NCBI RefSeq assembly: GCF_014199215.1
Contig: NZ_JACIJC010000001.1
Coordinates: 560,001-624,000, forward strand
Direction: 5' to 3'
Length of the DNA stretch: 64,000 bases
Source of the DNA: Sphingobium boeckii
GTDB taxonomy: Bacteria > Pseudomonadota > Alphaproteobacteria > Sphingomonadales > Sphingomonadaceae
Below are positions 1 through 64,000 of this stretch, in pieces. The notes beneath the pieces are model-generated. The model worked only from the letters and a program-made list of their open reading frames with translations, ran no database searches and was not told where the DNA came from. Numbering within the stretch: the first letter of the stretch is position 1; each line of letters begins with the position of its first letter. The position numbers and the translations under genes are program-made.

Positions 1-613
1 CCGCCCGCTCGGCGAGATCGATTGCGCACATCCGTCGGTAATTCGGGTGCGGGCCGCACACCGCACCGGCATAATTCCAGCGCGGGCTGAACAGCATCTT
101 GCGATGCCCGCGGCCCTTCACATTGTCGTCGATGATGAGCTGGCGCACGGCGTCGGTCGCGGTTTCGGGGCCGTAGGTGAGCGATTCGGTCATGTAGATA
201 TCCCCGCCGCGCCGCTTGAGGCGCTGGCCGGGATTGAGCCCATCGCTGCCGATATGACCCACGCGGCCGCTGCGCCCCTGGTCGCGCACATGATCGCCGG
301 CGGACCCGTCCAGCAGCGCGCTGCGTTTGAGCGGTGGTAATGCGGGCTGGCGTTCGAGGAAGCGGATCGCCTCATCCACCGCGGACACCCCCTCATAGGT
401 GCGCAGTCCATTGTCCTGATCGGGAAAGATCACGGAATTGCCCTGATAGAGTTCGCGATAGGCCCGCAATTCATCGGCATAGGCCTGGGGATCGGCGCGG
501 ACGAAATTGATCTCGTCGATCACGCTGTCACCCGTGACGCGGTCGCGCTGGGCGTGACCGGTTGCGGGCATGGCGGCAAGGCACAGCGCCAGCAGGATAT
601 CAGCGCGGCGCAA
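1..613 (-). CDS. CAP-domain (SCP/PR1-like) exported protein, 3' end cut by window edge
   Basis: Reading the minus strand from a TTG at 613 gives a short signal peptide (LRRADILLALCLAAMPATGHAQ region, first 22 residues) and then a full-looking CAP domain: the conserved DHVRDQG and GHIGSDG blocks, a TESLTYG block, and the C-terminal IIDDN..RGHRKM, CGPHPNYRRMC and IDLAE blocks. Domains of this type are secreted and mostly of unknown biochemical role in bacteria. An ATG at 571 is in frame but would remove most of the signal peptide, so the TTG start is preferred; it overlaps the stop of the upstream hydrolase (600-602), suggesting translational coupling. About 200 residues are visible; the stop lies beyond the left edge, probably only a few residues further. 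Family call is firm, start codon is not. Confidence 0.85.
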   Translation of the reverse strand, partial: MRRADILLALCLAAMPATGHAQRDRVTGDSVIDEINFVRADPQAYADELRAYRELYQGNSVIFPDQDNGLRTYEGVSAVDEAIRFLERQPALPPLKRSALLDGSAGDHVRDQGRSGRVGHIGSDGLNPGQRLKRRGGDIYMTESLTYGPETATDAVRQLIIDDNVKGRGHRKMLFSPRWNYAGAVCGPHPNYRRMCAIDLAERA

Positions 614-1487
614 GGAAAGACCTCACAGCGCCCTGAAACGCGCTTGGCTGATCGACCATGATCATATGGCCGCTATTGGCGACCGGAACGAGCTTTGCCT
701 GTTTCGCGCCCGCATAGGCGGTCCGGTAAGTGCGCGTCATCGCCGCCGGATCGGTCGTCTGAGTCCGGGTCTGCGTGGCATAGACCACGGTGAGCGGCGC
801 TGTGATCTTTGGCAGGTCCGGTGTAAGATCCGTGAGCGCCAGTTCATGCAGCGCGCGCGCGGTTACCCCGCTGTCGCTCCGTCGCTTGGGATCACTCTGC
901 ATCCCGAACAGGCTGACGACCGATTCGAACAGGCGCTGCCCCTCCGGCGTATCGGTCATGTTGCGCAGACCATCGGCAAGCGGACGGATGCTCTGCGCAT
1001 CATAGCCGACGATCCCGGCAGGGGCCGGCAGCATATCCACGATCATCGCCCTGCCTATCCGCGCCGGATAACGGGTTGCGACCATCAGCGCGATCGTGCC
1101 ACCCATGGAATGGCCGATAATGGCGGGCCGGATCAGCCGCGTAGCGGCGATGTAGCGGGCGATATCTTCGGCGGCTGGCTTTGCGATATCGCCCTTGGCG
1201 TTGCCGCCCGCCGCCACGCCGTCGAAACCGGCGATCTGCACGAGGTGATAGCGATAGCCGGGCACGGCATTGATCGTGCTGCGCCACACAGCGCGCGACG
1301 AATCCACACCGTGGATCAGGATCACGTCCGGCCCGCTGCCCTGCACCGTCACTGAAAGCCGGGTGGAAGCAAAGGGTGCGGCTGATGCGGCAGCGGGCAA
1401 TAGCGCAAAGGCACCCATCGCGACCGCAGTCTCCAGCAACCTGCGCCGCGGCATCGTCGAATTTCGATATGTCATCACCGGCCTCAT
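600..1487 (-). CDS. Exported alpha/beta hydrolase with Tat-type signal
   Basis: This is an alpha/beta hydrolase of about 295 residues. The N-terminus holds an arginine-rich motif (PRRRLLE) followed by a hydrophobic stretch and an ASAA cleavage region, which looks like a twin-arginine signal peptide, so the enzyme is predicted periplasmic. The mature part starts at the FASTRLSV strand and shows an HGVDSS oxyanion turn, the nucleophile elbow GHSMGG, and a late NSGHMIM histidine. Several in-frame ATGs exist at the 5' end (1487, 1475, 1454), so the exact start is uncertain. It is clearly paralogous to the hydrolase at 2924-3811: same length and the shared blocks RYHLVQ, AEDIARYI/AEEIARYI, GHSMGG and ARALHEL/ARAFHEL. 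The substrate is unknown; lipase, esterase or dienelactone-type activity are all possible. Confidence 0.85.
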   Translation of the reverse strand: MRPVMTYRNSTMPRRRLLETAVAMGAFALLPAAASAAPFASTRLSVTVQGSGPDVILIHGVDSSRAVWRSTINAVPGYRYHLVQIAGFDGVAAGGNAKGDIAKPAAEDIARYIAATRLIRPAIIGHSMGGTIALMVATRYPARIGRAMIVDMLPAPAGIVGYDAQSIRPLADGLRNMTDTPEGQRLFESVVSLFGMQSDPKRRSDSGVTARALHELALTDLTPDLPKITAPLTVVYATQTRTQTTDPAAMTRTYRTAYAGAKQAKLVPVANSGHMIMVDQPSAFQGAVRSFLAPR

Positions 1488-1677
1488 GCACCGATCAGTT
1501 TAACCGTGGCTGAAGAGGATGCGGATTCTTCGCGTATGTTTCTTCAGAGCCGCTCAGTTGCGCGTCCCAAAGCATGAGCGGCTTTGGTTTTGAGAGCGAG
1601 CGGCCGGCTTGAGTATCAACGGTTTTGATTTCGAGTGCGATGCTTTAGAATCCACGGCCCTGCGGAGTATAGCCACG

Positions 1678-2910
1678 ATGTTTCCATCCCTCCGGCGGCG
1701 CGATGCGGCGATTGCCTTCATCCTCGTGACCGCCGCGCTCGATATCATGTCGATGGGCATCGTCATCCCCGTTCTGCCCTCGCTGATCGAGGAGTTTGCG
1801 GGATCGAACGCCAGCGCAGGCGTGTGGAACGGCATCTTCGTCGCGCTCTGGGCGGCGATGCAGTTCGTGTGTTCACCGATCATCGGCTCTCTCTCCGATC
1901 GCTACGGGCGGCGCCCCGTAATCCTGATCTCCACGATCGGGCTGGCGGCGGATTTCGTGTTGATGGCGCTTGCGCCCAATCTCTGGTGGCTGGCGGTGGG
2001 GCGGATGATCGGCGGGATCACCTCGTCCAGCTTCACCACCATCTATGCCTATATGGCGGATATTACGGAGCCGGATCAGCGCGCGCGCGCCTATGGCCTG
2101 ATCGGCGCGGCGTTCAGCGGCGGTTTCGTGGCGGGGCCGTTGATCGGCGGTGTGCTGGGAGAAATTTCGCCACGCGCGCCGTTCTGGGCCGCTGCGGTGC
2201 TGTCCGCACTGGCTTTCCTTTATGGCTGGCTGGTGTTGCCCGAATCGCTCGGTCCCGAAAAGCGCATGGCCTTTTCATGGCACCGCGCCAATCCGTTCGG
2301 AGCGCTGCGCCTGTTGCGCTCCCACAGCGAACTGGCGGGCCTCGCGATCGTCAATTTCCTGCTCTATTTCGCGCATCACGTCTTTTCCGCGGTGTTCGTG
2401 CTCTATGCCGGCTATCGTTATGGCTGGAGCCCGCTGGAAGTGGGCGTGCTGCTGGCGGGCGTGGGCGCGCTCGACATGATCACGCAGGGTGTGCTGGTCG
2501 GCCCGATCACGCAGCGACTGGGCGATCGGCGGACGATGGTCTTTGGCCTGTTCGGCGGCGCGATCGGCCTCACCAGCATGGGTCTTGCGCCCAGCGGATG
2601 GCTGTTTGCCGCCGCGATGCTGCCCAATGCGCTATGGGGATTGGCGATGCCGACGATCCAGTCGCTGATGACGCGGCATGTCTCCGAAAGCGAGCAGGGG
2701 CAATTGCAGGGCGCGAACAACAGCGTGGCGAGCATCGCGGGCGTCGCATCGCCGCTTTTCTTCGGCTTGGTGTATTCCATGTCCGTGGGCACCACGCCTG
2801 AACTGCCGCATCCCGGCACGGCCTTCTTCATGGCCGCTGCCATCCTGCTGGTGGGTGCCGTGATCGGACGCGTTGTGTCCCGTCGCGCGGCCAGGAAGGA
2901 GCAAATCTAG
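1678..2910 (+). CDS. MFS transporter, TetA-like drug/H+ antiporter family
   Basis: A protein of 410 residues with about twelve hydrophobic segments. Helix 1 carries LDIMSMGIVIPVLPSL, typical of the 12-TM TetA/DHA1 group, and the loop 2-3 motif A is seen as GSLSDRYGRRP near residue 80. A TetA-like exporter uses the proton gradient to expel small molecules; the substrate cannot be read from sequence. An open frame extends upstream to 1609, but the ATG at 1678 precedes the charged MFPSLRRRD start expected for this family and is preferred. It sits between two paralogous exported hydrolases and converges on the second with only 13 bases between stops. Confidence 0.88.
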   Translation: MFPSLRRRDAAIAFILVTAALDIMSMGIVIPVLPSLIEEFAGSNASAGVWNGIFVALWAAMQFVCSPIIGSLSDRYGRRPVILISTIGLAADFVLMALAPNLWWLAVGRMIGGITSSSFTTIYAYMADITEPDQRARAYGLIGAAFSGGFVAGPLIGGVLGEISPRAPFWAAAVLSALAFLYGWLVLPESLGPEKRMAFSWHRANPFGALRLLRSHSELAGLAIVNFLLYFAHHVFSAVFVLYAGYRYGWSPLEVGVLLAGVGALDMITQGVLVGPITQRLGDRRTMVFGLFGGAIGLTSMGLAPSGWLFAAAMLPNALWGLAMPTIQSLMTRHVSESEQGQLQGANNSVASIAGVASPLFFGLVYSMSVGTTPELPHPGTAFFMAAAILLVGAVIGRVVSRRAARKEQI

Positions 2911-2923
2911 ACTAGGGGCCTTT

Positions 2924-3811
2924 TTACCCCAGAAACGCCTTCACCTCGCTCTGAAAGCGGGCGGGCTGATCCCACATGATGAAATGGGCGCTATCCGGGA
3001 TGCGCTTGGTCACCGCGCCTTTCAGGGGGGTGAAGGCCATCGCGTAATAGGCATCCATCTGCGCATCGCTGATCGGCACGCCGAGCGGCGCCACGTATAG
3101 CACCGTGGTGGGCACGGCGATGCGCGCGATATCGGCGGACAGATCCGTGACGATCAACTCGTGAAACGCGCGCGCCGACACGTCCGGATCGCTCTTCACC
3201 GAATCCTCGATCGCGCCGGGGCGCATGGCCTCGGTGCGGATCATGCCGGAAATCGTCGCTTCGGCCTGCTTGCGGCGTGCAGCCGGGTCCGCCGCCTTCA
3301 TCTGCGCCAGCATCGCATCGGCCATCGGCTTTATGCTTTCGGCGGTCGTGCCCGGCGGGCCGAACATCGCGCCCATGAAGGGCATCATATCCACCACCAT
3401 GATTTTCGATACGAGGCCGGGATGCCGCCCCGCCACCATCATCGCCATCGATCCGCCCATGGAATGCCCGATGAGCGCCGGGGCTTTCAGTCCCGCTTCC
3501 TCAATGTAGCGCGCAATCTCTTCCGCGGCGGGCGCGGCGACGGGGCCGTTCAGCGCGCCGTCGGTGGGCTGCCCGGCGAATCCCGAAAGCTGGACGAGAT
3601 GATAGCGATGCCCCGGAACCGCCGCGATCAGCTCTTGCCACACGCGCGGGGACGAGCCGAGGCCCGGGATCAGGATCACATCGCTGCCCTTGCCCTCCAC
3701 GGTCACGGTGATCCGGTCCGATGCAAAGGGGGTCTTGGCGATGGCGCTGGCGGGCGTCAGCAAGGCGGCGAGGATCCCGATCATCATGATGATCTGAGTG
3801 CGGCAATTCAT
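2924..3811 (-). CDS. Exported alpha/beta hydrolase, paralogue of the one at 600-1487
   Basis: 295 residues. A Sec-type signal peptide (hydrophobic run MMIGILAALLTPASAIA) precedes a mature domain beginning FASDRITV. The nucleophile elbow is GHSMGG and the catalytic histidine is probably in PDSAHFIMWDQP. The oxyanion region reads IPGLGSS, where the paralogue has the commoner HG. Matching blocks along the whole length show that this gene and 600-1487 are duplicates, but one carries a Tat-like and this one a Sec-like leader. It runs divergently from polA with 89 bases between starts. Activity is a carboxylic ester or similar hydrolase; substrate unknown. Confidence 0.85.
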   Translation of the reverse strand: MNCRTQIIMMIGILAALLTPASAIAKTPFASDRITVTVEGKGSDVILIPGLGSSPRVWQELIAAVPGHRYHLVQLSGFAGQPTDGALNGPVAAPAAEEIARYIEEAGLKAPALIGHSMGGSMAMMVAGRHPGLVSKIMVVDMMPFMGAMFGPPGTTAESIKPMADAMLAQMKAADPAARRKQAEATISGMIRTEAMRPGAIEDSVKSDPDVSARAFHELIVTDLSADIARIAVPTTVLYVAPLGVPISDAQMDAYYAMAFTPLKGAVTKRIPDSAHFIMWDQPARFQSEVKAFLG

Positions 3812-3865
3812 GCGCGACTTTCCAATATGTTGTCCGGTTTTCCGGATTAGCCCCCCATTGGAGGT

Positions 3866-3893
3866 TTGTCACCGCCGCCGCTTGCGCTAGACC
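3866..3893 (+). promoter_or_regulatory. Probable sigma-70 type promoter of polA
   Basis: TTGTCA at 3866-3871 and GCTAGACC at 3886-3893 (core TAGACC) are separated by 16 bases. The second box closely matches the GCTANAWC -10 consensus known from Caulobacter housekeeping promoters. The expected transcription start falls about 7 bases downstream, essentially at the polA ATG at 3901. Confidence 0.55.
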
Positions 3894-3900
3894 GCGTTCG

Positions 3901-6672
3901 ATGTCCGCTCAGAACCACCTCTATCTCGTCGACGGCTCCGGCTATATCTTCCGCGCCTATCATCGCCTGCCACCGCTCACCAATATTCGGGGCGAACCGG
4001 TCGGCGCGGTCTATGGCTATACCACGATGCTGTGGAAGCTCGCGGATGCGCTGCACAAGGAGGATGGGCCGACGCATCTGGCGGTGATTCTCGACAAGGG
4101 ATCGCACACGTTCCGCAACGATCTCTATGATAAATACAAGGCACAGCGCCCGCCGGCACCCGAAGATCTGGTGCCGCAATTCCCGATGATCCGCGATGCC
4201 ACGCGCGCTTTTTCGCTGCCGTGCATCGAAGAGGCGGGTTTCGAGGCGGATGATCTCATCGCATCCTATGCCAAGGCCGCGCTGACGCAGGGCTGGCTGG
4301 TGACGATCGTCTCTTCGGACAAGGATCTGATGCAGTTGATCGAGCCGGGTCTCGATATGCTGGATACGATGAAGAATGAGCGGCTGGGGCCGGATCATGT
4401 GATCGCCAAATTCGGCGTGCCCCCGGAAAAGCTGGGCGAAGTGCTCGCGTTGATGGGGGACAGCGTGGACAATGTGCCCGGCGTGCCGGGCATCGGGCCG
4501 AAGACCGCGGCCAAGCTCATCGCCGAATTCGGGGATCTGGAGGCGGTGCTCGCGGCAGCCCCGGCGATGAAGCCGTCGAAGATGCGCGACAATCTGATCG
4601 AACATGCGGAGATGGCGCGGCTGTCACGCGTTCTGGTCACGCTGAAAGATGATGTGCCGCTGCCCGATACACTCGAAGAGTTGCACATGAAGGGCATTCC
4701 CGAGGCACCGCTGCGCGAATTCCTGGAGCATCACGGGTTCAAGTCGCTGCTGCTGAAGCTGGGCGCGGTCGCGGATGCGCCCGTGGAGATTCCGGCCTCC
4801 TCCGCAGCCTTGCTCCCCGCCGATCCGCCCTGCGATCATTCGAAATATCAGACCGTCACCGATATCGAGCAGCTCAATCTGTGGGTTGGCGCGGCGACGC
4901 AGCAGGGCTGGGTCGCGATCGATACAGAGACGGACAGCCTGGACGCCACGCGCGCCCGGCTGGTGGGCGTCAGCCTGTGCGTCGCGCCCAATATGGCCTG
5001 CTATATCCCGCTCGGCCATGGCGGGAATGATCTGTTGTCCGAAGTGCCTGTGCAGATTCCGATGGATCAGGCGATTGCCGCGCTGAAGCCCATGCTCGCC
5101 GATCCGGCGGTGCTCAAGATCGGGCATAATCTGAAATATGACATGACCGTGCTGGCACGGCACGGGATCACCGTTGCGCCTTATGACGATACGATCGTGA
5201 TCAGCTTCAATCTGGATGCGGGCCTGCATGGTCATGGTATGGATGAACTGGCCGCCACGCATCTCGATCATAGCTGCATCGCGTTCAAGGATGTGGTGGG
5301 CACGGGCAAATCGCAGCGCGGGTTTCATGAGGTCGCGCTGAATGACGCCACGCGCTACGCCGCCGAGGATGCGGATGTCACGCTCAGGCTGTGGCGTCGG
5401 TTGAAGCCGCGGCTTGCGCTTGAGGGCGCGACCAGGATTTACGAGATGGTCGATCGGCCCTTGGTGCCCGTGATCGCGGCGATGGAGCGCGCGGGCGTGA
5501 AGGTGGACCGTGAGGAACTCTCCCGCCTGTCCGCCGAATTCGCCGGGCAGATGGAAACGCTGGAAAAGCAGATTCATGCTCTGGCCGGGGAACCATTCAC
5601 GATCGGCAGCCCCAAGCAGCTTGGCGATATCCTGTTCGAGAAAATGGGGCTGAAGGGCGGCCGCAAGGGCAAGTCCGGCGTCTATTCGACGGACGTGAAC
5701 GAGCTTGAGCGCATCGCCGCGAGCAAGGATATCAGCCCCGGCGTCGAAATGGCGCGCAAGGTGCTTGACTGGCGTCAGCTCGCCAAGCTCAAATCCACCT
5801 ATACCGATGCGCTGCAGCAGCAGATCAGCCCGGAGACGGGCCGGGTCCACACCAGCTACAGCCTGACGGGCGCGCAGACCGGGCGGTTGTCGTCCACCGA
5901 TCCGAACCTGCAGAACATTCCGATCCGCACCGAGATGGGTCGCCGCATTCGCCACGCCTTTGTTGCCGAACCCGGCAACGTCATCCTCGCGGCGGATTAC
6001 AGCCAGATCGAATTGCGTCTGGCCGCGCATATGGCGGATGTGCCGCAATTGCGCGAAGCCTTCCTGCGCGGCGACGACATCCACAACATGACCGCGCAAG
6101 AACTGTTCGGCGAAGTGAATCGCGATACCCGTGGCCGCGCCAAGACGATCAATTTCGCCATCCTCTACGGCATCTCGCGCTGGGGTCTGGCGGGGCGGCT
6201 GGAGATCAGTGCGGACGAGGCGCAGGCCATGATCGATCGCTATTTCGATCGCTTCCCCGGCATCCGCAACTATATCCATGAAACGCTGAACACGGTGAAG
6301 GAAACGGGATTCACCACCACGCTGTTCGGCCGCAAGACGCATTTCTCCCGCATCAAATCCGCCATACAGCATGAGCGGCAGGGCGCGGAGCGCGCCGCGA
6401 TCAATGCGCCGATCCAGGGGACCAGTGCAGACATCATCAAGCGCGCGATGGTCCGCATGATGCCCGCACTGGCCGAGGCTGGCCTGCCGAACGTCCGGAT
6501 GTTGATGCAGGTGCATGACGAACTGGTGTTCGAGCTGCCGGAGGGCGATGTGGATGCTGCGAAGCCCGTCATAGAGAGGGTGATGGCGACCGCGGCCGAG
6601 CCGCTTGTCACACTCTCGGTGCCATTGGGTGTCGAGATCGGGACCGATAAAAGCTGGGGCGCGGCACATTGA
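3901..6672 (+). CDS. polA: DNA polymerase I
   Basis: 923 residues, the usual length. It fills gaps and removes RNA primers in replication and repair. Three domains are present: an N-terminal 5'-3' exonuclease (YIFRAYHRLPP, EADDLIA, GDSVDNVPGVPGIGPKTA, residues 1 to about 290); a 3'-5' proofreading exonuclease whose acidic residues are intact (IDTETDSLD, GHNLKYDM, YAAEDADVT, residues about 330 to 510); and a polymerase domain with motif A DYSQIELRLAAH, motif B KTINFAILYG and motif C QVHDELVFE. No Shine-Dalgarno is visible before the ATG, in keeping with a leaderless transcript from the promoter just upstream. The flippase gene follows 40 bases after the stop and may be cotranscribed. Confidence 0.98.
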   Translation: MSAQNHLYLVDGSGYIFRAYHRLPPLTNIRGEPVGAVYGYTTMLWKLADALHKEDGPTHLAVILDKGSHTFRNDLYDKYKAQRPPAPEDLVPQFPMIRDATRAFSLPCIEEAGFEADDLIASYAKAALTQGWLVTIVSSDKDLMQLIEPGLDMLDTMKNERLGPDHVIAKFGVPPEKLGEVLALMGDSVDNVPGVPGIGPKTAAKLIAEFGDLEAVLAAAPAMKPSKMRDNLIEHAEMARLSRVLVTLKDDVPLPDTLEELHMKGIPEAPLREFLEHHGFKSLLLKLGAVADAPVEIPASSAALLPADPPCDHSKYQTVTDIEQLNLWVGAATQQGWVAIDTETDSLDATRARLVGVSLCVAPNMACYIPLGHGGNDLLSEVPVQIPMDQAIAALKPMLADPAVLKIGHNLKYDMTVLARHGITVAPYDDTIVISFNLDAGLHGHGMDELAATHLDHSCIAFKDVVGTGKSQRGFHEVALNDATRYAAEDADVTLRLWRRLKPRLALEGATRIYEMVDRPLVPVIAAMERAGVKVDREELSRLSAEFAGQMETLEKQIHALAGEPFTIGSPKQLGDILFEKMGLKGGRKGKSGVYSTDVNELERIAASKDISPGVEMARKVLDWRQLAKLKSTYTDALQQQISPETGRVHTSYSLTGAQTGRLSSTDPNLQNIPIRTEMGRRIRHAFVAEPGNVILAADYSQIELRLAAHMADVPQLREAFLRGDDIHNMTAQELFGEVNRDTRGRAKTINFAILYGISRWGLAGRLEISADEAQAMIDRYFDRFPGIRNYIHETLNTVKETGFTTTLFGRKTHFSRIKSAIQHERQGAERAAINAPIQGTSADIIKRAMVRMMPALAEAGLPNVRMLMQVHDELVFELPEGDVDAAKPVIERVMATAAEPLVTLSVPLGVEIGTDKSWGAAH

Positions 6673-6712
6673 AGGCCGGGATTTGACCACCAGCCAAAAG
6701 CGGGGGGGAACA

Positions 6713-8215
6713 ATGGCCACAGCGGCCGCAGGAGAAGACGATATCGCGGCGCTCGCCAAAGGCGGACGCACGAACTTCTTCGGCTTCCTGCTGCGCCTGC
6801 TGGCGCGTATCCCGTTCCTGTTCATTGCCGGGCGGCTCTACGGTGCCGATGAGCTGGGGCGGTTTGCGCTCGCCATCCTCGTCATCGAATTTGCCGCGCA
6901 ATTGGCGACGCTCGGGCTGAAGCGCGGGCTTGCCCAGCAACTTTCGAAGAATGAGCGGCCGCATGTGCATATCGTGTGGGATGGGCTGCTGATCGCCGGC
7001 ATTGCTTCGGCCATCGCGGCGGCCATCCTCGCCGCGCTGCCGGAAATCATGTTTCCCAATAGCGGGATCAACGGGCTTGAGCAGCTTTTGCCGCTGTCCA
7101 TCGTCGGCATCGCCTGGTCCGATGTGTCGCTGGCCGCGCTCGCCTATCGCCACAATGTCGCTGCCACGGTGCGCGCGCGCGCGGTGATCGAGCCCTGGAC
7201 GATCAGCATCGCGGCGGGTCTGCTCTATTTCTATTCGGAACGGGATGGGCTGATCCTCGCCTATGCGCTCTCGATGCTCGCCGCCTTCCTGGCCTCGATC
7301 ATCCCCTTCATCCGGGAATATGGATGGCCCAGGGATTGGCATCCGGCCCCCGCCGCCCTGTTCGCGCTCACCCGCCGCAATGTCCCACTCGCTGCCGCCG
7401 ATGCGATCGAATGGGGCACGCGCAATGTGGATCGCTTCATCCTCGGTCTGTTTTTCGCGCCCTCGATCGTCGGCATCTATTGGGTCGCGCAGCAGATCGT
7501 GACGCTGCCGCAAAAATTGAAGACGAGTTTCGATCCCATTCTCGGTCCGGTCATCACGCAGAATCTGGAAGCCGGCAACACGGCGGCAGTGGCGGCGCAG
7601 GTCCGTCAGGTGGGGTTCTGGATCATCGCGGCGCAGGCGGGGATCGCGCTGGCGCTTGCGATCCCCGGCGAGGCGGTAATGGGGCTGGCGGGCAAGGAAT
7701 TCGTGGCCGGCACGGGCGCGCTCGCATTTCTGCTCGCGGCCGAAGTGGTCGCGGCCACCGCGGTCGTTTCCGAATCCGCACTCATCTATATCGCGCGGCA
7801 TCGCAATCTGATGATCTCGCTCGCCACGATCGCGGTCCAGATCCTGTTGAGCTTTGCGTTTATCCTGGGGATGCAGGAACTGAAACTGCCCGTCGCCCTG
7901 CAGGCGATCGGCCCCGCGCTTGCTTTGCCCATCGCGCTCGGTTTCGCCTCGATCGTGAAGGCGCGGCTGCTCTCCCGATTGCTCGGCGCGCCGGTGTCAC
8001 CCTTGCGCTGGGCGCTGGTCTGGGCGGTCGCGGTGGGCGGCGCGGTCGGCTATCTCTTCACCCTGCTCCCGCGCTCGTTCGAATGGCTGGAACTGGGGTT
8101 GGGCCTGCCCGTGATCCTGCTGAGCTATGGCACCGTGATCTGGCTCAAGGGCTTTACCAAGGACGATCGGGTGCTGTTTCGCAAGAAGAGCCAAGAGGTT
8201 GAGGCGGACGATTGA
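6713..8215 (+). CDS. Polysaccharide/lipid-linked oligosaccharide flippase (MATE/MOP superfamily, Wzx-like)
   Basis: 500 residues with roughly twelve to fourteen hydrophobic segments and the Wzx/RfbX-type N-terminus ([31 protein letters not shown], residues about 19-49). These proteins turn lipid-linked sugar units across the inner membrane. The ATG at 6713 has a G-rich stretch a few bases upstream; a TTG at 6683 is an alternative and the frame stays open back into polA (6605). It is the second gene behind polA and converges on purH with 30 bases between stops. No glycosyltransferases are adjacent, so the sugar polymer it serves cannot be named. Confidence 0.85.
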
Positions 8216-8245
8216 TCCGCCTCTCTTTCTCTCTCCACGCGCCAA

Positions 8246-9835
8246 TCAATGCCGGAAGTGGCGCATTCCGGTGAACACCATCGCAAGGCCGGCTTCATCG
8301 GCTGCGGCGATCACCTCATCATCGCGGATGGAGCCGCCGGGCTGGATCACCGCCGTGGCACCGGCCTCGACTGCGGCCAGAAGACCGTCGGCAAAGGGGA
8401 AGAACGCATCGGAGGCGACCGCCGAACCGATCGTGCGCGCTTCGCTCCACCCCGCTTTTTCGGCGGCATCCTTGGCCTTCCATGCAGCGATGCGCGCGGA
8501 TTCCAGACGGTTCATCTGGCCCGCGCCCACGCCCGCGGTCGCGCCGCCCTTGGCATAGACGATCGCGTTGGATTTCACATGCTTGGCCACGGTCCAGGCG
8601 AACAGGCAATCGTCCAATTCCTGTTCGGTCGGGGCACGCTTGGTCACCTGCTTCAGATCGGCGCGCGTGATGCGGCCATTGTCGCGGGATTGGACGAGAT
8701 AGCCGCCAGCGATGCTCTTCACATTCAGGCCCGGTCGCGTGGCATCGGGCAATTCGCCCGTCAGCAGCAGCCGCAGATTCTTCTTCTTGGCGAAGATCGC
8801 CTTGGCTTCGTCGCTGGCGCCCGGCGCGGCGACCACTTCGGTGAAAATGCCGCTCATCGCCTCTGCCGTTGCGGCGTCCAGCGGGCGGTTCACTGCGATG
8901 ATCCCGCCGAACGCGGAAACCGAATCGCAGGCCAGCGCCGCCTGATACGCCTCGAGCAAGGTTTCGCCCGTCGCCACGCCACAAGGGTTGGCGTGTTTCA
9001 CGATCACCACGGTGGGCGGACCGTCGCGAAATTCGCTCACCAGCTCGAGCGCGGCATCGGCATCGTTATAATTGTTATAGCTCAGCGCCTTGCCCTGAAG
9101 CTGCTCGGCCTGTGCGATGCCGCGTGTGTGCGGCCCGGACGGGATATAAAGCGCAGCCTGTTGATGCGGATTCTCGCCATAGCGCAATTCGTCGCCCTTC
9201 ACGGCGGTCAGCGCGAGCAGATCGGGGAAAGCCTGCTGCTGGTCGGAAAGCTGGAACCACTGGCTGATCATCGCATCATAAGCGGCAGTGGCTGAATAGG
9301 CCTTGGCGGCGAGGCGCTTGCGGAAGGGGTAATCGGTCGCGCCATTGTTCGAGTCGAGCGCGGCGATCAGTTCGGTATAATCCGATGGATCGGTGACGAT
9401 CGCGACATGCGCGTGGTTCTTGGCGGCCGAGCGCACCATGGAGGGGCCGCCGATATCGATATTCTCGATGATCTCGTCGCGTTCCGCGCCTTTGGCCACG
9501 GTCTGGGCGAAGGGATAGAGATTGACGACCACCAGATCGATCGGAAGGATCGCATGGTCTTCCATCGACGCCAGATGCTCTGCATTGTCGCGCACCGCGA
9601 GTAGGCCGCCATGCACCTTGGGGTGCAGCGTCTTGACGCGGCCGTCCATCATCTCGGGAAAGCCGGTGAGATCGGAGATATCCGATACGGTGAGGCCCGC
9701 GTCGCGCAGTGCCTTGGCAGTGCCGCCGGTCGATACCAGTTCCACGCCGTGCTTCGCCAGCGCCTGGCCCAAGGCGGTCAGGCCGGTCTTGTCCGATACG
9801 GACAGGAGGGCGCGGGTGATCTTCACTTCGGTCAT
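8246..9835 (-). CDS. purH: Bifunctional AICAR transformylase / IMP cyclohydrolase
   Basis: 529 residues, standard PurH length. It carries out the last two steps of IMP synthesis in the cytoplasm. The N-terminal MGS-like cyclohydrolase domain shows [28 protein letters not shown] and AKNHAHV; the C-terminal transformylase shows [24 protein letters not shown] and PGGSIRD. A Shine-Dalgarno (AGAAGGA) lies 5 bases before the ATG at 9835. The region upstream contains a long palindromic repeat, and the nearest upstream gene is the heparinase-like protein on the same strand. Confidence 0.98.
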
Positions 9836-9859
9836 GTCATTCCTTCTGACTTACAAGAA

Positions 9860-9942
9860 CCGTTCGGGCTGAGCCTGTCGAAGCCTTTTCCTTCTTGCAG
9901 ATACAAGGAAGTGAATGGCTTCGACAGGCTCAGCCCGAACGG
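9860..9942. repeat. Long inverted repeat, 26-bp perfect arms (sphingomonad-type palindromic element)
   Basis: Arms 9860-9885 and 9917-9942 are perfect reverse complements (CCGTTCGGGCTGAGCCTGTC... and its partner), separated by 31 bases that can form an inner stem (TTCCTT/AAGGAA). The element ends 18 bases short of the heparinase-like stop at 9960 and 25 bases before the purH start at 9835 on the same transcript, so it could act as a transcript-end hairpin or processing site. It is not related to the CCGTTTGTCCC family further right except for the first five bases. Confidence 0.9.
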
Positions 9943-9959
9943 ATGTTGAACTTGAAACT

Positions 9960-11693
9960 CTAACTCGCGCGCTTCAGCACCCAGCCTATGGTCGTGCCGC
10001 CGGCCGCGCATTCGCCTTTCACGGCCAATTGAAGCGTCGGGCGGGGCCGGCCTTCGGCATCCACCCACAGGCTTTCCTCGATGCTCAAAGTGCCGCCGCG
10101 GCAGCGGAATTGCCAGAGCGGCCCCTGCGCGATCCGCAGCAGCGCGCCCATGCCGTCTGCGGTGGGCGAAGCCTCCACACCCGGCGCGAGATGGAAGCGC
10201 ACCGCGAGCGCGGCATCCTGCGCCTTGCGCCGCCCGATTGCCGGCAACAGCATATCCTCACCGCGGATTTCGCGGCCCGAGGATGCCAGAGCAAGCGTGC
10301 GACGGTGCGTGAAGCCGAAACGGCGAACATAGCCATCATGGCTCGCCTCGATCCGGCTGCCGGTTTCCAGCTCCTGCCGGTGCAGTTCGATCTCGGACAC
10401 GCCCTTGCCCAGCGTGCCATCGGGATGCAGCGCGGTGCTGTTGCTGTCGGCAATGATCAGCGTCGAATGCGCGGCGGTGGAGCGCAGCCCTTGCGCCAGC
10501 GCCGGCGGCACCAGCGCGCTGGTCTCACGCGATCCGCCGCAGCTCACCACCAGCCGATGCGGTCCGTCCGACATTTCGAACGCCAGCGTGGAAGCACATC
10601 CGCCCACATTGAGGCGGCTCACCGGCGGCGGTGCGGCATCGAGAATGACGACGCTCTGCCCCGCGACCATCCGCTGATAACCCCAATCACGCGCCTGGCG
10701 CAGCGGGCGGGTGCGGATGCCGGTGGCTTCCACCAGCGCCTCGATCCGGTCCGGCGGGATCGGCGCGCTGCCCTGCCAGCTCGCCAGACCGCCATCGCCA
10801 TGGGTTACCGCGAGCAACGCGGGCACGGCCATCGCGATCCCGGCGGCGACAGGATCCGGCATGTCCTGCCGCCGCGCCGCATAGACGTTGCGGAGCATCG
10901 CCAGCAGCATCACCGCTTCATATTGGCCGGAGGGAGACCGGCAGATCACGCCGCCATCGCTGCTCATTCCGGTTTGCAGCGCACGCTTCAATCCGCTTTC
11001 GGCTTCGCCCTGGCGGGTGTCGGACGGGATCAGCAGCCCCGCCGCGGTCAGCCCGGCCCAGGCGGCGATCCGCGGCACGCCCTGTTCGGCCTTATCCGCC
11101 CCGCGATCCAGGTGGCGTGCGCCACGGGCCAGCGCATTGAGCACGGAAGAGCGATAGACCAGATCGGCGTTTGAGAGGATCAGCGGCGCATGGGCGGTCC
11201 AGAACAGGATCCGCTTGCCCCAGAGCGAGGGCCGCCACGCCAGATCGCTCACCTGCTGCGCATGGGCAGCAATCCATTTGCGCATCACCGCTTCGGCGAT
11301 TGGCGCGCCCTGCTGCCGCGTGGCGACGGTGGAAAGATCGCGCAGCCAGGCGAAACTGTGGATATAATCCGCCATGCCGGGCGAGGGCGCAAAGGCTCTG
11401 AAATCGAGCGTATCGAGCGCCAGCGTCTCGCCGCGATACAGAAAATGCCCATCGAGCAGCGCCTGGCCGGCGCGCATGTCACCCGGAATGGGATCATCGG
11501 GCACCGCGAGCAATTTCAGCGGGTAACGCCCCTTCAGGCGGAAGGCATGGAGCGGCGAGCGCCAGCTCAATCTGTGAAATGAGGCGGTCAGCCGCTCGGC
11601 GAGCGAGAGTCCCTTGTCGCCCCCGTGGCGCACCAGTCGCTTGCCTTGCTCGATGCCGTCGGCGGCTGCATCCAGAGGCGATTTGATGCTCAT
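9960..11693 (-). CDS. Heparinase II/III family protein
   Basis: 577 residues, fitting the alginate lyase/heparinase II-III superfamily: an alpha-helical toroid in the first 300 or so residues (HSFAWLRDLS, WTAHAPLIL, SSDGGVICRSPSGQYEAVMLLAMLRN split blocks) and a beta-sandwich C-terminal half (CGGSRET, STLIIADSNST, SHDGYVRRFGFTHRR). No signal peptide is seen. Members cleave acidic polysaccharides or, in many alphaproteobacteria, have no known substrate. The gene is immediately downstream of rpe, its ATG sharing a base with the rpe stop region (11693), so the two are translationally coupled. Family confident, function not. Confidence 0.8.
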   Translation of the reverse strand: MSIKSPLDAAADGIEQGKRLVRHGGDKGLSLAERLTASFHRLSWRSPLHAFRLKGRYPLKLLAVPDDPIPGDMRAGQALLDGHFLYRGETLALDTLDFRAFAPSPGMADYIHSFAWLRDLSTVATRQQGAPIAEAVMRKWIAAHAQQVSDLAWRPSLWGKRILFWTAHAPLILSNADLVYRSSVLNALARGARHLDRGADKAEQGVPRIAAWAGLTAAGLLIPSDTRQGEAESGLKRALQTGMSSDGGVICRSPSGQYEAVMLLAMLRNVYAARRQDMPDPVAAGIAMAVPALLAVTHGDGGLASWQGSAPIPPDRIEALVEATGIRTRPLRQARDWGYQRMVAGQSVVILDAAPPPVSRLNVGGCASTLAFEMSDGPHRLVVSCGGSRETSALVPPALAQGLRSTAAHSTLIIADSNSTALHPDGTLGKGVSEIELHRQELETGSRIEASHDGYVRRFGFTHRRTLALASSGREIRGEDMLLPAIGRRKAQDAALAVRFHLAPGVEASPTADGMGALLRIAQGPLWQFRCRGGTLSIEESLWVDAEGRPRPTLQLAVKGECAAGGTTIGWVLKRAS

Positions 11694-12358
11694 CAGCCTC
11701 GGAGCGCGGCGATATTGCTGGCGTAATGATCGGGGCCGCCCTTGAAGGTGGCGCTGCCCGCGACCAGCACGTCCGCCCCCGCGGCGATGGCGCGCGGCGC
11801 GGTGTTCACGTCGATCCCGCCATCCACTTCGAGCCGGATATCCTTGCCCGTCTTGTCGATCATCTTGCGGATCGCCTCGATCTTGCGGAGCTGGCTTTCG
11901 ATGAAGCTCTGGCCGCCGAAACCGGGGTTCACGCTCATCACCAGCACCAGATCGATATCCTCGATCAGATAATCGAGCATCTTGGCCGGGGTGGCAGGAT
12001 TGAGTGAGACGCCCGCCATCTTGCCCAGCGCCTTTATATTCTGGATCGTGCGGTGTGTGTGCGGGCCAGCCTCGGGGTGCACGGTAATGATATCCGCCCC
12101 CGCCTCGGCAAAGGCCTCCAGATAAAGATCGACCGGCGAGATCATCAGATGCACGTCGAAAACCTTGGTCGTGTGCGGGCGGAGCGCCTTCACCACGGCG
12201 GGGCCGATCGTGATATTGGGCACGAAATGCCCGTCCATCACATCGACATGGATCCAGTCGCAGCCTGCCGCGTCGATGGCGCGCACCTCTTCACCGAGCT
12301 TGGCGAAATCCGCCGAAAGGATCGATGGCGCAATGCGAATGGCGTGAGTCATAGGCAA
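11693..12358 (-). CDS. rpe: Ribulose-phosphate 3-epimerase
   Basis: 221 residues, TIM barrel. It interconverts ribulose 5-phosphate and xylulose 5-phosphate in the pentose phosphate pathway. Seen: APSILSADF, the metal-binding [29 protein letters not shown] and the phosphate-binding AGSATF near the end. A second ATG two codons in (MTHAIRI) is an equally possible start. It lies 51 bases after rsmB on the same strand and overlaps the start of the heparinase-like gene, forming an rsmB-rpe-heparinase run. Confidence 0.97.
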
Positions 12359-12408
12359 TGGGCCTTAACCATGCGCCGGGATGCGGGCAAGGCGATGCGA
12401 GGCCGATT

Positions 12409-13692
12409 TCAATGCTTTCTGACGATCCGGGCAATAAAGAAGCCGTCCAGCCCGCCTTCATCCATCAACATGCCGGGCAGCGTGCGCAGGAAGCGGGCAC
12501 CGGGCGTGATCAGACGCTCGCTAATCTCGTCGGGGCGGGGCGGCAGGATATCGAGATCGGTTCGGCCCTCCAGCAGCGATTCGATCTGCTTTTCGCCCTC
12601 TTCCGGCTCCAGCGAGCAGGTGGCGTAAATTAGCGTGCCGCCGGGCGTGAGCCAATCGACCGCACGGGTGAGAAGCGCGGTCTGCAACGCCGCCATCTCG
12701 TTAATGTCACGCGCACCGATCCGATGCAGCACATCGGGATGGCGGCGGAAAATGCCAGTGGCACTGCACGGCGCATCGAGCAGGATCGCTTCCACCGGAC
12801 CATCCGGTTGCCATTCCAGCGCATCGCCCTGGAGAATATCGAGCAAAAGACCTGTGCGTTCGGCATTTTCGGCCACGCGCTCAAGCCGCGATGCGCTGCG
12901 ATCGAGTGCGGTGACCGCCCAGCCAGCGGCTGCGAGCTGGAGCGATTTGCCGCCCGGCGCAGCGCACAGATCCAGCACGCGGCGGCCATTGCCGGCACCA
13001 AGCAGACGCGCGGGGAGCGATGCGGCCAGATCCTGCACCCACCAGCGGCCTTCGGCGAAGCCAGGCAGGCTGGCGACAGGCGCTGGATCGATCAGGCGGA
13101 CATGGCCGGGCATCAGGCTGACGCCGCCCAGTTCCTCCACCCAGCCATCGGTCTCGGCCGGATCGGCAAGCGTGAGATCCAGGGGCGGTGGTGCGGCGAT
13201 CGCACGTCGCGCGGATTCAGCCACCACATCGCCCCAATGCGCCCGAAACCGCGAATCGGCATAAGCGGGCAGGGTGGGCGGATCAGGCAGGCTGACGCCC
13301 TTGCGCATCAGCGTGCCATAAACGCCGTGAACCAGCTTGCGCGGCCCGCCATCCACCAGCGGCAATGTCGTCGCGATGGCGGCGTGAGGCGGCGTGCCCA
13401 GCGCAAGCGCCTGCACCAGCGCGATGCGCAGCGCGGCGCGCGCCTTGGCATCATCCGGCAGTGGCTTGGCCGTGGCGCTGTCGATCAGCGCATCCAGATC
13501 GGGCAGATGGCGCAGCGTCTCCGCGGCTATCGCGTGAACCAATGCGCGATCATCGCCGCGCGCGATCCCCTGCGTCGCGCCATGCAGCGCGGTTTCCAGC
13601 GGCTGGCCGCGGCGGAGCACGGCATCGAGGAGCTTGAGGGCGGCCTTGCGCGCGGGCAGGCCGGGGGTGGGGGCGGTGTTTTGGTCGGCCAT
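12409..13692 (-). CDS. rsmB: 16S rRNA (cytosine-967 C5)-methyltransferase family protein
   Basis: 427 residues. An N-terminal NusB-like RNA-binding domain (RKAALKLLDAVL, AETLRHL, residues about 12-140) is followed by a Rossmann SAM-dependent methyltransferase with LCAAPGGKSLQLA, LDRSASRLERV, LLDAPCSATGIFRRHPD and ATCSLEPEEGE. Both cysteines of the m5C mechanism are present, in the DAPC and TCS motifs. It modifies the small-subunit rRNA. The start at 13692 is 11 bases from the htpX stop. The order htpX-rsmB-rpe on one strand is typical of sphingomonads. Confidence 0.93.
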   Translation of the reverse strand: MADQNTAPTPGLPARKAALKLLDAVLRRGQPLETALHGATQGIARGDDRALVHAIAAETLRHLPDLDALIDSATAKPLPDDAKARAALRIALVQALALGTPPHAAIATTLPLVDGGPRKLVHGVYGTLMRKGVSLPDPPTLPAYADSRFRAHWGDVVAESARRAIAAPPPLDLTLADPAETDGWVEELGGVSLMPGHVRLIDPAPVASLPGFAEGRWWVQDLAASLPARLLGAGNGRRVLDLCAAPGGKSLQLAAAGWAVTALDRSASRLERVAENAERTGLLLDILQGDALEWQPDGPVEAILLDAPCSATGIFRRHPDVLHRIGARDINEMAALQTALLTRAVDWLTPGGTLIYATCSLEPEEGEKQIESLLEGRTDLDILPPRPDEISERLITPGARFLRTLPGMLMDEGGLDGFFIARIVRKH

Positions 13693-13703
13693 GGCCGCCG
13701 CTG

Positions 13704-14642
13704 CTAGTCTCTCCGGCCGTGCGGGTCCAGTGCGCTCCCGCGTTTGCGGGGCGCTGGTGTGACGGGCCTCCCCGCCGAAAGCGCCGAAGGGCGGGCTGGC
13801 GCGCGCATCGACGGTGCGCCCATCTTCAGCGCCATCGCCTCCAGCGCGTCGATGCGCTTCTCTGTGGCGGGGTGGGTGGAAAACATCTCGCTGATATGAA
13901 CGGGCACGATGTAAAGCTGAGCGGCCGCGGGATTGCGCGCTACCACATGATTGGGAATGCGTGCCGCGCCATGGGCCAGCTTGGCGAGCGCCGAGGCCAG
14001 CGCTCGCGGGTTGCCCGAAATCTCCGCGCCGCCGCGATCCGCCCCATATTCGCGCGTGCGGCTGATCGCCATCTGCACGATCATCGCAGCGAAGGGGGCC
14101 ACGATCACCGCCAGGATGGTGGCGATCATGTTGCCGCGATTGTCGTTCGATCGGAAGAACATCCCGAAATTGGCGAGCATGGAGATGGCACCGGCGATCG
14201 TCGCCACCATTGTCATCACCAGCGTATCGCGGTGTTTCACATGCGCCAGCTCATGCGCCATCACCGCGGCAATCTCGTCGCGGGTCAGGAGGCCGAGCAA
14301 GCCGGTGGTGGCGGCGACGGCGGCGTTTTCGGGATTGCGTCCGGTAGCAAAGGCGTTGGGATGCGGATCTTCGACGATATAGACGCGCGGCATCGGCAGG
14401 TCTGCGCGTGTAGCCAGTTCCTGCACCAGGCCCACGAACGCCGGTTCGGTGCGCGCATCCACTTCGCGCGCGCGGTGCATCCGCAAAACGATCTTGTCCG
14501 CATTCCAATAGGTGAACAGGTTCATGCCCGCGGCCATCGCCAGGGCGATCACGGCGCCGCCACCGCCGCCCAGCGTATAGCCCAGCGCCATGAACAGCGC
14601 GGTCAACGCCGCCAGCAGCATGGTCGTCTTCAGTCCGTTCAC
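13704..14642 (-). CDS. htpX: Membrane zinc metalloprotease HtpX (M48B)
   Basis: From a GTG start at 14642 the protein has 312 residues, with AAGGAG 9 bases upstream. The frame stays open to 14894, but that extension would run over the oppositely oriented DUF1674 gene and lacks a leader, so it is rejected. Two N-terminal membrane helices ([31 protein letters not shown]) precede the zinc site [11 protein letters not shown], with two more hydrophobic segments after it. HtpX degrades damaged inner-membrane proteins with FtsH. The last 40 residues are proline- and arginine-rich and low in complexity. Confidence 0.95.
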
Positions 14643-14707
14643 TTCCGCTTGCTCCTTCAATCCCCGATGTGGGATAGCTTGTGCCCGCTTCAATATAGGA
14701 AATGCAG

Positions 14708-14878
14708 ATGAATGGCCGCCGTCCAGCGCATGTGAAGCCGCCAGCCTATCTTTCAAAGAACCCGCCGGTTCCCGAACCCGCGCCCGTGGCAGACCGGGAC
14801 GCGAGCGAAGATCCGCTGGGGCGCAATCCCGTTCGCTACGGAGATTGGGAATTAAAGGGGATCGCCGTCGATTTCTGA
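14708..14878 (+). CDS. DUF1674 / SdhAF4-like succinate dehydrogenase assembly factor
   Basis: A 56-residue protein with a proline-rich N-terminus ([17 protein letters not shown]) and the diagnostic C-terminal signature [22 protein letters not shown] split as [14 protein letters not shown] and KGIAVDF. Proteins with this end are homologues of mitochondrial SDHAF4, which binds the flavinylated SdhA subunit. An ATG two codons earlier (14702) is in frame. It is divergent from htpX with 65 bases between starts. The tail match is close to full consensus, so the call is strong in spite of the small size. Confidence 0.9.
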
Positions 14879-14970
14879 TGATGCGCTGCAGCAACGAATC
14901 CGGGTTGCTTTTCGGTCTTTTGACGTCATCCTTCTGAAATATAAAAAATATGAAGGAAGGTCAGGTCACG

Positions 14971-15078
14971 ATGCGCGCAATAAAATTTCTCAAGAGCAAA
15001 TCTGATTGTATTTTGATGCTGTCGTTCGCCACCATTTGCTGGGCAACCCTGCTCTGGTCCCTGATGGGCAAGCTCTGA
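14971..15078 (+). CDS. Small single-helix membrane protein, hypothetical
   Basis: A 35-residue open frame: a basic N-terminus (MRAIKFLKSKSD) followed by one hydrophobic helix (CILMLSFATICWATLLWSLM) and a lysine. GGAAGG lies 13 to 18 bases upstream; an in-frame ATG at 14950 would add seven residues (MKEGQVT). The surrounding DNA is AT-richer than its neighbours. It resembles many short membrane proteins of unknown role; no family is recognised. It may equally be a chance frame. Confidence 0.4.
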   Translation: MRAIKFLKSKSDCILMLSFATICWATLLWSLMGKL

Positions 15079-15114
15079 CGATTTTTTGGCTTGCCCGCGT
15101 GGTTTAAGCCGCGG

Positions 15115-16524
15115 TCAGATCAGTCTCTTCTCATAATCCGATGACAGATCGGCCAATTGCGCCGCCTCAAAACTCGCCATCGGATACGCGCAATAATCCG
15201 CCGCATAATAGGCGCTCGGGCGATGATTGCCCGAATCACCGGTGCCGCCAAAGGGCATGTTCGAAGCAGCTCCCGTGGTCGGACGGTTCCAATTGACCAC
15301 CCCCGCGCGGATCCGGCGCGAAAATAGATCCCAAAGATCCGAGTCCCCGCTCACCAATCCGGCAGACAGGCCGAACCGCGTCGCATTGGCCGCAGCAATC
15401 GCCTGATCGAAACGCTCCACCCGGTTGATCTGGATCACAGGCGCGAAGATCTCCTCATCGGGCGCTGCGATCCCCGTCACGTCCAGCATGGCGGGAGAAA
15501 CGAAGGCCGGCCCCCGTTCCAGCCGCGTGAACGGCAAGATCGTCCGCGCGCCCATCGCCTCCAGCGCCCGAACGCTGCGCTCCGCGCTGTCAGCGGCGGC
15601 AGAGCCGATCAGCGGCCCCATAAAGGGCTCAGCTTCGTCATCCCACGCCCCGATGCGCAGCTTCGTCGCGGTCGCTGCGATTGCCTCCACGATCTGATCG
15701 CCTATCCGACCAGTCGGCACGATCATGCGACGCGCGCAGGAACAGCGCTGCCCGGTGGTGATGAAGGCGGAAAGGATCGCGACAGAGGCCGCCTGGGCGG
15801 GGCTGTCCCACGCGATCAGCGGATTATTGCCGCCCAGCTCCAGCGCCAGGATCACATCGGGCCGCTCGGCGAAGGCGCGGCGGAAATACGCGCCCGCGGC
15901 GGCCGATCCGGTGAAGAGCAGTCCGTCGATCTCGCCTTCCACCAGCGCCGCGCCGGTGGCCCGCCCGCCCTGAACCAGCGTGAGCACATCATCGGGCAGC
16001 CCGGCCTTCGACCATGCGGCGGCCATCCGCTCGCCCGTAAGCGGCGTCAGTTCGGAGGGTTTGAACACCACGCAATTGCCCGCCAGCAAGGCGGGCACGA
16101 TATGGCCATTGGGCAGATGCCCCGGAAAATTATACGGCCCCAGCACGGCCATCACGCCATGGGGGCGGTGACGCAAAGTCGCCTGGCCGAAGGGCATTGC
16201 TGCGTCACGCGCGCCCGCACGTTCGGCTTGCGCCTGGATGGAAATCTCCACCTTGCCGATCATTGCCGCAATCTCGGTGCGGGTTTCCCACAGGGGCTTT
16301 CCCGTTTCGCGCGCAATCGCCTCTGCGAACGCCTCGGTCTCTTCCTTCAGCACCGCGGCGAAGCGGCGCGCGATCGCGATGCGCTCGTCCAACGGCGTAT
16401 CCGCCCAGCCTGGAAAAGCCGCGCGCGCACCCGCGATCGCGGCGGCGCATTCGCGCGGGCTGGCTTCCGCGCCTTCCCAGATGGCTTCGCCGGTGGCGGG
16501 ATCGATCGACTGGAATTGGGTCAT
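15115..16524 (-). CDS. astD: AstD-family semialdehyde dehydrogenase (proposed 2-aminoadipate semialdehyde oxidation)
   Basis: 469 residues of the NAD(P)-dependent aldehyde dehydrogenase fold. Best match by eye is N-succinylglutamate 5-semialdehyde dehydrogenase (AstD): the N-terminal SIDPATGEAIWEG, the GPYNFPGHLPNGHIVPALLAGN cofactor block (seen as GPYNFPGH and LPNGHIVPALLAGN), LELGGNN with the general-base glutamate, and the nucleophile cysteine in TTGQRCSCARR. AstD oxidises a five-carbon amino-acid semialdehyde in arginine breakdown. Here no astA, astB or astE is present and the neighbours are HglS and a 2-hydroxyglutarate-type dehydrogenase, so the six-carbon homologue, 2-aminoadipate 6-semialdehyde from lysine, is proposed as substrate. 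Last gene of a four-gene minus-strand operon. Confidence 0.82.
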   Translation of the reverse strand: MTQFQSIDPATGEAIWEGAEASPRECAAAIAGARAAFPGWADTPLDERIAIARRFAAVLKEETEAFAEAIARETGKPLWETRTEIAAMIGKVEISIQAQAERAGARDAAMPFGQATLRHRPHGVMAVLGPYNFPGHLPNGHIVPALLAGNCVVFKPSELTPLTGERMAAAWSKAGLPDDVLTLVQGGRATGAALVEGEIDGLLFTGSAAAGAYFRRAFAERPDVILALELGGNNPLIAWDSPAQAASVAILSAFITTGQRCSCARRMIVPTGRIGDQIVEAIAATATKLRIGAWDDEAEPFMGPLIGSAAADSAERSVRALEAMGARTILPFTRLERGPAFVSPAMLDVTGIAAPDEEIFAPVIQINRVERFDQAIAAANATRFGLSAGLVSGDSDLWDLFSRRIRAGVVNWNRPTTGAASNMPFGGTGDSGNHRPSAYYAADYCAYPMASFEAAQLADLSSDYEKRLI

Positions 16525-16557
16525 GGTTTTCCCTGCATGATATCGGCCCCGAGGCGG

Positions 16558-17781
16558 TTATTGAACGGCATCGGCCAAGACTGAGGTTTGTGTCAATTGG
16601 GCCTCTGCGCGCGCGGTCGCAAGGGTCGCCTCGAACCGCACCAGCGCCTCACGGGCTTCATCCTCCGACATGATCAGTGCGGGCAACAGGCGCACGCAAT
16701 TGTCCCCGCCGCCCGCCACCAGCAGGCGATGCGCGCGTGCCAACGCCATGAATGCGCGATTGTTGCTGACCAGCTTCACGCCGACCAACAGCCCCTTGCC
16801 ACGCACGTCCACCACCAGATCGGGATAGCGTGCAGCGATGGCGTTCAGACCGGTGGAGAGGATATCCGCGATGACGCGGACGTGCGCCATCATGGGCGCT
16901 GTCGCAATCTCGTCGAATGCCGCAATGGCCACCGCCATCGCCAGCGGATTGCCGCCGAAGGTGGATCCATGCACGCCGACCACCATGCCGCTGGCCGCGT
17001 GTGCGGTGGCCAGACAGGCGCCCACCGGGAATCCGCCGCCCAGTGCCTTGGCGATCGCCATGATATCGGGTGCGGCCTCTTCGAACCACTGATGCGCGAA
17101 AAGCCTGCCCGTGCGCCCCATGCCGCTCTGCACTTCGTCATGGATCAGCAGCACGCCATGCGCGGTACATGTAGCGCGGATCGCGCGAAGCTGTTCGCCG
17201 GAAAAGGCGCGCGCGCCGCCTTCGCCCTGAACCGGCTCCAGGATGACAGCGGCGGTGGTGGGCGATGCGATATGCTTGGCGAGCGTCTCCATGTCGCCGA
17301 AGCGCACCTGGATATAGCCGGGCAGGCGCGGGCCGAAGCCTTCCACATAGGACGGATTGCCCGCCGCGTTGATCGCGGCATAGGTGCGGCCGTGGAAGGA
17401 TCCGTCGAAACCGATGATGTCGATCCGCTCCGGCGCGCCATTGGCGGCATGATATTTTCGCGCGGTCTTCAGCGCGCATTCCACCGCCTCGGAACCCGAA
17501 TTGGCGAAGAAGGCGACATCGGCGAAGCAGGATGCGGTCAGCCTTTCCGCCAAGGCCTCCTGCTCCGGAATCCGGAAGATATTGGACACATGCCAGAGCT
17601 TGCCCGCCTGCGCGGTCAGTGCGGCGACCAGCGTGGGATGGGCATGGCCGAGCGCATCGGTGGCGATCCCGCCCACGCAATCGAGATAGGCTTCGCCATC
17701 ATCGCCATGAAGCCACACCCCCTCGCCATGCGTGAAGGCCAAAGGTGCGCGGTTGTAAACGGACATCAAGGGACTGGTCAT
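16558..17781 (-). CDS. Class III PLP-dependent aminotransferase (ArgD/AstC-type)
   Basis: 407 residues. The N-terminal CVGGIATDALGHAHP and KLWHVSNIFRIPEQE blocks, GSEAVECALKTARK, FDGSFHGRT, LIHDEVQSGMGRTG and the PLP lysine in AKALGGG all match acetylornithine/succinylornithine aminotransferases. Such enzymes move a terminal (delta or epsilon) amino group to 2-oxoglutarate. In this operon it could act on lysine itself, giving the semialdehyde used by the AstD-like enzyme, or on 2-aminoadipate, giving the HglS substrate 2-oxoadipate. It lies 33 bases before the dehydrogenase and 3 bases after the FAD gene. Family certain, substrate inferred. Confidence 0.85.
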   Translation of the reverse strand: MTSPLMSVYNRAPLAFTHGEGVWLHGDDGEAYLDCVGGIATDALGHAHPTLVAALTAQAGKLWHVSNIFRIPEQEALAERLTASCFADVAFFANSGSEAVECALKTARKYHAANGAPERIDIIGFDGSFHGRTYAAINAAGNPSYVEGFGPRLPGYIQVRFGDMETLAKHIASPTTAAVILEPVQGEGGARAFSGEQLRAIRATCTAHGVLLIHDEVQSGMGRTGRLFAHQWFEEAAPDIMAIAKALGGGFPVGACLATAHAASGMVVGVHGSTFGGNPLAMAVAIAAFDEIATAPMMAHVRVIADILSTGLNAIAARYPDLVVDVRGKGLLVGVKLVSNNRAFMALARAHRLLVAGGGDNCVRLLPALIMSEDEAREALVRFEATLATARAEAQLTQTSVLADAVQ

Positions 17782-17784
17782 GGT

Positions 17785-19200
17785 TCAGGCTCCAGCAGGG
17801 TGGTGGGTGCCGCCGAAGGATATGCGGCCAAGGGGGTAAGGGGCGATCAGCGCCTGCACATCGCCGGCAAGGCTGCGGAGCGCCGGGGGCACGAGCGCAT
17901 CATAATGCGCGGCATTGCGCGGCCCGATGCCATGTTCGGCGCTGAAGCTGCCGCCGAATTGCGACACGACCGTTTCGAAGATCGCGGTGCGCACGGCACC
18001 CGCCAAGCCGAGCGGGATGGGGCCGCGCGCGTCGGGCCAGACCATATTGAAGTGCAGCCCGCCGTCGCCGATATGACCGAAATCGCAGATCATCAGCGCC
18101 GGCCAGCGCGAAGCGACCAGTTGGGTGAGTGCCGCGCGCAGGGGGAACAGGTCACCGCGGCGCACGGAAATATCGCAGGCGATCACGCTGCCCGCTGCCC
18201 GCAGGCCTTCGGGGACGGCGTGGCGCAACGCCCACAGGCCATTGCGGCGGTCCATGGCGATTTCCCCCACGCGATCCGCAAAGGGCGCGATCGCGTGCGC
18301 CATCATGTCTTCAAGCGCGCTGTCGTCGAGGCTCGCCATGCCGGCCAATTCGATCAGCGCGGCAAAGGGCGGCAGTGTGGCAAAGGGCATCGTCACGCGC
18401 GGCACATGATCCAGCGCCAGCCGCATCGCGGTGCCTGAAATGCCCTCGAATGCTGCCAGCAAGGGGCCGCAGCATTGCTCCATCTGCAGCAGCAGATCGA
18501 GCGCCAGCGCGGGGTCATCGGGCAGGCCGACCAGCGCGGTGACGCGCGATGCGGGCAACGGCTGGAGCGCAACTGTGGCGCGGGTGACGACGCCCAGCGC
18601 GCCGGCCGATCCCGCGAAAATCTGCTTCAGATCGATCCCGGCATTGTCTTTCCACAAGCCATGGCCGAATTGCGCCACGGTGCCCTTGCCATCGGCCAGC
18701 ACCACTTCCAGCCCCAGCAAATTGCGGCGCACATCGCCATAACGCAGGAAGCGCGCACCGCCGGTGTTGGTCGCCACCATGCCGCCGATCGACGGATCCG
18801 CGCCCAGATCGATCGGAAAGGTGAGGCCGTCGTCCGCGGCGGCGGCGTTTAGCGTGGAGAGACGCACGCCTGCATCGCAATCGGCGCTGCGGTTCGCCGC
18901 GTCGATCCGCGGGGGGCGGTTCAGCCGGTCGAGGCTGAGAATGATCTGCGTGGCACCATTGTCCGCCAGCCCGCCACCGGTCAGCCCTGTGCGCGCGCCC
19001 TGCGGCACCAGGCATAAACCCCGCTCCGCGGCCAGCCGCATCAGCGCTGAGACCTCCGCCGTCGATCCGGGACGCGCCACCGCGCGGGCTGCTCCGTCGG
19101 CCTGACGTCCGTCGCTCTGATAGGGCACCATATCAGGGGCATCGGTCAGCAGGTTTGCCGCGCCGACCAGCGCCGCCACGGCATCCAGCGTGGCGATCAT
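17785..19200 (-). CDS. FAD-binding D-2-hydroxyacid dehydrogenase (D-2-hydroxyglutarate dehydrogenase-like)
   Basis: 471 residues of the VAO/GlcD family. The FAD (PCMH) domain shows PQGARTGLTGGG, DLGADPSIGGM and TNTGGARFLRYGD; the C-terminal cap shows CDFGHIGDGGLHFN, a metal/substrate site, and SAEHGIG. Such enzymes oxidise D-2-hydroxyglutarate, D-lactate or glycolate and pass electrons to a carrier. Because its start overlaps the stop of the HglS gene by 4 bases (ATGA type), D-2-hydroxyglutarate, the product expected of HglS, is the most likely substrate and 2-oxoglutarate the product. Confidence 0.85.
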   Translation of the reverse strand: MIATLDAVAALVGAANLLTDAPDMVPYQSDGRQADGAARAVARPGSTAEVSALMRLAAERGLCLVPQGARTGLTGGGLADNGATQIILSLDRLNRPPRIDAANRSADCDAGVRLSTLNAAAADDGLTFPIDLGADPSIGGMVATNTGGARFLRYGDVRRNLLGLEVVLADGKGTVAQFGHGLWKDNAGIDLKQIFAGSAGALGVVTRATVALQPLPASRVTALVGLPDDPALALDLLLQMEQCCGPLLAAFEGISGTAMRLALDHVPRVTMPFATLPPFAALIELAGMASLDDSALEDMMAHAIAPFADRVGEIAMDRRNGLWALRHAVPEGLRAAGSVIACDISVRRGDLFPLRAALTQLVASRWPALMICDFGHIGDGGLHFNMVWPDARGPIPLGLAGAVRTAIFETVVSQFGGSFSAEHGIGPRNAAHYDALVPPALRSLAGDVQALIAPYPLGRISFGGTHHPAGA

Positions 19201-20213
19201 GCCGCCTCGGTCATCGCGAAGATGCCCTGCGCATTGCCGCTGTCGAACGTCAGATCGAGCTTGCCCGTGGCGGGGTCACGCGCGCGGGTAATGAATTCAT
19301 AGAAAGAGCCGGGCACCCTCCTGGTGATGTCCGGTCCGCCCGGCACCCCAAAGGCACGTTCGACCGGATCGGCGCGGAACGCGGTTTGGCGCACGCCGCC
19401 ATTGGCGGAGACCTCAATCTTGTCCTTGATCGGGCGACCGATCCGGCGCTGCGCCTCGGCGACGGCATCCACATTGGCCACGCGGTCGGTGGCGTGGTTG
19501 AACGCATTGCCTTCGGTGGCGATCCAGGCGGCTTCGGGGGATTCGGCGAGCAGCAGATCATAATCGGTCAGCATCGGCCGTTCGTGGTGACGGGCGAATG
19601 CGCCGGCGAGCACGGGCAACAGGGAGCACGCCCGATCGCGCGCGATACGGCGATCATCCATCAGCGCCGCCAGCGCGACCTTTGCCTGCCCGTTGATCGG
19701 ATCCGCCGCAGTGCCGAACACCCGCGTCGCCGCTTGCTGGAAGGCCGGGGAGAAGCGATCCACATGAAGCTCGCTCACGAAGAACTGCGGGATCGCCTCG
19801 GGCAGATCGCGATGCGCATAGGCATAACCCGTCATCTTCAGCGCCGGCAAGGGATAGACCCCGTTCACGGCATAGCCGAGCGGGGCGAGCAGCCGGTCAA
19901 AACGGCCATGGCCATCCTGCGCCTGGCCATTGCCGAACGCGATTGTGCGCAGTGCGCCGTGATCGAACAGGATGCGCGATCCGGCCGCGTGCCGATCTTC
20001 CACATAGGATGCGCCGGTGGGAACGCGACGCAGCAGATCATCCACCAGCAGCAGATTGAGCGCGATTGCAATCTCTGCGCGTGATGGCGCGTTAGCGGCG
20101 AGCGCGCTGCGCTCGATCGGCGTCGCGATGCGCGCGATCAGCCAATCCGCGCGCTTCTGGCCCAGAACGCCAGCAACCAGTGACGCCGCGTCGCAGGAAT
20201 GAGGAACCGTCAT
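19197..20213 (-). CDS. hglS: HglS / DUF1338 2-oxoadipate dioxygenase/decarboxylase
   Basis: 338 residues from the ATG at 20213, which has GAAGGGA 8 bases upstream; an open frame to 20270 is less likely. DUF1338 enzymes use Fe(II) to convert 2-oxoadipate to D-2-hydroxyglutarate and CO2 in lysine breakdown (HglS of Pseudomonas putida; YdcJ). The expected iron ligands can be placed: His85 with the substrate arginine Arg89 in FDHGALRT, His240 in FNHATDRV and Glu306 in GSFYEF. Spacing between these residues is close to that of P. putida HglS, although this protein is over 100 residues shorter. First gene of the operon, divergent from a LysR gene. Confidence 0.85.
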   Translation of the reverse strand: MTVPHSCDAASLVAGVLGQKRADWLIARIATPIERSALAANAPSRAEIAIALNLLLVDDLLRRVPTGASYVEDRHAAGSRILFDHGALRTIAFGNGQAQDGHGRFDRLLAPLGYAVNGVYPLPALKMTGYAYAHRDLPEAIPQFFVSELHVDRFSPAFQQAATRVFGTAADPINGQAKVALAALMDDRRIARDRACSLLPVLAGAFARHHERPMLTDYDLLLAESPEAAWIATEGNAFNHATDRVANVDAVAEAQRRIGRPIKDKIEVSANGGVRQTAFRADPVERAFGVPGGPDITRRVPGSFYEFITRARDPATGKLDLTFDSGNAQGIFAMTEAA

Positions 20214-20297
20214 ATGTAATTCCCTTCGGCGCTGCATTTGCGTCGAATTAATGTATATGACAAACGACAAGCCTTCATCGATTCATGAGGAATGAGA
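20214..20297. promoter_or_regulatory. Divergent promoter region of hglS operon and lysR
   Basis: About 80 bases between the two starts, notably AT-rich (AATTAATGTATATGACAAA around 20251-20269) for this genome. GTCG and CGAC flank this AT core symmetrically with 19 bases between them, which would suit a LysR dimer site, but no clear T-N11-A dyad can be singled out. Confidence 0.45.
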
Positions 20298-21239
20298 ATG
20301 AATGATGCGGCCCGCAAATTGCTGCCGCCGCCCATGGCGCTGCAAAGCCTGGCGGCGGCGATCCGCCTCGGCAGCTTCTCTGCGGCCGGCGCTGAGGTGG
20401 GGCTGACGCAAAGCGCGGTCAGTCGCCAGATCGCCTTGCTTGAGGATTGGCTGCAGCGTCCGCTATTCGAGCGGACCGGACGGCGCGTCGAGCCGACCGC
20501 GGAGGGCCGCGCTTATGCCGCCGCGATCATGCCCGCGCTCGAGGTGATCCGTCGCGCCACCGCACAGGCCATCGCGCACCGCACCGGGCGGGAGTTCACG
20601 ATCGCGACGCTGCCCAGCTTCGGGATGCGCTGGCTCGCGCCCCGCCTGCCGCGACTGACCGAGCGTTATCCCGATCTCACCGTAAATTTCGTCGCGCGCT
20701 CGATCCCGTTTCCGCTGGCCGCTGAGGGGTTCGACGCGGCGATCCATTTCGGTCAGCCGGATTGGCCCGATGTGGCGCATGATCTGCTGTTCCGCGAACA
20801 GGCGATCCCGGTTTGCGCGCCATCGATGCTGGCCGCGCATCCCGTGAATGCGCCCCGCGATCTGCTCGATTGGCCGCTGCTGGCGCAAAGCTCGCGCACG
20901 GATGCCTGGGCGAAATGGTTTGCCAATGCCGGCCTCGCCGCGCCGCGGCGCGCGCCGGCCGGTCATTTCGAACATTTCCTGATGCTGGCCCAGGCTGCTG
21001 CAGCGGGGGCGGGGGCCGCGCTGATTCCCAGTTTTCTGATCGGCCCCGAGCTGGCGGCGGGGAGCCTGGTCTGCCCGATCGACCGCGCGCTATCGGGCGA
21101 GGAGGCCTATTATCTGGTCTATCCCCATGATCGGCTGGGCAATCCGCACTTTCGCTATCTGCGCGATCGCATCCTTGAGGAAGCACATGACGGGATGGCG
21201 GACGGATCGGGTAACGCTGGCAATGCCGTGAACCGGTGA
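20298..21239 (+). CDS. LysR-family transcriptional regulator (GcvA-like)
   Basis: 313 residues. The N-terminal winged helix-turn-helix reads AAAIRLGSFSAAGAEVGLTQSAVSRQIALLE (residues about 18-48), with a periplasmic-binding-protein-like effector domain after it (TLPSFGMRWLAPRLPRL, FDAAIHFG, AAGAGAALIPSF), as in the GcvA subgroup. It probably controls the divergent hglS operon in response to a pathway acid, by analogy with other divergent LysR genes. ATG 20298 has AGGA 7 bases upstream; ATG 20292 two codons earlier is possible. Confidence 0.9.
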   Translation: MNDAARKLLPPPMALQSLAAAIRLGSFSAAGAEVGLTQSAVSRQIALLEDWLQRPLFERTGRRVEPTAEGRAYAAAIMPALEVIRRATAQAIAHRTGREFTIATLPSFGMRWLAPRLPRLTERYPDLTVNFVARSIPFPLAAEGFDAAIHFGQPDWPDVAHDLLFREQAIPVCAPSMLAAHPVNAPRDLLDWPLLAQSSRTDAWAKWFANAGLAAPRRAPAGHFEHFLMLAQAAAAGAGAALIPSFLIGPELAAGSLVCPIDRALSGEEAYYLVYPHDRLGNPHFRYLRDRILEEAHDGMADGSGNAGNAVNR

Positions 21240-21282
21240 TAATCCGCACGGCACGAATTCGCGGTTGAAGTGTTGAGATGGC

Positions 21283-24228
21283 ATGAGCGATATTTTGGGC
21301 GAGGCATTTCCGGGGACAAGCGCGATGAGCGCGGCGATGCGGGAGAAGGATTGGGCGGCAACGCCCTTGGGCGCCCCCGAACATTGGCCGGATACCCTCA
21401 AAATCCCGCTGCGGATGATGCTCACCTCGCGTTTTGAGATGTGGCTGGGTTGGGGAGCGGATCTCGCCTTCTTCTACAATGATGCCTACGCGCCCACGCT
21501 GGGTGGCAAACATCCCGATGCGCTGGGCCGGCCGGTCGCCGACGTCTGGAAAGAAATCTACGCGGACGTCAAAGGCCGGTTCGACGCGGTGATGCACGAA
21601 GGCGTATCGACATGGGATGAGGCGCTGCTGCTGTTTCTGGAGCGCAACGGCTATGTGGAGGAGACCTACCACACATTCTCCTACAGTCCGCTAAAGGGTG
21701 CTGCCGGTGAGAATGCAGGGCTGATCTGTGTCGTCAGCGAGGAAACCGAACGTGTCATCAGCGAAAGACGGCTGAAGCTGTTGAGTGAATTGTCGACCGC
21801 CCTGTTGCCGGCGCGCACACGCGAAGCCGTGATGACCGCCCTCGGCACCGCTTTGCGGCATAATGACCGGGATTTTCCTTTCGGCATGGTGCGGCTGTTC
21901 GACGATGCTGATTTCCAGGCGTCGCCGCCGATCGGGGATGGCCAGGATGTCACGGGTTACGCCTGGCCACTTGATCGGGCGCGTGCCGAAAAGGCGGGGT
22001 TCGTCATTGCACTGGAAGGCCTTTCTGCCGAGCCGCTGCCCAAAGGCGCGTGGGATGTTGCGCCGCGCGAAGCGCTGGTCGTCCCGATCATCAAGACCGG
22101 GCAGGATATGCCGGCCGGTGCGCTTGTGCTGGGCATCAATCCCTATCGCCGCATGGACCAGGCCACATTGGATTTCGCCCAGCTTATCGCCGGGCAGGTC
22201 GCGGGCGCGCTGGCCACGGCGGACGCGCTGCGCAGCGAAGCCGCGGAGATGGAAAGACTGCGCGATCTTTTCGCGCAATCCCCCTCGTTCATCGCCGTTT
22301 TGAAGGGGCCGGACCATCGGTTTGAGTTCGTCAATCCCAGCTATCTCCAGTTGATCGCGCATCGCGATGTGATCGGGCTGAATGTAAGGGAAGGATTGCC
22401 CGAGCTTGAGGGGCAGGGTTTTTACGAGCTGCTCGATTCGGCCTATGAAACGGGCGAGTCTTTCGTCGGCCAGTCCATGCCGATCACCATTCAGCGTACC
22501 CCGGACGATGAACCAGCGCTGCGGTTGCTGGATTTCGTCTATCAGCCCATGCGCGACGGCGATGGCAATGTCATCGGGATGCTTGTCGAAGGGATAGACG
22601 TCACTTCGGCGCATGATGCGGTGGCGGCGCTGCGCGAAAGCGAGGCGCAATTCAGGACGCTGGCCGAGGCGATGGCCAATCACGTCTGGACCGCGCGGCC
22701 GGATGGCCAGTTGGACTGGTTCAACGGGCGCACGCTTCGTTATAGCGGCCTCGATATGAATGCGCTGAGCGGCCCGGGCTGGATGAGGATCGTCCATCCC
22801 GATGATCGGGATATCGCGCAGGAAAAATGGACCGACTCGATCCAGACTGGGCAGGATTATGAAGCCGAATTCCGGATCAGGAATGCCGAAGGCGTCTATC
22901 GCTGGCATATTGCGCGCGCGGTCGCGCTGAAGCGGGACGAAGGGGCGATCAGCCACTGGATCGGCACCAATACCGATATCGATGATCAGAAATCGTCGGC
23001 GCAGGCGCTGTCCGAACTGAACGCGACGCTTGAGCAACAGGTGGTCGAGCGCACGGACCGTTTGATGCAGGCCGAAGAGGCGCTGCGGCAAAGCCAGAAG
23101 ATGGAAGCCGTCGGCCAGCTTACCGGCGGCATCGCACATGATTTCAATAATCTGCTGGCAGGGATCATGGGCAATCTGGAATTGCTCAGCCTGCGCATCT
23201 CGCAAGGGCGGCTGGATGCGATCCCGCGTCATGTGGATAATGCGCAGGAGGCGGCAAAGCGCGCGGCGGCGCTGACGCAGCGCCTGCTGGCCTTCTCCCG
23301 CCGCCAGACGCTCGATCCGCGCCCGGTCAACGTCAACCGTCTGGTAGGTGGGATGGAAGATCTGATTCGGCGCACCGTGGGGCCGGCCATCGAGATCGAA
23401 GTGGTCGGCGCGGGCGGCATATGGCCGACGCTGGTGGATGCCTATCAGCTTGAAAATGCGCTGCTGAACCTGTGTATCAATGCGCGCGACGCAATGCCGG
23501 ATGGCGGGCGGCTGACGATCGAAACCGCGAACAAATGGCTGGATGACCGCTCGGCGCAGGAGCGCGATCTGCCGCCGGGCCAATATCTGTCGCTCTGCGT
23601 GACGGACACCGGCACGGGCATGAGCCGCGACGTGATCGAGCGGGCGTTCGATCCTTTCTTCACGACCAAGCCGCTGGGCGAGGGGACGGGGCTTGGGCTG
23701 TCGATGATCTACGGCTTTGCTCGCCAGTCCGGCGGGCAGGTCCGCATCTATTCCGAGGTGGGAGAGGGTACCACCATGTGCCTCTATCTGCCCCGCCACA
23801 TGGGGGAGATGCCGGAGGTCGAACCCGGTGCTTCCAGTGCGTCCCTTCCGGCCATGGCGCACGGAGAGACAGTGCTGGTGGTGGACGATGAAGCCTCAGT
23901 GCGCGGCCTCGTGACGGAAATATTGAAGGACGCCGGCTATCATGTGCTTGAGGCCGATGACGGGCCTTCCGGGCTTAAATTGCTCCAATCGAACATGCGC
24001 ATCGATCTTTTGATCACCGACGTCGGTTTGCCGGGTGGGATGAACGGTCGTCAAGTAGCGGATGCGGGGCGGCAGTTCCGCCCCGATCTCAAGATCCTGT
24101 TCATCACCGGCTATGCCGAGAATGCTGCCTTGCGCAATGGCCATCTGGGGCATGGCATGGAGGTCGTGACCAAACCCTTTGCGATCGAAACGCTGAGCAA
24201 CAAGATCAGGGATATGATCGACAGATAG
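21283..24228 (+). CDS. Hybrid sensor histidine kinase / response regulator with PAS and GAF-like domains
   Basis: 981 residues, no membrane helix. Order: an N-terminal PAS-like domain ([19 protein letters not shown], about residues 40-150), a GAF-like region (about 160-310), two further PAS domains (about 330-440 and 450-570, the second with the [13 protein letters not shown] and HPDD blocks), a coiled linker, the HisKA box [19 protein letters not shown] with phospho-acceptor His619, an ATPase domain ([26 protein letters not shown]) and a receiver with acceptor Asp913 (ITDVG). This layout is that of cytoplasmic light- or redox-sensing or general stress kinases; no LOV cysteine motif (NCRFLQ) is seen in the PAS domains. 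No separate response regulator is adjacent, so its output partner is unknown. Confidence 0.9.
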
Positions 24229-24253
24229 GCAGGGATGCTTAAACGGGGCGGCC

Positions 24254-24484
24254 ATGACAGCCAGCAACCTTCTCGATCTTTTCATCACCACGCTCGCGCG
24301 CAATGTCGGCGGAGATCGACGGCGCTGGCGTGCCGCCGTGGGCGACGTGCGCATCTACAGCATGGCAACCCATCCGCATTGCAACTGGTCCGTCACGCCA
24401 TCCGGCTCCATCGCGGAAATGGCCGCGGTGGAGCGTCTTGCCGACGATCTGCGCGGCCGCCATCCGATCGTGGAGCGCGGCTGA
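24254..24484 (+). CDS. Hypothetical protein, 76 residues
   Basis: A short cytoplasmic protein, MTASNLLDLFITTLARN at the start and ending HPIVERG. It lies 25 bases behind the hybrid kinase on the same strand and converges on kdpE with 7 bases between stops. The middle (WRAAVGDVRIYSMATHPHCNW) looks structured and the frame fills the gap cleanly, which supports it being real. No family is recognised. Cotranscription with the kinase is likely. Confidence 0.6.
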   Translation: MTASNLLDLFITTLARNVGGDRRRWRAAVGDVRIYSMATHPHCNWSVTPSGSIAEMAAVERLADDLRGRHPIVERG

Positions 24485-24491
24485 CTGGCCC

Positions 24492-25175
24492 TCAATGTTC
24501 CGCGAGCATCCGATAGCCCACACCGGGTTCATTGCGGATAAGTGATGGTCTCGCGGGATCGGCTTCGAGTTTGAGCCGGAGCGCGCGGATGGCGACGCGG
24601 AGATATTCCACGTCTTCGAGATGGGCCTTGCCCCACACCGTGCCGAGCAGATGGCTGTGGGTGAGCACCCGCCCCGCGTGACGCGCCAATTCCGCCAGAA
24701 GATCGAACTCCTTGGGCGTAAAGTGCAGCTCGGCACCGGCGCGTCGGACGAGGTGTGCATCCACATCGATCTCGATCTCGCCGATCACGAGGCGACTGCG
24801 CTGGCCGATGGCGGCGCTCTGATGACGCAGGCTCGTGCGGACGCGGGCGAGCAATTCCTCGGTGTCGAACGGCTTTGTGATGTAATCGTCCGCGCCCAGA
24901 TCAAGCGCCGCCACCTTTTCTCCGCTATCATCGCGCGCCGTCAGCACGATGACGGCGAGCCCCAGTGGCTTGATCAGCGGGATCAACTCAAGCCCGTCGC
25001 GATCGGGCAGGCCCAGATCGAGCAGGACGAGATCGGGAAGGCGCTGCGCCTCGATCATCGCGGCTTTGGCATCCCCCGTCTCGATCACCACATAACCCCC
25101 GCGTTCAAGCGCGCGGCAGACCAGGCGACGGATGGCGGGTTCGTCGTCCACCACAAGGATGCGCGGTGCGCTCAT
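24492..25175 (-). CDS. kdpE: KDP operon response regulator KdpE
   Basis: 227 residues. Receiver domain with acidic pocket VVDDE and phospho-acceptor Asp53 in LLDLGLPDRDG, the switch TARD and the lysine in ITKPF, followed by an OmpR-type winged helix (LTPKEFDLLAELARHAGRVLTH region, here FTPKEFDLL and VLTHSHLL). It activates kdp transcription when potassium is low. Its start overlaps the kdpD stop by 4 bases. Sequence features alone fit KdpE and the neighbours settle it. Confidence 0.96.
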   Translation of the reverse strand: MSAPRILVVDDEPAIRRLVCRALERGGYVVIETGDAKAAMIEAQRLPDLVLLDLGLPDRDGLELIPLIKPLGLAVIVLTARDDSGEKVAALDLGADDYITKPFDTEELLARVRTSLRHQSAAIGQRSRLVIGEIEIDVDAHLVRRAGAELHFTPKEFDLLAELARHAGRVLTHSHLLGTVWGKAHLEDVEYLRVAIRALRLKLEADPARPSLIRNEPGVGYRMLAEH

Positions 25176-27832
25176 GCGTCTAAGATCACCAGCGCGGCTT
25201 CGGGGAAGGTGATCGTGAAGCGCGCACCCGGCTTGTCCTCGCGGTTGGCGGCCTCGACGCTCAGACCCAGCGCCTGCGAAAAGCCCTTGACGATGGCAAG
25301 CCCAAGCCCGGTACCGCCGGTGCGGTCCGAACCCTCCAGCCGCGCGAACGTCTCGAACACCTGGCGTTCGCGGCCCGGCGGCAGGCCGGGTCCCTCGTCG
25401 ATCACCGAAAGCGCGATGCCATCGGTCGTCCGTTTCGCCTCCAGCCGCACGACCGAACCCGGCGTGCCGAATTTCGCGGCATTGTCCAGCAGGTTGATCA
25501 ATATGTGATGGAGCAGATTAGGATCGGTGCGCACCAACGGCAGATTGGGCGGCACGCCCAGATGGATCGGGCGACCGGCCAGCGCGAGCTTCACATCATG
25601 GACCGCAGACGCGACCGCATCTGTCAGATCCACCGGCTCCACTTTAGGCGCGAGCGCGCCGGCCTCGATCCGCGTCATATCCACCAGATCATCGAAAAAG
25701 CGGGAGAGGCGGCGGGCTTCGGCGCGGATCGTGGTGACGAGTTCGTAATTGTCGTCATCAGGCTTCAGCGCCTCTGCGGCGGCGGTGACCGCGGTGAGCG
25801 GCGTGCGCAGATCATGGCCGATGGAGGACAGCAGGGTGGAGCGGAGCTGATCGCGTTCGCGCAGGGCGGACACCTGCCGCATCTCCCCCTCCAGCCGCAG
25901 CCTTTCATGCGCGAGCGCGGCTTGGTCTACCAGGCTCATGAACAGCACTGCGCGATCGGCGGGCATGGGATCACGCGCATCGCCCCGCGCCACGCCGAGG
26001 ACCGCGAGCGTGCCAAGCGAGGTGCGCAGCGGCTGGAACTGCCACTCAGAGGCAGTGAGCGTATCCGTGCCGCGCCCTGCGGCCTCCCCGCGCTCAAACA
26101 CCCAGTCGATCGCGGCATTGTCGATCGTGCCTAGTCGATTTTCAGGCGGGAACGCCCCTGCAAGCTGGACGAGGCCGTCAACGCGCGTGAGCAGCACGGT
26201 ATCCACATCGAGCAGGCGGCCGATTTCCGCGCATACCGCGTGCGCGGTCTCGGCCTCGTCCGAAAGCTGACCCAGCGTGCTGGCAAAGCCGGCGATGGCG
26301 GCATTCTCGCGTGCGCTGCGGGCACCGAGCAGCGCCTGTGCGCGAACGCGCCCCGCAAGCTGACTGGTGACGATCGCGACGCCGATCAGGATCAGCATTG
26401 TCAGGATATTGCGCGGATCGGTGATCGTGAAAGTGTGGATCGGCGGCAGGAAGAAGAAATTATACGCCAGGCCCGAGGCCAATCCCGCCACCAGACCCTG
26501 ACGCAGGCCATAGATGGTGCCCGCCGCGATGACTGGCAGCAGATAGAGCAGATCGATCGCCTGAAAGCCGATCCACGGCTCCAGCGCCCGGCCGAGCAGG
26601 GTGACGGCGGCGACCACGCCGATCGTATAGAGATAATCCTGCCACCGGCCCCAGCCCGAAGCGAGATTCGGTCCGCGCTTCTCAGCCCTGCCGCCCTGCC
26701 CCATATCGGGGAGCACATGCACGGCCAGTCCTTCGCTGCCGCGCACGATCCGGTCCACCACCGATCCATGGCGCAGCTCGAACCACCAGCTTCGCTGCGA
26801 TTTGCCGATGACGAGCTGGGTCGCGCGCATGTCGTGCACCTGATCGAGCAGCCCTTCCATCACCGATCGTGCGGGAATGGTCACGATCGTGGCCCCCAGG
26901 CTGGCGGCGAGGCCGAGCGAGGCGGCGAGGCGTTCACGCTCGGGATCGGTAAACCGCGCCTCACGCGGGGTTTCCACATGCAGCGCTGTCCAGGGTGCCT
27001 TCAGCGCATCGGCCAGGCGCTTGGCGGCGCGCACCAGATTGTCCGATCCGGCAAGCTCGCTCACCGCGACCAAGATGCGCTCTCCGGCAGCGAAGGTGCC
27101 CGCCAGTGCGTGCGCCCGCAGATGTTCGAGCATCTGGGTGTCCACAGCCTGCGCCGCGCGGCGCAGCGCCAGTTCGCGCAAGGCGGAGAGATTGGATTTG
27201 GAAAAGAAATGATGCAGCGCGCGGCTGGCTTCTTCGGGCACATAGACTTTGCCGTCCTTCAGCCGCTCGATCAGCTCGTCGGGGGGCAGATCGACGATCT
27301 CTATCTCCGCCTCGTCGATCAGCGCATCAGGCACGGTCTCGCGCACGCGGACATGGGTGAAGCTGGCCACCACATCGTTCAGGCTTTCGAGATGCTGGAT
27401 ATTGACGGTGGAATAGACGTCAATCCCGGCGTCCAGCAATTCCTCAATATCCTGCCAGCGCTTGGGATGGCGACTCTCGGGCGCATTGGTATGAGCGAGT
27501 TCATCCACCAGCACGAGCTGCGGCTTCCGCGCCAGAATGGCGTCCAGGTCCATCTCAGTCAGCGTGCGCCCATGATAAGCGACTTCGCGGCGCGGCACGA
27601 TTTCCAGCGGCGAGACGAGCGCCTCGGTCTCAGCGCGGCCATGCGTCTCGACCACGCCGATCACGACATCCACGCCCGCGCGCAGCCTCTGGGCACCATC
27701 CTCGAGCATCTCATAGGTCTTGCCGACGCCCGGCGAAGCACCGAGAAAGATCTTGAGCGTCCCCCGCGCCTCACGCGCGGCGTGGCGCAGGAGCGCTTCA
27801 GGGGACGGGCGATGGGGTTCGCGACTCTTCAC
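25172..27832 (-). CDS. kdpD: KDP operon sensor histidine kinase KdpD
   Basis: 886 residues from GTG 27832. Domains: KdpD N-terminal domain with Walker A (GASPGVGKTYEM, Lys38) and DELAHTN; a universal-stress-like domain (about 220-340); a DUF4118 region of four membrane helices (about 360-460); a GAF-like part; and a kinase core with SIGHDLRTPLTAV, NLLDNAAKFG and GTGLGLAIVKG. It senses potassium limitation and phosphorylates KdpE. The open frame continues to 27934 but that part is made from a palindromic repeat, so the GTG next to the KSREPHRPSPEALL start is preferred; no good Shine-Dalgarno is seen. A repeat-filled gap of about 230 bases separates it from kdpC. Confidence 0.95.
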   Translation of the reverse strand: MKSREPHRPSPEALLRHAAREARGTLKIFLGASPGVGKTYEMLEDGAQRLRAGVDVVIGVVETHGRAETEALVSPLEIVPRREVAYHGRTLTEMDLDAILARKPQLVLVDELAHTNAPESRHPKRWQDIEELLDAGIDVYSTVNIQHLESLNDVVASFTHVRVRETVPDALIDEAEIEIVDLPPDELIERLKDGKVYVPEEASRALHHFFSKSNLSALRELALRRAAQAVDTQMLEHLRAHALAGTFAAGERILVAVSELAGSDNLVRAAKRLADALKAPWTALHVETPREARFTDPERERLAASLGLAASLGATIVTIPARSVMEGLLDQVHDMRATQLVIGKSQRSWWFELRHGSVVDRIVRGSEGLAVHVLPDMGQGGRAEKRGPNLASGWGRWQDYLYTIGVVAAVTLLGRALEPWIGFQAIDLLYLLPVIAAGTIYGLRQGLVAGLASGLAYNFFFLPPIHTFTITDPRNILTMLILIGVAIVTSQLAGRVRAQALLGARSARENAAIAGFASTLGQLSDEAETAHAVCAEIGRLLDVDTVLLTRVDGLVQLAGAFPPENRLGTIDNAAIDWVFERGEAAGRGTDTLTASEWQFQPLRTSLGTLAVLGVARGDARDPMPADRAVLFMSLVDQAALAHERLRLEGEMRQVSALRERDQLRSTLLSSIGHDLRTPLTAVTAAAEALKPDDDNYELVTTIRAEARRLSRFFDDLVDMTRIEAGALAPKVEPVDLTDAVASAVHDVKLALAGRPIHLGVPPNLPLVRTDPNLLHHILINLLDNAAKFGTPGSVVRLEAKRTTDGIALSVIDEGPGLPPGRERQVFETFARLEGSDRTGGTGLGLAIVKGFSQALGLSVEAANREDKPGARFTITFPEAALVILDA

Positions 27833-27885
27833 CGTGCTGGCGTAGCGGGAATTGAGAGGGTGAGGAATACACGCTGTTCCTCCGT

Positions 27886-27913
27886 CATCATCCCCGCCTG
27901 TGCGGGGATGATG
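27886..27913. repeat. Perfect hairpin, 12-bp stem, between kdpC and kdpD
   Basis: CATCATCCCCGC and GCGGGGATGATG pair perfectly around a 4-base loop. It resembles the core of the longer palindrome between kdpA and kdpB. It can act as a pause, processing or attenuation hairpin ahead of kdpD. Confidence 0.8.
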
Positions 27914-27940
27914 CAGCGGCAATTGGAGCTGCAACCAATT

Positions 27941-28056
27941 CCGTTTGTCCCAAGCAGCCGTCGAGCATCGCCGAAGGGGCGTGTCGAGGGATCAGCATTG
28001 GCTCTGTCTCGACACGGTCTCTCGGCTTCGCTCGATCCCTACTCGACACCAACGGG
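27941..28056. repeat. Imperfect palindromic repeat, CCGTTTGTCCC family
   Basis: It starts with CCGTTTGTCCC, as do the 73-bp elements at 47448 and 63774, and its far end reads CTCGACACCAACGGG. Internally GTGTCGAGGGATC and GATCCCTACTCGACAC can pair. It looks like a diverged member of the same family, lying between kdpC and kdpD. Confidence 0.6.
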
Positions 28057-28066
28057 TAGGGTGAAA

Positions 28067-28645
28067 TCATGGTCGCATACGGTCCAGCGCCCGATTGAGC
28101 ATCAGCACATTGACGCGGGGTTCGCCGATCAGGCCGAGCAGCGGCTGTTCCACTGAAGCCTTGGCCAGCGCCATCACCCGGTCCGCAGGCAGTTCGCGGG
28201 CCTCAGCGATGCGGGGTACCTGAAGAAAGGTCGCCTCGGGGCTGATATGGGGGTCAAGCCCCGAGGCGGAAGTCGTGACGAGGTCGGCGGGAAGATCCCC
28301 GGTCACACCGCTTTCGCGGATCCGAGCGATGTCGGCCTGGGTGCGCTCGATCAGCGCTTTGGCATTGGGCGCGAGGTTCGAGCCCGAGGACGCCGCGGCA
28401 TCATAGCCGTCACCTGTGGCCGAGGGGCGGCCGTGAAAATAGCGGGTGCTCGTGAAACTCTGTCCGATCAGGGCGGACCCCACCACTTTTCCCCGCTCCA
28501 GAATAAGGCTGCCATTGGCCCGAGTCGGAAAGAGCACCTTTCCGATCCCGGTCATCGCCAGCGGATAGGCCAGGCCAAGCAAGAGGGCGAAAGCGATCAG
28601 CAACATCAGGGCCGGGCGCAGCGCGGTTTTCAGGTCTTCGGTCAT
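28067..28645 (-). CDS. kdpC: Potassium-transporting ATPase subunit C
   Basis: 192 residues, one N-terminal membrane helix (LMLLIAFALLLGLAYPLAMTGIG, residues about 13-35) and a soluble domain with the family signatures GSALIGQ, YFHGRPSA and ASGLDPHISPEA. KdpC stabilises the KdpFABC complex and helps ATP binding by KdpB. It lies 42 bases after kdpB. Confidence 0.97.
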   Translation of the reverse strand: MTEDLKTALRPALMLLIAFALLLGLAYPLAMTGIGKVLFPTRANGSLILERGKVVGSALIGQSFTSTRYFHGRPSATGDGYDAAASSGSNLAPNAKALIERTQADIARIRESGVTGDLPADLVTTSASGLDPHISPEATFLQVPRIAEARELPADRVMALAKASVEQPLLGLIGEPRVNVLMLNRALDRMRP

Positions 28646-28687
28646 GATCCATATTTCCTTTATAGAGGGTGCGGGGCGGCCGTGGTC

Positions 28688-30715
28688 TCAAGCCAGGCCA
28701 AGGCCGCTGACGGCCATGTCGATGATCTTGATGCCGACGAAAGGCGCCACGAGACCGCCAAGACCGTAGATGGAGAGATTGCGGGAGAGCAGGGCACCCG
28801 CGCTGGCGGGCCGGTATTTCACGCCTTTCAGCGCAAGCGGGACGAGCGCGGGGATGATCAGCGCATTGAAGATGATCGCGGAGAGAATCGCGCTGTCCGG
28901 GCTGGAAAGACCCATCACGTTGAGCACGCCGAGCCCCGGATAGAGCACCACGAAGATCGCCGGCAGGATCGCGAAATATTTGGCCACATCATTGGCGATG
29001 GAGAAGGTGGTCAGGCTCCCGCGCGTCATGAGCAATTGCTTGCCCAGGCCGACGATCTCGATGAGCTTGGTCGGATCATTATCCAGATCGACCATATTGC
29101 CCGCCTCGCGCGCGGCCTGCGTGCCGGTGTTCATCGCGACGCCGACATCCGATTGGGCCAGGGCGGGGGCGTCATTGGTGCCGTCTCCGCACATGGCGAC
29201 CAATTTGCCGCCCGCCTGTTCCTTGCGGATCAGGTCGAGCTTCTGTTCGGGCGTGGCCTCGGCAAGGAAGTCGTCGACACCCGCCTCGGCGGCGATGGCG
29301 GCGGCGGTGAGCTGATTGTCACCCGTGATCATCACGGTGCGGATGCCCATGCGGCGCAGTTCGGCGAAACGCTCGCGGACGCCGGCCTTGATCACATCCT
29401 TCAGGTGAACCGCGCCGAGCAGACGGTCGCCATCGGCCACGGCGAGCGGGGTGCCGCCCGAACGTGCGATGTCCTCGGTGCAGCGGCGCAGTGCCGCGAC
29501 TGCATCCTTGTTCGCCCGATCGCCCAGCAGACGGAGCACGGCATCGACGGCCCCCTTGCGGAGCTGGCGAATGCCGATGTCTACGCCGCTCACCCGCGTT
29601 TGCGCGGTGAACGGGATGGTGATCGCCTCGGCCGGTGCCGGCGCGCCTTCACCCGCCAATGCCACGATCGAGCGACCTTCGGGGGTTTCGTCGGCCACGC
29701 TGGCGAGCCGCGCGGCCTCGATCAGTTCGCGTTCGGATATGCCGGGCAACGTGATGAAGGCGGTCGCCTGACGGTCTCCGATGGTGATCGTGCCGGTCTT
29801 GTCCAGCAGCAGCGTATCCACGTCGCCTGCAGCTTCCACCGCACGACCCGATTTGGCGAGCACGTTGAAGCGCACCAGCCGGTCCATGCCCGCAATGCCG
29901 ATGGCGGAGAGCAAGGCGGAGATGGTGGTGGGGATCAGCGTGACGAACAAGGCGACCAGCACGGGGACGGCGATCATGCCGCCCGCATAATGGGCGAAAG
30001 CTGGCAATGTGCCCACTGCGATCAGGAAGATGATGGTGAGGCCCACCAGCAGGATCGTCAGCGCGATCTCATTGGGGGTCTTCTGGCGGCTGGCACCTTC
30101 GACCAGAGCGATCATGCGATCGAGGAAACCCTGACCCGGCCCCGCCGTGATCTTTACCTTGATGCTGTCCGAGATGACGCGCGTGCCCGCGGTGACGGCG
30201 GAGCGGTCGCCGCCCGCTTCGCGGATCACCGGCGCGCTTTCGCCCGTGATCGCCGCTTCATTGACCGAGGCGACGCCCCAGACCACTTCGCCATCCGCCG
30301 GGATCAGATCGCCGGTTTCCACCAGCACGATTTCTTCGACCGAAAGCTGCCCTGCGGGGATGATTTCATAGGTCTCCCCCACGCCCAGCATCCGCTTGGC
30401 CATGAGTTCGGCCTTGGTGGCGCGAAGCGATGCCGCCTGTGCCTTGCCACGGCCCTCGGCCAGCGCCTCGGCGAAATTGCCGAACAGCACGGTCAGCCAC
30501 AGCCACAAGACGAGTTGCCCCTGGAAAAGGCCTTTGCCGGGCTCTGAACCCGCGATCGTGCCGAACCACAAGGCGGTGGAAAGCGTGGCGACCACGGCGG
30601 TGGTGAACATCACCGGATTGCGGACCAAGGTCCGTGGATCCAGCTTGACGCAGCTCCCCTTGATCGCGGCGATCACGAGATCGCGGGAGAAGAGCGATTG
30701 AGCCTGTTGGGCCAT
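28688..30715 (-). CDS. kdpB: Potassium-transporting ATPase ATP-binding subunit B
   Basis: 675 residues of the P-type ATPase family. Seen: the actuator motif TGES, the phosphorylation motif [11 protein letters not shown], the hinge [16 protein letters not shown] and membrane helices at both ends, with [19 protein letters not shown] split blocks at the N-terminus typical of KdpB. It hydrolyses ATP to drive potassium uptake through KdpA. An open frame to 30769 extends into the palindromic repeat; ATG 30715 (MAQQAQSLF) gives the normal length. Confidence 0.98.
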
Positions 30716-30741
30716 TATATCTGACTCCGAAAATGCGCTTC

Positions 30742-30829
30742 CGTCATCCCCGCGCGGGCGGAGATCCATACGCTCGACCCGTGCCGGATAGAGGGAGGGT
30801 TATGGATTCCCGCCTGCGCGGGAATGACG
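30742..30829. repeat. Inverted repeat between kdpA and kdpB
   Basis: Left arm from 30742 (CGTCATCCCCGCGCGGGCGG...) and right arm ending 30829 (...CGCCTGCGCGGGAATGACG) are near reverse complements of about 29 bases around a 30-base centre. This is the widespread CGTCATTCCCGC-type intergenic palindrome. It fills most of the 133-base gap between kdpA stop and kdpB start. Confidence 0.8.
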
Positions 30830-30848
30830 AGGAGGAGGGGTTGAAATC

Positions 30849-32549
30849 TCACTGGACGAAGCCGGCCATCAGAGCCGCCTGATCGGCACCCGGCCCCAGG
30901 GCCAGCGCCGGGAGGAAGGTGAGCCCGCCCACGATCAGGATGATCGCGGTGAGCAGCCCGATCCAGAGCGCGCCGGTGGTGGGGAAGGAGCCCGCGCCCT
31001 CCGGCGTATGGCGTTTGGCGGCGAGGCTCCCCGCGATGGCGAGCACGGGGATGATCACGAAGAACCGGCCGATGAACATGCCCAGTGCCAGCAGGCCGTT
31101 ATAAAAGGGCGTGTTGGCGGTGAGGCCGCCGAAGGCGCTGCCGTTATTGGCGGCGGCGCTGGTGAAGGCGTAGAGAATCTCGGTAAAGCCGTGCGGCCCC
31201 ATGTTAAGACGTCCCGCCAGCCCCGCATCCGTGACGCTGGCCAATGCGGTCAGGCCAAGGATGGCGAGCGGGAGCGAGGCGATGGCGAGCACCGCCAGCT
31301 TCACCTCTCGTGCCTCGATCTTCTTGCCGACATATTCGGGCGTGCGGCCCACCATCAGCCCGGCGACGAACACCGCCAGCAGACAGTAAAGCAACATGCC
31401 ATAAAGGCCTGCGCCCACCCCGCCGATGATCAGTTCGCCTAGGTGCATGTTGAACAGCGGCATCAGGCTGCCCAGCGGCATGAAGCTATCGTGCATCGCA
31501 ATCACCGCGCCGCAGGAGGCCGCTGTGGTGACGACGGCGAAGAGCGTACTGGCGACGATTCCGAAGCGGACGTCCTTGCCCTCCATATTGCCGAGCGTGT
31601 CGGACACGCCGAGGTGCGTGATCAGCGGATTGCCGCCCGCTTCGGCCCAATAGGTGATGGCGACGCCCACGGTGAACAGCAGCAGCATGGTGCCGAGGAT
31701 CGCCCAGCCCTGCCGCGTGTTGCCGACAGCCTTGCCGAAGGTCCAGGTGAGGCCCGCGCCGATCGCGAAGATGCTGAGCATCTGGATGAAATTGGTGAGC
31801 GCGGTCGGATTTTCGAACGGGTGCGCCGAATTGACGTTGAAGAAGCCGCCGCCATTGGTGCCGAGCATCTTGATCGCAAGCTGCGATGCTACGGGGCCGA
31901 GCGCCAGCGTTTGCTTCGCGCCTTCCAGCGTGGTGGCGTCGACCGATGCGGCGAAGGTCTGTGGCACGCCGAGCGCGATGTAGACGATCGTCAGGATGAT
32001 GCTGAGCGGCAGCAGCAGATAAAGCGTGGCGCGGGTCATATCTGCCCAGAAATTGCCAATGCCCTTGGTATCGCGCCGCGCGAAGCCGCGGATCAGCGCG
32101 AAAGCCACCGCGATGCCGGTGCCGGCCGAAAGGAAATTCTGCACGGTCAGCGCGAACATCTGGCTGAAGTGCGACAGCGTGGTTTCACCGCCATAGCTTT
32201 GCCAATTGGTGTTGGTGACGAAGCTGATCGCGGTGTTGAACGCCAGATCGGACGAAACCGCGCCAAAACCTTGCGGATTGAAAGGCAGCACGCCCTGAAG
32301 GCGTAGCACCGCATAGAGCAGCGCGACGCCGAACAGATTGAACAGCAGAAGCGCGATCGCATAGCCGCGCCAGCTTTGATCGCGCGCGGGATCGACGCCG
32401 CCGATCCGGTAAAACCCGCGCTCGACCGGGCCGAGCAGCGGCATCGGTCGCCCGTCATAAAGCGCAAACAGAAAGGCGCCCATCGGCCGCGCAATGGCGG
32501 CGATGAGCGCGATGAAGAGGATGATGAACATCCAGCCTTGAACCGTCAT
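30849..32549 (-). CDS. kdpA: Potassium-transporting ATPase potassium-binding subunit A
   Basis: 566 residues, about ten membrane helices. Family signatures include [12 protein letters not shown]-like N-terminus, [39 protein letters not shown] (seen in two parts) and [15 protein letters not shown], which form the four selectivity-filter loops. It is the potassium channel-like subunit of the pump. Located 17 bases behind kdpF. Confidence 0.98.
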
Positions 32550-32566
32550 GGCTGCGGCACCTTTTT

Positions 32567-32653
32567 CTAAAATTTTTCGGGAGCGAAGAGCGCGGCGAGC
32601 AGATAGATCAGCAGGCCGGACGCGGTGATCGCGCCAAGGGTGAGTGCGAGCAT
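32567..32653 (-). CDS. kdpF: Potassium-transporting ATPase subunit F
   Basis: A 28-residue single-helix protein, [20 protein letters not shown] then ALFAPEKF. The LIYLL.ALF.PE.F ending is the KdpF signature. It stabilises the KdpABC complex in the membrane. It sits 17 bases before kdpA, as in other kdp operons. Confidence 0.93.
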
Positions 32654-32663
32654 GATGGGGTTC

Positions 32664-32747
32664 TCAGACCGCGTCGAGCAGGCGCACATAGGCAAAGCCG
32701 GTCAGCCAGAGGCCGCCCACGCCCAAAATCCACATCAAATCAGTCAT
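32664..32747 (-). CDS. 27-residue membrane microprotein at head of kdp operon
   Basis: MTDLMWILGVGGLWLTGFAY followed by VRLLDAV, one predicted helix. A strong Shine-Dalgarno (GGAGG) lies 5 bases before the ATG, and the stop is 10 bases from the kdpF start, so it is very probably translated with the operon. It is similar in size to KdpF but not in sequence. Its role is unknown; an extra small subunit or regulator of KdpFABC is a reasonable guess. Confidence 0.7.
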   Translation of the reverse strand: MTDLMWILGVGGLWLTGFAYVRLLDAV

Positions 32748-32844
32748 ATGCGCCTCCAATGGTCAGGGGCGCTTTGGACCATGGATCGGCGTTAGGGTTC
32801 GAGAGGGAAGGCGATGGTGCGGAATAAGGAAAGCGTAAAGACGC

Positions 32845-34227
32845 TCAGACGAGGGTGCTGGTCCCCGGCGCCCCGCCCAGCATCGCATCGAGCAGAGCGA
32901 GCGTCCGCGCCAGCCGTTCGCGCGATATGCCGCCGCCGATCGAAATACGCACGGCATGTCCGTCATCGTCGGGATCGGCGGAAAAGGCGCTGGATGAAAC
33001 GATCGAGAGACCCGCCGGCCGGAGCGCGTGAATCAGCGGCGCGGCCCTTAAATCATCGGGCAGGGGCAGCCACAGATGATAGCCCTCGGGATGCGCATGA
33101 TAGGCCCGCGCACCCAATATGGAGCGGGCGATCGCTTGCCGGGCGATGGCTTCGGCGCGGACTTCGGCGGTGAGCGTTGCGAGGCTGCCATCCTTGATCC
33201 AGAGACTGGCGAGTGCGGCGTTGAGCGGCGGCACCATGATCGCGCTTTCATGGAGATCGGTGGTCACGCGCAGTGCGTCGCGGATGGAAGGTGCGCGCAG
33301 ATAGGCGACGCGCAGCGCGGGCGAGATGATCTTGGAGAGGCTGGCGATATGCCAGGTCAGTTCGGGCGCGAAATGCGCCATCGGCGGGAGTGGCGCGATG
33401 GGGAGCAACCCATAGGCGTCATCCTCGATGATCGCGATGCCATGCGTGCGCGCCACGGCGGCGATGGCGCGACGGCGCGCCGCGCTCATGGTGGCGGTCG
33501 TGGGATTGTCATTGGTCGGCACGGTGTAGAGCGCGTGCACCCGTCCAGCGCAGCAGGCGGCGGCCAAGGCGTCGGGATCGAGGCCTTCAGCATCGGATGC
33601 GATGACCTGGACGATCAATCCGTGACGGCCCGCCAGCGAGAGCAGGCCGGGGTAAACGAAACGCGTCGTGCCGATCACATCGCCCGGCGAAAGGATCGTG
33701 CCGAGGATCGCGTGGAGCGCATTCTGTCCGCCGCTGGCCAGCGTCACATCGTCTTCGCACGCCGCAATGCCACGCGCGGCCAGCATCGCCGCGCCTGCCG
33801 CCCGATCGCCCTGCGCACCGCCGCTGGGTTGATATTGAAGGCGTCCCGCTGCGCCGGTGCCTGTAAGGAGATCGGCAAGGCCCGCCCGCATCCGCGCCGC
33901 CAGCGTGCCGCCGAGGGGTTCGGGCGGCAGGTTCATGCCCGTATCGGTCAGCACCGCACCGACCGACTCCGCCTGCGTTCCCGTGCCCGATCGAACGAAG
34001 CTGCCGCGCCGCCCGCCGCCTTCGATCAGGCCGATGCGGCGCACTTCATTATAGGCCTTGGTCACGGTTGTGAGGTCAACGTCCAGCGCTTCCGCCAGCC
34101 TGCGCTGCGGTGGCAGGCGGTCTCCGGGTTTCAGCACGCCGGCCTCGATGTCACGCGACAGTGCCGACGCGATCGCCAGATATTTGGCACCTGCGCCGTC
34201 GGTCAGATCAGGCTGCCAGTTTTGCAT
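32845..34227 (-). CDS. MocR-family transcriptional regulator with PLP aminotransferase-like domain
   Basis: 460 residues. An N-terminal GntR winged helix (LKPGDRLPPQRRLAEAL, LTTVTKAYNEVRRIG) is joined to a fold-type I aminotransferase domain (ASGGQNALHAIL, TVPTNDNPTTATMS, EDDAYG, and the PLP lysine in SLSKIISPALRVAYL). Such proteins usually sense PLP or an amino compound and control adjacent genes. A perfect inverted repeat overlaps its own promoter and that of the divergent DUF983 gene, pointing to autoregulation. The kdp operon follows about 100 bases behind its stop. Confidence 0.92.
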   Translation of the reverse strand: MQNWQPDLTDGAGAKYLAIASALSRDIEAGVLKPGDRLPPQRRLAEALDVDLTTVTKAYNEVRRIGLIEGGGRRGSFVRSGTGTQAESVGAVLTDTGMNLPPEPLGGTLAARMRAGLADLLTGTGAAGRLQYQPSGGAQGDRAAGAAMLAARGIAACEDDVTLASGGQNALHAILGTILSPGDVIGTTRFVYPGLLSLAGRHGLIVQVIASDAEGLDPDALAAACCAGRVHALYTVPTNDNPTTATMSAARRRAIAAVARTHGIAIIEDDAYGLLPIAPLPPMAHFAPELTWHIASLSKIISPALRVAYLRAPSIRDALRVTTDLHESAIMVPPLNAALASLWIKDGSLATLTAEVRAEAIARQAIARSILGARAYHAHPEGYHLWLPLPDDLRAAPLIHALRPAGLSIVSSSAFSADPDDDGHAVRISIGGGISRERLARTLALLDAMLGGAPGTSTLV

Positions 34228-34243
34228 GGGCTATCCTTGACAT

Positions 34244-34266
34244 TGTATGGCTGTAAATACCATACA
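34244..34266. promoter_or_regulatory. Inverted-repeat operator over divergent mocR / DUF983 promoters
   Basis: TGTATGG (34244-34250) and CCATACA (34260-34266) are perfect reverse complements with a 9-base spacer. On the plus strand TTGACA at 34237-34242 is a consensus -35 box, and on the minus strand TACAAT (within CCATACAAT) is a good -10. A regulator bound here would block both promoters. The likely ligand protein is the MocR-type regulator itself. Confidence 0.65.
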
Positions 34267-34326
34267 TAAAAGACGATGATGCGCAAGCCGAGTCGGCGCG
34301 TATCCAGCATGGCGGAAGCAGCGATC

Positions 34327-34773
34327 ATGGAAAATATGCAGGACACCCCGGCAGAATGGCCCAAACTCGATCCGGTGAAGACGGGTATCAGGGGCCACTG
34401 CCCGCGTTGTGGCGAAGGGCGGCTGTTCAAGGGGTTGCTGACGCTGCGCGCGCAATGCGACCATTGCGGACTGAGCTATGCCTTTGCCGATCCTGCGGAC
34501 GGCCCGGCCTTTTTCGTGATCTGCTTTGGCTGCGTGCCCGCCGTGATATTCGCGCTGATGATCGAGATCGTGTGGCATCCAGCTTTCTGGGTGCATCTGA
34601 TCACCTCGCTGCCCTTCCTGATCGTCACCTGCACCTTGCCGCTGCGCCCGTTGAAGGGCTGGCTGATCTGCAGCCAATATTTCTACAAGGCGCGTGAGGG
34701 GCGGCTTGCCGAGCCTTGGCATCCTTATGGTCCCGACAAACCGGCGGTGACATCGCTGCCGCATCCCTGGTGA
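34327..34773 (+). CDS. DUF983 family membrane protein
   Basis: 148 residues from ATG 34327; the frame is open to 34276. Two zinc-knuckle-like pairs, CPRCGEG and CDHCG, are followed by two membrane helices (FFVICFGCVPAVIFALMI; LITSLPFLIVTCTLPL) and the C-terminal PLKGWLI and QYFYKAREG blocks of DUF983. Function of the family is unknown; it is common in alphaproteobacteria and sometimes lies near cytochrome oxidase genes. The predicted promoter start near 34275 favours the downstream ATG. Confidence 0.85.
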   Translation: MENMQDTPAEWPKLDPVKTGIRGHCPRCGEGRLFKGLLTLRAQCDHCGLSYAFADPADGPAFFVICFGCVPAVIFALMIEIVWHPAFWVHLITSLPFLIVTCTLPLRPLKGWLICSQYFYKAREGRLAEPWHPYGPDKPAVTSLPHPW

Positions 34774-34913
34774 TGCGCCATGCCGGCGCGCGCCTCTATC
34801 CCTGTGTGAAAATCGCTCAAGTCACGTCGCAATTCTGTCTCCATTTGGGAACATCGCCGCTATAGATGCGTTGTGGGGCCATGGCCCCGAGTATCGGGCG
34901 TAAGCGGGACATT

Positions 34914-35036
34914 ATGGAAACAAACGATATTATCGGCTTTGCGATTCTGGGTGTTTTGCTCGCGGCGAGTTACTGGTTTTACCGTCGCTACAAGAAGCGT
35001 CGCGCACGCTGGATCGCACATCACTACCGCCATTGA
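34914..35036 (+). CDS. Small single-helix protein with basic tail, hypothetical
   Basis: 40 residues: METNDIIGFAILGVLLAASY forms the N-terminal helix, and the tail WFYRRYKKRRARWIAHHYRH is strongly basic. Such a membrane anchor with a positive cytoplasmic end occurs in small stress or cell-division proteins, but no family is recognised. The Shine-Dalgarno is weak (GCGGGA). It lies alone in about 330 bases between the DUF983 gene and the PEP-CTERM gene; nothing else is seen in that stretch except the hairpin at 35060. Confidence 0.5.
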   Translation: METNDIIGFAILGVLLAASYWFYRRYKKRRARWIAHHYRH

Positions 35037-35059
35037 TGATGGATAACAGACATGAAAAC

Positions 35060-35083
35060 GCCGCCGACCTCGCGGCCGGCGGC
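35060..35083 (-). terminator. GC-rich hairpin downstream of the PEP-CTERM gene
   Basis: GCCGCCGACC and GGCCGGCGGC pair with one G-T wobble around a 4-base loop. On the minus strand it is followed by GTTTTC, so it may be a weak intrinsic terminator for the PEP-CTERM gene; on the plus strand it lies 24 bases after the 40-aa frame. Confidence 0.5.
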
Positions 35084-35106
35084 GCTCCCAATCAGTCTAT
35101 CTGATC

Positions 35107-35670
35107 TTATGCGTAGGTGACGGTGACCTTGGGTGCGCGACGACGCATCCCGGCACCAACCAGGCCGAAGCCGGCAATCATCATCGCCCAGGTGGCAGGC
35201 TCGGGAACCGCGCCGCCGATTGTGACATCGGTGCTTGAACGGAAGGTCGTGGTATAATCCAGGTTGAAAATATCAGGTGTGCTGGCGATGCCAGTACGGG
35301 CTTCATCCATGGTCAATTCGAATGCGCCAACCGCGAGAATGTAGCTGCCGGAAGCCAAATTGGCGAAATCGAGGCGGGGATAGGTGCCGATGGTATCGTC
35401 AGCGACGCCGAGAAATGCGCCGGTCAGTCCGCCGATAGGTGAGCCGTTGTTCGCAAAGAGGCGTACCATGGGATCGAGCAGGGGAAGATAGCTGGGCTCT
35501 TCAAAAAAGCGGCCTTCTGTGAAAATCGAAAGCGCACCGCCAGCGTGGCTGAACGTGATGTAATCGACCTTATTAGCTTTCACGGTGCCATCCACCGAAA
35601 CAACCGCAGCGGCAGGCGCGGCATAGATCGCGCTTGCAGCCAACAGGCTGGCCAGAACCATCTTTTTCAT
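35107..35670 (-). CDS. PEPxxWA-CTERM sorting domain-containing exported protein
   Basis: 187 residues. Signal peptide MKKMVLASLLAASAIYAAPA AA-type, a beta-rich middle (DVUA0089-like, with GSYILAVG), and the C-terminal sorting tag VPEPATWAMMIAGFGLVG followed by MRRR. The PEP motif, helix and arginine cluster are recognised by an exosortase, which suggests transfer to the cell surface with an exopolysaccharide. No exosortase gene is in the window. Shine-Dalgarno GGGGAG lies 4 bases before the ATG. Confidence 0.92.
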   Translation of the reverse strand: MKKMVLASLLAASAIYAAPAAAVVSVDGTVKANKVDYITFSHAGGALSIFTEGRFFEEPSYLPLLDPMVRLFANNGSPIGGLTGAFLGVADDTIGTYPRLDFANLASGSYILAVGAFELTMDEARTGIASTPDIFNLDYTTTFRSSTDVTIGGAVPEPATWAMMIAGFGLVGAGMRRRAPKVTVTYA

Positions 35671-35840
35671 AAAACTCCCCTATCTGAAAATTCAGAAGTG
35701 AGCGTTAAGAAATCATTAATGTCCTCGCAAGGGGACAAAATTTACAAACTGTTCCGAAATAGAACGTATGATTTCGCGTGCGTCACGATCATGCTCCGCA
35801 GCAACAATTTGGAAATGTCATTTTCGCGCGAATCGGTGCT

Positions 35841-36560
35841 TCAGCCCGTTACGCCATCCGTGTCGCGATATTTGAGCTGCAGGAACTTCTCTTGCGTGGC
35901 CAGCTTGTCGAGATCGCCCGCGGCGATATTGCGGGTCATCGTCGCGATTTCCTCATCGATCAGCTTCAGGCCGTCGACGAGTTGCTGATCGGGCGTCATG
36001 CCGCTGCTCTGCACCTCGCGGCGCAATGGTTCCGGCACGCGCTTATAGCCGTTCACCAGCTCGGGCAGATGTTCCGACAGGATCTTGCGGACTTCCACCG
36101 CGACGGGCTCGCGTGGATCGAGCGTCTGGAGCTGGGGCGAGAGCGTTTCCAGGCGCACACCGATGCCGTCCAGCAGATTGGCAGCGGGGGCGGGCAAAGC
36201 GCGCCGCTGCTGGGCGAGCCAGACTTCGGTCTGCGCCGGCAGCAGCTTGAGATCGGTCTGGACCAGCGTTTCCTCATTCGCTTCCGGATAATGCGGCCAG
36301 ATCAGCAATCCTGCGGTGGCCAGAATAAGTGCCCCGCCCGCCAGCATCACACCGGTGCCGCCCAATGGACCGATGAACAGCCCGAATGCGCCTCCACCGA
36401 CGATGATCGCGCCCGCCGCCAATGCGGCCCGGCCCAGCTTTTGCAGAAAAAACGCCCGACGCCGCTGCCGTGCGCGAAACGCCATGCGCTGCGCCTGGGG
36501 AGACAGTCGCCCCAGTAGCGATCCGGCGCGTTCGATCGCGCGATCGACATCGGTGACCAT
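35841..36560 (-). CDS. Membrane protein paired with TelA (XpaC-like role proposed)
   Basis: 239 residues. A basic N-terminus (RARQRRRAFFLQKLGR), two hydrophobic segments (AALAAGAIIVGGGAFGLFI; VMLAGGALILATAGLLIWP) and a long helical, probably coiled C-terminal half ending LQLKYRDTDG. It starts 3 bases after the TelA stop, so the two are cotranscribed. In Bacillus the TelA homologue pairs with XpaC, which has a similar layout of membrane segments plus helical tail; sequence identity cannot be judged by eye. Function unknown. Confidence 0.6.
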   Translation of the reverse strand: MVTDVDRAIERAGSLLGRLSPQAQRMAFRARQRRRAFFLQKLGRAALAAGAIIVGGGAFGLFIGPLGGTGVMLAGGALILATAGLLIWPHYPEANEETLVQTDLKLLPAQTEVWLAQQRRALPAPAANLLDGIGVRLETLSPQLQTLDPREPVAVEVRKILSEHLPELVNGYKRVPEPLRREVQSSGMTPDQQLVDGLKLIDEEIATMTRNIAAGDLDKLATQEKFLQLKYRDTDGVTG

Positions 36561-36563
36561 GGC

Positions 36564-37760
36564 TTAGGCTTCGAGCGACGTGAGCGGAGACGGGCTGCTC
36601 AGCTTGGCCTGCGATGCGCCTTCGGCCCGCGCGATATAGCCGCGCGATTTTTCGACCTCGCTGGAAAGCGTGTTGACCGTTGTCTTCATGGATTCGAGCG
36701 CCTTCAGCTTGAACGCGTCGATATTGTCCATCGTGTCATAGATATTCTGAAACGCGCGCTGGAGCGTTTCCAGCGGGATCGTGCTCGCGGCCGCCTGCTC
36801 ATGAATCTGGGCGGTCTGCGATTTCAGCAATTCGCCCGTGCTGTCGATGATCTTGGCGGTCGTGGTGTTGAGCGCGGTGATCTGTTCCAGCACCAATTTC
36901 TGGTTGGTCAGCGCCTGCGCCACGGTCACTGCGGTGCGCAGCGCCCCAACGGTGGTGGTGGACGCGCGATCGACGCCCTTCACCAGTTCCACATTGTTCT
37001 TCTTGACCAGATCAAGCGCCAGATAGCCCTGCACCGTCACCGCCATCTGCGTCAGCAGGTCGGTCGTGCGCTGGCGGACATAGAAAAGCGCGGTTTCCTT
37101 GATCGCCTTGGCCTTGGCCGGATCGGTCGATTCCAGTTCGAGCGCTTTTTCCTCAAGCCGCGCGTCCATCGTCTTGGAGATATGGATCATCTGTTCCAGC
37201 CGGCCCATCGCCGCCCACAGATTCTGGCGCTCTACCGCGATCGCGGCATTGTCCTTGAGCAGTTCGTCCTTGCCTGACGCCAGCCGGGTCAGGATCGAGG
37301 AGATGTGGCTTTGCGACGATTTGTAGCCATCGAAATAATTGCGCATCTTGTTGCCGAAGGGGATGATCCCGAACAGTTTCTTGGGCGCGAGCAGATTGCC
37401 CTGACGGCCCGGATCGAGATCTTCTATCGTGCGCCGCAATTCGGCCAGATCAGTGCCGACCCCTGTTTCCTGATCCATCGCCTTGACCGGGCGATCGAGA
37501 AACCGGTTGGATTGCCCCGCAGCGTCCGCGATTTCCTTGCGGCCCATATTGGTGAGTTGGTCCACGCGCGCCCCGAATTCAGGGCTGTTGGCGTCCTGCG
37601 CCACCAGATCGGCGATAAAGCCGTCCACCTTTTCTTCGAGCTTGCTTTTCTGCTCATCCTGCAGCGGCACCAGGCCCGACGCTTTTTCGGGTGCCACCAC
37701 CGGCACGGGATCGGGCGCGGTCAGCTTCAATTCGTCCGCAACCAATGTTTCGGTCGTCAT
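36564..37760 (-). CDS. Toxic anion (tellurite) resistance protein, TelA/KlaA family
   Basis: 398 residues, almost wholly helical and cytoplasmic. It matches the TelA family: a FLDRPVKAMDQE block near residue 95, LGIIPFGNK-like FGIIPFGNKMRNYFDGYKS (two blocks), NLWAAMGRLEQM, and the C-terminal helices around ALRTAVTVAQALTNQKLVLEQI. Despite the name most members are not linked to tellurite; they appear in envelope and stress settings. Forms a two-gene operon with the membrane protein at 35841. Confidence 0.88.
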   Translation of the reverse strand: MTTETLVADELKLTAPDPVPVVAPEKASGLVPLQDEQKSKLEEKVDGFIADLVAQDANSPEFGARVDQLTNMGRKEIADAAGQSNRFLDRPVKAMDQETGVGTDLAELRRTIEDLDPGRQGNLLAPKKLFGIIPFGNKMRNYFDGYKSSQSHISSILTRLASGKDELLKDNAAIAVERQNLWAAMGRLEQMIHISKTMDARLEEKALELESTDPAKAKAIKETALFYVRQRTTDLLTQMAVTVQGYLALDLVKKNNVELVKGVDRASTTTVGALRTAVTVAQALTNQKLVLEQITALNTTTAKIIDSTGELLKSQTAQIHEQAAASTIPLETLQRAFQNIYDTMDNIDAFKLKALESMKTTVNTLSSEVEKSRGYIARAEGASQAKLSSPSPLTSLEA

Positions 37761-37923
37761 TCGTATCCTCCGGTCCCTTGCCTGGACAAGATGGAGGGAA
37801 ATGCCGTGTTATTCAAGCATGACGGCCCGATAAGCGCGCAAGCTGCATTCCGGGCCTTCCCGCATCGCAACAAATCGGCTATGGGCGCGGCCAACCTATT
37901 TTCTCCTAGCATCAGGATATCCA

Positions 37924-39753
37924 ATGAGCCTCCGCAATGTGGCCATCATCGCGCACGTCGATCATGGCAAAACCACGCTGGTCGATCAGCTTTTCCGCCA
38001 ATCGGGCACGTTCCGCGACAATCAGCGGATCGAAGAACGCGCGATGGATTCGAACGATCTCGAAAAAGAACGCGGCATCACGATTCTCGCCAAGTGCACG
38101 TCGATCGAATGGGACAATGGTGCCGGTGAAACCACGCGCATCAATATCGTCGATACGCCGGGTCACGCCGATTTCGGCGGCGAAGTGGAACGCATCCTGT
38201 CAATGGTCGATGGCGTGATCCTGCTGGTCGATGCCTCGGAAGGCGCGATGCCGCAGACCAAGTTCGTCACCGGCAAGGCGCTGGCGCTGGGCCTCAAGCC
38301 CATCGTCGTAGTCAACAAGGTCGATCGTCCCGATGAGCGTATCCAGGAAGTGCTGGACGAAGTGTTCGATCTGTTCGTCAGCCTCGAAGCGAGCGACGAG
38401 CAACTCGATTTCCCCGTGCTTTATGCGTCGGGCCGCAATGGCTATGCAGGCCCCGATCCCGATGCGCGCGAAGGCACGCTGCAGCCGCTGTTCGAGCAGA
38501 TCGTGGCGCATGTGCCCGCGCCTTCGGCCGATCCCGATGGCCCGTTCAAATTTCTCGTGACTCTTTTGGATCGCGACAACTTCCTCGGCCGCATCCTCAC
38601 CGGCCTGGTCTTCTCCGGTTCGGTCAAGACCAACCAGGCGATCCATGCGCTCGATCCGGACGGCAATGTGGTCGAAACCGGTCGCGCCTCCAAGATCATG
38701 GCGTTCCGCGGGCTTGAGCGCGTTCCCGTCGATGTGGCCAATGCGGGTGACATCATTTCGATCGCCGGTCTCACCGTCGCCACCGTGGCCAATACGATCG
38801 CTGATACCTCGGTGTCCGAGCCGCTTCATGCGCAGCCGATCGATCCGCCCACGCTGTCCATGCGTTTCGCGGTGAACGATTCGCCGATGGCAGGCCGCGA
38901 GGGCACCAAAGTGACCAGCCGCATGATCCGTGATCGTCTGGCGCGCGAAGCCGAATCGAACGTCGCCATCAAGGTGACCGAGAGCGACGACAAGGACAGC
39001 TTCGAAGTCGCCGGCCGTGGCGAGCTTCAGCTTGGCGTTCTGATCGAGACGATGCGCCGTGAAGGGTTCGAACTGGGCATCAGCCGTCCGCGTGTGCTGT
39101 TCCGTGGTGAGGGTTCGTCGCGCGAAGAGCCTTATGAAACCGTCGTGATCGACGTGGACGAGGAATATTCGGGCACCGTCGTCGAGAAGATGTCGATCCG
39201 CAAGGCCGAGATGACCGACATGCGCCCCTCGGGCGGCGGCAAGACCCGCATCACCTTCAGCGCGCCCTCGCGCGGGCTGATCGGCTATCATGGCGAATTC
39301 CTGTCCGACACGCGCGGCACGGGCATTATGAACCGGCTGTTCGAGAAATACGGTCCCTACAAGGGCAATATCGAAGGTCGCCAAAATGGCGTGCTGATCT
39401 CCAATGGCATGGGCGAAGCCAATTCATACGCGCTCGGTCCGCTCGAAGAGCGCGGTATCCTGATGGTCGCCCATGGTGAGGCGCTGTATGAAGGCATGAT
39501 CATCGGCGAGAATGCCAAGACCGGCGATCTCGAAGTCAATCCGATGAAGTCCAAGCAGCTCACCAACTTCCGCGCCAGCGGCAAGGACGACGCCATTCGT
39601 CTGACTCCGCCCTGGAAGATGACGCTGGAGCAGGCCATCGCCTATATCGACGATGACGAGCTGGTCGAAGTGACGCCCAAGACGATCCGTCTGCGCAAGC
39701 GCCATCTCGATCCCAACGAGCGCAAAAAGGCGAGCCGCGCCAAGGCGGCCTGA
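37924..39753 (+). CDS. typA: Translational GTPase TypA/BipA
   Basis: 609 residues. A ribosome-binding GTPase that helps 50S subunit assembly under stress and cold. G motifs: AHVDHGKTT, RGIT, DTPGHADF, NKVDRPD; then domain II, and the TypA-specific C-terminal end (RLTPPWKMTLEQAIAYI split, RLRKRHLDPNERKK). AGGA lies 7 bases before the ATG. A long hairpin follows the stop. Confidence 0.98.
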   Translation: MSLRNVAIIAHVDHGKTTLVDQLFRQSGTFRDNQRIEERAMDSNDLEKERGITILAKCTSIEWDNGAGETTRINIVDTPGHADFGGEVERILSMVDGVILLVDASEGAMPQTKFVTGKALALGLKPIVVVNKVDRPDERIQEVLDEVFDLFVSLEASDEQLDFPVLYASGRNGYAGPDPDAREGTLQPLFEQIVAHVPAPSADPDGPFKFLVTLLDRDNFLGRILTGLVFSGSVKTNQAIHALDPDGNVVETGRASKIMAFRGLERVPVDVANAGDIISIAGLTVATVANTIADTSVSEPLHAQPIDPPTLSMRFAVNDSPMAGREGTKVTSRMIRDRLAREAESNVAIKVTESDDKDSFEVAGRGELQLGVLIETMRREGFELGISRPRVLFRGEGSSREEPYETVVIDVDEEYSGTVVEKMSIRKAEMTDMRPSGGGKTRITFSAPSRGLIGYHGEFLSDTRGTGIMNRLFEKYGPYKGNIEGRQNGVLISNGMGEANSYALGPLEERGILMVAHGEALYEGMIIGENAKTGDLEVNPMKSKQLTNFRASGKDDAIRLTPPWKMTLEQAIAYIDDDELVEVTPKTIRLRKRHLDPNERKKASRAKAA

Positions 39754-39762
39754 TCTTCGACT

Positions 39763-40068
39763 TCAGTAACGCCACCCCGGCGGGTGTGGCGTTACGTTGT
39801 CTCCCAGATCGATCATCGCTTCATCGACATAGCACCAGCCCCAGTTTTCAGGCGGGTCATAGCTTTCCATGACCGGATGGTCGGTGTCGTGGAAATGTGC
39901 GGTGGCGTGCTTGCCGGGGGATTGATCGCAGCAGCCGACATGGCCGCACACGCGGCAGATGCGGAGATGAACCCAGCGGCCGCCATGGGCGAGGCATTCG
40001 GCGCAGCCGTCTGATTGCGGCTCCACGTCGGCGAATTGATCGAGATGGCTGCATCCGGTCATCATCAT
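39763..40068 (-). CDS. UBP-type zinc finger domain protein
   Basis: 101 residues from ATG 40068 (MMMTGCSHLDQF); the frame is open to 40101. The protein is little more than a ZnF-UBP domain: CSHLDQF, DGCAECL, HLRICRVCGHVGCCDQS, HATAHFHDTDHPV and a tail WGWCYVDE. In eukaryotes this fold binds the ubiquitin C-terminus; bacteria lack ubiquitin and the role is unknown. It is divergent from the flavoprotein gene at 40118 with under 50 bases between starts, a pairing that suggests a shared task. Confidence 0.88.
   Translation of the reverse strand: MMMTGCSHLDQFADVEPQSDGCAECLAHGGRWVHLRICRVCGHVGCCDQSPGKHATAHFHDTDHPVMESYDPPENWGWCYVDEAMIDLGDNVTPHPPGWRY
39766..39795. terminator. Strong hairpin after typA, inside the 3' end of the UBP gene
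   Basis: GTAACGCCAC (39766-39775) and GTGGCGTTAC (39786-39795) pair perfectly around a 10-base loop that is itself partly paired. No T-run follows on the plus strand. It begins 12 bases after the typA stop and overlaps the last codons of the convergent zinc-finger gene, so it probably serves as a bidirectional transcript end or 3' stabiliser. Confidence 0.6.
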
Positions 40069-40117
40069 AAGTTCGCTGAACAGTTGCCGGATTGCAAGCA
40101 TCGCCTAGGCTGGGGAT

Positions 40118-41785
40118 ATGGCCGACCCCGAATCAATCCCGCTCGATCCCAGCGATCCGCTCGCACGTGAAGCGCAGACCTTTCCGCTGCTGCCGGGCGA
40201 GATGATCGAACGGATGCGCGCGTTCGGCGTGGAAGGCCTGGTGTCCGACGGCCAATATCTGTTCCACAGAGGCGATCGGACCGGCGCATTCTTCGTGGTG
40301 CTGGAAGGTGGCGTCGATGTGTTCGATCATGATGATTGCGGCCAGGTCCGGCTGGTCGTGGCGCACAGGGCAGGGCAGTTCACCGGCGAAATCAACATGT
40401 TCAACGATCGCAAGACCCTGGTCAGCGGCCGCGCGTCGGGCGACACGCAGGTGCTTCGGATCGAGCGCAACGCCTTTCGTCGCCTGATTTCCGCCGAACC
40501 CGATATCGGCGAATTGGTGCTTCGCGCGTTCATCCTGCGGCGCGTCGCGTTGCTGGCGCACGGTACGGGGGGCGTCACGCTGGTGGGTCCGGGGCATTCG
40601 GCGCAGATGGTGCGGCTGAACGGCTTTCTCACCCGCAATGCCTATCCGCACCGCACGATCGATACCGAAGTGGATGACGATGCGGAGAGTTTTCTCGCGC
40701 ATTTCGGCGTCGGCACGGACGAACTGCCCGTGGTCATTTGCGATGGCAAGGTGCTGCGCAATCCAAGCAACCATGCGCTGGCCGATTGCATCGGCATCGC
40801 CATCCATATCGATCCCGATCATGTGCATGATGTGGCGGTGGTGGGTGCCGGGCCGGCGGGACTTGCGGCGGCGGTCTATGCAGCATCCGAAGGGCTGTCG
40901 ACCGTGGTGATCGAGGGGACGGCGCCTGGTGGCCAAGCGGCAACCAGCTCCAAGATCGAAAATTATCTGGGTTTTCCCACGGGGATTTCCGGCCAGGCGC
41001 TGGCCGGCCGTGCGCAGGTGCAGGCGCAGAAATTCGGGGCGAGGCTGGCGGTGTCGCGCGATGTGACCGCGCTTCATTGCGATGCCCAGCCTTATGGCCT
41101 CACGCTGGCGGACGGGGCGACGCTGAAGGCCAACGTGATCGTCGTCGCCACCGGCGCACGCTATCGCAAGCTGGATCTCCCCGATTATGAGACATTCGAG
41201 GGCGCGGGCATCCATTATGCGGCGACCGCGATGGAGGCCGGGCTATGCGCCGCCCAGCCGGTGATCGTCGTGGGCGGCGGCAATTCGGCGGGGCAGGCCG
41301 CGATGTTCCTTTCCCGTGCCGCGTCGCATGTTCACATATTGGTGCGCTCGGCCGGGCTGGCGGAAACCATGTCTAATTATCTGGTGGAGCGGATCGAAGC
41401 GTCGGACCGGATCACGCTCCATCCCTATAGCGAAGTGACCGCGCTGCATGGCGATGCCTCGTTGGAGGCCGTCACATGGACCGACAGACACACGGGCGCG
41501 GAGACGCGGCAGGCGGTCGGCGCATTGTTCGTGATGATCGGCGCGCAGCCCAATACCGATTGGCTCGCCGGCTGCGTCGATCTGGACGAGGCCGGCTTCG
41601 TCTGCACCGGCGGCCCGGTTTCGCCTTATGCCACCACGCGTCCCGGCATCTTCGCGGTGGGCGATGTGCGATCCGGATCGGTGAAGCGCGTGGCTTCGGG
41701 CGTGGGCGAAGGCTCGGTGGTGGTACAGGCGATCCACCGTTTTCTGGAAGAGCATCGCGCGACCGTCACCTCAGCGGCAGGCTGA
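40118..41785 (+). CDS. cNMP-binding / glutaredoxin-like / thioredoxin reductase-like flavoprotein
   Basis: 555 residues, three domains. Residues about 25-140: cyclic nucleotide-binding fold (FFVVLEGGVDVFD, GQFTGEINMF). Residues about 160-230: thioredoxin/glutaredoxin-like domain whose usual CxxC position reads FLTRNAYP, without cysteine, but with the later cis-proline block ELPVVIC. Residues about 235-545: TrxR-type FAD/NADPH domains with GAGPAG (243-248), APGGQA, VVATGARYRKL, GGGNSA (386-391) and a final GDVRSGSVKRVASGVGEG (two blocks). The redox CxxC of true thioredoxin reductases (CATC) is replaced by YAATAME near residue 370. It is therefore not a classical TrxR. The stop overlaps the convergent kinase gene by 20 bases. 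Confidence 0.88.
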   Translation: MADPESIPLDPSDPLAREAQTFPLLPGEMIERMRAFGVEGLVSDGQYLFHRGDRTGAFFVVLEGGVDVFDHDDCGQVRLVVAHRAGQFTGEINMFNDRKTLVSGRASGDTQVLRIERNAFRRLISAEPDIGELVLRAFILRRVALLAHGTGGVTLVGPGHSAQMVRLNGFLTRNAYPHRTIDTEVDDDAESFLAHFGVGTDELPVVICDGKVLRNPSNHALADCIGIAIHIDPDHVHDVAVVGAGPAGLAAAVYAASEGLSTVVIEGTAPGGQAATSSKIENYLGFPTGISGQALAGRAQVQAQKFGARLAVSRDVTALHCDAQPYGLTLADGATLKANVIVVATGARYRKLDLPDYETFEGAGIHYAATAMEAGLCAAQPVIVVGGGNSAGQAAMFLSRAASHVHILVRSAGLAETMSNYLVERIEASDRITLHPYSEVTALHGDASLEAVTWTDRHTGAETRQAVGALFVMIGAQPNTDWLAGCVDLDEAGFVCTGGPVSPYATTRPGIFAVGDVRSGSVKRVASGVGEGSVVVQAIHRFLEEHRATVTSAAG

Positions 41786-43046
41786 CTGTCAGCCGTGCGC
41801 CGCCTTGCGGGCGGTTTTGCGCCGCGATCGAGCCGCCATGGGCTTCGACGACGTTGCGGGCGATGGCAAGGCCAAGGCCGATGCCGCCTGTCTCGCGGCT
41901 GCGTGACGGCTCGGCGCGCACGAAGGGATCGAACAGCGATTGGGCCAGCGCCGGCGGGATGCCGGGGCCGTCATCGTCGATCGTGACGATGACATGGCCG
42001 TCGCGCGCCGTCGCGGTCAGCGATGCGGACTGCCCATAGCGCAGCGCGTTTTCCAGGAGATTGGTGAAGAGGCGTCGGAGCGCCCCATCGTCACCCGTCA
42101 TGGGGAGCGGCGTGGCGATCGACTGCGCGACGGGGCCGACCGTGGCGTTCATGCCATCGGCCAATGCAGCCAGCAGCGGTGCCAGATCGAGCGGCGCTGG
42201 GGCGCGAGTTTCGCCGCGTGCGAACTCAAGCACGCTCATGATCATGCCGCGCATTTCCTCGATATCGGCCAGCGCGCGTATGCGGTCCGCCGCCGGGAGC
42301 GCCTCGATCCGAAAGGCCAGGCGGGTGAGCGGCGTGCCCAGATCATGCGTGATCGCCGCCAGCATGGCGGTGCGCTGCGCCACATGATCGACCAGCCGCG
42401 CGCGCATGGCATTGAGCGCACCTGCCACGCGGCGGACCTCCGGCGGTCCTTCGATTTCGACCGGCAGGCTGCGGTGGCTCGCGCTCACGGCGTCCGCAGC
42501 ATCGGCCAGCCTGCTGAGCGGACGGGTGATGGCGCGGGCGATGAACCAGCCCAATATGGTCAGAAGGATCAGGGCTCCGACCAGTGAGGCCAGCGTGATG
42601 CGATGCCAATTGGTAAGCCAGGGGCGGGGGCTGTTCACGGCGACGGTCCAGCCCGCCGGCCCGCGGACGGCAATCGTGAAATCGCTCATCAGGCGCGGGC
42701 CTTCGCCGCCCGGCCGCGGCGCGCGCCATCCGGAAGACCAGGCCACGACCTGCGATGGTGCTACGCCAAGCACCCGCGCAACGGTCTGCTCGGTGATCGG
42801 ATCGCGCGCCTGCTCGGCGGAGGGCTGAGGCAGCGCCGGCATTTGGCGCAGGATAGCCTTGGGGCCGGGGCCGCGAACGGGACGCCCGGCCAGTGCCGCG
42901 GCCACCTCCTCGGCACGGTATGGCATGGGGAAAGGCGGCGGACCGTTGAAGGTGATGGCAAAGCTGACCAGCGCGGTGGCAAGCACGGATGCCGCAACCA
43001 GAAGCACGATCCGCCATGTGATCGCCGGGGCATGGGTGGTGCGCAT
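41766..43046 (-). CDS. Sensor histidine kinase, EnvZ-like
   Basis: 426 residues. Membrane helices at about 11-33 and 149-172 flank a periplasmic domain of some 115 residues; a HAMP linker follows (RAITRPLSRLADAADAVSA), then the H-box ITHDLGTPLTRL with His234, N-box NLLENALRYG and GIGLGLAIARNVVEAHGG. The H-box has GTPL where most kinases have RTPL. Its start overlaps the response regulator stop at 43046, giving an OmpR/EnvZ-type pair. The signal and targets are unknown. Confidence 0.93.
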   Translation of the reverse strand: MRTTHAPAITWRIVLLVAASVLATALVSFAITFNGPPPFPMPYRAEEVAAALAGRPVRGPGPKAILRQMPALPQPSAEQARDPITEQTVARVLGVAPSQVVAWSSGWRAPRPGGEGPRLMSDFTIAVRGPAGWTVAVNSPRPWLTNWHRITLASLVGALILLTILGWFIARAITRPLSRLADAADAVSASHRSLPVEIEGPPEVRRVAGALNAMRARLVDHVAQRTAMLAAITHDLGTPLTRLAFRIEALPAADRIRALADIEEMRGMIMSVLEFARGETRAPAPLDLAPLLAALADGMNATVGPVAQSIATPLPMTGDDGALRRLFTNLLENALRYGQSASLTATARDGHVIVTIDDDGPGIPPALAQSLFDPFVRAEPSRSRETGGIGLGLAIARNVVEAHGGSIAAQNRPQGGARLTVSLPLR

Positions 43047-43756
43047 CAGGATCGCGTGACGGTGGGCGTGAAGAGATAGCCTTCGTTGCGCAACGTGCGG
43101 ATCAGTTCCTCCTCCCCCTCGCGCACCAATTTACGGCGCAGGCGGCTGATCTGCACGTCGATCGCACGATCGAACGGTTCGGCATCGAAGCCGCGCGACG
43201 ATTCCAGCAACATGTCCCGCGTCAGCACGCGTCGCGGGCGTTCGGCAAAGGCGAGCAGCAGGCGGAATTCGCCGCTGGTGAGCATGATCGGTTCGCCAGC
43301 GGGATCGGTTAGCGTGCGTCCTTCGGGATCGAGCGCCCAGCCGGCAAAGCGGAGGCTGGACGGCGCATGGGCGCTGACCGCGGTCCCCGCGCGCCGACGC
43401 AACACCGCGCGGATGCGGGCGAGCAATTCCCTGGGATTGCATGGCTTGGGCAGATAATCGTCGGCGCCCATTTCCAGGCCGACGATCCGATCGGTATCGG
43501 TCCCCATCACGGACAGCAGGATCACCGCGGGCAGGCGCGCGGGGCCAAGCGCACGCAGGATCGTCAGCCCGTCTTCGCCCGGCATCATCAGATCAAGCAC
43601 GATGAGATCGAACCGCGTTTCGGCGATGGCCGCACGCAGCGCTTGGCCATCCGCCGCCAGCGTGACGAGATAACCGTGGCTGGTCAGGAAATCGCCAATG
43701 ACCTCCCGGATGCCGGGATCATCATCCACGACGAGGATGTGGGTATTCATATCCAT
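43046..43756 (-). CDS. OmpR-family response regulator
   Basis: 236 residues from ATG 43756; ATGs at 43792, 43771 and 43750 are also in frame and none has a clear Shine-Dalgarno. The receiver has VVDDDPG, phospho-acceptor Asp55 in VLDLMMPGEDG and YLPKPCNPREL; the DNA-binding half has LTSGEFRLLLAFAERPRRVLTR (two blocks) and VQISRLRRKL. It forms an operon with the EnvZ-like kinase. OmpR-like rather than KdpE-like from the winged-helix region. Confidence 0.92.
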   Translation of the reverse strand: MDMNTHILVVDDDPGIREVIGDFLTSHGYLVTLAADGQALRAAIAETRFDLIVLDLMMPGEDGLTILRALGPARLPAVILLSVMGTDTDRIVGLEMGADDYLPKPCNPRELLARIRAVLRRRAGTAVSAHAPSSLRFAGWALDPEGRTLTDPAGEPIMLTSGEFRLLLAFAERPRRVLTRDMLLESSRGFDAEPFDRAIDVQISRLRRKLVREGEEELIRTLRNEGYLFTPTVTRS

Positions 43757-43862
43757 GATCGTGCAGGGCATATCCTGTCGAAGCGTTGTCATAAGTCTGT
43801 AGCCCCCGGTGAAATCCGCCGCAATGTCCCGCCCTCCCCAGGGCCGGACACGGCAGCGCCTG

Positions 43863-44756
43863 TCAGGTCGTGATGCCGATCGTCGCGATCGCGGTAAGAC
43901 CGGTGGTGATGTCGCCCGTGATCGCAGGAGTCATGGCGGCGATCTGGGCGGCGCTGTTATTGCCAAACACATTGTCCGACGCGATCGACACTGCGGCAAA
44001 GCGGCTGACGCTGGTGCCGTAGCCGGTCGCCCCTGTGTAAACACTGGTGCAGGTGGCGGCGGGCATGGCAAGCTGCGAGGTGAGCAAAGCGTAGCGGCCC
44101 GCGGTGGCGTTCGCGATGCTTGAAAACACTTCGAAGTGCATGTGCGGAAAGCGGCCCGCATAACAGGCCGGAAAAATCGTGGTGAAGGTCACCTGGCCAT
44201 TGGCGTCGGTCACCTGCACGCCGCGCAGGTAGCTTTGGCCCGGTATGTCATAGAGCGAATAATTGCCGTCCCGGTCGCAATGCCAGAGATAGACGGCATA
44301 GCCCGCCAGCGCTGCGCAACTGGCGTTGACGTTCACCACGGTGAGCGTGATCGTGAGCAGCACGCCGGGTGCCGCGGTCGAACCGTTTACGAAGCTGGTG
44401 CGGATATCGCTGCGGATCACGCCGCTGACCGCCAGCACATTGGAAGTCGATCCGCTCGCTGTGTTCGATCCATCGGCGGGATAGGGGCCGGCGGTTTCGG
44501 CTGGGTCCGCAATGCAGGTGGCCGTCGGGGTTGGGGTTGGTGTCGGCGTTGGCGTTGGCGTTGGTGTGGGAGTAGGCGTCGGCGTGGTCACGATCCCGCC
44601 GGTGCTCCCGCTCGAATCGCCACCGCATCCGGCCAGCAACGCCACCGTGCCCGCCGAAGCGAACAATCCCAGCGCCCGGCGTCGCCCTATCAACTGGCGT
44701 TCTATCACGCGCAGATCATTGGCAAGGCCAAGATCATGATCTTCGATTATGCTCAT
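43863..44756 (-). CDS. Exported intradiol ring-cleavage dioxygenase-like protein
   Basis: 297 residues. The N-terminus has RRRALGLFASAG, a Tat-like motif, with a lipobox-like LLAGC, so it is predicted to be a Tat-exported lipoprotein. A threonine-proline linker (about eleven TP units) follows. The catalytic-type domain begins ETAGPYPADG and contains the intradiol pattern with the metal ligands: a tyrosine in GNYSLYD or QSYLRG, the tyrosine in CYAGRFPHMHFE, and the two histidines of HMH. Intradiol dioxygenases open catechol rings with Fe(III). An extracytoplasmic version is unusual; related exported proteins are known in actinomycetes and fungi. Substrate unknown. Confidence 0.85.
   Translation of the reverse strand: MSIIEDHDLGLANDLRVIERQLIGRRRALGLFASAGTVALLAGCGGDSSGSTGGIVTTPTPTPTPTPTPTPTPTPTPTATCIADPAETAGPYPADGSNTASGSTSNVLAVSGVIRSDIRTSFVNGSTAAPGVLLTITLTVVNVNASCAALAGYAVYLWHCDRDGNYSLYDIPGQSYLRGVQVTDANGQVTFTTIFPACYAGRFPHMHFEVFSSIANATAGRYALLTSQLAMPAATCTSVYTGATGYGTSVSRFAAVSIASDNVFGNNSAAQIAAMTPAITGDITTGLTAIATIGITT
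44522..44588. repeat. Short tandem repeat encoding the Thr-Pro linker
   Basis: About eleven 6-base units of the GTTGGC/GTCGGC type code for alternating threonine and proline in the exported dioxygenase-like protein. Codon use within the units varies slightly. Such tracts expand and contract easily. Confidence 0.85.
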
Positions 44757-44954
44757 CCCAGGTCTCCCCTATTTGATTGAGCACCATAACGGCGCGATCG
44801 AACCCAGGGATTTCGGCACATTGCAGCCATGTTTCATCGCTTTTAGCGGTTCAGGCGCTGAACTTTGAATGAATTGCCCATTCCCGGCCGGTTCAGCATC
44901 AGCGCGCTAATGTCCTTTCATACCCGCTCCAGATGGCGGGACAGGAGACAGACG

Positions 44955-45335
44955 ATGACCAACTTTTTCTTGAAGGCAGCAGGAGCTATGGCGCTGGGTG
45001 CGGCGGCGCTGGGCGCGGTCGCCACCCCTGCGGAGGCGCGGCGCGGCTGGCATGACCGTGGTCGGGATCATACGGGCACCGCGATCGTCGCGGGCGTCGC
45101 CGGTCTGGCCATCGGCGCGGCGCTCGCTTCGAACCGGGATCGCTATGAAGACCGCTATTATTATCGGGGCGGACCGCGCTATCGCGATCGCTATTATGAC
45201 TATGACCGTCCCCGGTATCGCAACAATCGTGATTATCGAAGCTACCGTGATTATCGCGGCTATCGCGATTGCCGGACCCGCAAGGTCTATGATCCCTATC
45301 TCGATCGCCGGGTGAAAGTGCGTTACTGCCGCTAA
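44955..45335 (+). CDS. Exported Tyr/Arg-rich protein, hypothetical
   Basis: 126 residues from ATG 44955, with AGGAGAC about 5 bases upstream; an open frame to 44865 lacks these signs. A signal peptide (FLKAAGAMALGAAALGAVATPAEA) is followed by a glycine-rich segment that could be a membrane or outer-membrane spanning stretch (AIVAGVAGLAIGAALAS) and a low-complexity region of RDR/YRDYR repeats, ending CRTRKVYDPYLDRRVKVRYC. The repeat is strongly cationic. This type of secreted small protein is common in sphingomonads; no function is known. Confidence 0.75.
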   Translation: MTNFFLKAAGAMALGAAALGAVATPAEARRGWHDRGRDHTGTAIVAGVAGLAIGAALASNRDRYEDRYYYRGGPRYRDRYYDYDRPRYRNNRDYRSYRDYRGYRDCRTRKVYDPYLDRRVKVRYCR

Positions 45336-45340
45336 TATGA

Positions 45341-45376
45341 ATAGGCCCAATTGCGATCCATTCGCATTGGGCCTAT
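45341..45376. terminator. Long hairpin between 44955 gene and DUF454 gene
   Basis: ATAGGCCCAATTGCGA (45341-45356) pairs with TCGCATTGGGCCTAT (45362-45376), a 15-bp stem with one bulged base and a 5-base loop. It starts 5 bases after the stop of the exported protein and ends 10 bases before the DUF454 start. It is probably the transcript end, although no T-run follows. Confidence 0.65.
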
Positions 45377-45386
45377 CTCATGCGGG

Positions 45387-45776
45387 ATGAAGCCATTTTC
45401 CCAGCCGCTGCGCCTGCTCTGGTTGATGGGCGGCCTCCTCTGCGTGGCGCTGGGCGTGATCGGCGCATTCCTACCGCTGATGCCCACCACCATTTTCCTC
45501 ATTCTGGCGGCTTTTTGCTTTGCGCGCTCCTCACCCCGGCTTGAGGCGCGGCTGCTGGAGCATCCGCGTTTCGGGCCGACGCTGCGCGCGTGGCGCGCCA
45601 ATGGTGCGATCGCGCGTGGCGGCAAGGTGGCAGCCTGCACGGGGATGATCGTCGGTTTCGCGATTTTCTGGTTCACAGCGCATCCCGCCCCTTGGATGGC
45701 TGCGGCCGCTGCGCTGATGCTGGCGGGGTGTTCCGCGTTCGTGCTCAGCCGCCCTGCGCCGCCGGCGGCCAACTGA
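45387..45776 (+). CDS. DUF454 (YbaN) family inner-membrane protein
   Basis: 129 residues. Three or four membrane helices and the YbaN signatures: LLWLMGGLLCVALGVIGAFLPLMPTT (two blocks), FCFARSSPRLEARLLEHPRFGP and a central WRANGAIAR. Function unknown. The ATG at 45387 follows the hairpin at 45341; an ATG at 45351 lies within that hairpin and is less likely. Confidence 0.88.
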   Translation: MKPFSQPLRLLWLMGGLLCVALGVIGAFLPLMPTTIFLILAAFCFARSSPRLEARLLEHPRFGPTLRAWRANGAIARGGKVAACTGMIVGFAIFWFTAHPAPWMAAAAALMLAGCSAFVLSRPAPPAAN

Positions 45777-45839
45777 GGCTTGCCCGCCGTCGCCGCTGCG
45801 CATAGCACTGGCGCTTCATGTCTCTAGGAAGCGCATTCG

Positions 45840-46253
45840 ATGGAACCCGTCCTGCAAAGCCTGATGTCGGGCCTGCCCTATTTCCTGCTCCACCTCACGG
45901 TATCGATCGCGGTGTTCCTGGTCGCGCTTTCCATCTATCTCTGGTTGACCCCGCATCGCGAGATGGCGCTGATCCGCCAAGGGAATCAATCGGCGGCGAT
46001 CTCGCTGGGTGGCGCGGCGATCGGGCTGGGCATTCCCATGGCGATCTGCCTGCAAAGCGCGATCAACGTGTGGGATATCGTGATCTGGGGGGCGGTGACG
46101 CTGATCATCCAGGTGATCGCTTTTCGCGTGGTCGATCTGGTGCTGCACGATCTGCCCAAGCGGATCGAGCATGACGAGAAATCGGCCGCGATGTTTCTGG
46201 CTGCGATGAAGATCTCCATCGCTCTGCTCAACGCCGCCGCCGTTTCGGGCTGA
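45840..46253 (+). CDS. DUF350 family membrane protein
   Basis: 137 residues with four membrane helices and the DUF350 pattern: N-terminal YFLLHLTVSIAVFLVALSIYLWL (two blocks), TPHREMALIRQGNQSAAISLGGA (two blocks) and FRVVDLVLHDLPKRIE. DUF350 pairs often accompany MgtE- or SpeE-type genes; the role is unknown. The protease gene begins 4 bases after its stop, so they form an operon. Confidence 0.88.
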   Translation: MEPVLQSLMSGLPYFLLHLTVSIAVFLVALSIYLWLTPHREMALIRQGNQSAAISLGGAAIGLGIPMAICLQSAINVWDIVIWGAVTLIIQVIAFRVVDLVLHDLPKRIEHDEKSAAMFLAAMKISIALLNAAAVSG

Positions 46254-46257
46254 ACCC

Positions 46258-47118
46258 ATGGCGCAAAGGCGCGGCGGCTGCTTTTTCTTCCTGCTGGTGA
46301 TCTTCATCGGCGCAGCGATGGTCGTTGAAGACGAAGCCCCTTCCAATAATTGGCAGGCCAATCCGCGGCGTCCGGACTTAGCACAGGGCCATGGCGCGCC
46401 GCTGCCCGGCGTGGAGCCTGTCCCGGAATCGCAGATATTTCCCGCCACGCTCCCCGAATTCGGCATCGCGGACAGAGGCCGCCCGCAGGATAGCCAGGGC
46501 ACTGGCTTTGCCGTGTCTCCGGATGGCATATGGCTCACGGCCGAGCATGTGGTGACCGGTTGCGATCGTGTGGGGCTGGCGACCGGGCCGAACAGTGCGG
46601 AGCGGGTGGGCCAGATCTTCGAAAGCCGGGTAAGCGATGCCGCGGCGATCGCGGGTGGCGCGCGCACCGCCACCACGCTGGCTCTCTCCCCCGTGATGCC
46701 GCGCGAGGGGGATGACGGTTATCACATGGGCTTTCCCTCCGGTCAGCCCGCGGTGGTGCACAGCCGCTTCATGGGGCGCGGCAATGCGGTGCATCCCGGT
46801 CGCAGCGAGCCCGTGCTGGCCTGGGCGGAGATCGAGCGGTTTCCGGATTTCGAACATGGCCTCGGCGGGATCAGCGGCGGGCCGACGCTGGACGTGCGCG
46901 GACGGGTGATCGGGATCAATTCGGCCGCGGGCGAACGGCGGGGCCGCGTGCTGACCACCGTGCCGGAAGCGGCGTCCGGCCTTTTGCAGGCGGCGCGCCT
47001 TCAAAGCGTCAGCCAACCACCGGGGCCGATCGCGAATGCCGCTGCTGCTGTGGCGCGGTTTCAGAATTTGATCGTGAGCGGTGCCATCCGGCAGGTCTAT
47101 TGCGACGTGAACGAATGA
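46258..47118 (+). CDS. Trypsin-like serine protease, membrane-anchored or exported
   Basis: 286 residues. One N-terminal helix (FFFLLVIFIGAAMVVE) acts as signal or anchor, so the domain faces the periplasm. The catalytic triad can be traced: His in LTAEHVVTGC, Asp in RVSDAAAIA and Ser in GGISGGPTLD, where most relatives have GNSGGP. The last 40 residues are helical. It is most like Do-type proteases lacking a PDZ domain. Cotranscribed with the DUF350 gene; DUF3297 follows. Confidence 0.8.
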   Translation: MAQRRGGCFFFLLVIFIGAAMVVEDEAPSNNWQANPRRPDLAQGHGAPLPGVEPVPESQIFPATLPEFGIADRGRPQDSQGTGFAVSPDGIWLTAEHVVTGCDRVGLATGPNSAERVGQIFESRVSDAAAIAGGARTATTLALSPVMPREGDDGYHMGFPSGQPAVVHSRFMGRGNAVHPGRSEPVLAWAEIERFPDFEHGLGGISGGPTLDVRGRVIGINSAAGERRGRVLTTVPEAASGLLQAARLQSVSQPPGPIANAAAAVARFQNLIVSGAIRQVYCDVNE

Positions 47119-47151
47119 GCGCTAGGCCGCGCGGCGAAACAGACATGTGAG

Positions 47152-47439
47152 ATGATGATGACCGACACCCCTCCCGACCGCTTGGCGATCGATCCCGACA
47201 GCCCGTTCCACGATGCGGATTTGCTCGCACGCGGCATCGGCATCCGCTTCAAAGGTGTCGTGAAGACCAATGTGGAGGAATATTGTCTCTCCGAAGGCTG
47301 GATCCGCGTTCAGGCCGGCAAGACGCTGGACCGCAAGGGCAAGCCGCTGACGCTCAAGCTGGCGGGGCCGGTGGAAGCGTGGTTCGAGGATGCGGCGGGT
47401 GAGAGCGCTGCCGAGGCTGAAAGCTCTAACGAGGACTAG
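47152..47439 (+). CDS. DUF3297 family protein
   Basis: 95 residues. Matches DUF3297 along its length: PDRLAIDPDSPFHDADLLARG (two blocks), GIRFKGVVKTNVEEYC, EGWIRVQAGKTLDRKG and KLAGPVEAWFE; the last 15 residues are acidic. Start could be any of three ATG-type codons at 47152-47158. The family has no known function and is widespread in Gram-negative bacteria. It is the last gene before the 73-bp palindrome. Confidence 0.9.
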   Translation: MMMTDTPPDRLAIDPDSPFHDADLLARGIGIRFKGVVKTNVEEYCLSEGWIRVQAGKTLDRKGKPLTLKLAGPVEAWFEDAAGESAAEAESSNED

Positions 47440-47447
47440 CCCAAACG

Positions 47448-47520
47448 CCGTTTGTCCCGAGCGCAGTCGAGGGACGTGGTGACAGTTCCCACGTCCCTCG
47501 ACTGCGCTCGGGACAAACGG
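47448..47520. repeat. 73-bp inverted-repeat element, copy 1
   Basis: Two perfect 31-base arms (47448-47478 and 47490-47520) starting CCGTTTGTCCCGAGCGCAG, with an 11-base centre. The whole element recurs in opposite orientation at 63774-63846 with 71 of 73 positions the same. It starts 9 bases after the DUF3297 stop and faces the CHAP gene stop at 47543, so it may also be a bidirectional transcript end. Confidence 0.95.
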
Positions 47521-47542
47521 GATTAATCTGACTGCGGGTAAC

Positions 47543-48079
47543 TTACTTCCGCAGCAGCGTGGCGTGCGATCCCGCGCCGCCGCCAGCCGAAGCGATCAGC
47601 AGCGGCTTTTCCTGTTCCGGCTGATCGGCATAGATGAAGCCGTAAAGCGGATAGCTGGTCATGCCCAGATCGCCGATCGGGCCGTACCAGACCTTCACCT
47701 GGCTCCAGTCGCCCGCTGCAGACACGTCGATCGCGCGCACGTCGCGTTCGATCTGCCCGCCGCGCGACCAATTCGCGTGGGTGAGCAGCACTTCGCGGTC
47801 CGAAACGATCTGGCTGACCATCGCGACATGGCCGACGCGCATCTTGGCGTGTGCCTTGAAGGCCATCACGGCCCCGATCTTGGGCGTGGTGCCGCGCGCA
47901 TAATGGCCATCGGCCTGGCCCCACCAGGTATTCGCATTGCCACGAATCTGAATGCCGGAGATTTCGCGCGCATAGGGCGCGCACTGCCAATATTGGGCGG
48001 CTGCAGGGGCCATCGATGCGAACATCATGCCCAGCGCCATGATCGAGCCGAAAATGGCTCGCGTAACCCGAATTGTCAT
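47543..48079 (-). CDS. Exported CHAP-domain amidase/peptidase
   Basis: 178 residues from ATG 48079 (MTIRVTRAIFG), which has GGGGA 6 bases upstream; an open frame to 48130 is unlikely. A signal peptide with an APAAAQ cleavage region precedes a CHAP domain with catalytic Cys in YWQCAPYAREIS and His in VGHVAMVSQ, plus a THANWS block. CHAP enzymes cleave peptidoglycan amide or peptide bonds. Probably a secreted cell-wall hydrolase. The C-terminal tail (YADQPEQEKPLL onward) is low in complexity. Confidence 0.88.
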   Translation of the reverse strand: MTIRVTRAIFGSIMALGMMFASMAPAAAQYWQCAPYAREISGIQIRGNANTWWGQADGHYARGTTPKIGAVMAFKAHAKMRVGHVAMVSQIVSDREVLLTHANWSRGGQIERDVRAIDVSAAGDWSQVKVWYGPIGDLGMTSYPLYGFIYADQPEQEKPLLIASAGGGAGSHATLLRK

Positions 48080-48216
48080 GAAATTCCCCGTGCGACCGTT
48101 CAACCTGTCTAAGCTGCTGCATCGCAGCATGGGAAGGGCGTCACGTTAACAACGGTTCATCTATGCGATGATCCGTTGGGAGTCCGGGGTGAGGCGCTTC
48201 TAACGCGTGATGGCGC

Positions 48217-50130
48217 TCATGGGTTCCATCCCAAAGTCTTATCCACCGTGGTCGCGGTCACAGAATGATAGCCCGGCCGCGCCTTGGTATAGATGCTTTT
48301 GGCCAGCGGCATTCCCCATGGGCCTTGCGCCTGCAGCGCCTTGAACAGCGGATCGACGAACTTGCGGCGGCCCATGCTGGTCAAAAACTGATCGGCGGAC
48401 GCGGCGGCGGGCGGATAGCGATTGCCGATCGCCAGCATCAGCCAGGCGAAGCGGATCTCGCTATTGCCGGAGGATGAGAGTTTCCACGCGATATCCAATT
48501 CCGCCAGCTTGGGCGCTGGCAGCGTGCGTGGCAGCGTGTTGAGGAAGCGCTGATATTGCTGCGTAGACCAGGCTTGATTGGGGATCGCGCTGGCAGAACC
48601 ACCGCCGGCAAATGCCTTTGCGGCGGCATCGACCTGCACGAAAGCCGAAGATGTCACATGCACCGCATTCTTGGGCAGACCAGGCTGATAAACCCAGGCG
48701 TCGAGCCCGATCTTGTCCTCAAGCGCCTTGTCACCCTTGAACAGATGCGCGCGCATGTCCGCCAGCAACCCCGCGCTGGTCTGCGGCTGGAAGGCGAAGC
48801 GATCGAAATAGCTGCGCAGATAGGCATCCCAGCGTTCGCGGCCCACGGCCTGTTCGATCGTGCGGAGGAAAACCGCGCCCTTTTCATAGGCGATGTCGGT
48901 CATGCCATCATCGGGATCGCGGCCCTTCAGGTCCAGATGCAGCCGCGAATCCGGCGCACCCCAGCCGCCCGCATCGGTGGCGGCGGTCTGCATGTCGCTC
49001 CAGCCGAGATCGGCGAGCATGGCCGCGCGTTCCTTGCCTTCCATCGCCTCCATGATCCGGTTTTCGAAATAGACGGTGAAGCCCTCGTTCAGCCAGAAAT
49101 CATTCCATGTCGCGTTGGTCACCAGATTGCCCGACCAGCTATGCGCCAGTTCGTGCGCGATCAGGCTGACGAGCGATTTATCCCCGGCGAGCACGGTGGG
49201 CGTCACGAAGGTGAGCCGTGGATTCTCCATCCCGCCGAAGGGGAAGCTGGGTGGCAGGACGAGCAGATCATAGCGGCCCCAGCGATAGGGGCCGTAAAGC
49301 GATTCCGCGGTGCTGACGAATGTCTCCAGATTGGCGAATTCCGCTGCGCTCTTCTCCAGCATCGAAGGTTCGGTCCACACGCCGGTGCGCGGGCCGATCT
49401 TCTTGAATGCCAGATCGCCCACCGCAATCGCGATCAGGTAGGGGGCGACAGGCTTGTCTTCCTTGAAGCGGAAGATGCGCCCGCCGTCGCTTTCCTCGCC
49501 ATCGGGGGTGAGCATTTCCGCGCTCATCACGGCTTTCAGTTCCTCCGGCACGGTGATCGTCGCGTCCCAGGTCTGGCGGATGCCGGGGCTGTCCTGCGTT
49601 GGGATCCAGGTGCGGTTGAGCGTCGCCTGGCCCTGGCTGAAAAGATAGGGCGATGTCTTGCCCGCGGTCTGCGCCGGGCTCAGCCATTGCAGCGCCGCCG
49701 CACCCGGGGCGGAGGCATAATGCACCACGATATGCTGCGTCCCGCCAAGTTGCACGGTCAGCGGCGCGCCCAGGATCGGATCAGCCTTGCCGATCGCGAA
49801 GGGCAATTGGCGGCCTTCCTTGTCGGTCACCTGGCTGACGACGAGCCCCTTGTCGTCGAGCACCACCTGCTTGGCATCCTTCGCCACGTCGAGATCGAGC
49901 GCGGCGGTGCCCTCCATGATCTTCCTGTCGAAATCGACCGTCAGATCGAGCGAGACATGGCGCACCCGCGCTTCCTGCGGCCTGGCATAGCTGTGCAGAT
50001 CTTGCGCTTCATCGCTGATCAGCACCGTGGAGGTCTGCGGCGCTGATGTGTTCTGCTCCTGCTTGGGGCCGCCGCAGGCGGCAAGCGTGCAGCACAGCAG
50101 GGCGGGGGCGAAAAGGGAGCGGAGTTTCAT
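48217..50130 (-). CDS. M1-family zinc aminopeptidase (leukotriene A4 hydrolase-like), lipoprotein
   Basis: 637 residues. Lipoprotein-type signal LLCCTLAACGG. The N-terminal beta domain is followed by the exopeptidase motif GGMEN and the zinc site HELAH with the third ligand Glu in FWLNEGFT, 18 residues later. The C-terminal helical domain matches the LTA4H-like armadillo region (WKLSSSGNSEIRFAWL, FLTSMGRRKFVDPLF). It removes N-terminal residues from peptides in the periplasm or at the outer membrane. Monocistronic; faces the CHAP gene at its head. Confidence 0.95.
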   Translation of the reverse strand: MKLRSLFAPALLCCTLAACGGPKQEQNTSAPQTSTVLISDEAQDLHSYARPQEARVRHVSLDLTVDFDRKIMEGTAALDLDVAKDAKQVVLDDKGLVVSQVTDKEGRQLPFAIGKADPILGAPLTVQLGGTQHIVVHYASAPGAAALQWLSPAQTAGKTSPYLFSQGQATLNRTWIPTQDSPGIRQTWDATITVPEELKAVMSAEMLTPDGEESDGGRIFRFKEDKPVAPYLIAIAVGDLAFKKIGPRTGVWTEPSMLEKSAAEFANLETFVSTAESLYGPYRWGRYDLLVLPPSFPFGGMENPRLTFVTPTVLAGDKSLVSLIAHELAHSWSGNLVTNATWNDFWLNEGFTVYFENRIMEAMEGKERAAMLADLGWSDMQTAATDAGGWGAPDSRLHLDLKGRDPDDGMTDIAYEKGAVFLRTIEQAVGRERWDAYLRSYFDRFAFQPQTSAGLLADMRAHLFKGDKALEDKIGLDAWVYQPGLPKNAVHVTSSAFVQVDAAAKAFAGGGSASAIPNQAWSTQQYQRFLNTLPRTLPAPKLAELDIAWKLSSSGNSEIRFAWLMLAIGNRYPPAAASADQFLTSMGRRKFVDPLFKALQAQGPWGMPLAKSIYTKARPGYHSVTATTVDKTLGWNP

Positions 50131-50262
50131 GCGGTTGCGGCCCGTATAGCGTCGCGCCCCTATGCGGGCGTCTCAAGGATAGGCCGGAAACTAGAGCAGG
50201 ATCGCGGGGGAGGGAAGGGCAGCGCACATCCGTCTGCCCATCCGCCCCCTCGCATCAGCGGA

Positions 50263-50982
50263 TTATGTCCGCGCTTTCTGACCAAACAGCATGGCGCGGG
50301 CCTTTTTTGCCTCTTCGGTATCGGCTTCCAGCGGCTTGCGAAGATCTTCGCCAACGGCTTTGCCGTTCGCAAAGCCCGCGCGGGTGCCGCAGCGATCGAT
50401 CCAGGCCGCCACGTTGGGAAAATCGGCAATGTCCTGACCGAAGCGCTCCGCCGAAATCGCCCAGGGCCAGATCGCGAAATCGGCAATGGAAAGATCGCCC
50501 GCCACGAAATCCCGATCTGCCAGACGCTTGTCCAGCACGCCGAACAGACGGTTCATCTCATTGGTGTAGCGATTCCTGCCATAAACCAGTTTCTCGTCAT
50601 CGGGCTCGATCGCGGGCGCATAATGACGGAAATGATTGGCCTGCCCCGCCATCGGGCCAAAGCCGCCCATCTGCCACATCAGCCAGCTTTCGACCTCCGC
50701 CTGATCGCGCGCATCCTTGCCGCCGAAAAGCCCGGTCTTGCGCGCCAGATATTGCAGGATCGCACCGCTTTCGAAGATGGAGATGGGCTGTCCCCCCGGT
50801 CCATCGGAATCGACCAACGCGGGCATCCGGTTGTTCGGGCTGATCTTGAGGAAATCGGGTTGGAACTGTTCGCCGGCCCCGATATTTACCGGGTGAACGG
50901 TATAGGGCAGGCCCATTTCCTCCAGGGCGATCGTGATCTTGTGGCCATTGGGCGTGGGCCAATAATAAAGGTCGATCGACAT
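50263..50982 (-). CDS. Glutathione S-transferase family protein (YfcG/Ure2-like)
   Basis: 239 residues. Thioredoxin-like N-terminal domain (LYYWPTPNGHKITIALEEMG, cis-Pro in NNRMPALVD, and IFESGAIL) and an all-helical C-terminal domain with DFVAGDLSIADFAIWPW. This is the nu-class (YfcG/YghU) type, with disulfide-bond reductase or transferase activity on glutathione adducts. It is divergent from the MOSC gene with 65 bases between starts. Confidence 0.93.
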   Translation of the reverse strand: MSIDLYYWPTPNGHKITIALEEMGLPYTVHPVNIGAGEQFQPDFLKISPNNRMPALVDSDGPGGQPISIFESGAILQYLARKTGLFGGKDARDQAEVESWLMWQMGGFGPMAGQANHFRHYAPAIEPDDEKLVYGRNRYTNEMNRLFGVLDKRLADRDFVAGDLSIADFAIWPWAISAERFGQDIADFPNVAAWIDRCGTRAGFANGKAVGEDLRKPLEADTEEAKKARAMLFGQKART

Positions 50983-51047
50983 GGGGACTCCTTCTGCGCG
51001 AAGGCTAGGATATAGGTCATGTCGAGGGACATGCTAAGGGGGCGACC

Positions 51048-51698
51048 ATGGCTTTTACGATCGATGCGGTGCTGACCGGCAAAGCTGTCCGCTATACGGA
51101 TACGGGCGAGCGCAGCGCGATTGCCAAGACGCCCATCGATGACGCGCTGGCTGTCGGTTTTCTGGGGCTGGAGGGGGATGAGCAGGCTGATCTGAGCGTG
51201 CATGGCGGTTCGGATAAGGCGATCCATCATTATCCGCGCGATCATTATGGTTTCTGGCAGGAAGCGCTCGATGGCCACGCCCTGCTCGGCGCGCCCGGCG
51301 CGTTCGGAGAGAATATCTCGACGCTGGGCATGAGCGAGGATGAGATGTGCATTGGCGATCGCTTCCGGCTGGGCACCGCCTTGGTCGAGATCAGCCAGGG
51401 CCGCCAGCCTTGCTGGAAGCTGGGCCACCGTTTCGATATCGCCAAAGTGCCCGCGATGGTCGTGCAGACGCGGCGGAGCGGCTGGTATTATCGCGTGATC
51501 GCGCCTGGCGCGGTCGCGGCGGGCGACACGCTTGATCTGGTCGAACGGCGCTATCCCGAATGGAGCGTGTCACGGGTCTTCGCCCTGCTGATCGGCGGCG
51601 GCGCCAAGAAAGACCCCGCCGCCACCCGCGCCCTTGCAACGCTACCGCCGCTGGCGGAGACGTGGAAGGCGAGGGCGGGGAAATTGGTGGGAAGCTGA
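51048..51698 (+). CDS. MOSC domain protein (YiiM-like)
   Basis: 216 residues. The MOSC core is present: GDEQADLSVHGGSDKAIHHY (split), the FGENIST turn, IGDRFRLG, and the sulfur-binding cysteine in QGRQPCWKLG. A 3-alpha domain follows (YPEWSVSRVFALLIG). YiiM-like proteins move sulfur or reduce N-hydroxylated bases using molybdopterin. Single gene between the GST and VapC. Confidence 0.9.
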   Translation: MAFTIDAVLTGKAVRYTDTGERSAIAKTPIDDALAVGFLGLEGDEQADLSVHGGSDKAIHHYPRDHYGFWQEALDGHALLGAPGAFGENISTLGMSEDEMCIGDRFRLGTALVEISQGRQPCWKLGHRFDIAKVPAMVVQTRRSGWYYRVIAPGAVAAGDTLDLVERRYPEWSVSRVFALLIGGGAKKDPAATRALATLPPLAETWKARAGKLVGS

Positions 51699-51703
51699 CG
51701 GCC

Positions 51704-52126
51704 CTAAATCAGATGCGCCGTTACGCCGATTGAAGTCGCAGCCTGCGCCTGCAATTTGTCCAGCGTGACAAGCTCTGCCGCCGCTTCACGCGCAACAGCC
51801 AGATGGAGCGCATCGCCTGCCCTAAGGCCGCTTTCTTGCCGATCGACGATCCTGGCGGCATTTTCGAAATGAACGCGCGTCAGCGGCATAAGGCGGAGCG
51901 CGCCGCCCAACAGCGCGAAAAATGCAGTCAGCGCAGCCGCGCGGTGGACGTCCTCGATCTGGCCGGTGCGCAGCTTGATCGAAAGGGCCGAGGAAAATTC
52001 GGTTACCGTCCAGTCGCTGGTCGCAAGGCTGGATGGGTGCGCGGATAACCAGCTTTCCACCTCATTGGATTGAACCTCCGGCGTCAGCAGCGCCACCAGG
52101 ACCGACGTATCCAGATAATGCGTCAA
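51704..52126 (-). CDS. vapC: PIN-domain ribonuclease toxin (VapC-type)
   Basis: 140 residues. The four acidic residues of the PIN site are seen: Asp5 with Thr and Ser in LDTS, Glu in TEFSSAL, Asp in GDALHLA and Asp in TLDKL. VapC toxins cut tRNA or rRNA when freed from their antitoxin. Its start overlaps the antitoxin stop by 4 bases, the normal VapBC arrangement. Confidence 0.93.
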   Translation of the reverse strand: MTHYLDTSVLVALLTPEVQSNEVESWLSAHPSSLATSDWTVTEFSSALSIKLRTGQIEDVHRAAALTAFFALLGGALRLMPLTRVHFENAARIVDRQESGLRAGDALHLAVAREAAAELVTLDKLQAQAATSIGVTAHLI

Positions 52127-52365
52127 TAGCGCTCGCCATCGCGGACAGTGCGCATGAAATCGCCCGCGGATACCGGCTGCACCGGCATGGTGTCCCTTAG
52201 CTGGCGCAAGGCGACGAAGTCGATCGGATCACGCACGCCCTCTATGGGAACCAGCCGGGCCACAGGCCTTCCGCGCCGTGTGATGACAAGCTGTTCGCCC
52301 GCCTCCACGCGATCGACAAGTCCGCTCAAATGCGCCTTGGCATCGGCGAGAGAAATGCTACCCAT
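52123..52365 (-). CDS. vapB: Phd/VapB-type antitoxin
   Basis: 80 residues, prevent-host-death family: N-terminal SLADAKAHLSGLVDRV and the beta-strand block ITRRGRPVARLVP, which together bind DNA as a dimer; the C-terminal part neutralises the toxin. It is first in the operon and so is expected to autoregulate it. The ATG at 52365 is 61 bases from the stop of the FadJ-type gene at 52427. Confidence 0.93.
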   Translation of the reverse strand: MGSISLADAKAHLSGLVDRVEAGEQLVITRRGRPVARLVPIEGVRDPIDFVALRQLRDTMPVQPVSAGDFMRTVRDGERY

Positions 52366-52426
52366 AACGCCTCCTGACCAATTACATGGTCATGTAGCAC
52401 GTCCCTCGTCTCGCTGCAATCCAGCC

Positions 52427-54448
52427 TCAGTTGAACCGCCCCTTCGTCGCTGCCTTTTCCTTCAGCAGTGGCGCGATATCGAAGCCGTGTTTTTCCAGGC
52501 CCGCGACGATCTTGTCATTGCCTTCCAGGTCCGCCCAGAACATCGGGCCGCCGCGGTAGATCGGCCAGCCGTAACCGTAGATCCACACCACATCGATATC
52601 CGACGCGCGCTGCGCCATCTTTTCTTCCAGGATCAGCGCGCCTTCGTTGACCATCGTATAAAGCGTGCGTTCGATGATTTCCTGATCGCTGATCTCGCGC
52701 TTCACCGCGCCAGCCTTGGCCGAGAAGTCGTCGATGATCGCCTGCACCTCGGGACTGGGCGAAGGATTGCGCTTTTCATCATAATCATAAAAGCCCTTGC
52801 CGGTCTTCTGGCCCCAGCGGCCAACCGCGCACAGCGCATCGCGGACATTCTCGATTCTGGACGGATCGCGATGCCAGCCGATATCCACGCCCGCCAGATC
52901 GCTCATCTGGAACGGCCCCATGGGCATACCGAAATCCATATGGACCTTGTCGATCTGCTGTGGCGTCGCGCCTTCCATCAGCAGTTTCATGGCCTCGATC
53001 TGGCGCGGCTTGAGCATCCGATTGCCGATAAAGCCGTCACACACACCCGCGACGACCGCAACTTTCTTGATCTTCTTGGCGACCGCCATGGCCGTGGCGA
53101 GCACATCATCCGCGGTCTTCGCGCCGCGCACCACTTCGAGCAATTTCATCACATTGGCAGGCGAGAAGAAGTGCAGGCCGAGCACATCCTGCGGCCGGCT
53201 GGTGGCGGCGGCGATCTCGTTTACGTCGAGATAGCTGGTGTTGGACGCGAGGATCGCGCCGGGTTTGGCGATGGTGTCGAGCTTGCCGAACACCTCTTTC
53301 TTCACGTCCATATTCTCGAAAATGGCTTCGATGATCAGGTCGCAATCGGCCAGATCTTCGATGTTCAGCGTGGGCGTGAGCAGGCCCATCGCCTGTTCCA
53401 CGGCTTCGGGCTTGATCCGGCCCTTGGCGGCGCTGGCTTCGTAATTCTTGCGGACCACGCCGGTGCCGCGATCGAGCGCGGCCTGCTCCTGCTCCACGAT
53501 GGTCACCGGTATGCCGGCACTGAGGAAATTCATCGAAATGCCGCCGCCCATCGTGCCCGCGCCGATCACGCCGACCTTCCTGATGTCGCGCAGCGTGATG
53601 CCCTCGGCGATCCCGTCGATCTTGCTGGCCTTGCGTTCGGCGAAGAAGATGTGCCGCTGTGCCGCCGATTGCGCCCCGAACATCAGCTTGGTGAATTGTT
53701 CGCGCTCGAACGCCATGCCTTCGGCGAACGGCAGGCGGGTGGCGGCCTCGACGCAGGCGATGTTGGCGGCGGGCGCTTCAAAGCCGCGAAATTTCTTCGC
53801 ATTCGCCTTGGCGAATGCCTCGATCGACGCCGGATCGCCCTTGACGGGCATCTCGCTCGACTTGCGCGGCCCCCTGGAGATCGCGTCCTGCGCAAAGGCG
53901 ATGGCATCGGCTGCCAGCGTGTCGTCACCCGCGATCTTGTCGACCAGGCCGAGCGCTTCGGCCTTGGCGGCGCTGATCGGTGTGCCGGTGGCGCACATCT
54001 CGACGGCGGCTTCGATCCCCGCCACGCGCGGCAGACGCTGCGTGCCGCCCGCACCGGGCAAGAGGCCGAGCTTCACTTCGGGCACGCCAAGCTGCGCGGA
54101 GGCGACCGCGACACGGTAATGACAGGCGAGCGCGGTTTCGAGCCCACCGCCGAGCGCCGTGCCATGGATCGCGGCGACCACTGGCTTGGGGCAATTCTCG
54201 ATGAAATCGACCAATTCGGGCAACCAGGGATCGACCGGCGGCTTGCCGAATTCGGTGATATCCGCGCCCGCAAAGAAGGTGCGTCCATCGCAGCGGATGA
54301 CAACCGCTTTCACGCTGTCATCGTCCATCGCTTGCTGAATGCCGGCCTGCAGACCGATGCGCACGGCAGCGCCCAGCGCATTGACCGGGGGATTGTTCGA
54401 AATGATGACGAGCACGTCGCCCTGGCGTTCGGTGGTGACTACAGACAT
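52427..54448 (-). CDS. fadJ: Multifunctional enoyl-CoA hydratase / 3-hydroxyacyl-CoA dehydrogenase (FadJ/FadB-type)
   Basis: 673 residues. N-terminal crotonase domain ([22 protein letters not shown] in two parts, with the catalytic glutamate region [14 protein letters not shown]), then an NAD-binding domain ([12 protein letters not shown]) with [15 protein letters not shown], then two C-terminal 3HCDH domains. It performs steps two and three of beta-oxidation. It is the last gene of a minus-strand catabolic set, with 16 bases separating it from the esterase. Shorter than E. coli FadJ (714 residues) at the N-terminus and without an obvious isomerase. FadJ versus FadN-type cannot be settled by eye. 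Confidence 0.95.
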
Positions 54449-54464
54449 TGTCTCTTCTCCTGAT

Positions 54465-55688
54465 TCAATCGGCCAAGGCCGCGTAAAGCATCGTCTTGAT
54501 TTCCCGCCGCACCGGATAGGTGCTGGAAGGCATAAGCTGGGTCATGAACAGCATGATGATCTCTTCATGGGGATCGACGAAAAAGGCGGTGGAAAACATG
54601 CCGCCCCAATAGAAATCGCCAATGGACCCCGGGATCATGGTCGCCGCGGAATCGATCGTTGTGGCGAAACCGAGACCGAAGCCCGCGCCCGCATTCTCCG
54701 CTTCGCTGAACAGCGCGGTGGAATGTTGCGTCAGATCACCGCCGCCGGGCAGATGGTTCGCGGTCATCAGGTCGAGCGTCTTGCGGCTGAGGATCCGCGC
54801 ACCATCCAGTTCGCCCTCGTTCAGCAGCATCCGGCAGAAGCGATGATAATCACTCAATGTGGAGGCCATGCCGCCGCCACCCGAGAGCTGTTGCGGTTTT
54901 TTCGCCCAGGCGGTGGTGGCGCCGGGATCCCACAATTTCATCTTCGCGACCGGATCGAAAACCTGGCAATCGGGCACGCGCGCGATCTTGCTGTCCGGAA
55001 TCTGGAAATGCGTGTCGTCCATGCCCAGCGGGCGGGTGATCCGCGCGGCGATCACCTCGTCCAGCGGCGTGCCTTCGATGCGCTGGATCACGGCACCAAG
55101 GATATCAGTGGCGATCGAATAATTCCAGGAACTGCCGGGATCGAATTGCAGCGGAATATACGCGAGCAGCGCGATCAGCTCTTCCAGATCGGGGCCACTG
55201 AACGCTTCCAGTCTGGCCTTGCGATAGGCCGCGTCGATCGGCGTGCGCTCCTGAAAACTATAGGTGAAGCCCGCGGTGTGCCGCAGCAGATCGATCATCC
55301 GCATCGGCTGGGTGCAGGGGCGGCTGACGAACGGTGTATTGCCGCCGCCCGCCACGAACACGCCCAATTTGTTCCATTCGGGAATGATCTTCGTGACCGG
55401 ATCGGACAGCGCGATCTTGCCCTCTTCCACCAACTGCATGAACGCCACCGAGGTGATCGGCTTGGTCATGGAGGCGATGCGGAAAATGGCGTCTTGCTTA
55501 AGCGCTTCGCCGGGCCGCGCTTCGCCCTGCACCGAAAGATGCGCGATCTCGTCACCCCGCCCGATGAGCACAGCGGCATGGGGCAGTAGGCCGGGATCGA
55601 GATATTTCGCCTTCAGATGCGCCGGGATGCGGGCCAGTCGCTCGGGCGAAAAGCCGAGCTCCGCGGGGTCGGAGACGGTGAGAGTCAT
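54465..55688 (-). CDS. Serine hydrolase, beta-lactamase-like (family VIII esterase type)
   Basis: 407 residues from ATG 55688, with GGAG 7 bases upstream; an open frame to 55856 is not needed. Class C beta-lactamase-like fold: the SxxK motif SMTK near residue 95, a YSI tyrosine motif in WNYSIATD and an [10 protein letters not shown] block. Family VIII carboxylesterases such as EstB have this pattern. It may free an acid from an ester or lactone before CoA activation, fitting the neighbouring acyl-CoA genes. Confidence 0.88.
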
Positions 55689-55702
55689 CTCAAAACTCCG
55701 TT

Positions 55703-55762
55703 CGTGTCGAGCAAAGTCGAGACACCTCTGGTCGCAATGTCCTTCGTTCGGGACAAACGGGC
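55703..55762. repeat. Degenerate member of the CCGTTTGTCCC palindrome family
   Basis: On the minus strand it starts CCCGTTTGTCCCGA and ends TCGACTTTGCTCGACACGAACGG-like (55703 side), with TGTCGAG/CTCGACA arms partly paired. It lies between the SDR stop and the esterase start. Confidence 0.5.
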
Positions 55763-55773
55763 GTGGGGAGAAA

Positions 55774-56577
<804 letters not shown>

Positions 56578-56645
56578 GTCCACATCCTCAGATTGTCTGG
56601 CCGCCATCGATAGCGATGGTCCGCCCGGTAAGGAAGGTCGATGCG

Positions 56646-57713
56646 TCAGGCACCGGCTTTCACCGCGAATTCCCATGCCGATTTGGCCAGCCCGTGCACC
56701 CGCGCCGCGGTCGCCTCGGCCTGCGCGCTGGATGCGGTGCCGTCCACGATCCGTTTCTTGATGCCCTGGACGATGCCGGTCAGGCGAAAGAGATTGTAGC
56801 TGAAATACCAGTTGAGATCGGGCACGCCGCTGCGGCCGGTCGCCGCGCAATAGCGTGTCACCGTCTCTTCCAGCGACGGAATGCCGAGCGATTCCAGGTC
56901 GAGGCCGCCGATGCCCGATCGGCCTTCCGGCTCGGTGACCCAATTCATCAGATAATAAGAAAAATCGGCCAGTGGATCGCCGAGTGTAGAAAGCTCCCAA
57001 TCCAGCACGGCGCGCACCCTGGGCTCGGCGGCGTCGAAGATCATATTGTCGATCCGGTAATCCCCGTGAACGATGGACGTCCGATCCTGCGCAGGCACGG
57101 TGCGCGGCAGCCATGCGATCAACCGCTCGACATCGGGCATGAACTCGGTCTCGGACGCGCGATATTGCTTGGTCCAGCGGCCCACCTGCCGCTCGAAATA
57201 ATTGCCGGGCTTGCCATAGTCGCCCAGTCCCACAGCGTCGTGATCCACGGTGTGCAGCGCGGCCAGCGTATCGGTCATCCCATGATAGAGTCCGCGCCGT
57301 TCTTCGGGGGCCATGCCGGGGAGCGATCCGTCCCAAAGATTGCGACCTTCGACCATGGCCATCACGTAAAACATGGATCCGATCACGTGATCGTCCGCGC
57401 ACAGGCCATAAGGCCGCGCGACGGGGAAGCCGGTGGGATGCAGCGCCGCGATCAGCCGATATTCGCGGTCCACCGCATGGGCGGAGGGCAGCAGCGCGCC
57501 AAAGGGCTTGCGCCGCAACACATAGGCACCGCTGGCGGCGTCGATCCGATAGGTCGGATTGCTTTGCCCGCCCTTGAATTTGGACAGATGGATCGGCCCT
57601 GCAAAGCCGGTGACATGGGCCGTCATCCACGCGGTCAGCGCGGTCTCATCGAGCCGGTCCCTTTCGGGGACTTCGGTGGTGCCCACCATGTCTTTGTCTG
57701 CAGCGGCGACCAT
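56646..57713 (-). CDS. APH-family phosphotransferase, ACAD10/11 kinase-domain type
   Basis: 355 residues from ATG 57713, whose A is also the last base of the TGA of the upstream acyl-CoA dehydrogenase. Aminoglycoside phosphotransferase fold: [19 protein letters not shown] lysine, catalytic [13 protein letters not shown] and the metal site [17 protein letters not shown] (split). In mammals this domain is fused in front of the dehydrogenase in ACAD10 and ACAD11, and in bacteria LvaA phosphorylates 4-hydroxyacyl-CoA in levulinate breakdown. A 4-hydroxyacyl-CoA kinase role is proposed here. Confidence 0.88.
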
Positions 57714-59002
57714 CAGCGCCCCGCAGCCGCCCGGGCGGCAGCAATGGCTTCGCGCCCGCCGTGTCTGCCGAACTCCATCCGCGCGATCGAGCGATTGTGC
57801 ACCTCGTCCGGCCCGTCCGCCAGCCTGAGCGTGCGGATGCCGGCATAGGCCTTGGCCAGATCGAAATCCTCGGACACGCCCGCGCCGCCATGCGCCTGGA
57901 TCGCATCGTCGATGATGCGCAGCGCCATGCGGGGGGCGGAGACCTTGATCATCGCGATCTCGCCCTGCGCGCCCTTGTTGCCCGCTTTGTCCATCATGTC
58001 CGCCGCCTTCAGGCAGAGCAGCCGGTTCAGTTCGATATCGATCCGGGCTTCGGCGATCCTTTGCTCCCACACGCTCTGTTCGGCGAGCACCTTGCCGAAG
58101 GCGACACGGGACAACAGGCGCTTGGCCATCGCGTCGATCGCCGATTCCGCCACACCGATCGTGCGCATACAATGATGGATGCGCCCCGGCCCCAGCCGTC
58201 CCTGCGCGATCTCGAACCCGCGGCCTTCGCCCAGCAGCATATTGTCCACCGGAACACGCACGTCCTTCAGCTCGATTTCCATATGGCCATGCGGCGCGTC
58301 GTCATAGCCGAACACCGGCAGATGGCGCAGGATGTTCACCCCCGGCGCGTCCAGTTCCATCAGGATCATCGATTGCTGCGCATGGCGTTGTGCCTCGAAA
58401 TCGGTCTTGCCCATCACGATCGCGATCTTGCAGCGCGGATCGCCCGCGCCCGAAGACCACCATTTGACGCCGTTCAGCACATAATGATTGCCATCCCGTT
58501 CGATTCGCGTCTCGATATTGGTCGCGTCGGAAGAGGCGACGGCGGGTTCGGTCATCAGAAAGGCGGAGCGGATCTCCCCATCCATCAGCGGCTTGAGCCA
58601 GCGATCTTTCTGATCGCGCGTGCCATAGCGGTGAAGCACCTCCATATTGCCGGTGTCCGGGGCGGAACAGTTGAAGGCTTCGGAGGCCCAGCTAATCCGG
58701 CCCATCTCCTCGGCGCAGAGCGCATATTCCAGATTGGTGAGGCCGGGGCCGTCGAATGCAAAGCTGTCGTCCACATGCACCCGGCCCGATGTGGGGGGCA
58801 TGAAGAGATTCCAGATGCCGGCCGCCTTGGCCTTGGCCTTGGCCTCTTCGACCACGGGCAGCACTTTCCAGCGCCCGCCCTCGCGCTGCTGCGCATGATA
58901 ATCCGCATCATGCGGCCGGACATGGTTTTCGACGAAGGCGCGCACGCGGTCTCGCCAGTGGCTTTGCCGTTCGGTGAGGGTGAAATCCATGTCCGTCTCC
59001 AT
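57713..59002 (-). CDS. Acyl-CoA dehydrogenase, ACAD11-like
   Basis: 429 residues (a second ATG at 58990 would remove four). Acyl-CoA dehydrogenase fold with [33 protein letters not shown] (two parts), [16 protein letters not shown] and [16 protein letters not shown]. These blocks are those of ACAD11 rather than of ordinary fatty-acyl dehydrogenases. Where common acyl-CoA dehydrogenases have the catalytic IYEGT, this protein reads LADGPDEVH. It is expected to remove phosphate and hydrogen from 4-phosphoacyl-CoA made by the overlapping kinase. Head of the minus-strand catabolic set. Confidence 0.93.
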
Positions 59003-59183
59003 ACCGTCTTCATGATCGAGATTTGCGAAAGCCGATTTAGGGCGCTTTGTGAACCCCTGAAATCATCTGCAAAGCGGGCATTTCGTCCTTGCCGTTACGG
59101 CTTGCGGGGTTCGCGTCGTTATTGATATCTCCCGTTTCGGCTTTCCCGGGTCAGGCTTGCCCCCATGAGGCAAGCACGGGCTT

Positions 59184-59228
59184 GAACAGTGCGGCGGTCA
59201 AGCATACTGACTGTTCGAAACACTGTTC
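59184..59228. promoter_or_regulatory. Three-copy ACTGTTC box between divergent acyl-CoA dehydrogenase operons
   Basis: GAACAGTG (59184-59191) is inverted to CACTGTTC (59221-59228), and ACTGTTC also occurs at 59210-59216, twelve bases before the third. TTGAAC at 59183-59188 and ATACTG at 59204-59209 may be promoter boxes for the plus-strand gene at 59252. A TetR-type dimer site is plausible, but no regulator gene is in the window. The rest of the roughly 250-base gap between 59003 and 59251 shows no gene. Confidence 0.5.
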
Positions 59229-59251
59229 CACCCGCCCTCTCCGGAGTCGAT

Positions 59252-60409
59252 ATGAGCGATCTTGAAACCTTCCGTGCGGAAACGCGAGTCTGGCTTGAGG
59301 CCAATTGCCCGCCCGAGATGCGCGAGCCTGTCCGCGACGAGACCGATGCCTGTTGGGGTGGTCGCAATCCCACCTATAAATCGCCCGCGCAGAAATTGTG
59401 GATGGATCGGATGGCCGAAAAGGGGTGGACGGTGCCCGATTGGCCCAAACCCTATGGCGGCGGTGGCCTGTCTCCGGCGGAATCCAAGATATTGCGTGAG
59501 GAGATGGCCAAGCTCGGCTGTCGCAGCCCCTTGTCCAGCTTCGGCATCTGGATGCTTGGCCCGGCGCTGCTGAAATTCGGGACCGAAGCGCAAAAGATCC
59601 ATTATCTGAACCAGATCGCCAAGGGCGAAATCCGCTGGTGCCAGGGTTATTCGGAGCCCGGTTCTGGATCGGATCTGGTATCCCTCCAGACTTTTGGCGA
59701 GGATAAGGGCGATCACTGGATCGTTAATGGCCAGAAGATCTGGACCAGCTATGCCGACAAGGCGGACTGGATCTTCTGCCTGGTCCGCACGGACAAGCAT
59801 GACAAATATAAGGGCATCAGCTTCCTGCTGTTCGATATGGCAACGCCCGGCGTCACCACGAAGCCCATCAAGCTCATCTCCGGCAATTCGCCGTTCTGCG
59901 AGACCTTCTTCGATAACGTCCCCGTGCCCAAGGATCAGATCGTCGGAGAATTGAACCGCGGCTGGGATGTGGCGAAATATCTGCTGGGGCATGAGCGGGA
60001 GATGATCTCCGGCGCAGGCAATGCGCCCGTCGGTTCGCTGGGCGCGCTGCACAAGGAATTGATGGCGCAGGATCCGCTGCTGCGTGCGGAAATGGCGAAG
60101 TTGGATGTCGATACGCTGGCCTTCCGCGCGATGGGCGAAAAGTTCATCGACGAAATGAAGGCGGGCAAGGGCCATCCCGCCCAGCCCAATATGATGAAAT
60201 ATTTCGGTACCGAACTGAACAAGCGCCGCGCCGAGCTGGTGATGGCGGCGGGCGGATCGGACGCGCTCGAATGGGAAAGCGACGGGTCGGGCGGTGGCGC
60301 CAAGCCGCGCCAGTGGCTGCGCACCAAGGCCAATTCGATCGAGGGCGGCACCAGCGAGGTGATGCTGAACGTGATCGCCAAACGCATCCTCGATCTGCCG
60401 GGAGCCTGA
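59252..60409 (+). CDS. Acyl-CoA dehydrogenase (catalytic-subunit type)
   Basis: 385 residues from ATG 59252 (MSDLETFRAETRVWLEAN); the frame is open to 59189. It is of the pimeloyl-/steroid-type large-subunit group: WMDRMAEKGWTVPDWPKPYGGG (split), WCQGYSEPGSGSDL, NGQKIWTSYAD, and near the end SIEGGTSEVM with the catalytic glutamate. Head of a plus-strand set of four genes. Substrate could be a cyclic, branched or dicarboxylic acyl-CoA. Confidence 0.92.
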   Translation: MSDLETFRAETRVWLEANCPPEMREPVRDETDACWGGRNPTYKSPAQKLWMDRMAEKGWTVPDWPKPYGGGGLSPAESKILREEMAKLGCRSPLSSFGIWMLGPALLKFGTEAQKIHYLNQIAKGEIRWCQGYSEPGSGSDLVSLQTFGEDKGDHWIVNGQKIWTSYADKADWIFCLVRTDKHDKYKGISFLLFDMATPGVTTKPIKLISGNSPFCETFFDNVPVPKDQIVGELNRGWDVAKYLLGHEREMISGAGNAPVGSLGALHKELMAQDPLLRAEMAKLDVDTLAFRAMGEKFIDEMKAGKGHPAQPNMMKYFGTELNKRRAELVMAAGGSDALEWESDGSGGGAKPRQWLRTKANSIEGGTSEVMLNVIAKRILDLPGA

Positions 60410-60418
60410 CAACTATAG

Positions 60419-60542
60419 CCCTCTCCCCTTCAGGGGAGAGGGTTGGGAGAGGGGGCGGTCGGTCACCTCTCAAACTTTGAAAACATTGGGCCGGGCGGCG
60501 GACTCCCCCTCTCCCCGGCCCTCTCCCCTGAAGGGGAGAGGG
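60419..60542. repeat. Intergenic palindromic repeat A (CCCTCTCCCC type)
   Basis: Two arms, 60419-60454 and about 60503-60542, are reverse complements, each carrying the perfect inner palindrome CCCTCTCCCCT..AGGGGAGAGGG. A related copy lies at 62837-62946. The far right end GGGGAGAGGG plus AGA is the only purine-rich site before the ATG at 60551, so the repeat appears to supply the ribosome-binding site. Confidence 0.9.
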
Positions 60543-60550
60543 AGATAGAA

Positions 60551-61687
60551 ATGCCACTGTATTACGATGACGATCAGGCCATGCTGCGGGACAGTGCTTC
60601 GGCATTCATGAAGACCGAAGCGCCGACCACGCATTTCCGCGAATTTCGCGACAGGAATTGCAGCGATGGTTTCTCCCACGATCTATGGAAGCAATTCGCC
60701 GAAATGGGCTTCTCCGGCATGTTGATTCCGGAAGATCAGGGTGGGCTTGGCATGGGGCATGTCGAGGCCGGTATCGTGCTCGAAGAGATCGGCCGCAATC
60801 TGTCTCCTTCGCCTTTCCTCACGACCTCGGTCATAGGCGTCGAGGCGCTGAAGGCCGCCGACGCCGCGACGCGCGGAAAATGGCTTCCGGGCATCATCGC
60901 GGGCGAAACGGTGATCGGCATCGCGGTGGACGAAGGCGCGAAGCACCGGCCCGAACAGATCGCGATGACGGCGGAGCGTTCGGGCAACGGCTTCCGCCTC
61001 ACGGGCAAAAAGCAGTTCGTGGTGCAGGGTGCTGCGGCGGACCTGCTGATCGTCGCGGCGCGCACTGCGGGCGCGCCGGGGGAGACGGACGGGCTGACGC
61101 TGTTCGCGGTGGACAAGGATGCGGCCCATCTCTCGATGGAGGCGGCGCGTCTGGTCGATTCCAGCATGGGCGCGCATGTGAATTTCGATGGCGTGGAGGT
61201 GGATGCCGATGCCGTGATCGGCGATGTCGACAATGGCTGGGCGGTGCTGACCAGGATGCTCGATGCAGGCCGGATCGGCGCGGCGTCCGAAGCGATCGGC
61301 GTGGGCGCGGCAGCGATGGATATGACGGTGGATTATCTCAAGCAGCGCAAGCAATTCGGCCGGTTGATCGGTGAATTTCAGGCGCTGCAGCACCGTGCGG
61401 CGCATCTCTATGCGGAAATGGAGGTTGCCCGGGCGGCTGTGCTGAAGGCGCAGCAACTGCTCGATGCCGGTGATCCCAAGGCCGAATTGATGATCGCAGT
61501 GGCCAAGGCCAAGGCCGGGCAGGCGGTGAGTCTGGCGGTGAAGGAAGGCGTACAGATGCACGGCGGAATCGGGATGACCGACGAATATGATATCGGGCTT
61601 TACATGAAGCGCGATCGGGCGCTGGCGGAGTTCCTGGGGGATGCGAATTTCCATGCAGACCGCGTGGCGCGGCTGCAGGGTTATTGA
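60551..61687 (+). CDS. Acyl-CoA dehydrogenase (small-subunit type)
   Basis: 378 residues from ATG 60551. Fold signatures: FAEMGFSGMLIPEDQGGLGMG, EEIGRNLSPSPFLTTSV, AIGVGAAAMDMTVDYLKQRKQFGR (split) and VQMHGGIGMTDEYDIGLYMKR. The C-terminus reads RALAEFLGDANFHADR and lacks the EGT/EGG glutamate seen in the 59252 protein, as expected for the non-catalytic half of an alpha2beta2 acyl-CoA dehydrogenase. The next gene begins right after its stop (61685-61687). Confidence 0.9.
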   Translation: MPLYYDDDQAMLRDSASAFMKTEAPTTHFREFRDRNCSDGFSHDLWKQFAEMGFSGMLIPEDQGGLGMGHVEAGIVLEEIGRNLSPSPFLTTSVIGVEALKAADAATRGKWLPGIIAGETVIGIAVDEGAKHRPEQIAMTAERSGNGFRLTGKKQFVVQGAAADLLIVAARTAGAPGETDGLTLFAVDKDAAHLSMEAARLVDSSMGAHVNFDGVEVDADAVIGDVDNGWAVLTRMLDAGRIGAASEAIGVGAAAMDMTVDYLKQRKQFGRLIGEFQALQHRAAHLYAEMEVARAAVLKAQQLLDAGDPKAELMIAVAKAKAGQAVSLAVKEGVQMHGGIGMTDEYDIGLYMKRDRALAEFLGDANFHADRVARLQGY

Positions 61688-62830
61688 ATGGCATTAGACC
61701 CCGAAACCTTTGATGCGCTGATCGAGACGATCCGCCGCTTCGTCACCGAACGACTGCGCCCGCTCGAGGCGCAGGTGGGCGAGGAGGACGAACTCCCCGC
61801 GGCTCTGATCGAGGAGATGAGGCAGCTCGGCCTGTTCGGGCTTTCTATCCCGGAGGACTATGGCGGGCTTGGCCTGTCGATGGTCGAGGAACTGAAGATC
61901 GCCTTCGAATTCGGGCGCACCTCGCCCGCGATGCGGTCCGCCTTCGGCACCAATGTGGGCATCGGCAGCCAGGGGCTGGTGATGTCGGGCACGCCCGAGC
62001 AGAAAGAGAAATGGCTCCCGCGCATCGCCACTGGGGAGATCATCACCAGCTTCGCGCTCACCGAACCCGATGTCGGATCGGACAGCGCCGCTGTGAAGCT
62101 CCGCGCGGTCCGTGACGGCAATGTCTGGAAACTCTCGGGCACCAAGCGCTATATCACCAATGCGGACAAGGCTTCGCTCTTCACGGTGATGGCGCGCACG
62201 GGCGGGGCGGGCGCACATGGCGTCTCCGCCTTCCTCGTCCCCGCCGATCTGCCGGGCCTCACCATCGGCATCCCCGAACGCAAGATGGGTCAGCAGGGCG
62301 CGCATGTCTGCGACGTCAATTTCGATGACGTGCCCGTGCCTGCGGAGAATATGCTGGGCGCGGAGGGCGATGGTTTCAAGGTGGCGATGCGCGTGCTCGA
62401 TCGCGGGCGGCTTCATATCTCGGGCGTCTGCGTCGGCGTGGCGGAGCGGCTAATTGCGGACAGCGTGGCCTATGCCGTGGAGCGCAAGCAATTCGGCAAG
62501 CCGATCGCGGAGCATCAACTGATCCAGGCGATGATCGCCGATTCCAAGACCGAGGCGCTGGCCGCGCGCGCCTTCGTGCTGGATGTGGCGGCGAAGAAGG
62601 ATGCGGGCGAAAACACCACGATGGAGGCCGCAGCGGTAAAGCTCTTCGCCTCCGAAATGGTCGGCCGGGTGGCCGATCGCGCGGTGCAGATCTTCGGCGG
62701 CGCGGGCTATATTGCGGATTACGGGATCGAACGCTTCTACCGCGACGTGCGCCTGTTCCGCATCTATGAAGGCACCACACAGATACAGCAGCTTGTCGTC
62801 GCCCGCGAGACGATCAGGCGGGGAGGATGA
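61688..62830 (+). CDS. Acyl-CoA dehydrogenase (SCAD/MCAD-like)
   Basis: 380 residues. A standard homotetrameric acyl-CoA dehydrogenase: LFGLSIPEDYGGLGLS, SFALTEPDVGSDSAA, KRYITNADKA and the catalytic glutamate in RIYEGTTQIQQ. It oxidises a straight or branched acyl-CoA to the enoyl-CoA. It starts at the base after the stop of the 60551 gene. With the other two dehydrogenases it gives the plus-strand set three different first steps of beta-oxidation. Confidence 0.94.
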   Translation: MALDPETFDALIETIRRFVTERLRPLEAQVGEEDELPAALIEEMRQLGLFGLSIPEDYGGLGLSMVEELKIAFEFGRTSPAMRSAFGTNVGIGSQGLVMSGTPEQKEKWLPRIATGEIITSFALTEPDVGSDSAAVKLRAVRDGNVWKLSGTKRYITNADKASLFTVMARTGGAGAHGVSAFLVPADLPGLTIGIPERKMGQQGAHVCDVNFDDVPVPAENMLGAEGDGFKVAMRVLDRGRLHISGVCVGVAERLIADSVAYAVERKQFGKPIAEHQLIQAMIADSKTEALAARAFVLDVAAKKDAGENTTMEAAAVKLFASEMVGRVADRAVQIFGGAGYIADYGIERFYRDVRLFRIYEGTTQIQQLVVARETIRRGG

Positions 62831-62836
62831 ATTTAG

Positions 62837-62946
62837 CCCTCTCCCCTTCAGGGGAGAGGGTTGGGAGAGGGGAATATCATGTCATGAGGGCCGGCGCATG
62901 AGGACACTCCCCCTCTCCCCGGCCCTCTCCCCTGAAGGGGAGAGGG
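62837..62946. repeat. Intergenic palindromic repeat B (CCCTCTCCCC type)
   Basis: Same layout as repeat A: left arm 62837-62872, right arm about 62907-62946, each with the inner palindrome. The centre differs from A. It ends 6 bases before the SDR ATG at 62953 and again provides the GGAGAGGGAGA purine stretch there. Confidence 0.9.
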
Positions 62947-62952
62947 AGATAT

Positions 62953-63744
62953 ATGGATACCAGTAAACTCTTCAGCCTCGAAGGCCGCGTCGCGCTCGTC
63001 ACGGGGGGATCGCGCAATATCGGCAAATGGATCGCGCAAGGATTCATAGCCCAGGGCGCGAAGGTCTATATCTCGTCGCGCAAGGCCGATGTGTGCTTCG
63101 CCACCGCGCACGAATTGGGGCCGAACTGCATTGCCTTGCCGCAGGACGTGTCCACCGTGGGCGGTTGCCGGGATCTGGCGGCGGCCTTTTCCGAGCTGGA
63201 GCCGAAGCTCGATATCCTCGTCAACAATGCGGGGGCGGCCTGGGGCGAGGCGTTCGAGACCTTCCCCGAAAGCGGGTGGGACAAGGTGATGGATTTGAAC
63301 GTCAAATCACCCTTCTTCCTGACCCAGGCGCTGCACGGCGTGCTGAAAGCCGCGGCCAGCGCAGAGCGGCCGGGCAAGGTGATCAATATCACCTCGATCG
63401 ATGGCCAGCGGCTCAATCCATGGGAAACCTACAGCTATCAGGCCTCAAAATCCGCGCTGATCTTCCTCACCAAGCGGATGGCCGCGCGGCTGATCACCGA
63501 TCATATCAACGTCACCTCGATCGCGCCGGGTGCTTTCCCATCGGACATGAACAAGGCTGCGCGCGATCATGGCGATGGCGTGGCGAAGCGCATCCCGGCA
63601 GGTCGCATCGGCCGGGAGGAGGATATGGCCGCCGCCGCAATCTATCTCGCCTCGCGCGCAGGGGATTATGTCGTGGGGGAGACGCTCACGGTGGATGGCG
63701 GGATGGTGAACGCCAATATCGGGGGCGAGAGCATCGATCCTTGA
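62953..63744 (+). CDS. SDR family oxidoreductase
   Basis: 263 residues. Cofactor motif GGSRNIGKW, NNAGAAWGE, catalytic YSYQASKSA and a C-terminal VDGGMVN. The NIG in the cofactor motif and the N-terminal LFSLEGRVALVTGGS are those of the 3-oxoacyl reductase/gluconate-5-dehydrogenase type. It probably acts on a hydroxyacyl-CoA of the plus-strand set. The ATG at 62953 has the repeat-derived GGAGAGGGAGA 3-5 bases upstream. Confidence 0.93.
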   Translation: MDTSKLFSLEGRVALVTGGSRNIGKWIAQGFIAQGAKVYISSRKADVCFATAHELGPNCIALPQDVSTVGGCRDLAAAFSELEPKLDILVNNAGAAWGEAFETFPESGWDKVMDLNVKSPFFLTQALHGVLKAAASAERPGKVINITSIDGQRLNPWETYSYQASKSALIFLTKRMAARLITDHINVTSIAPGAFPSDMNKAARDHGDGVAKRIPAGRIGREEDMAAAAIYLASRAGDYVVGETLTVDGGMVNANIGGESIDP

Positions 63745-63773
63745 GGACGATATCGGAAGCCAGCCCCTAAAAA

Positions 63774-63846
63774 CCGTTTGTCCCGAGCGCAGTCGAGGGA
63801 CGTGGGAATTGTCACCACATCCCTCGACTGCGCTCGGGACAAACGG
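63774..63846. repeat. 73-bp inverted-repeat element, copy 2 (opposite orientation to copy 1)
   Basis: Same 73-bp element as 47448-47520 read from the other strand; only two bases differ, both near the centre. Arms 63774-63804 and about 63816-63846. It lies 29 bases after the SDR stop and 29 bases before the thioesterase stop on the other strand, so it again separates convergent genes. Confidence 0.95.
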
Positions 63847-63875
63847 CGAGGGGGAGAGGTCTGCGGGTGACGCGC

Positions 63876-64000
63876 CTATTCCCCCCTTACGATCAAGATA
63901 TTCATCCGGGCCGCCGCGATCGGCTTGCTGCGGTCATCCTGCCAGGCGATCGCTTCCACGTTCGCGATGCGCGTGCCGACGCGGGTGACGATGCCCACCG
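63876..64000 (-). CDS. PaaI-family hotdog thioesterase, 5' part beyond window edge
   Basis: Only the last 40 residues are visible, reading VGIVTRVGTRIANVEAIAWQ then DDRSKPIAAARMNILIVRGE. The strand pattern TRVGTRIANVEA.. and ..KPIA.ARMNIL matches the end of PaaI-type acyl-CoA thioesterases, which remove CoA from dead-end acyl intermediates. This fits its place beside acyl-CoA genes. The stop TAG is at 63876-63878. Family call from a short stretch. Confidence 0.65.
   Translation of the reverse strand, partial: VGIVTRVGTRIANVEAIAWQDDRSKPIAAARMNILIVRGE

Follow-up and report, generated by a model that had tools for sequence, protein, structure and literature searches.

Two overlapping genes in the window, the whole 64,000-nucleotide stretch of DNA analysed here, very probably encode a two-step entry of 4-hydroxyacyl-CoAs into beta-oxidation, in the manner of LvaA/LvaC and ACAD10/ACAD11. 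The direct basis of this functional reading is homology, clade membership, active-site residues, and gene order together with its conservation. The substrate, in terms of chain length and branched or cyclic structure, cannot be read off the sequence. The components of the pair are as follows.

57713..59002, minus strand: LvaC/ACAD10-11-type acyl-CoA dehydrogenase (ACAD), open reading frame of 429 aa, assigned by homology, tree and residues
56646..57713, minus strand: APH-fold kinase of the ACAD10/11 type, a putative 4-hydroxyacyl-CoA kinase, open reading frame of 355 aa
57711..57715, minus strand: TGATG junction of dehydrogenase stop and kinase start, with one base in common

The junction reads CTGATGG, and the shared base pointed out by the first-pass annotation is seen where the dehydrogenase TGA (57715-57713) meets the kinase ATG (57713-57711). 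With this TGA between them, the pair consists of two ORFs and not of one fused chain. An in-frame ATG at 58990 of the dehydrogenase ORF opens the sequence MDFTLTERQ, which is the N-terminus of the closest relative (locus L008, Sphingomonas colocasiae), and GGAG is located upstream of it. Because L008 begins at the equivalent ATG and GGAG precedes it, the real dehydrogenase start is probably 58990, not 59002. Dehydrogenase residue numbers used here are counted from 59002.

Structure matches indicate that the resemblance of the dehydrogenase to ACAD11 is real homology. The PDB search returned mouse ACAD11 (8v3u, E = 5.4e-133; 8v3v also matched), human ACAD11 (2wbi, E = 2.1e-131), and the presumably mycobacterial 4hr3, described as a "putative acyl-CoA dehydrogenase" (E = 9.5e-122). 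After these top four chains, three of ACAD11 and 4hr3, the best E-value was 7e-39. Identity to the mouse ACAD11 domain is 57% over 389 columns, and the ACAD11 blocks recognized earlier are present: a 13-letter block at residue 181, a 14-letter block, and LADGPDEVH. Grouping with ordinary acyl-CoA dehydrogenases, which the first-pass annotation had named as evidence against its reading, was tested in a maximum likelihood tree of 56 ACADs and did not occur. One group (100/99) unites the window protein with mouse ACAD11 and 20 bacterial LvaC-like proteins, and 14 further ACADs from this genome fall outside it. The tree took 16 of the 18 ACAD matches of that genome, i.e. the window protein, one from contig C3 described below, and the 14 others, while L098 and L102 were filtered by length or as duplicates; P. 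putida LvaC was not among the sequences.

Residues of the active site follow the same pattern. The phosphate pocket R269, H277 and R280 corresponds to R626, H634 and R637 of mouse ACAD11, and the catalytic D396 corresponds to D753, an Asp where ordinary ACADs have Glu. We looked for the full set R626/R631/H634/R637/D753 in 223 aligned ACADs drawn from loci of relatives and from the same genome, after removal of near-identical sequences that left 77 of the 80 sphingomonad ACADs. It was found in 92 rows, and each of these is either LvaC-like or the sister protein from C3. They comprise 77 sphingomonad proteins, 12 proteins encoded at loci L108-L119, mouse ACAD11, and one protein each from the window and C3. 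One more row comes from a truncated version of the window gene and does not include the last column, and none of the remaining 130 carries the set. In the portion of Rashan et al. 2025 (PMC12440821) used here, ACAD11 R626, H634 and R637 are modelled as holding the 4-phosphate, with D753 as the catalytic base. Replacement of R626, H634 or R637 was most disruptive to the dehydrogenase step, only partly so when R637 was changed to Lys, and the pocket residues are reported to be common to ACAD10/11 and LvaC. Structure matches, tree, and catalytic and pocket residues thus all back an ACAD11/LvaC-type dehydrogenase, and an ordinary acyl-CoA dehydrogenase is ruled out by the tree and the residues.

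For the kinase, the PDB search gave 3dxp (E = 2e-123), the ACAD11 kinase domain (1.6e-75) and 9o56 (1.2e-55), with 40% identity to the ACAD11 domain. D218 and N223 match the catalytic D220 and N225 of ACAD11, and R175 retains the CoA-side Arg, R176. The Arg beside the alpha-C Glu (DRE) is retained as well; counted along the ACAD11 chain it is residue 84, as opposed to the published R86. The kinase tree is divided by a 95/100 branch, with the window kinase, mouse ACAD11 and most relatives on one side. The other side holds two APH proteins of the same genome (L004 and L005), the kinases from three C3-type loci, and those from the LvaC-like loci L110 and L118. Another APH protein of this genome (L007) sits at the end of a very long branch, and the tree does not divide it from the side of the window kinase. 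Kinases of LvaC-like loci do not form one clade and require five changes on the tree. This tree is comprised of 25 rows; L111 was left out, as were the L127 and L131 kinases, APH proteins L003 and L006 of the same genome gave no match, and P. putida LvaA was not included. Its outgroup rows are on very long branches, and finer placement is unsure. The assignment to the ACAD10/11 type is upheld by PDB matches, catalytic residues and the kinase tree.

An ordinary ACAD lying by chance next to an unrelated antibiotic-type phosphotransferase would be suggested by the Pfam assignment of the kinase to APH and by its weak matches to aminoglycoside, macrolide and capreomycin kinase models. These matches reach only 19-25 bits, far under cut-offs of 205-550, and an antibiotic kinase is ruled out on this ground. 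The E-value to ACAD11, the clade, the pocket residues and the conserved linkage also speak against a chance neighbourhood, which is already refuted at the level of sequence and to which we give hardly any credence.

On the preferred reading, the reaction and the pathway would proceed as follows. The kinase would transfer phosphate from ATP to the 4-hydroxyl of a 4-hydroxyacyl-CoA. Asp396 of the flavoprotein would then take the C2 proton, with transfer of a hydride from C3 to FAD, and phosphate would leave C4, held by R269, H277 and R280. Return of the hydride from FAD would give a normal 2-enoyl-CoA with zero net redox change, and an enoyl-CoA hydratase/3-hydroxyacyl-CoA dehydrogenase, either the FadJ-like protein listed below or others in the genome, would complete the cycle. 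The scheme follows the mechanistic proposal in PMC11342911 and the FAD result in PMC12440821, both obtained on homologs and both taken from the portions of these papers used here. Separate bacterial orthologs stood in for either ACAD10 domain in vitro, as described in the part of PMC11342911 that we used.

To characterize the gene order, we used 80 titled relatives, the best 80 of 592 confirmed matches. In 69 of these 80, a zinc alcohol dehydrogenase (ADH) gene is located between the dehydrogenase and the kinase. It was counted only when the match exceeded 50% identity and 150 residues. The gene in the closest relative is located as follows.

L008:7281-8366: zinc ADH between dehydrogenase and kinase

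The start of this L008 gene sits in the same TGATG overlap. Its identity to the zinc ADHs of the other counted relatives is 59-82%, and the solved structures closest to it are alcohol dehydrogenases of class I and class III type. Among the best 80 of 592, the dehydrogenase adjoins the kinase in three loci (L056, L059 and L062), in which no zinc ADH match was detected; six further contigs end too early, and two loci are without a downstream kinase. A search of the window genome disclosed no close zinc ADH copy, the best four matches being 35-38% identical. Because 69 of the best 80 of 592 relatives have a zinc ADH between the genes and the window genome has no close copy, the direct dehydrogenase-kinase overlap is a derived state. 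Most likely, the window genome lost the zinc ADH gene and retained the pair, which strengthens the case for the pair as a core and weakens the argument from overlap. Taken alone, the overlap is unremarkable: TGATG or ATGA occurs at the ACAD stop in 12 of 80 relatives (best 80 of 592), and the gene that follows there is mostly the zinc ADH. That the two proteins are made together, as proposed from the shared base, is plausible, but the direct overlap on which the proposal was built most likely results from loss of a normally intervening gene.

Distribution of the pair was assessed in 118 genomes of the order, including the genome of the window. The dehydrogenase is present in 88 (E <= 1e-100), the kinase in 59 (E <= 1e-60), and both genes in 57; in 35 of these 57, the kinase follows downstream on the same strand at a distance of no more than 3 kb. 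In the family of the window, 30 genomes have both genes and 24 of them have the two linked. The gap between dehydrogenase and kinase is 1,057-1,395 bases in 23 of the 24 linked genomes, the exception being the window.

Several observations count against the functional reading. The kinases of LvaC-like loci do not make up a single clade, the long-branched L007 is not set apart from the window kinase in the tree, LvaC-like genes also occur on plasmids (L116 and L117, see below) with no kinase match in the examined stretch, and 31 of the 88 dehydrogenase-bearing genomes of the order have no kinase at E <= 1e-60. We inspected 10 of these 31 and found in eight a different APH-family gene within ~ 10 kb on the same strand. 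In the other two (G014 and G009) no APH was found on the dehydrogenase contig, which in G014 is only 5.8 kb long. Long open frames in G013 and G014 were considered as a natural kinase-ACAD fusion and rejected, as the window kinase has no match at 1e-5 in the stretches examined.

Some loci outside the main set deserve mention. In family f5 (L108, L109, and others), the dehydrogenase occurs without a window-type kinase at E <= 1e-60, and a different APH is located within ~ 10 kb on the same strand in 8/8 genomes checked. For the plasmid-borne LvaC-like genes L116 and L117, no kinase match was found in the examined stretch. The gene at L117:7010-8248, on plasmid pISP1 of Sphingomonas sp. MM-1, is beside linX and near linA (hexachlorocyclohexane degradation) and between IS6100 copies; among the matches listed, three Sphingobium plasmids have the same score. 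On a Deinococcus radiodurans plasmid (L118:6992-11026), an LvaC-like gene is followed by a phosphotransferase and then by a histidine phosphatase. This combination is also described for the levulinate cluster of P. citronellolis in the part of PMC6692424 at hand.

The genes surrounding the pair in the window are listed here.

55774..56577, minus strand: SDR-family oxidoreductase, downstream of the kinase
54465..55688, minus strand: serine esterase of the beta-lactamase family (PF00144), start set at a chosen internal ATG
52427..54448, minus strand: FadB/FadJ-like enoyl-CoA hydratase/3-hydroxyacyl-CoA dehydrogenase, match under the cut-off
59252..60409, plus strand: divergent ACAD a, nearest model pimC large subunit, far under cut-off
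60551..61687, plus strand: divergent ACAD b, nearest model pimD small subunit, far under cut-off
61688..62830, plus strand: divergent ACAD c, with Glu at the catalytic column (IYEGT)
62953..63744, plus strand: divergent SDR

Conservation of these neighbours differs from gene to gene. Among the best 80 of 592 relatives, the kinase is downstream on the same strand in 72, compared with 27 for the SDR, 16 for the esterase, and at least 11 for the FadJ-like gene; the last is a lower bound, as the examined flank often ends near that gene. Among the 68 loci with more than 5.5 kb downstream, the corresponding numbers are 66, 27, 16, and 11. On the divergent side, ACAD a is found in 66, ACAD b in 60, ACAD c in 4, and the SDR in 59 of the best 80 of 592. 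These counts take strand and side into account. When the best match anywhere in the locus is accepted, they become 73 for the kinase, 67 and 64 for ACADs a and b, and 60 for the divergent SDR, and those of the downstream SDR, esterase, FadJ-like gene and ACAD c are equal under both rules. The downstream SDR, esterase and FadJ-like genes are therefore conserved patchily around the pair. As the pathway partners proposed in the first-pass annotation, they are weak candidates.

Individual assignments of these proteins are broad. For the downstream SDR, only the generic PRK07231 exceeds its cut-off among the best 25 of 231 NCBIfam rows, and the FadJ-like protein reaches 449 bits with the FadJ model, compared to a cut-off of 869. 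The esterase, which we take to be a "family VIII esterase", belongs to the Pfam beta-lactamase family. Its nearest structure is an esterase (7pp3, 1.5e-110), as are the nearest solved chains in general, and with the methyl acetate hydrolase model it reaches 151 bits at a cut-off of 550. No match in this set indicates lactones as substrates, and the suggestion that this protein acts as a lactonase was rejected for want of support.

The same chemistry could be directed to other hydroxyacyl-CoAs, with branched, cyclic or aromatic side chains, in a catabolic cluster that includes the divergent ACADs and SDR. This is a possibility we consider rather unlikely. It draws on the fact that the best-kept neighbours among the best 80 of 592 relatives are the pimC/pimD-like ACADs (66/80 and 60/80) and the divergent SDR (59/80), and on the zinc ADH between the genes of the pair in 69 of those 80. 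However, the divergent genes may belong to different pathways, and the substrates in the used portions of PMC11342911 and PMC12440821 are straight-chain 4-hydroxyacyl-CoAs. A levulinate (lva) operon is still less probable and appears a poor fit, although LvaA-type and LvaC-type proteins and an SDR do occur together. The 95/100 branch splits the window kinase from the kinases of L110 and L118 in the tree without P. putida LvaA, no acyl-CoA synthetase is among the 10 proteins scanned (the pair plus surrounding genes), and a search of the genome gave no DUF6285 match. LvaB is, as we understand it, the DUF6285 protein. The lva operon was rejected on the lack of a DUF6285 match and on the kinase tree.

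A search of the window genome for the two families revealed seven APH matches and 18 ACAD matches at E <= 1e-5, including the window gene. Among them is a second ACAD-kinase pair.

G000:C3:172397-170137 (L106:10137-12397), minus strand: second ACAD-kinase pair, with an ATGA overlap
C3:172397-171213, minus strand: ACAD of this pair
C3:171216-170137, minus strand: kinase of this pair

The C3 kinase is ~ 54-55% identical to the window kinase, compared with only ~ 33-34% for the two dehydrogenases, and an ADH gene upstream of the C3 pair is 34% identical to the zinc ADH. The C3 dehydrogenase retains the R/H/R/D set, placed in IYDGPTEVH and HCMRW, as opposed to LADGPDEVH and HCMRT in the window protein. 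Within a larger stretch of the same contig (G000:C3:166024-201246; L106, L107), four APH-family genes (L005, L001, L004 and L007) are located within ~ 35 kb. This segment also contains genes for SDRs, a P450 and a TonB receptor as well as a thiolase-like gene, and it looks like a catabolic island.

Of 240 genomes in the class, 16 contain a relative of the C3-type dehydrogenase (E <= 1e-90), counting the window genome. Plasmid records with such a relative number 128 (E <= 1e-80), and 46 of these belong to one genus. All 20 aligned C3-type proteins carry the R/H/R/D set and are without the ACAD11 motif. They form a clade (100/99) that is sister to LvaC/ACAD11, and the two together are separated from the 14 other ACADs of the genome with 100/100. 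A kinase match lies beside the C3-type gene (flank up to 1.5 kb) in 6 of the 16, one of them weak (L127). In four annotated plasmid loci, a phosphotransferase is directly downstream in three, once at a distance of 11 bases and twice overlapping, and none is present in the fourth. The seven C3-type kinases included in the kinase tree fall into two clades. For most members sampled outside plasmids, no adjoining kinase was seen in the flank covered, which counts against a fixed kinase pairing in the C3-type clade.

Tentatively, and with somewhat less than even confidence, we suggest two sister families of phosphate-eliminating flavoproteins. The C3-type family would have been re-paired with kinases of two clades, and it would probably act on a hydroxyacyl-CoA other than a straight-chain one, i.e. 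branched or ring-bearing. If true, the chemistry would reach past the family known so far, into a sister clade that shares the pocket, and the prediction is directly testable. The sister clade, and not the overlap, is the most useful lead from this analysis. Our literature searches, none of which was aimed at this clade, turned up no paper on it.

Comparison with described systems shows that the split pair is a known bacterial form and not a new kind of system. The first-pass annotation was right in placing the two steps on separate proteins, as the two ORFs confirm, but a "split ACAD11" is not new, because LvaA and LvaC have already been published as separate genes (PMC11342911 and PMC12440821, in the portions used). 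PMC11342911, in that portion, matches the kinase domains of ACAD10/11 to the separate P. putida LvaA (29%) and their ACAD domains to LvaC (62 and 56%), and gives values of up to 51% and 38% for other bacterial kinases. Homologues of lvaABCD are recorded in Alpha-, Beta-, and Gammaproteobacteria (the available part of PMC6692424, citing Rand et al. 2017). Literature searches listed no paper on the sphingomonad locus itself. On the present reading, the route that was lately ascribed to mammalian ACAD10/11 would be widespread in sphingomonads.

With LvaA/LvaC of the P. putida KT2440 lva operon, the window pair shares separate kinase and ACAD genes, the same proposed reactions and the pocket residues. 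It differs in gene order and in the lack of a DUF6285 gene in the window genome, and its kinase is 40% identical to the mouse ACAD11 kinase domain, compared with the 29% reported for LvaA in the cited portion of PMC11342911. In mammalian ACAD11 and ACAD10 (mouse 8v3u and 8v3v, human 2wbi), both domains are homologous to those of the window and share the R/H/R pocket, the catalytic Asp and the kinase Asp/Asn. There they are fused in one chain with the dehydrogenase C-terminal, whereas the window has two genes with the dehydrogenase first; ACAD10 carries an additional HAD domain, according to the part of PMC12440821 used. The most similar locus, L008 of Sphingomonas colocasiae, has a dehydrogenase of 89% and a kinase of 86% identity and the same divergent genes. 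Judged by such nearest relatives, the host of the window is itself a sphingomonad. L008 and other sphingomonads have the zinc ADH gene between the pair, and the window genome is without one above 38% identity. The window pair offers simple, separate enzymes for study, with a kinase nearer to ACAD11 than the published value for LvaA.

Follow-up and report, generated by a model that had tools for sequence, protein, structure and literature searches.

The window, a stretch of 64,000 nucleotides from Sphingobium boeckii, carries on its minus strand a compact row of genes headed by an acyl-CoA dehydrogenase (ACAD)-fold protein and an APH-fold kinase. A divergent run of three ACADs and one SDR starts at 59252 on the opposite strand. 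We assigned the following features.

57713-59002, minus strand: ACAD11/LvaC-type acyl-CoA dehydrogenase-fold protein, 429 aa, intact open reading frame, predicted 4-phosphoacyl-CoA lyase
57711-57715, minus strand: TGATG seam, dehydrogenase stop and kinase start, with base 57713 in both
56646-57713, minus strand: APH-fold kinase of the ACAD10/11 type, 355 aa, intact open reading frame, predicted 4-hydroxyacyl-CoA kinase
56590-56645, minus strand: 3' scar of a lost SDR gene, 56 nt, reading as 18 residues and then a stop
55774-56577, minus strand: SDR-family oxidoreductase, 267 aa, in the same place in four relatives of the same genus
54465-55688, minus strand: class C beta-lactamase-fold esterase, SMTK at residue 73
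52427-54448, minus strand: FadJ-type enoyl-CoA hydratase/3-hydroxyacyl-CoA dehydrogenase, 673 aa
59252-60409, plus strand: ACAD a, best NCBIfam match pimC_large, below cut-off
60536-61687, plus strand: ACAD b, best NCBIfam match pimD_small, below cut-off; also matches IpdE2
61688-62830, plus strand: ACAD c, ordinary type (IYEGT)

The dehydrogenase, called the lyase below after its predicted role, resembles ACAD11 most closely. Its best PDB matches were mouse ACAD11 (447 bits), human ACAD11 (442 bits) and 4HR3 (410 bits), whereas ordinary ACADs in the PDB reached 137 bits at most, so the resemblance is not due to chance. The motifs quoted by an initial annotation of this DNA are all present, at residues 181 and 268 and as LADGPDEVH at 394. 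According to the available excerpts of PMC12440821, the active site of mouse ACAD11 comprises R626, H634, R637 and the catalytic D753, and is common to LvaC. In our alignment, these residues correspond to R269, H277, R280 and D396 of the window protein. This RHRD signature was present in the window protein, mouse ACAD11, 4HR3 and 80 of 80 fetched relatives, which were picked by their match to the window protein itself, so that common residues are partly expected. Asp396 stands where ordinary ACADs hold a catalytic Glu (IYEGT type), which speaks against an ordinary ACAD. The genome has 18 ACAD loci: the window dehydrogenase, one RHRD locus on contig C3 and 16 others, none of which carries the signature (0/16).

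Two trees gave the same placement. The first had 41 rows, drawn from 22 of the 80 relatives and 12 of the 16 other ACAD loci (ACADs a, b and c were omitted as duplicates, as was the long L018), and placed every RHRD row on one side of a single branch with support of 100/99. The RHRD protein of contig C3 (ACAD2) was a long branch in that tree, and we therefore added more of its kin to a second tree of 38 rows, with 8 of the 80 relatives and 14 ACAD2-type rows, leaving out L010, L012 and ACAD b. This tree resolved three clean groups and joined the dehydrogenase to mouse ACAD11 with support of 100/99. The ordinary ACADs of the genome were separate from this clade in both. The initial annotation had called the protein ACAD11-like and had named a tree as the place to look for a grouping with ordinary ACADs; the protein sided with ACAD11 twice, and together with the RHRD residues and the 447-bit match this bears the assignment out.

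The kinase belongs to the same family. It carries HGDYRIDN at residues 216-223 and DWE at 238, and shares 54% of its residues with 3DXP, 40% with the kinase domain of mouse ACAD11 and 33% with 9O56. Of 28 loci tried for a kinase tree, all but L096 yielded a row, and the tree was built from 33 selected rows. In it, a clade of 22 rows held the window kinase, the mouse domain and 3DXP with support of 98/96; 9O56 fell outside, and the tree left the branching place of the mouse domain within the clade unsettled. D218, N223 and R175 of the window kinase correspond to the mouse catalytic residues Asp220 and Asn225 and to the CoA-contacting Arg176 of the ERQ motif. Arg86, described as lying beside the alphaC Glu, did not match by the paper's number, since column 86 has F in the mouse domain and Y in the window kinase; the Arg of the DRE motif, beside the Glu, is kept and may be the residue described. 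The clade and the three conserved residues agree with the earlier description of an APH-type kinase related to ACAD11. A resistance kinase of the APH(3') type was rejected, as the NCBIfam match scored 25.3 bits, far below the curated cut-off of 205. A defence role for the pair was likewise rejected, as PADLOC returned no match for the kinase or the dehydrogenase. As a side observation, PDB entry 3DXP, by sequence an APH-fold kinase, bears the deposited name 'putative acyl-CoA dehydrogenase', which may reflect the ACAD11 fusion.

The lyase and kinase genes meet at the seam, where the minus strand reads GGGGCGCTGATGGTCGCC and TGA and ATG share base 57713, as had been noted before, given the first kinase ATG. 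A second in-frame ATG lies eight codons in (MVGTTEV, 57689), and relatives diverge upstream of it; the one-base overlap holds only if the first ATG is the true start, and the inner one would leave a 23-nt gap. In 4 of 4 orthologous loci of the same genus (L054-L057), lyase and kinase are separated by the gene for a zinc alcohol dehydrogenase of roughly 360 aa. We scored the best 80 of 592 named loci, of which 70 were informative, that is, extended at least 2.6 kb downstream of the lyase. The order lyase, alcohol dehydrogenase, kinase was found in 64 of the 70; among the other six, three had lyase and kinase directly adjacent, two had the alcohol dehydrogenase but no adjoining kinase, and one had neither. 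The kinase adjoins the lyase or stands one gene off in 67 of the 70. In the closest relative, L054, TGATG joins the lyase stop to the alcohol dehydrogenase start, and the alcohol dehydrogenase stop meets the kinase start as ATGA. Because 64 of 70 informative relatives have the alcohol dehydrogenase in between, the one-base overlap of lyase and kinase is secondary: the window lineage lost the middle gene, and its loss produced the direct overlap. The simplest reading of the seam is a clean loss of that gene, although it may be an assembly effect. It had been suggested that the overlap means joint production of the two proteins; the bases do overlap, but the arrangement is secondary and in L054 the same TGATG joins the lyase to another gene.

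A further loss left a trace downstream of the kinase. L055 and L056 carry an extra SDR gene (SDR1) between the kinase and the SDR, and L054 and L057 are without it. The 56 nt that follow the kinase gene in the window are identical to the 3' ends of SDR1 in L055 and L056 at 45 and 46 of 56 positions, with net scores of 34 and 36, where 200 shuffles never exceeded 15; compared with L058 the score was 21 against a shuffle maximum of 14. The window lineage thus lost an SDR gene and kept this scar. The MFS_2-type transporter found upstream in relatives is also missing at the window operon.

The genes that remain form a tight row. Lyase, kinase, SDR, esterase and FadJ are all open frames, and the gaps after the kinase measure 68 nt to the SDR, 85 nt to the esterase and 16 nt to FadJ, all on the minus strand. 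What we take to be the hydratase and dehydrogenase motifs of the FadJ-type protein are both present. The best solved match of the esterase is the esterase 7PP3 (373 bits), and its sequence places it among serine hydrolases with the class C beta-lactamase fold and no further. The opening of lactones or esters, suggested earlier, would be a possible role for it. Two short thiolase-like motif matches in the window were taken as spurious. The earlier proposal that SDR, esterase and FadJ belong to one set with the pair is retained in part: they share a strand and small gaps, and FadJ could take the product of the lyase.

We next asked how widely this arrangement occurs. At 1e-100 or better, the lyase was matched in 46 of 59 relative genomes and in 85 of 299 genomes of a phylum sample, the window's own included in both counts. 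In the nearest relatives, the row reads transporter, dehydrogenase, zinc alcohol dehydrogenase, kinase, one or two SDRs, esterase and FadJ. By comparison across loci, the first four genes of this row are widespread among sphingomonads, and the esterase and FadJ occur in a minority. Across the best 80 of the 592 named loci, the transporter was found in 58, an SDR of the window type in 27, the esterase in 16 and FadJ in 12, and the last three counts make the tail of the window operon a minority arrangement. In the literature searched, we found no paper linking an ACAD10/11-type or Lva-type pair to sphingomonads.

Beyond close relatives the pairing of lyase and kinase is not universal. Among 80 loci picked at ranks from family to phylum, each covering 10-13 kb, 44 had a kinase match and 36 had none; 17 held both alcohol dehydrogenase and kinase, and in another 17 the kinase lay less than 250 nt from the lyase without an alcohol dehydrogenase. 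One other genus matched the lyase in 144 of 149 genomes. We read 20 of its loci: a kinase stood beside the lyase in one (L202, of the 9O56 type), an AMP-ligase motif was present in seven, and there was no SDR of the searched types, no full operon and no lva operon. With 36 of 80 wider loci and 19 of 20 loci of that genus lacking a kinase, the lyase is often alone or has its kinase elsewhere. In L075, L088, L089, L090 and L091, an ACAD11-type lyase has upstream of it a kinase sharing 32-35% identity with the window kinase, and in the 33-row tree the kinases of L075, L088 and L089 make up a separate clade. On an annotated plasmid of Novosphingobium capsulatum, the lyase and a phosphotransferase are followed by two SDRs, a FadJ-type protein, a fatty acid-CoA ligase and two ACADs, a row that supports a complete acid-degrading route.

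The RHRD locus on contig C3 is part of a second pair in the same genome.

C3:170170-172397 (L023:15138-17398), minus strand: second kinase-ACAD pair, outside the window

Upstream of it lies a zinc alcohol dehydrogenase gene, and an enoyl-CoA hydratase gene lies downstream. The kinase of this pair is 55% identical to the window kinase; ACAD2 is 36% identical to the window lyase, keeps the RHRD active-site residues and belongs to a strongly supported clade of its own, sister to the ACAD11 clade in the 38-row tree. A motif search found ACAD2-type RHRD residues in 30 of 30 loci, its own included, and in 10 of 10 more distant loci (48-69% identity). A kinase of the same type follows ACAD2 within 1.5 kb in 17 of the 30 loci and is absent there in 13. 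Among the 10 distant loci, seven have another kinase just upstream (27-34% identity to two queries), two have a kinase about 2 kb or more downstream and one has none. Four ACAD2-linked kinases (its own, L173, L178 and L195) fall within the ACAD11-type kinase clade. L023:10932-13501, close to the second pair, holds another APH-fold kinase, next to a protein of 377 aa that matches no Pfam family at 1e-5.

ACAD2 was matched at 1e-80 in 72 of 249 genomes in a family search, its own included, and at 1e-60 in 174 plasmid records, of which 90 share at least 60% identity. On a Pseudosulfitobacter plasmid the pair is lined up with genes for two hydratases, a TRAP transporter, a CoA ligase, an ACAD, an SDR and a thiolase, a set that comes near the lva genes in content, and on the N. 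capsulatum plasmid an ACAD2-type pair is accompanied by one ACAD, one SDR and one hydratase. At 1e-80, only one of 200 genomes of a phylum sample matched ACAD2, the window's own, which counts against a wide spread. We lean, by a narrow margin, towards the view that this genome runs two parallel 4-hydroxyacyl-CoA routes and that the ACAD2 clade is a second, undescribed family of 4-phosphoacyl-CoA lyases; such lyases would sit on chromosomes and on plasmids, at least once in an operon that also carries a transporter, a CoA ligase, an SDR, a kinase, hydratases and a thiolase.

Taken together, these results make it highly probable that the pair in the window is a bacterial, unfused counterpart of ACAD10/11, a kinase and a phosphate-elimination lyase that would act on 4-hydroxyacyl-CoA and feed FadJ. 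The trees and the RHRD residues make phosphorylation followed by phosphate elimination on such a substrate likely. The kinase would use ATP to phosphorylate the 4-hydroxyl of a 4-hydroxyacyl-CoA. The ACAD11-type flavoprotein would then remove the phosphate through its catalytic Asp396 to give a 2-enoyl-CoA, as judged from assayed homologues, with its FAD working without net loss of electrons. The FadJ-type protein would hydrate and oxidise this product, and thiolase and CoA ligase would be supplied from elsewhere in the genome. The SDRs, and the alcohol dehydrogenase of relatives, may turn 4-oxo forms into 4-hydroxy forms and back, or provide the stereochemistry that the kinase requires. In this lineage, shedding of the alcohol dehydrogenase and an SDR would have brought lyase and kinase together. 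Of the earlier proposal of a 4-hydroxyacyl-CoA pathway, the family of both proteins stood, on trees, residues and the partner gene; its emphasis on a split and on the overlap did not.

The pair might instead apply this chemistry to a steroid- or terpenoid-like acid, bulky or cyclic, in place of straight-chain 4-hydroxy fatty acids, and would then work together with the divergent ACADs a and b. ACADs of the pimC, pimD and IpdE2 types are linked with bulky substrates, and ACADs a and b have pimC_large and pimD_small as their best matches, with IpdE2 at 149 bits for b, all below the curated cut-offs; among the best 80 of 592 named loci, a was matched in 70 and b in 67. No operon protein has a family match specific for steroid or terpenoid breakdown, and we regard this substrate as possible though unlikely. 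It is quite improbable that the operon is decaying and the pair a remnant that has lost its pathway along with the alcohol dehydrogenase, an SDR and the upstream transporter. The missing genes and the 56-nt scar fit such a history, as does the finding that the L055 alcohol dehydrogenase has at best full-length matches of 35-37% identity in the window genome (short pieces reach 46%). Yet five operon genes are open and active-site residues are kept, a lyase and kinase within 250 nt and without an alcohol dehydrogenase recur in 17 of 80 wider loci and on the N. capsulatum plasmid, and the first SDR is also missing from two of the four relatives of the same genus (L054 and L057).

A levulinate (lva) operon in the strict sense is very improbable here, even though a kinase, an LvaC-like protein and an SDR are all present. 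The strict order, taken from the gene letters A to E as kinase, LvaB, lyase, SDR and CoA ligase, is not found in the window, where the lyase comes first, nothing lies between lyase and kinase and no acyl-CoA ligase motif occurs within 64 kb. We give almost no credence to the view that an ordinary ACAD happens to lie beside an antibiotic-type phosphotransferase. The weak APH(3') match and hits to ordinary ACAD families would be its basis, but the former is far under its cut-off, and trees, RHRD residues, scores and pairing are all contrary; we rejected it.

The preferred reading, an unfused ACAD10/11-type pair, has wider bearing. The 85 of 299 genomes of the phylum sample that match the lyase back the view that ACAD10/11-type catabolism of 4-hydroxy acids is common in bacteria, and its genes pass under bland names: of 40 plasmid matches listed, most are named 'acyl-CoA dehydrogenase family protein'. 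The partners of the sphingomonad operon (zinc alcohol dehydrogenase, SDRs and transporter) hint at a supply of 4-hydroxy acids. The ACAD2 sister clade widens the four-residue test for phosphate-eliminating ACADs past the described family.

Among known systems, mouse ACAD11 (8V3U/8V3V) offers a close comparison: its two domains align to the window kinase and lyase, with the same four active-site residues including the catalytic Asp and the same HGD...N and DWE kinase motifs. The domains are fused in one chain in mammalian ACAD10 and ACAD11, whereas the window has two proteins; ACAD10, set beside the window pair by description, has an extra HAD domain. Among solved kinases, 3DXP is of the same clade as the window kinase. 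The 16 ordinary ACAD loci of this genome provide the contrast, for the same Pfam domains occur in three window neighbours, yet these loci lack RHRD and lie on the other side of the trees from the lyase.

Bacterial precedents for separate proteins are already on record. In the excerpts available, LvaA and LvaC of Pseudomonas putida are described as separate proteins (PMC12440821, PMC11342911), and the kinase and ACAD parts of ACAD10 could each be replaced in vitro by separate Burkholderia proteins (PMC11342911). The initial annotation had presented a 'split' ACAD11 as special; on the same excerpts, separate proteins are the described bacterial state. The accessible text of PMC6692424 letters the lva genes A to E, gives LvaB as a separate 12-kDa protein and, citing Rand et al. 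2017, places lvaABCD homologues in Alpha-, Beta- and Gammaproteobacteria. Like the window, P. putida KT2440 has, as far as these excerpts (PMC12440821, PMC11342911, PMC6692424) go, a separate kinase and an ACAD-fold lyase in an operon with an SDR; the window differs in lacking the LvaB position and a CoA ligase and in its gene order, a likeness drawn by description. The Burkholderia pair, likened by description from the excerpt of PMC11342911, is an unfused bacterial kinase and ACAD, as in the window. The window pair is very probably one more case of a system known from mammals and Pseudomonas that allows 4-hydroxy fatty acids to be broken down, and its operon lacks genes still present in relatives. 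The kind of system is already known; what is new here is the lost middle gene, the SDR scar and the ACAD2 sister clade.
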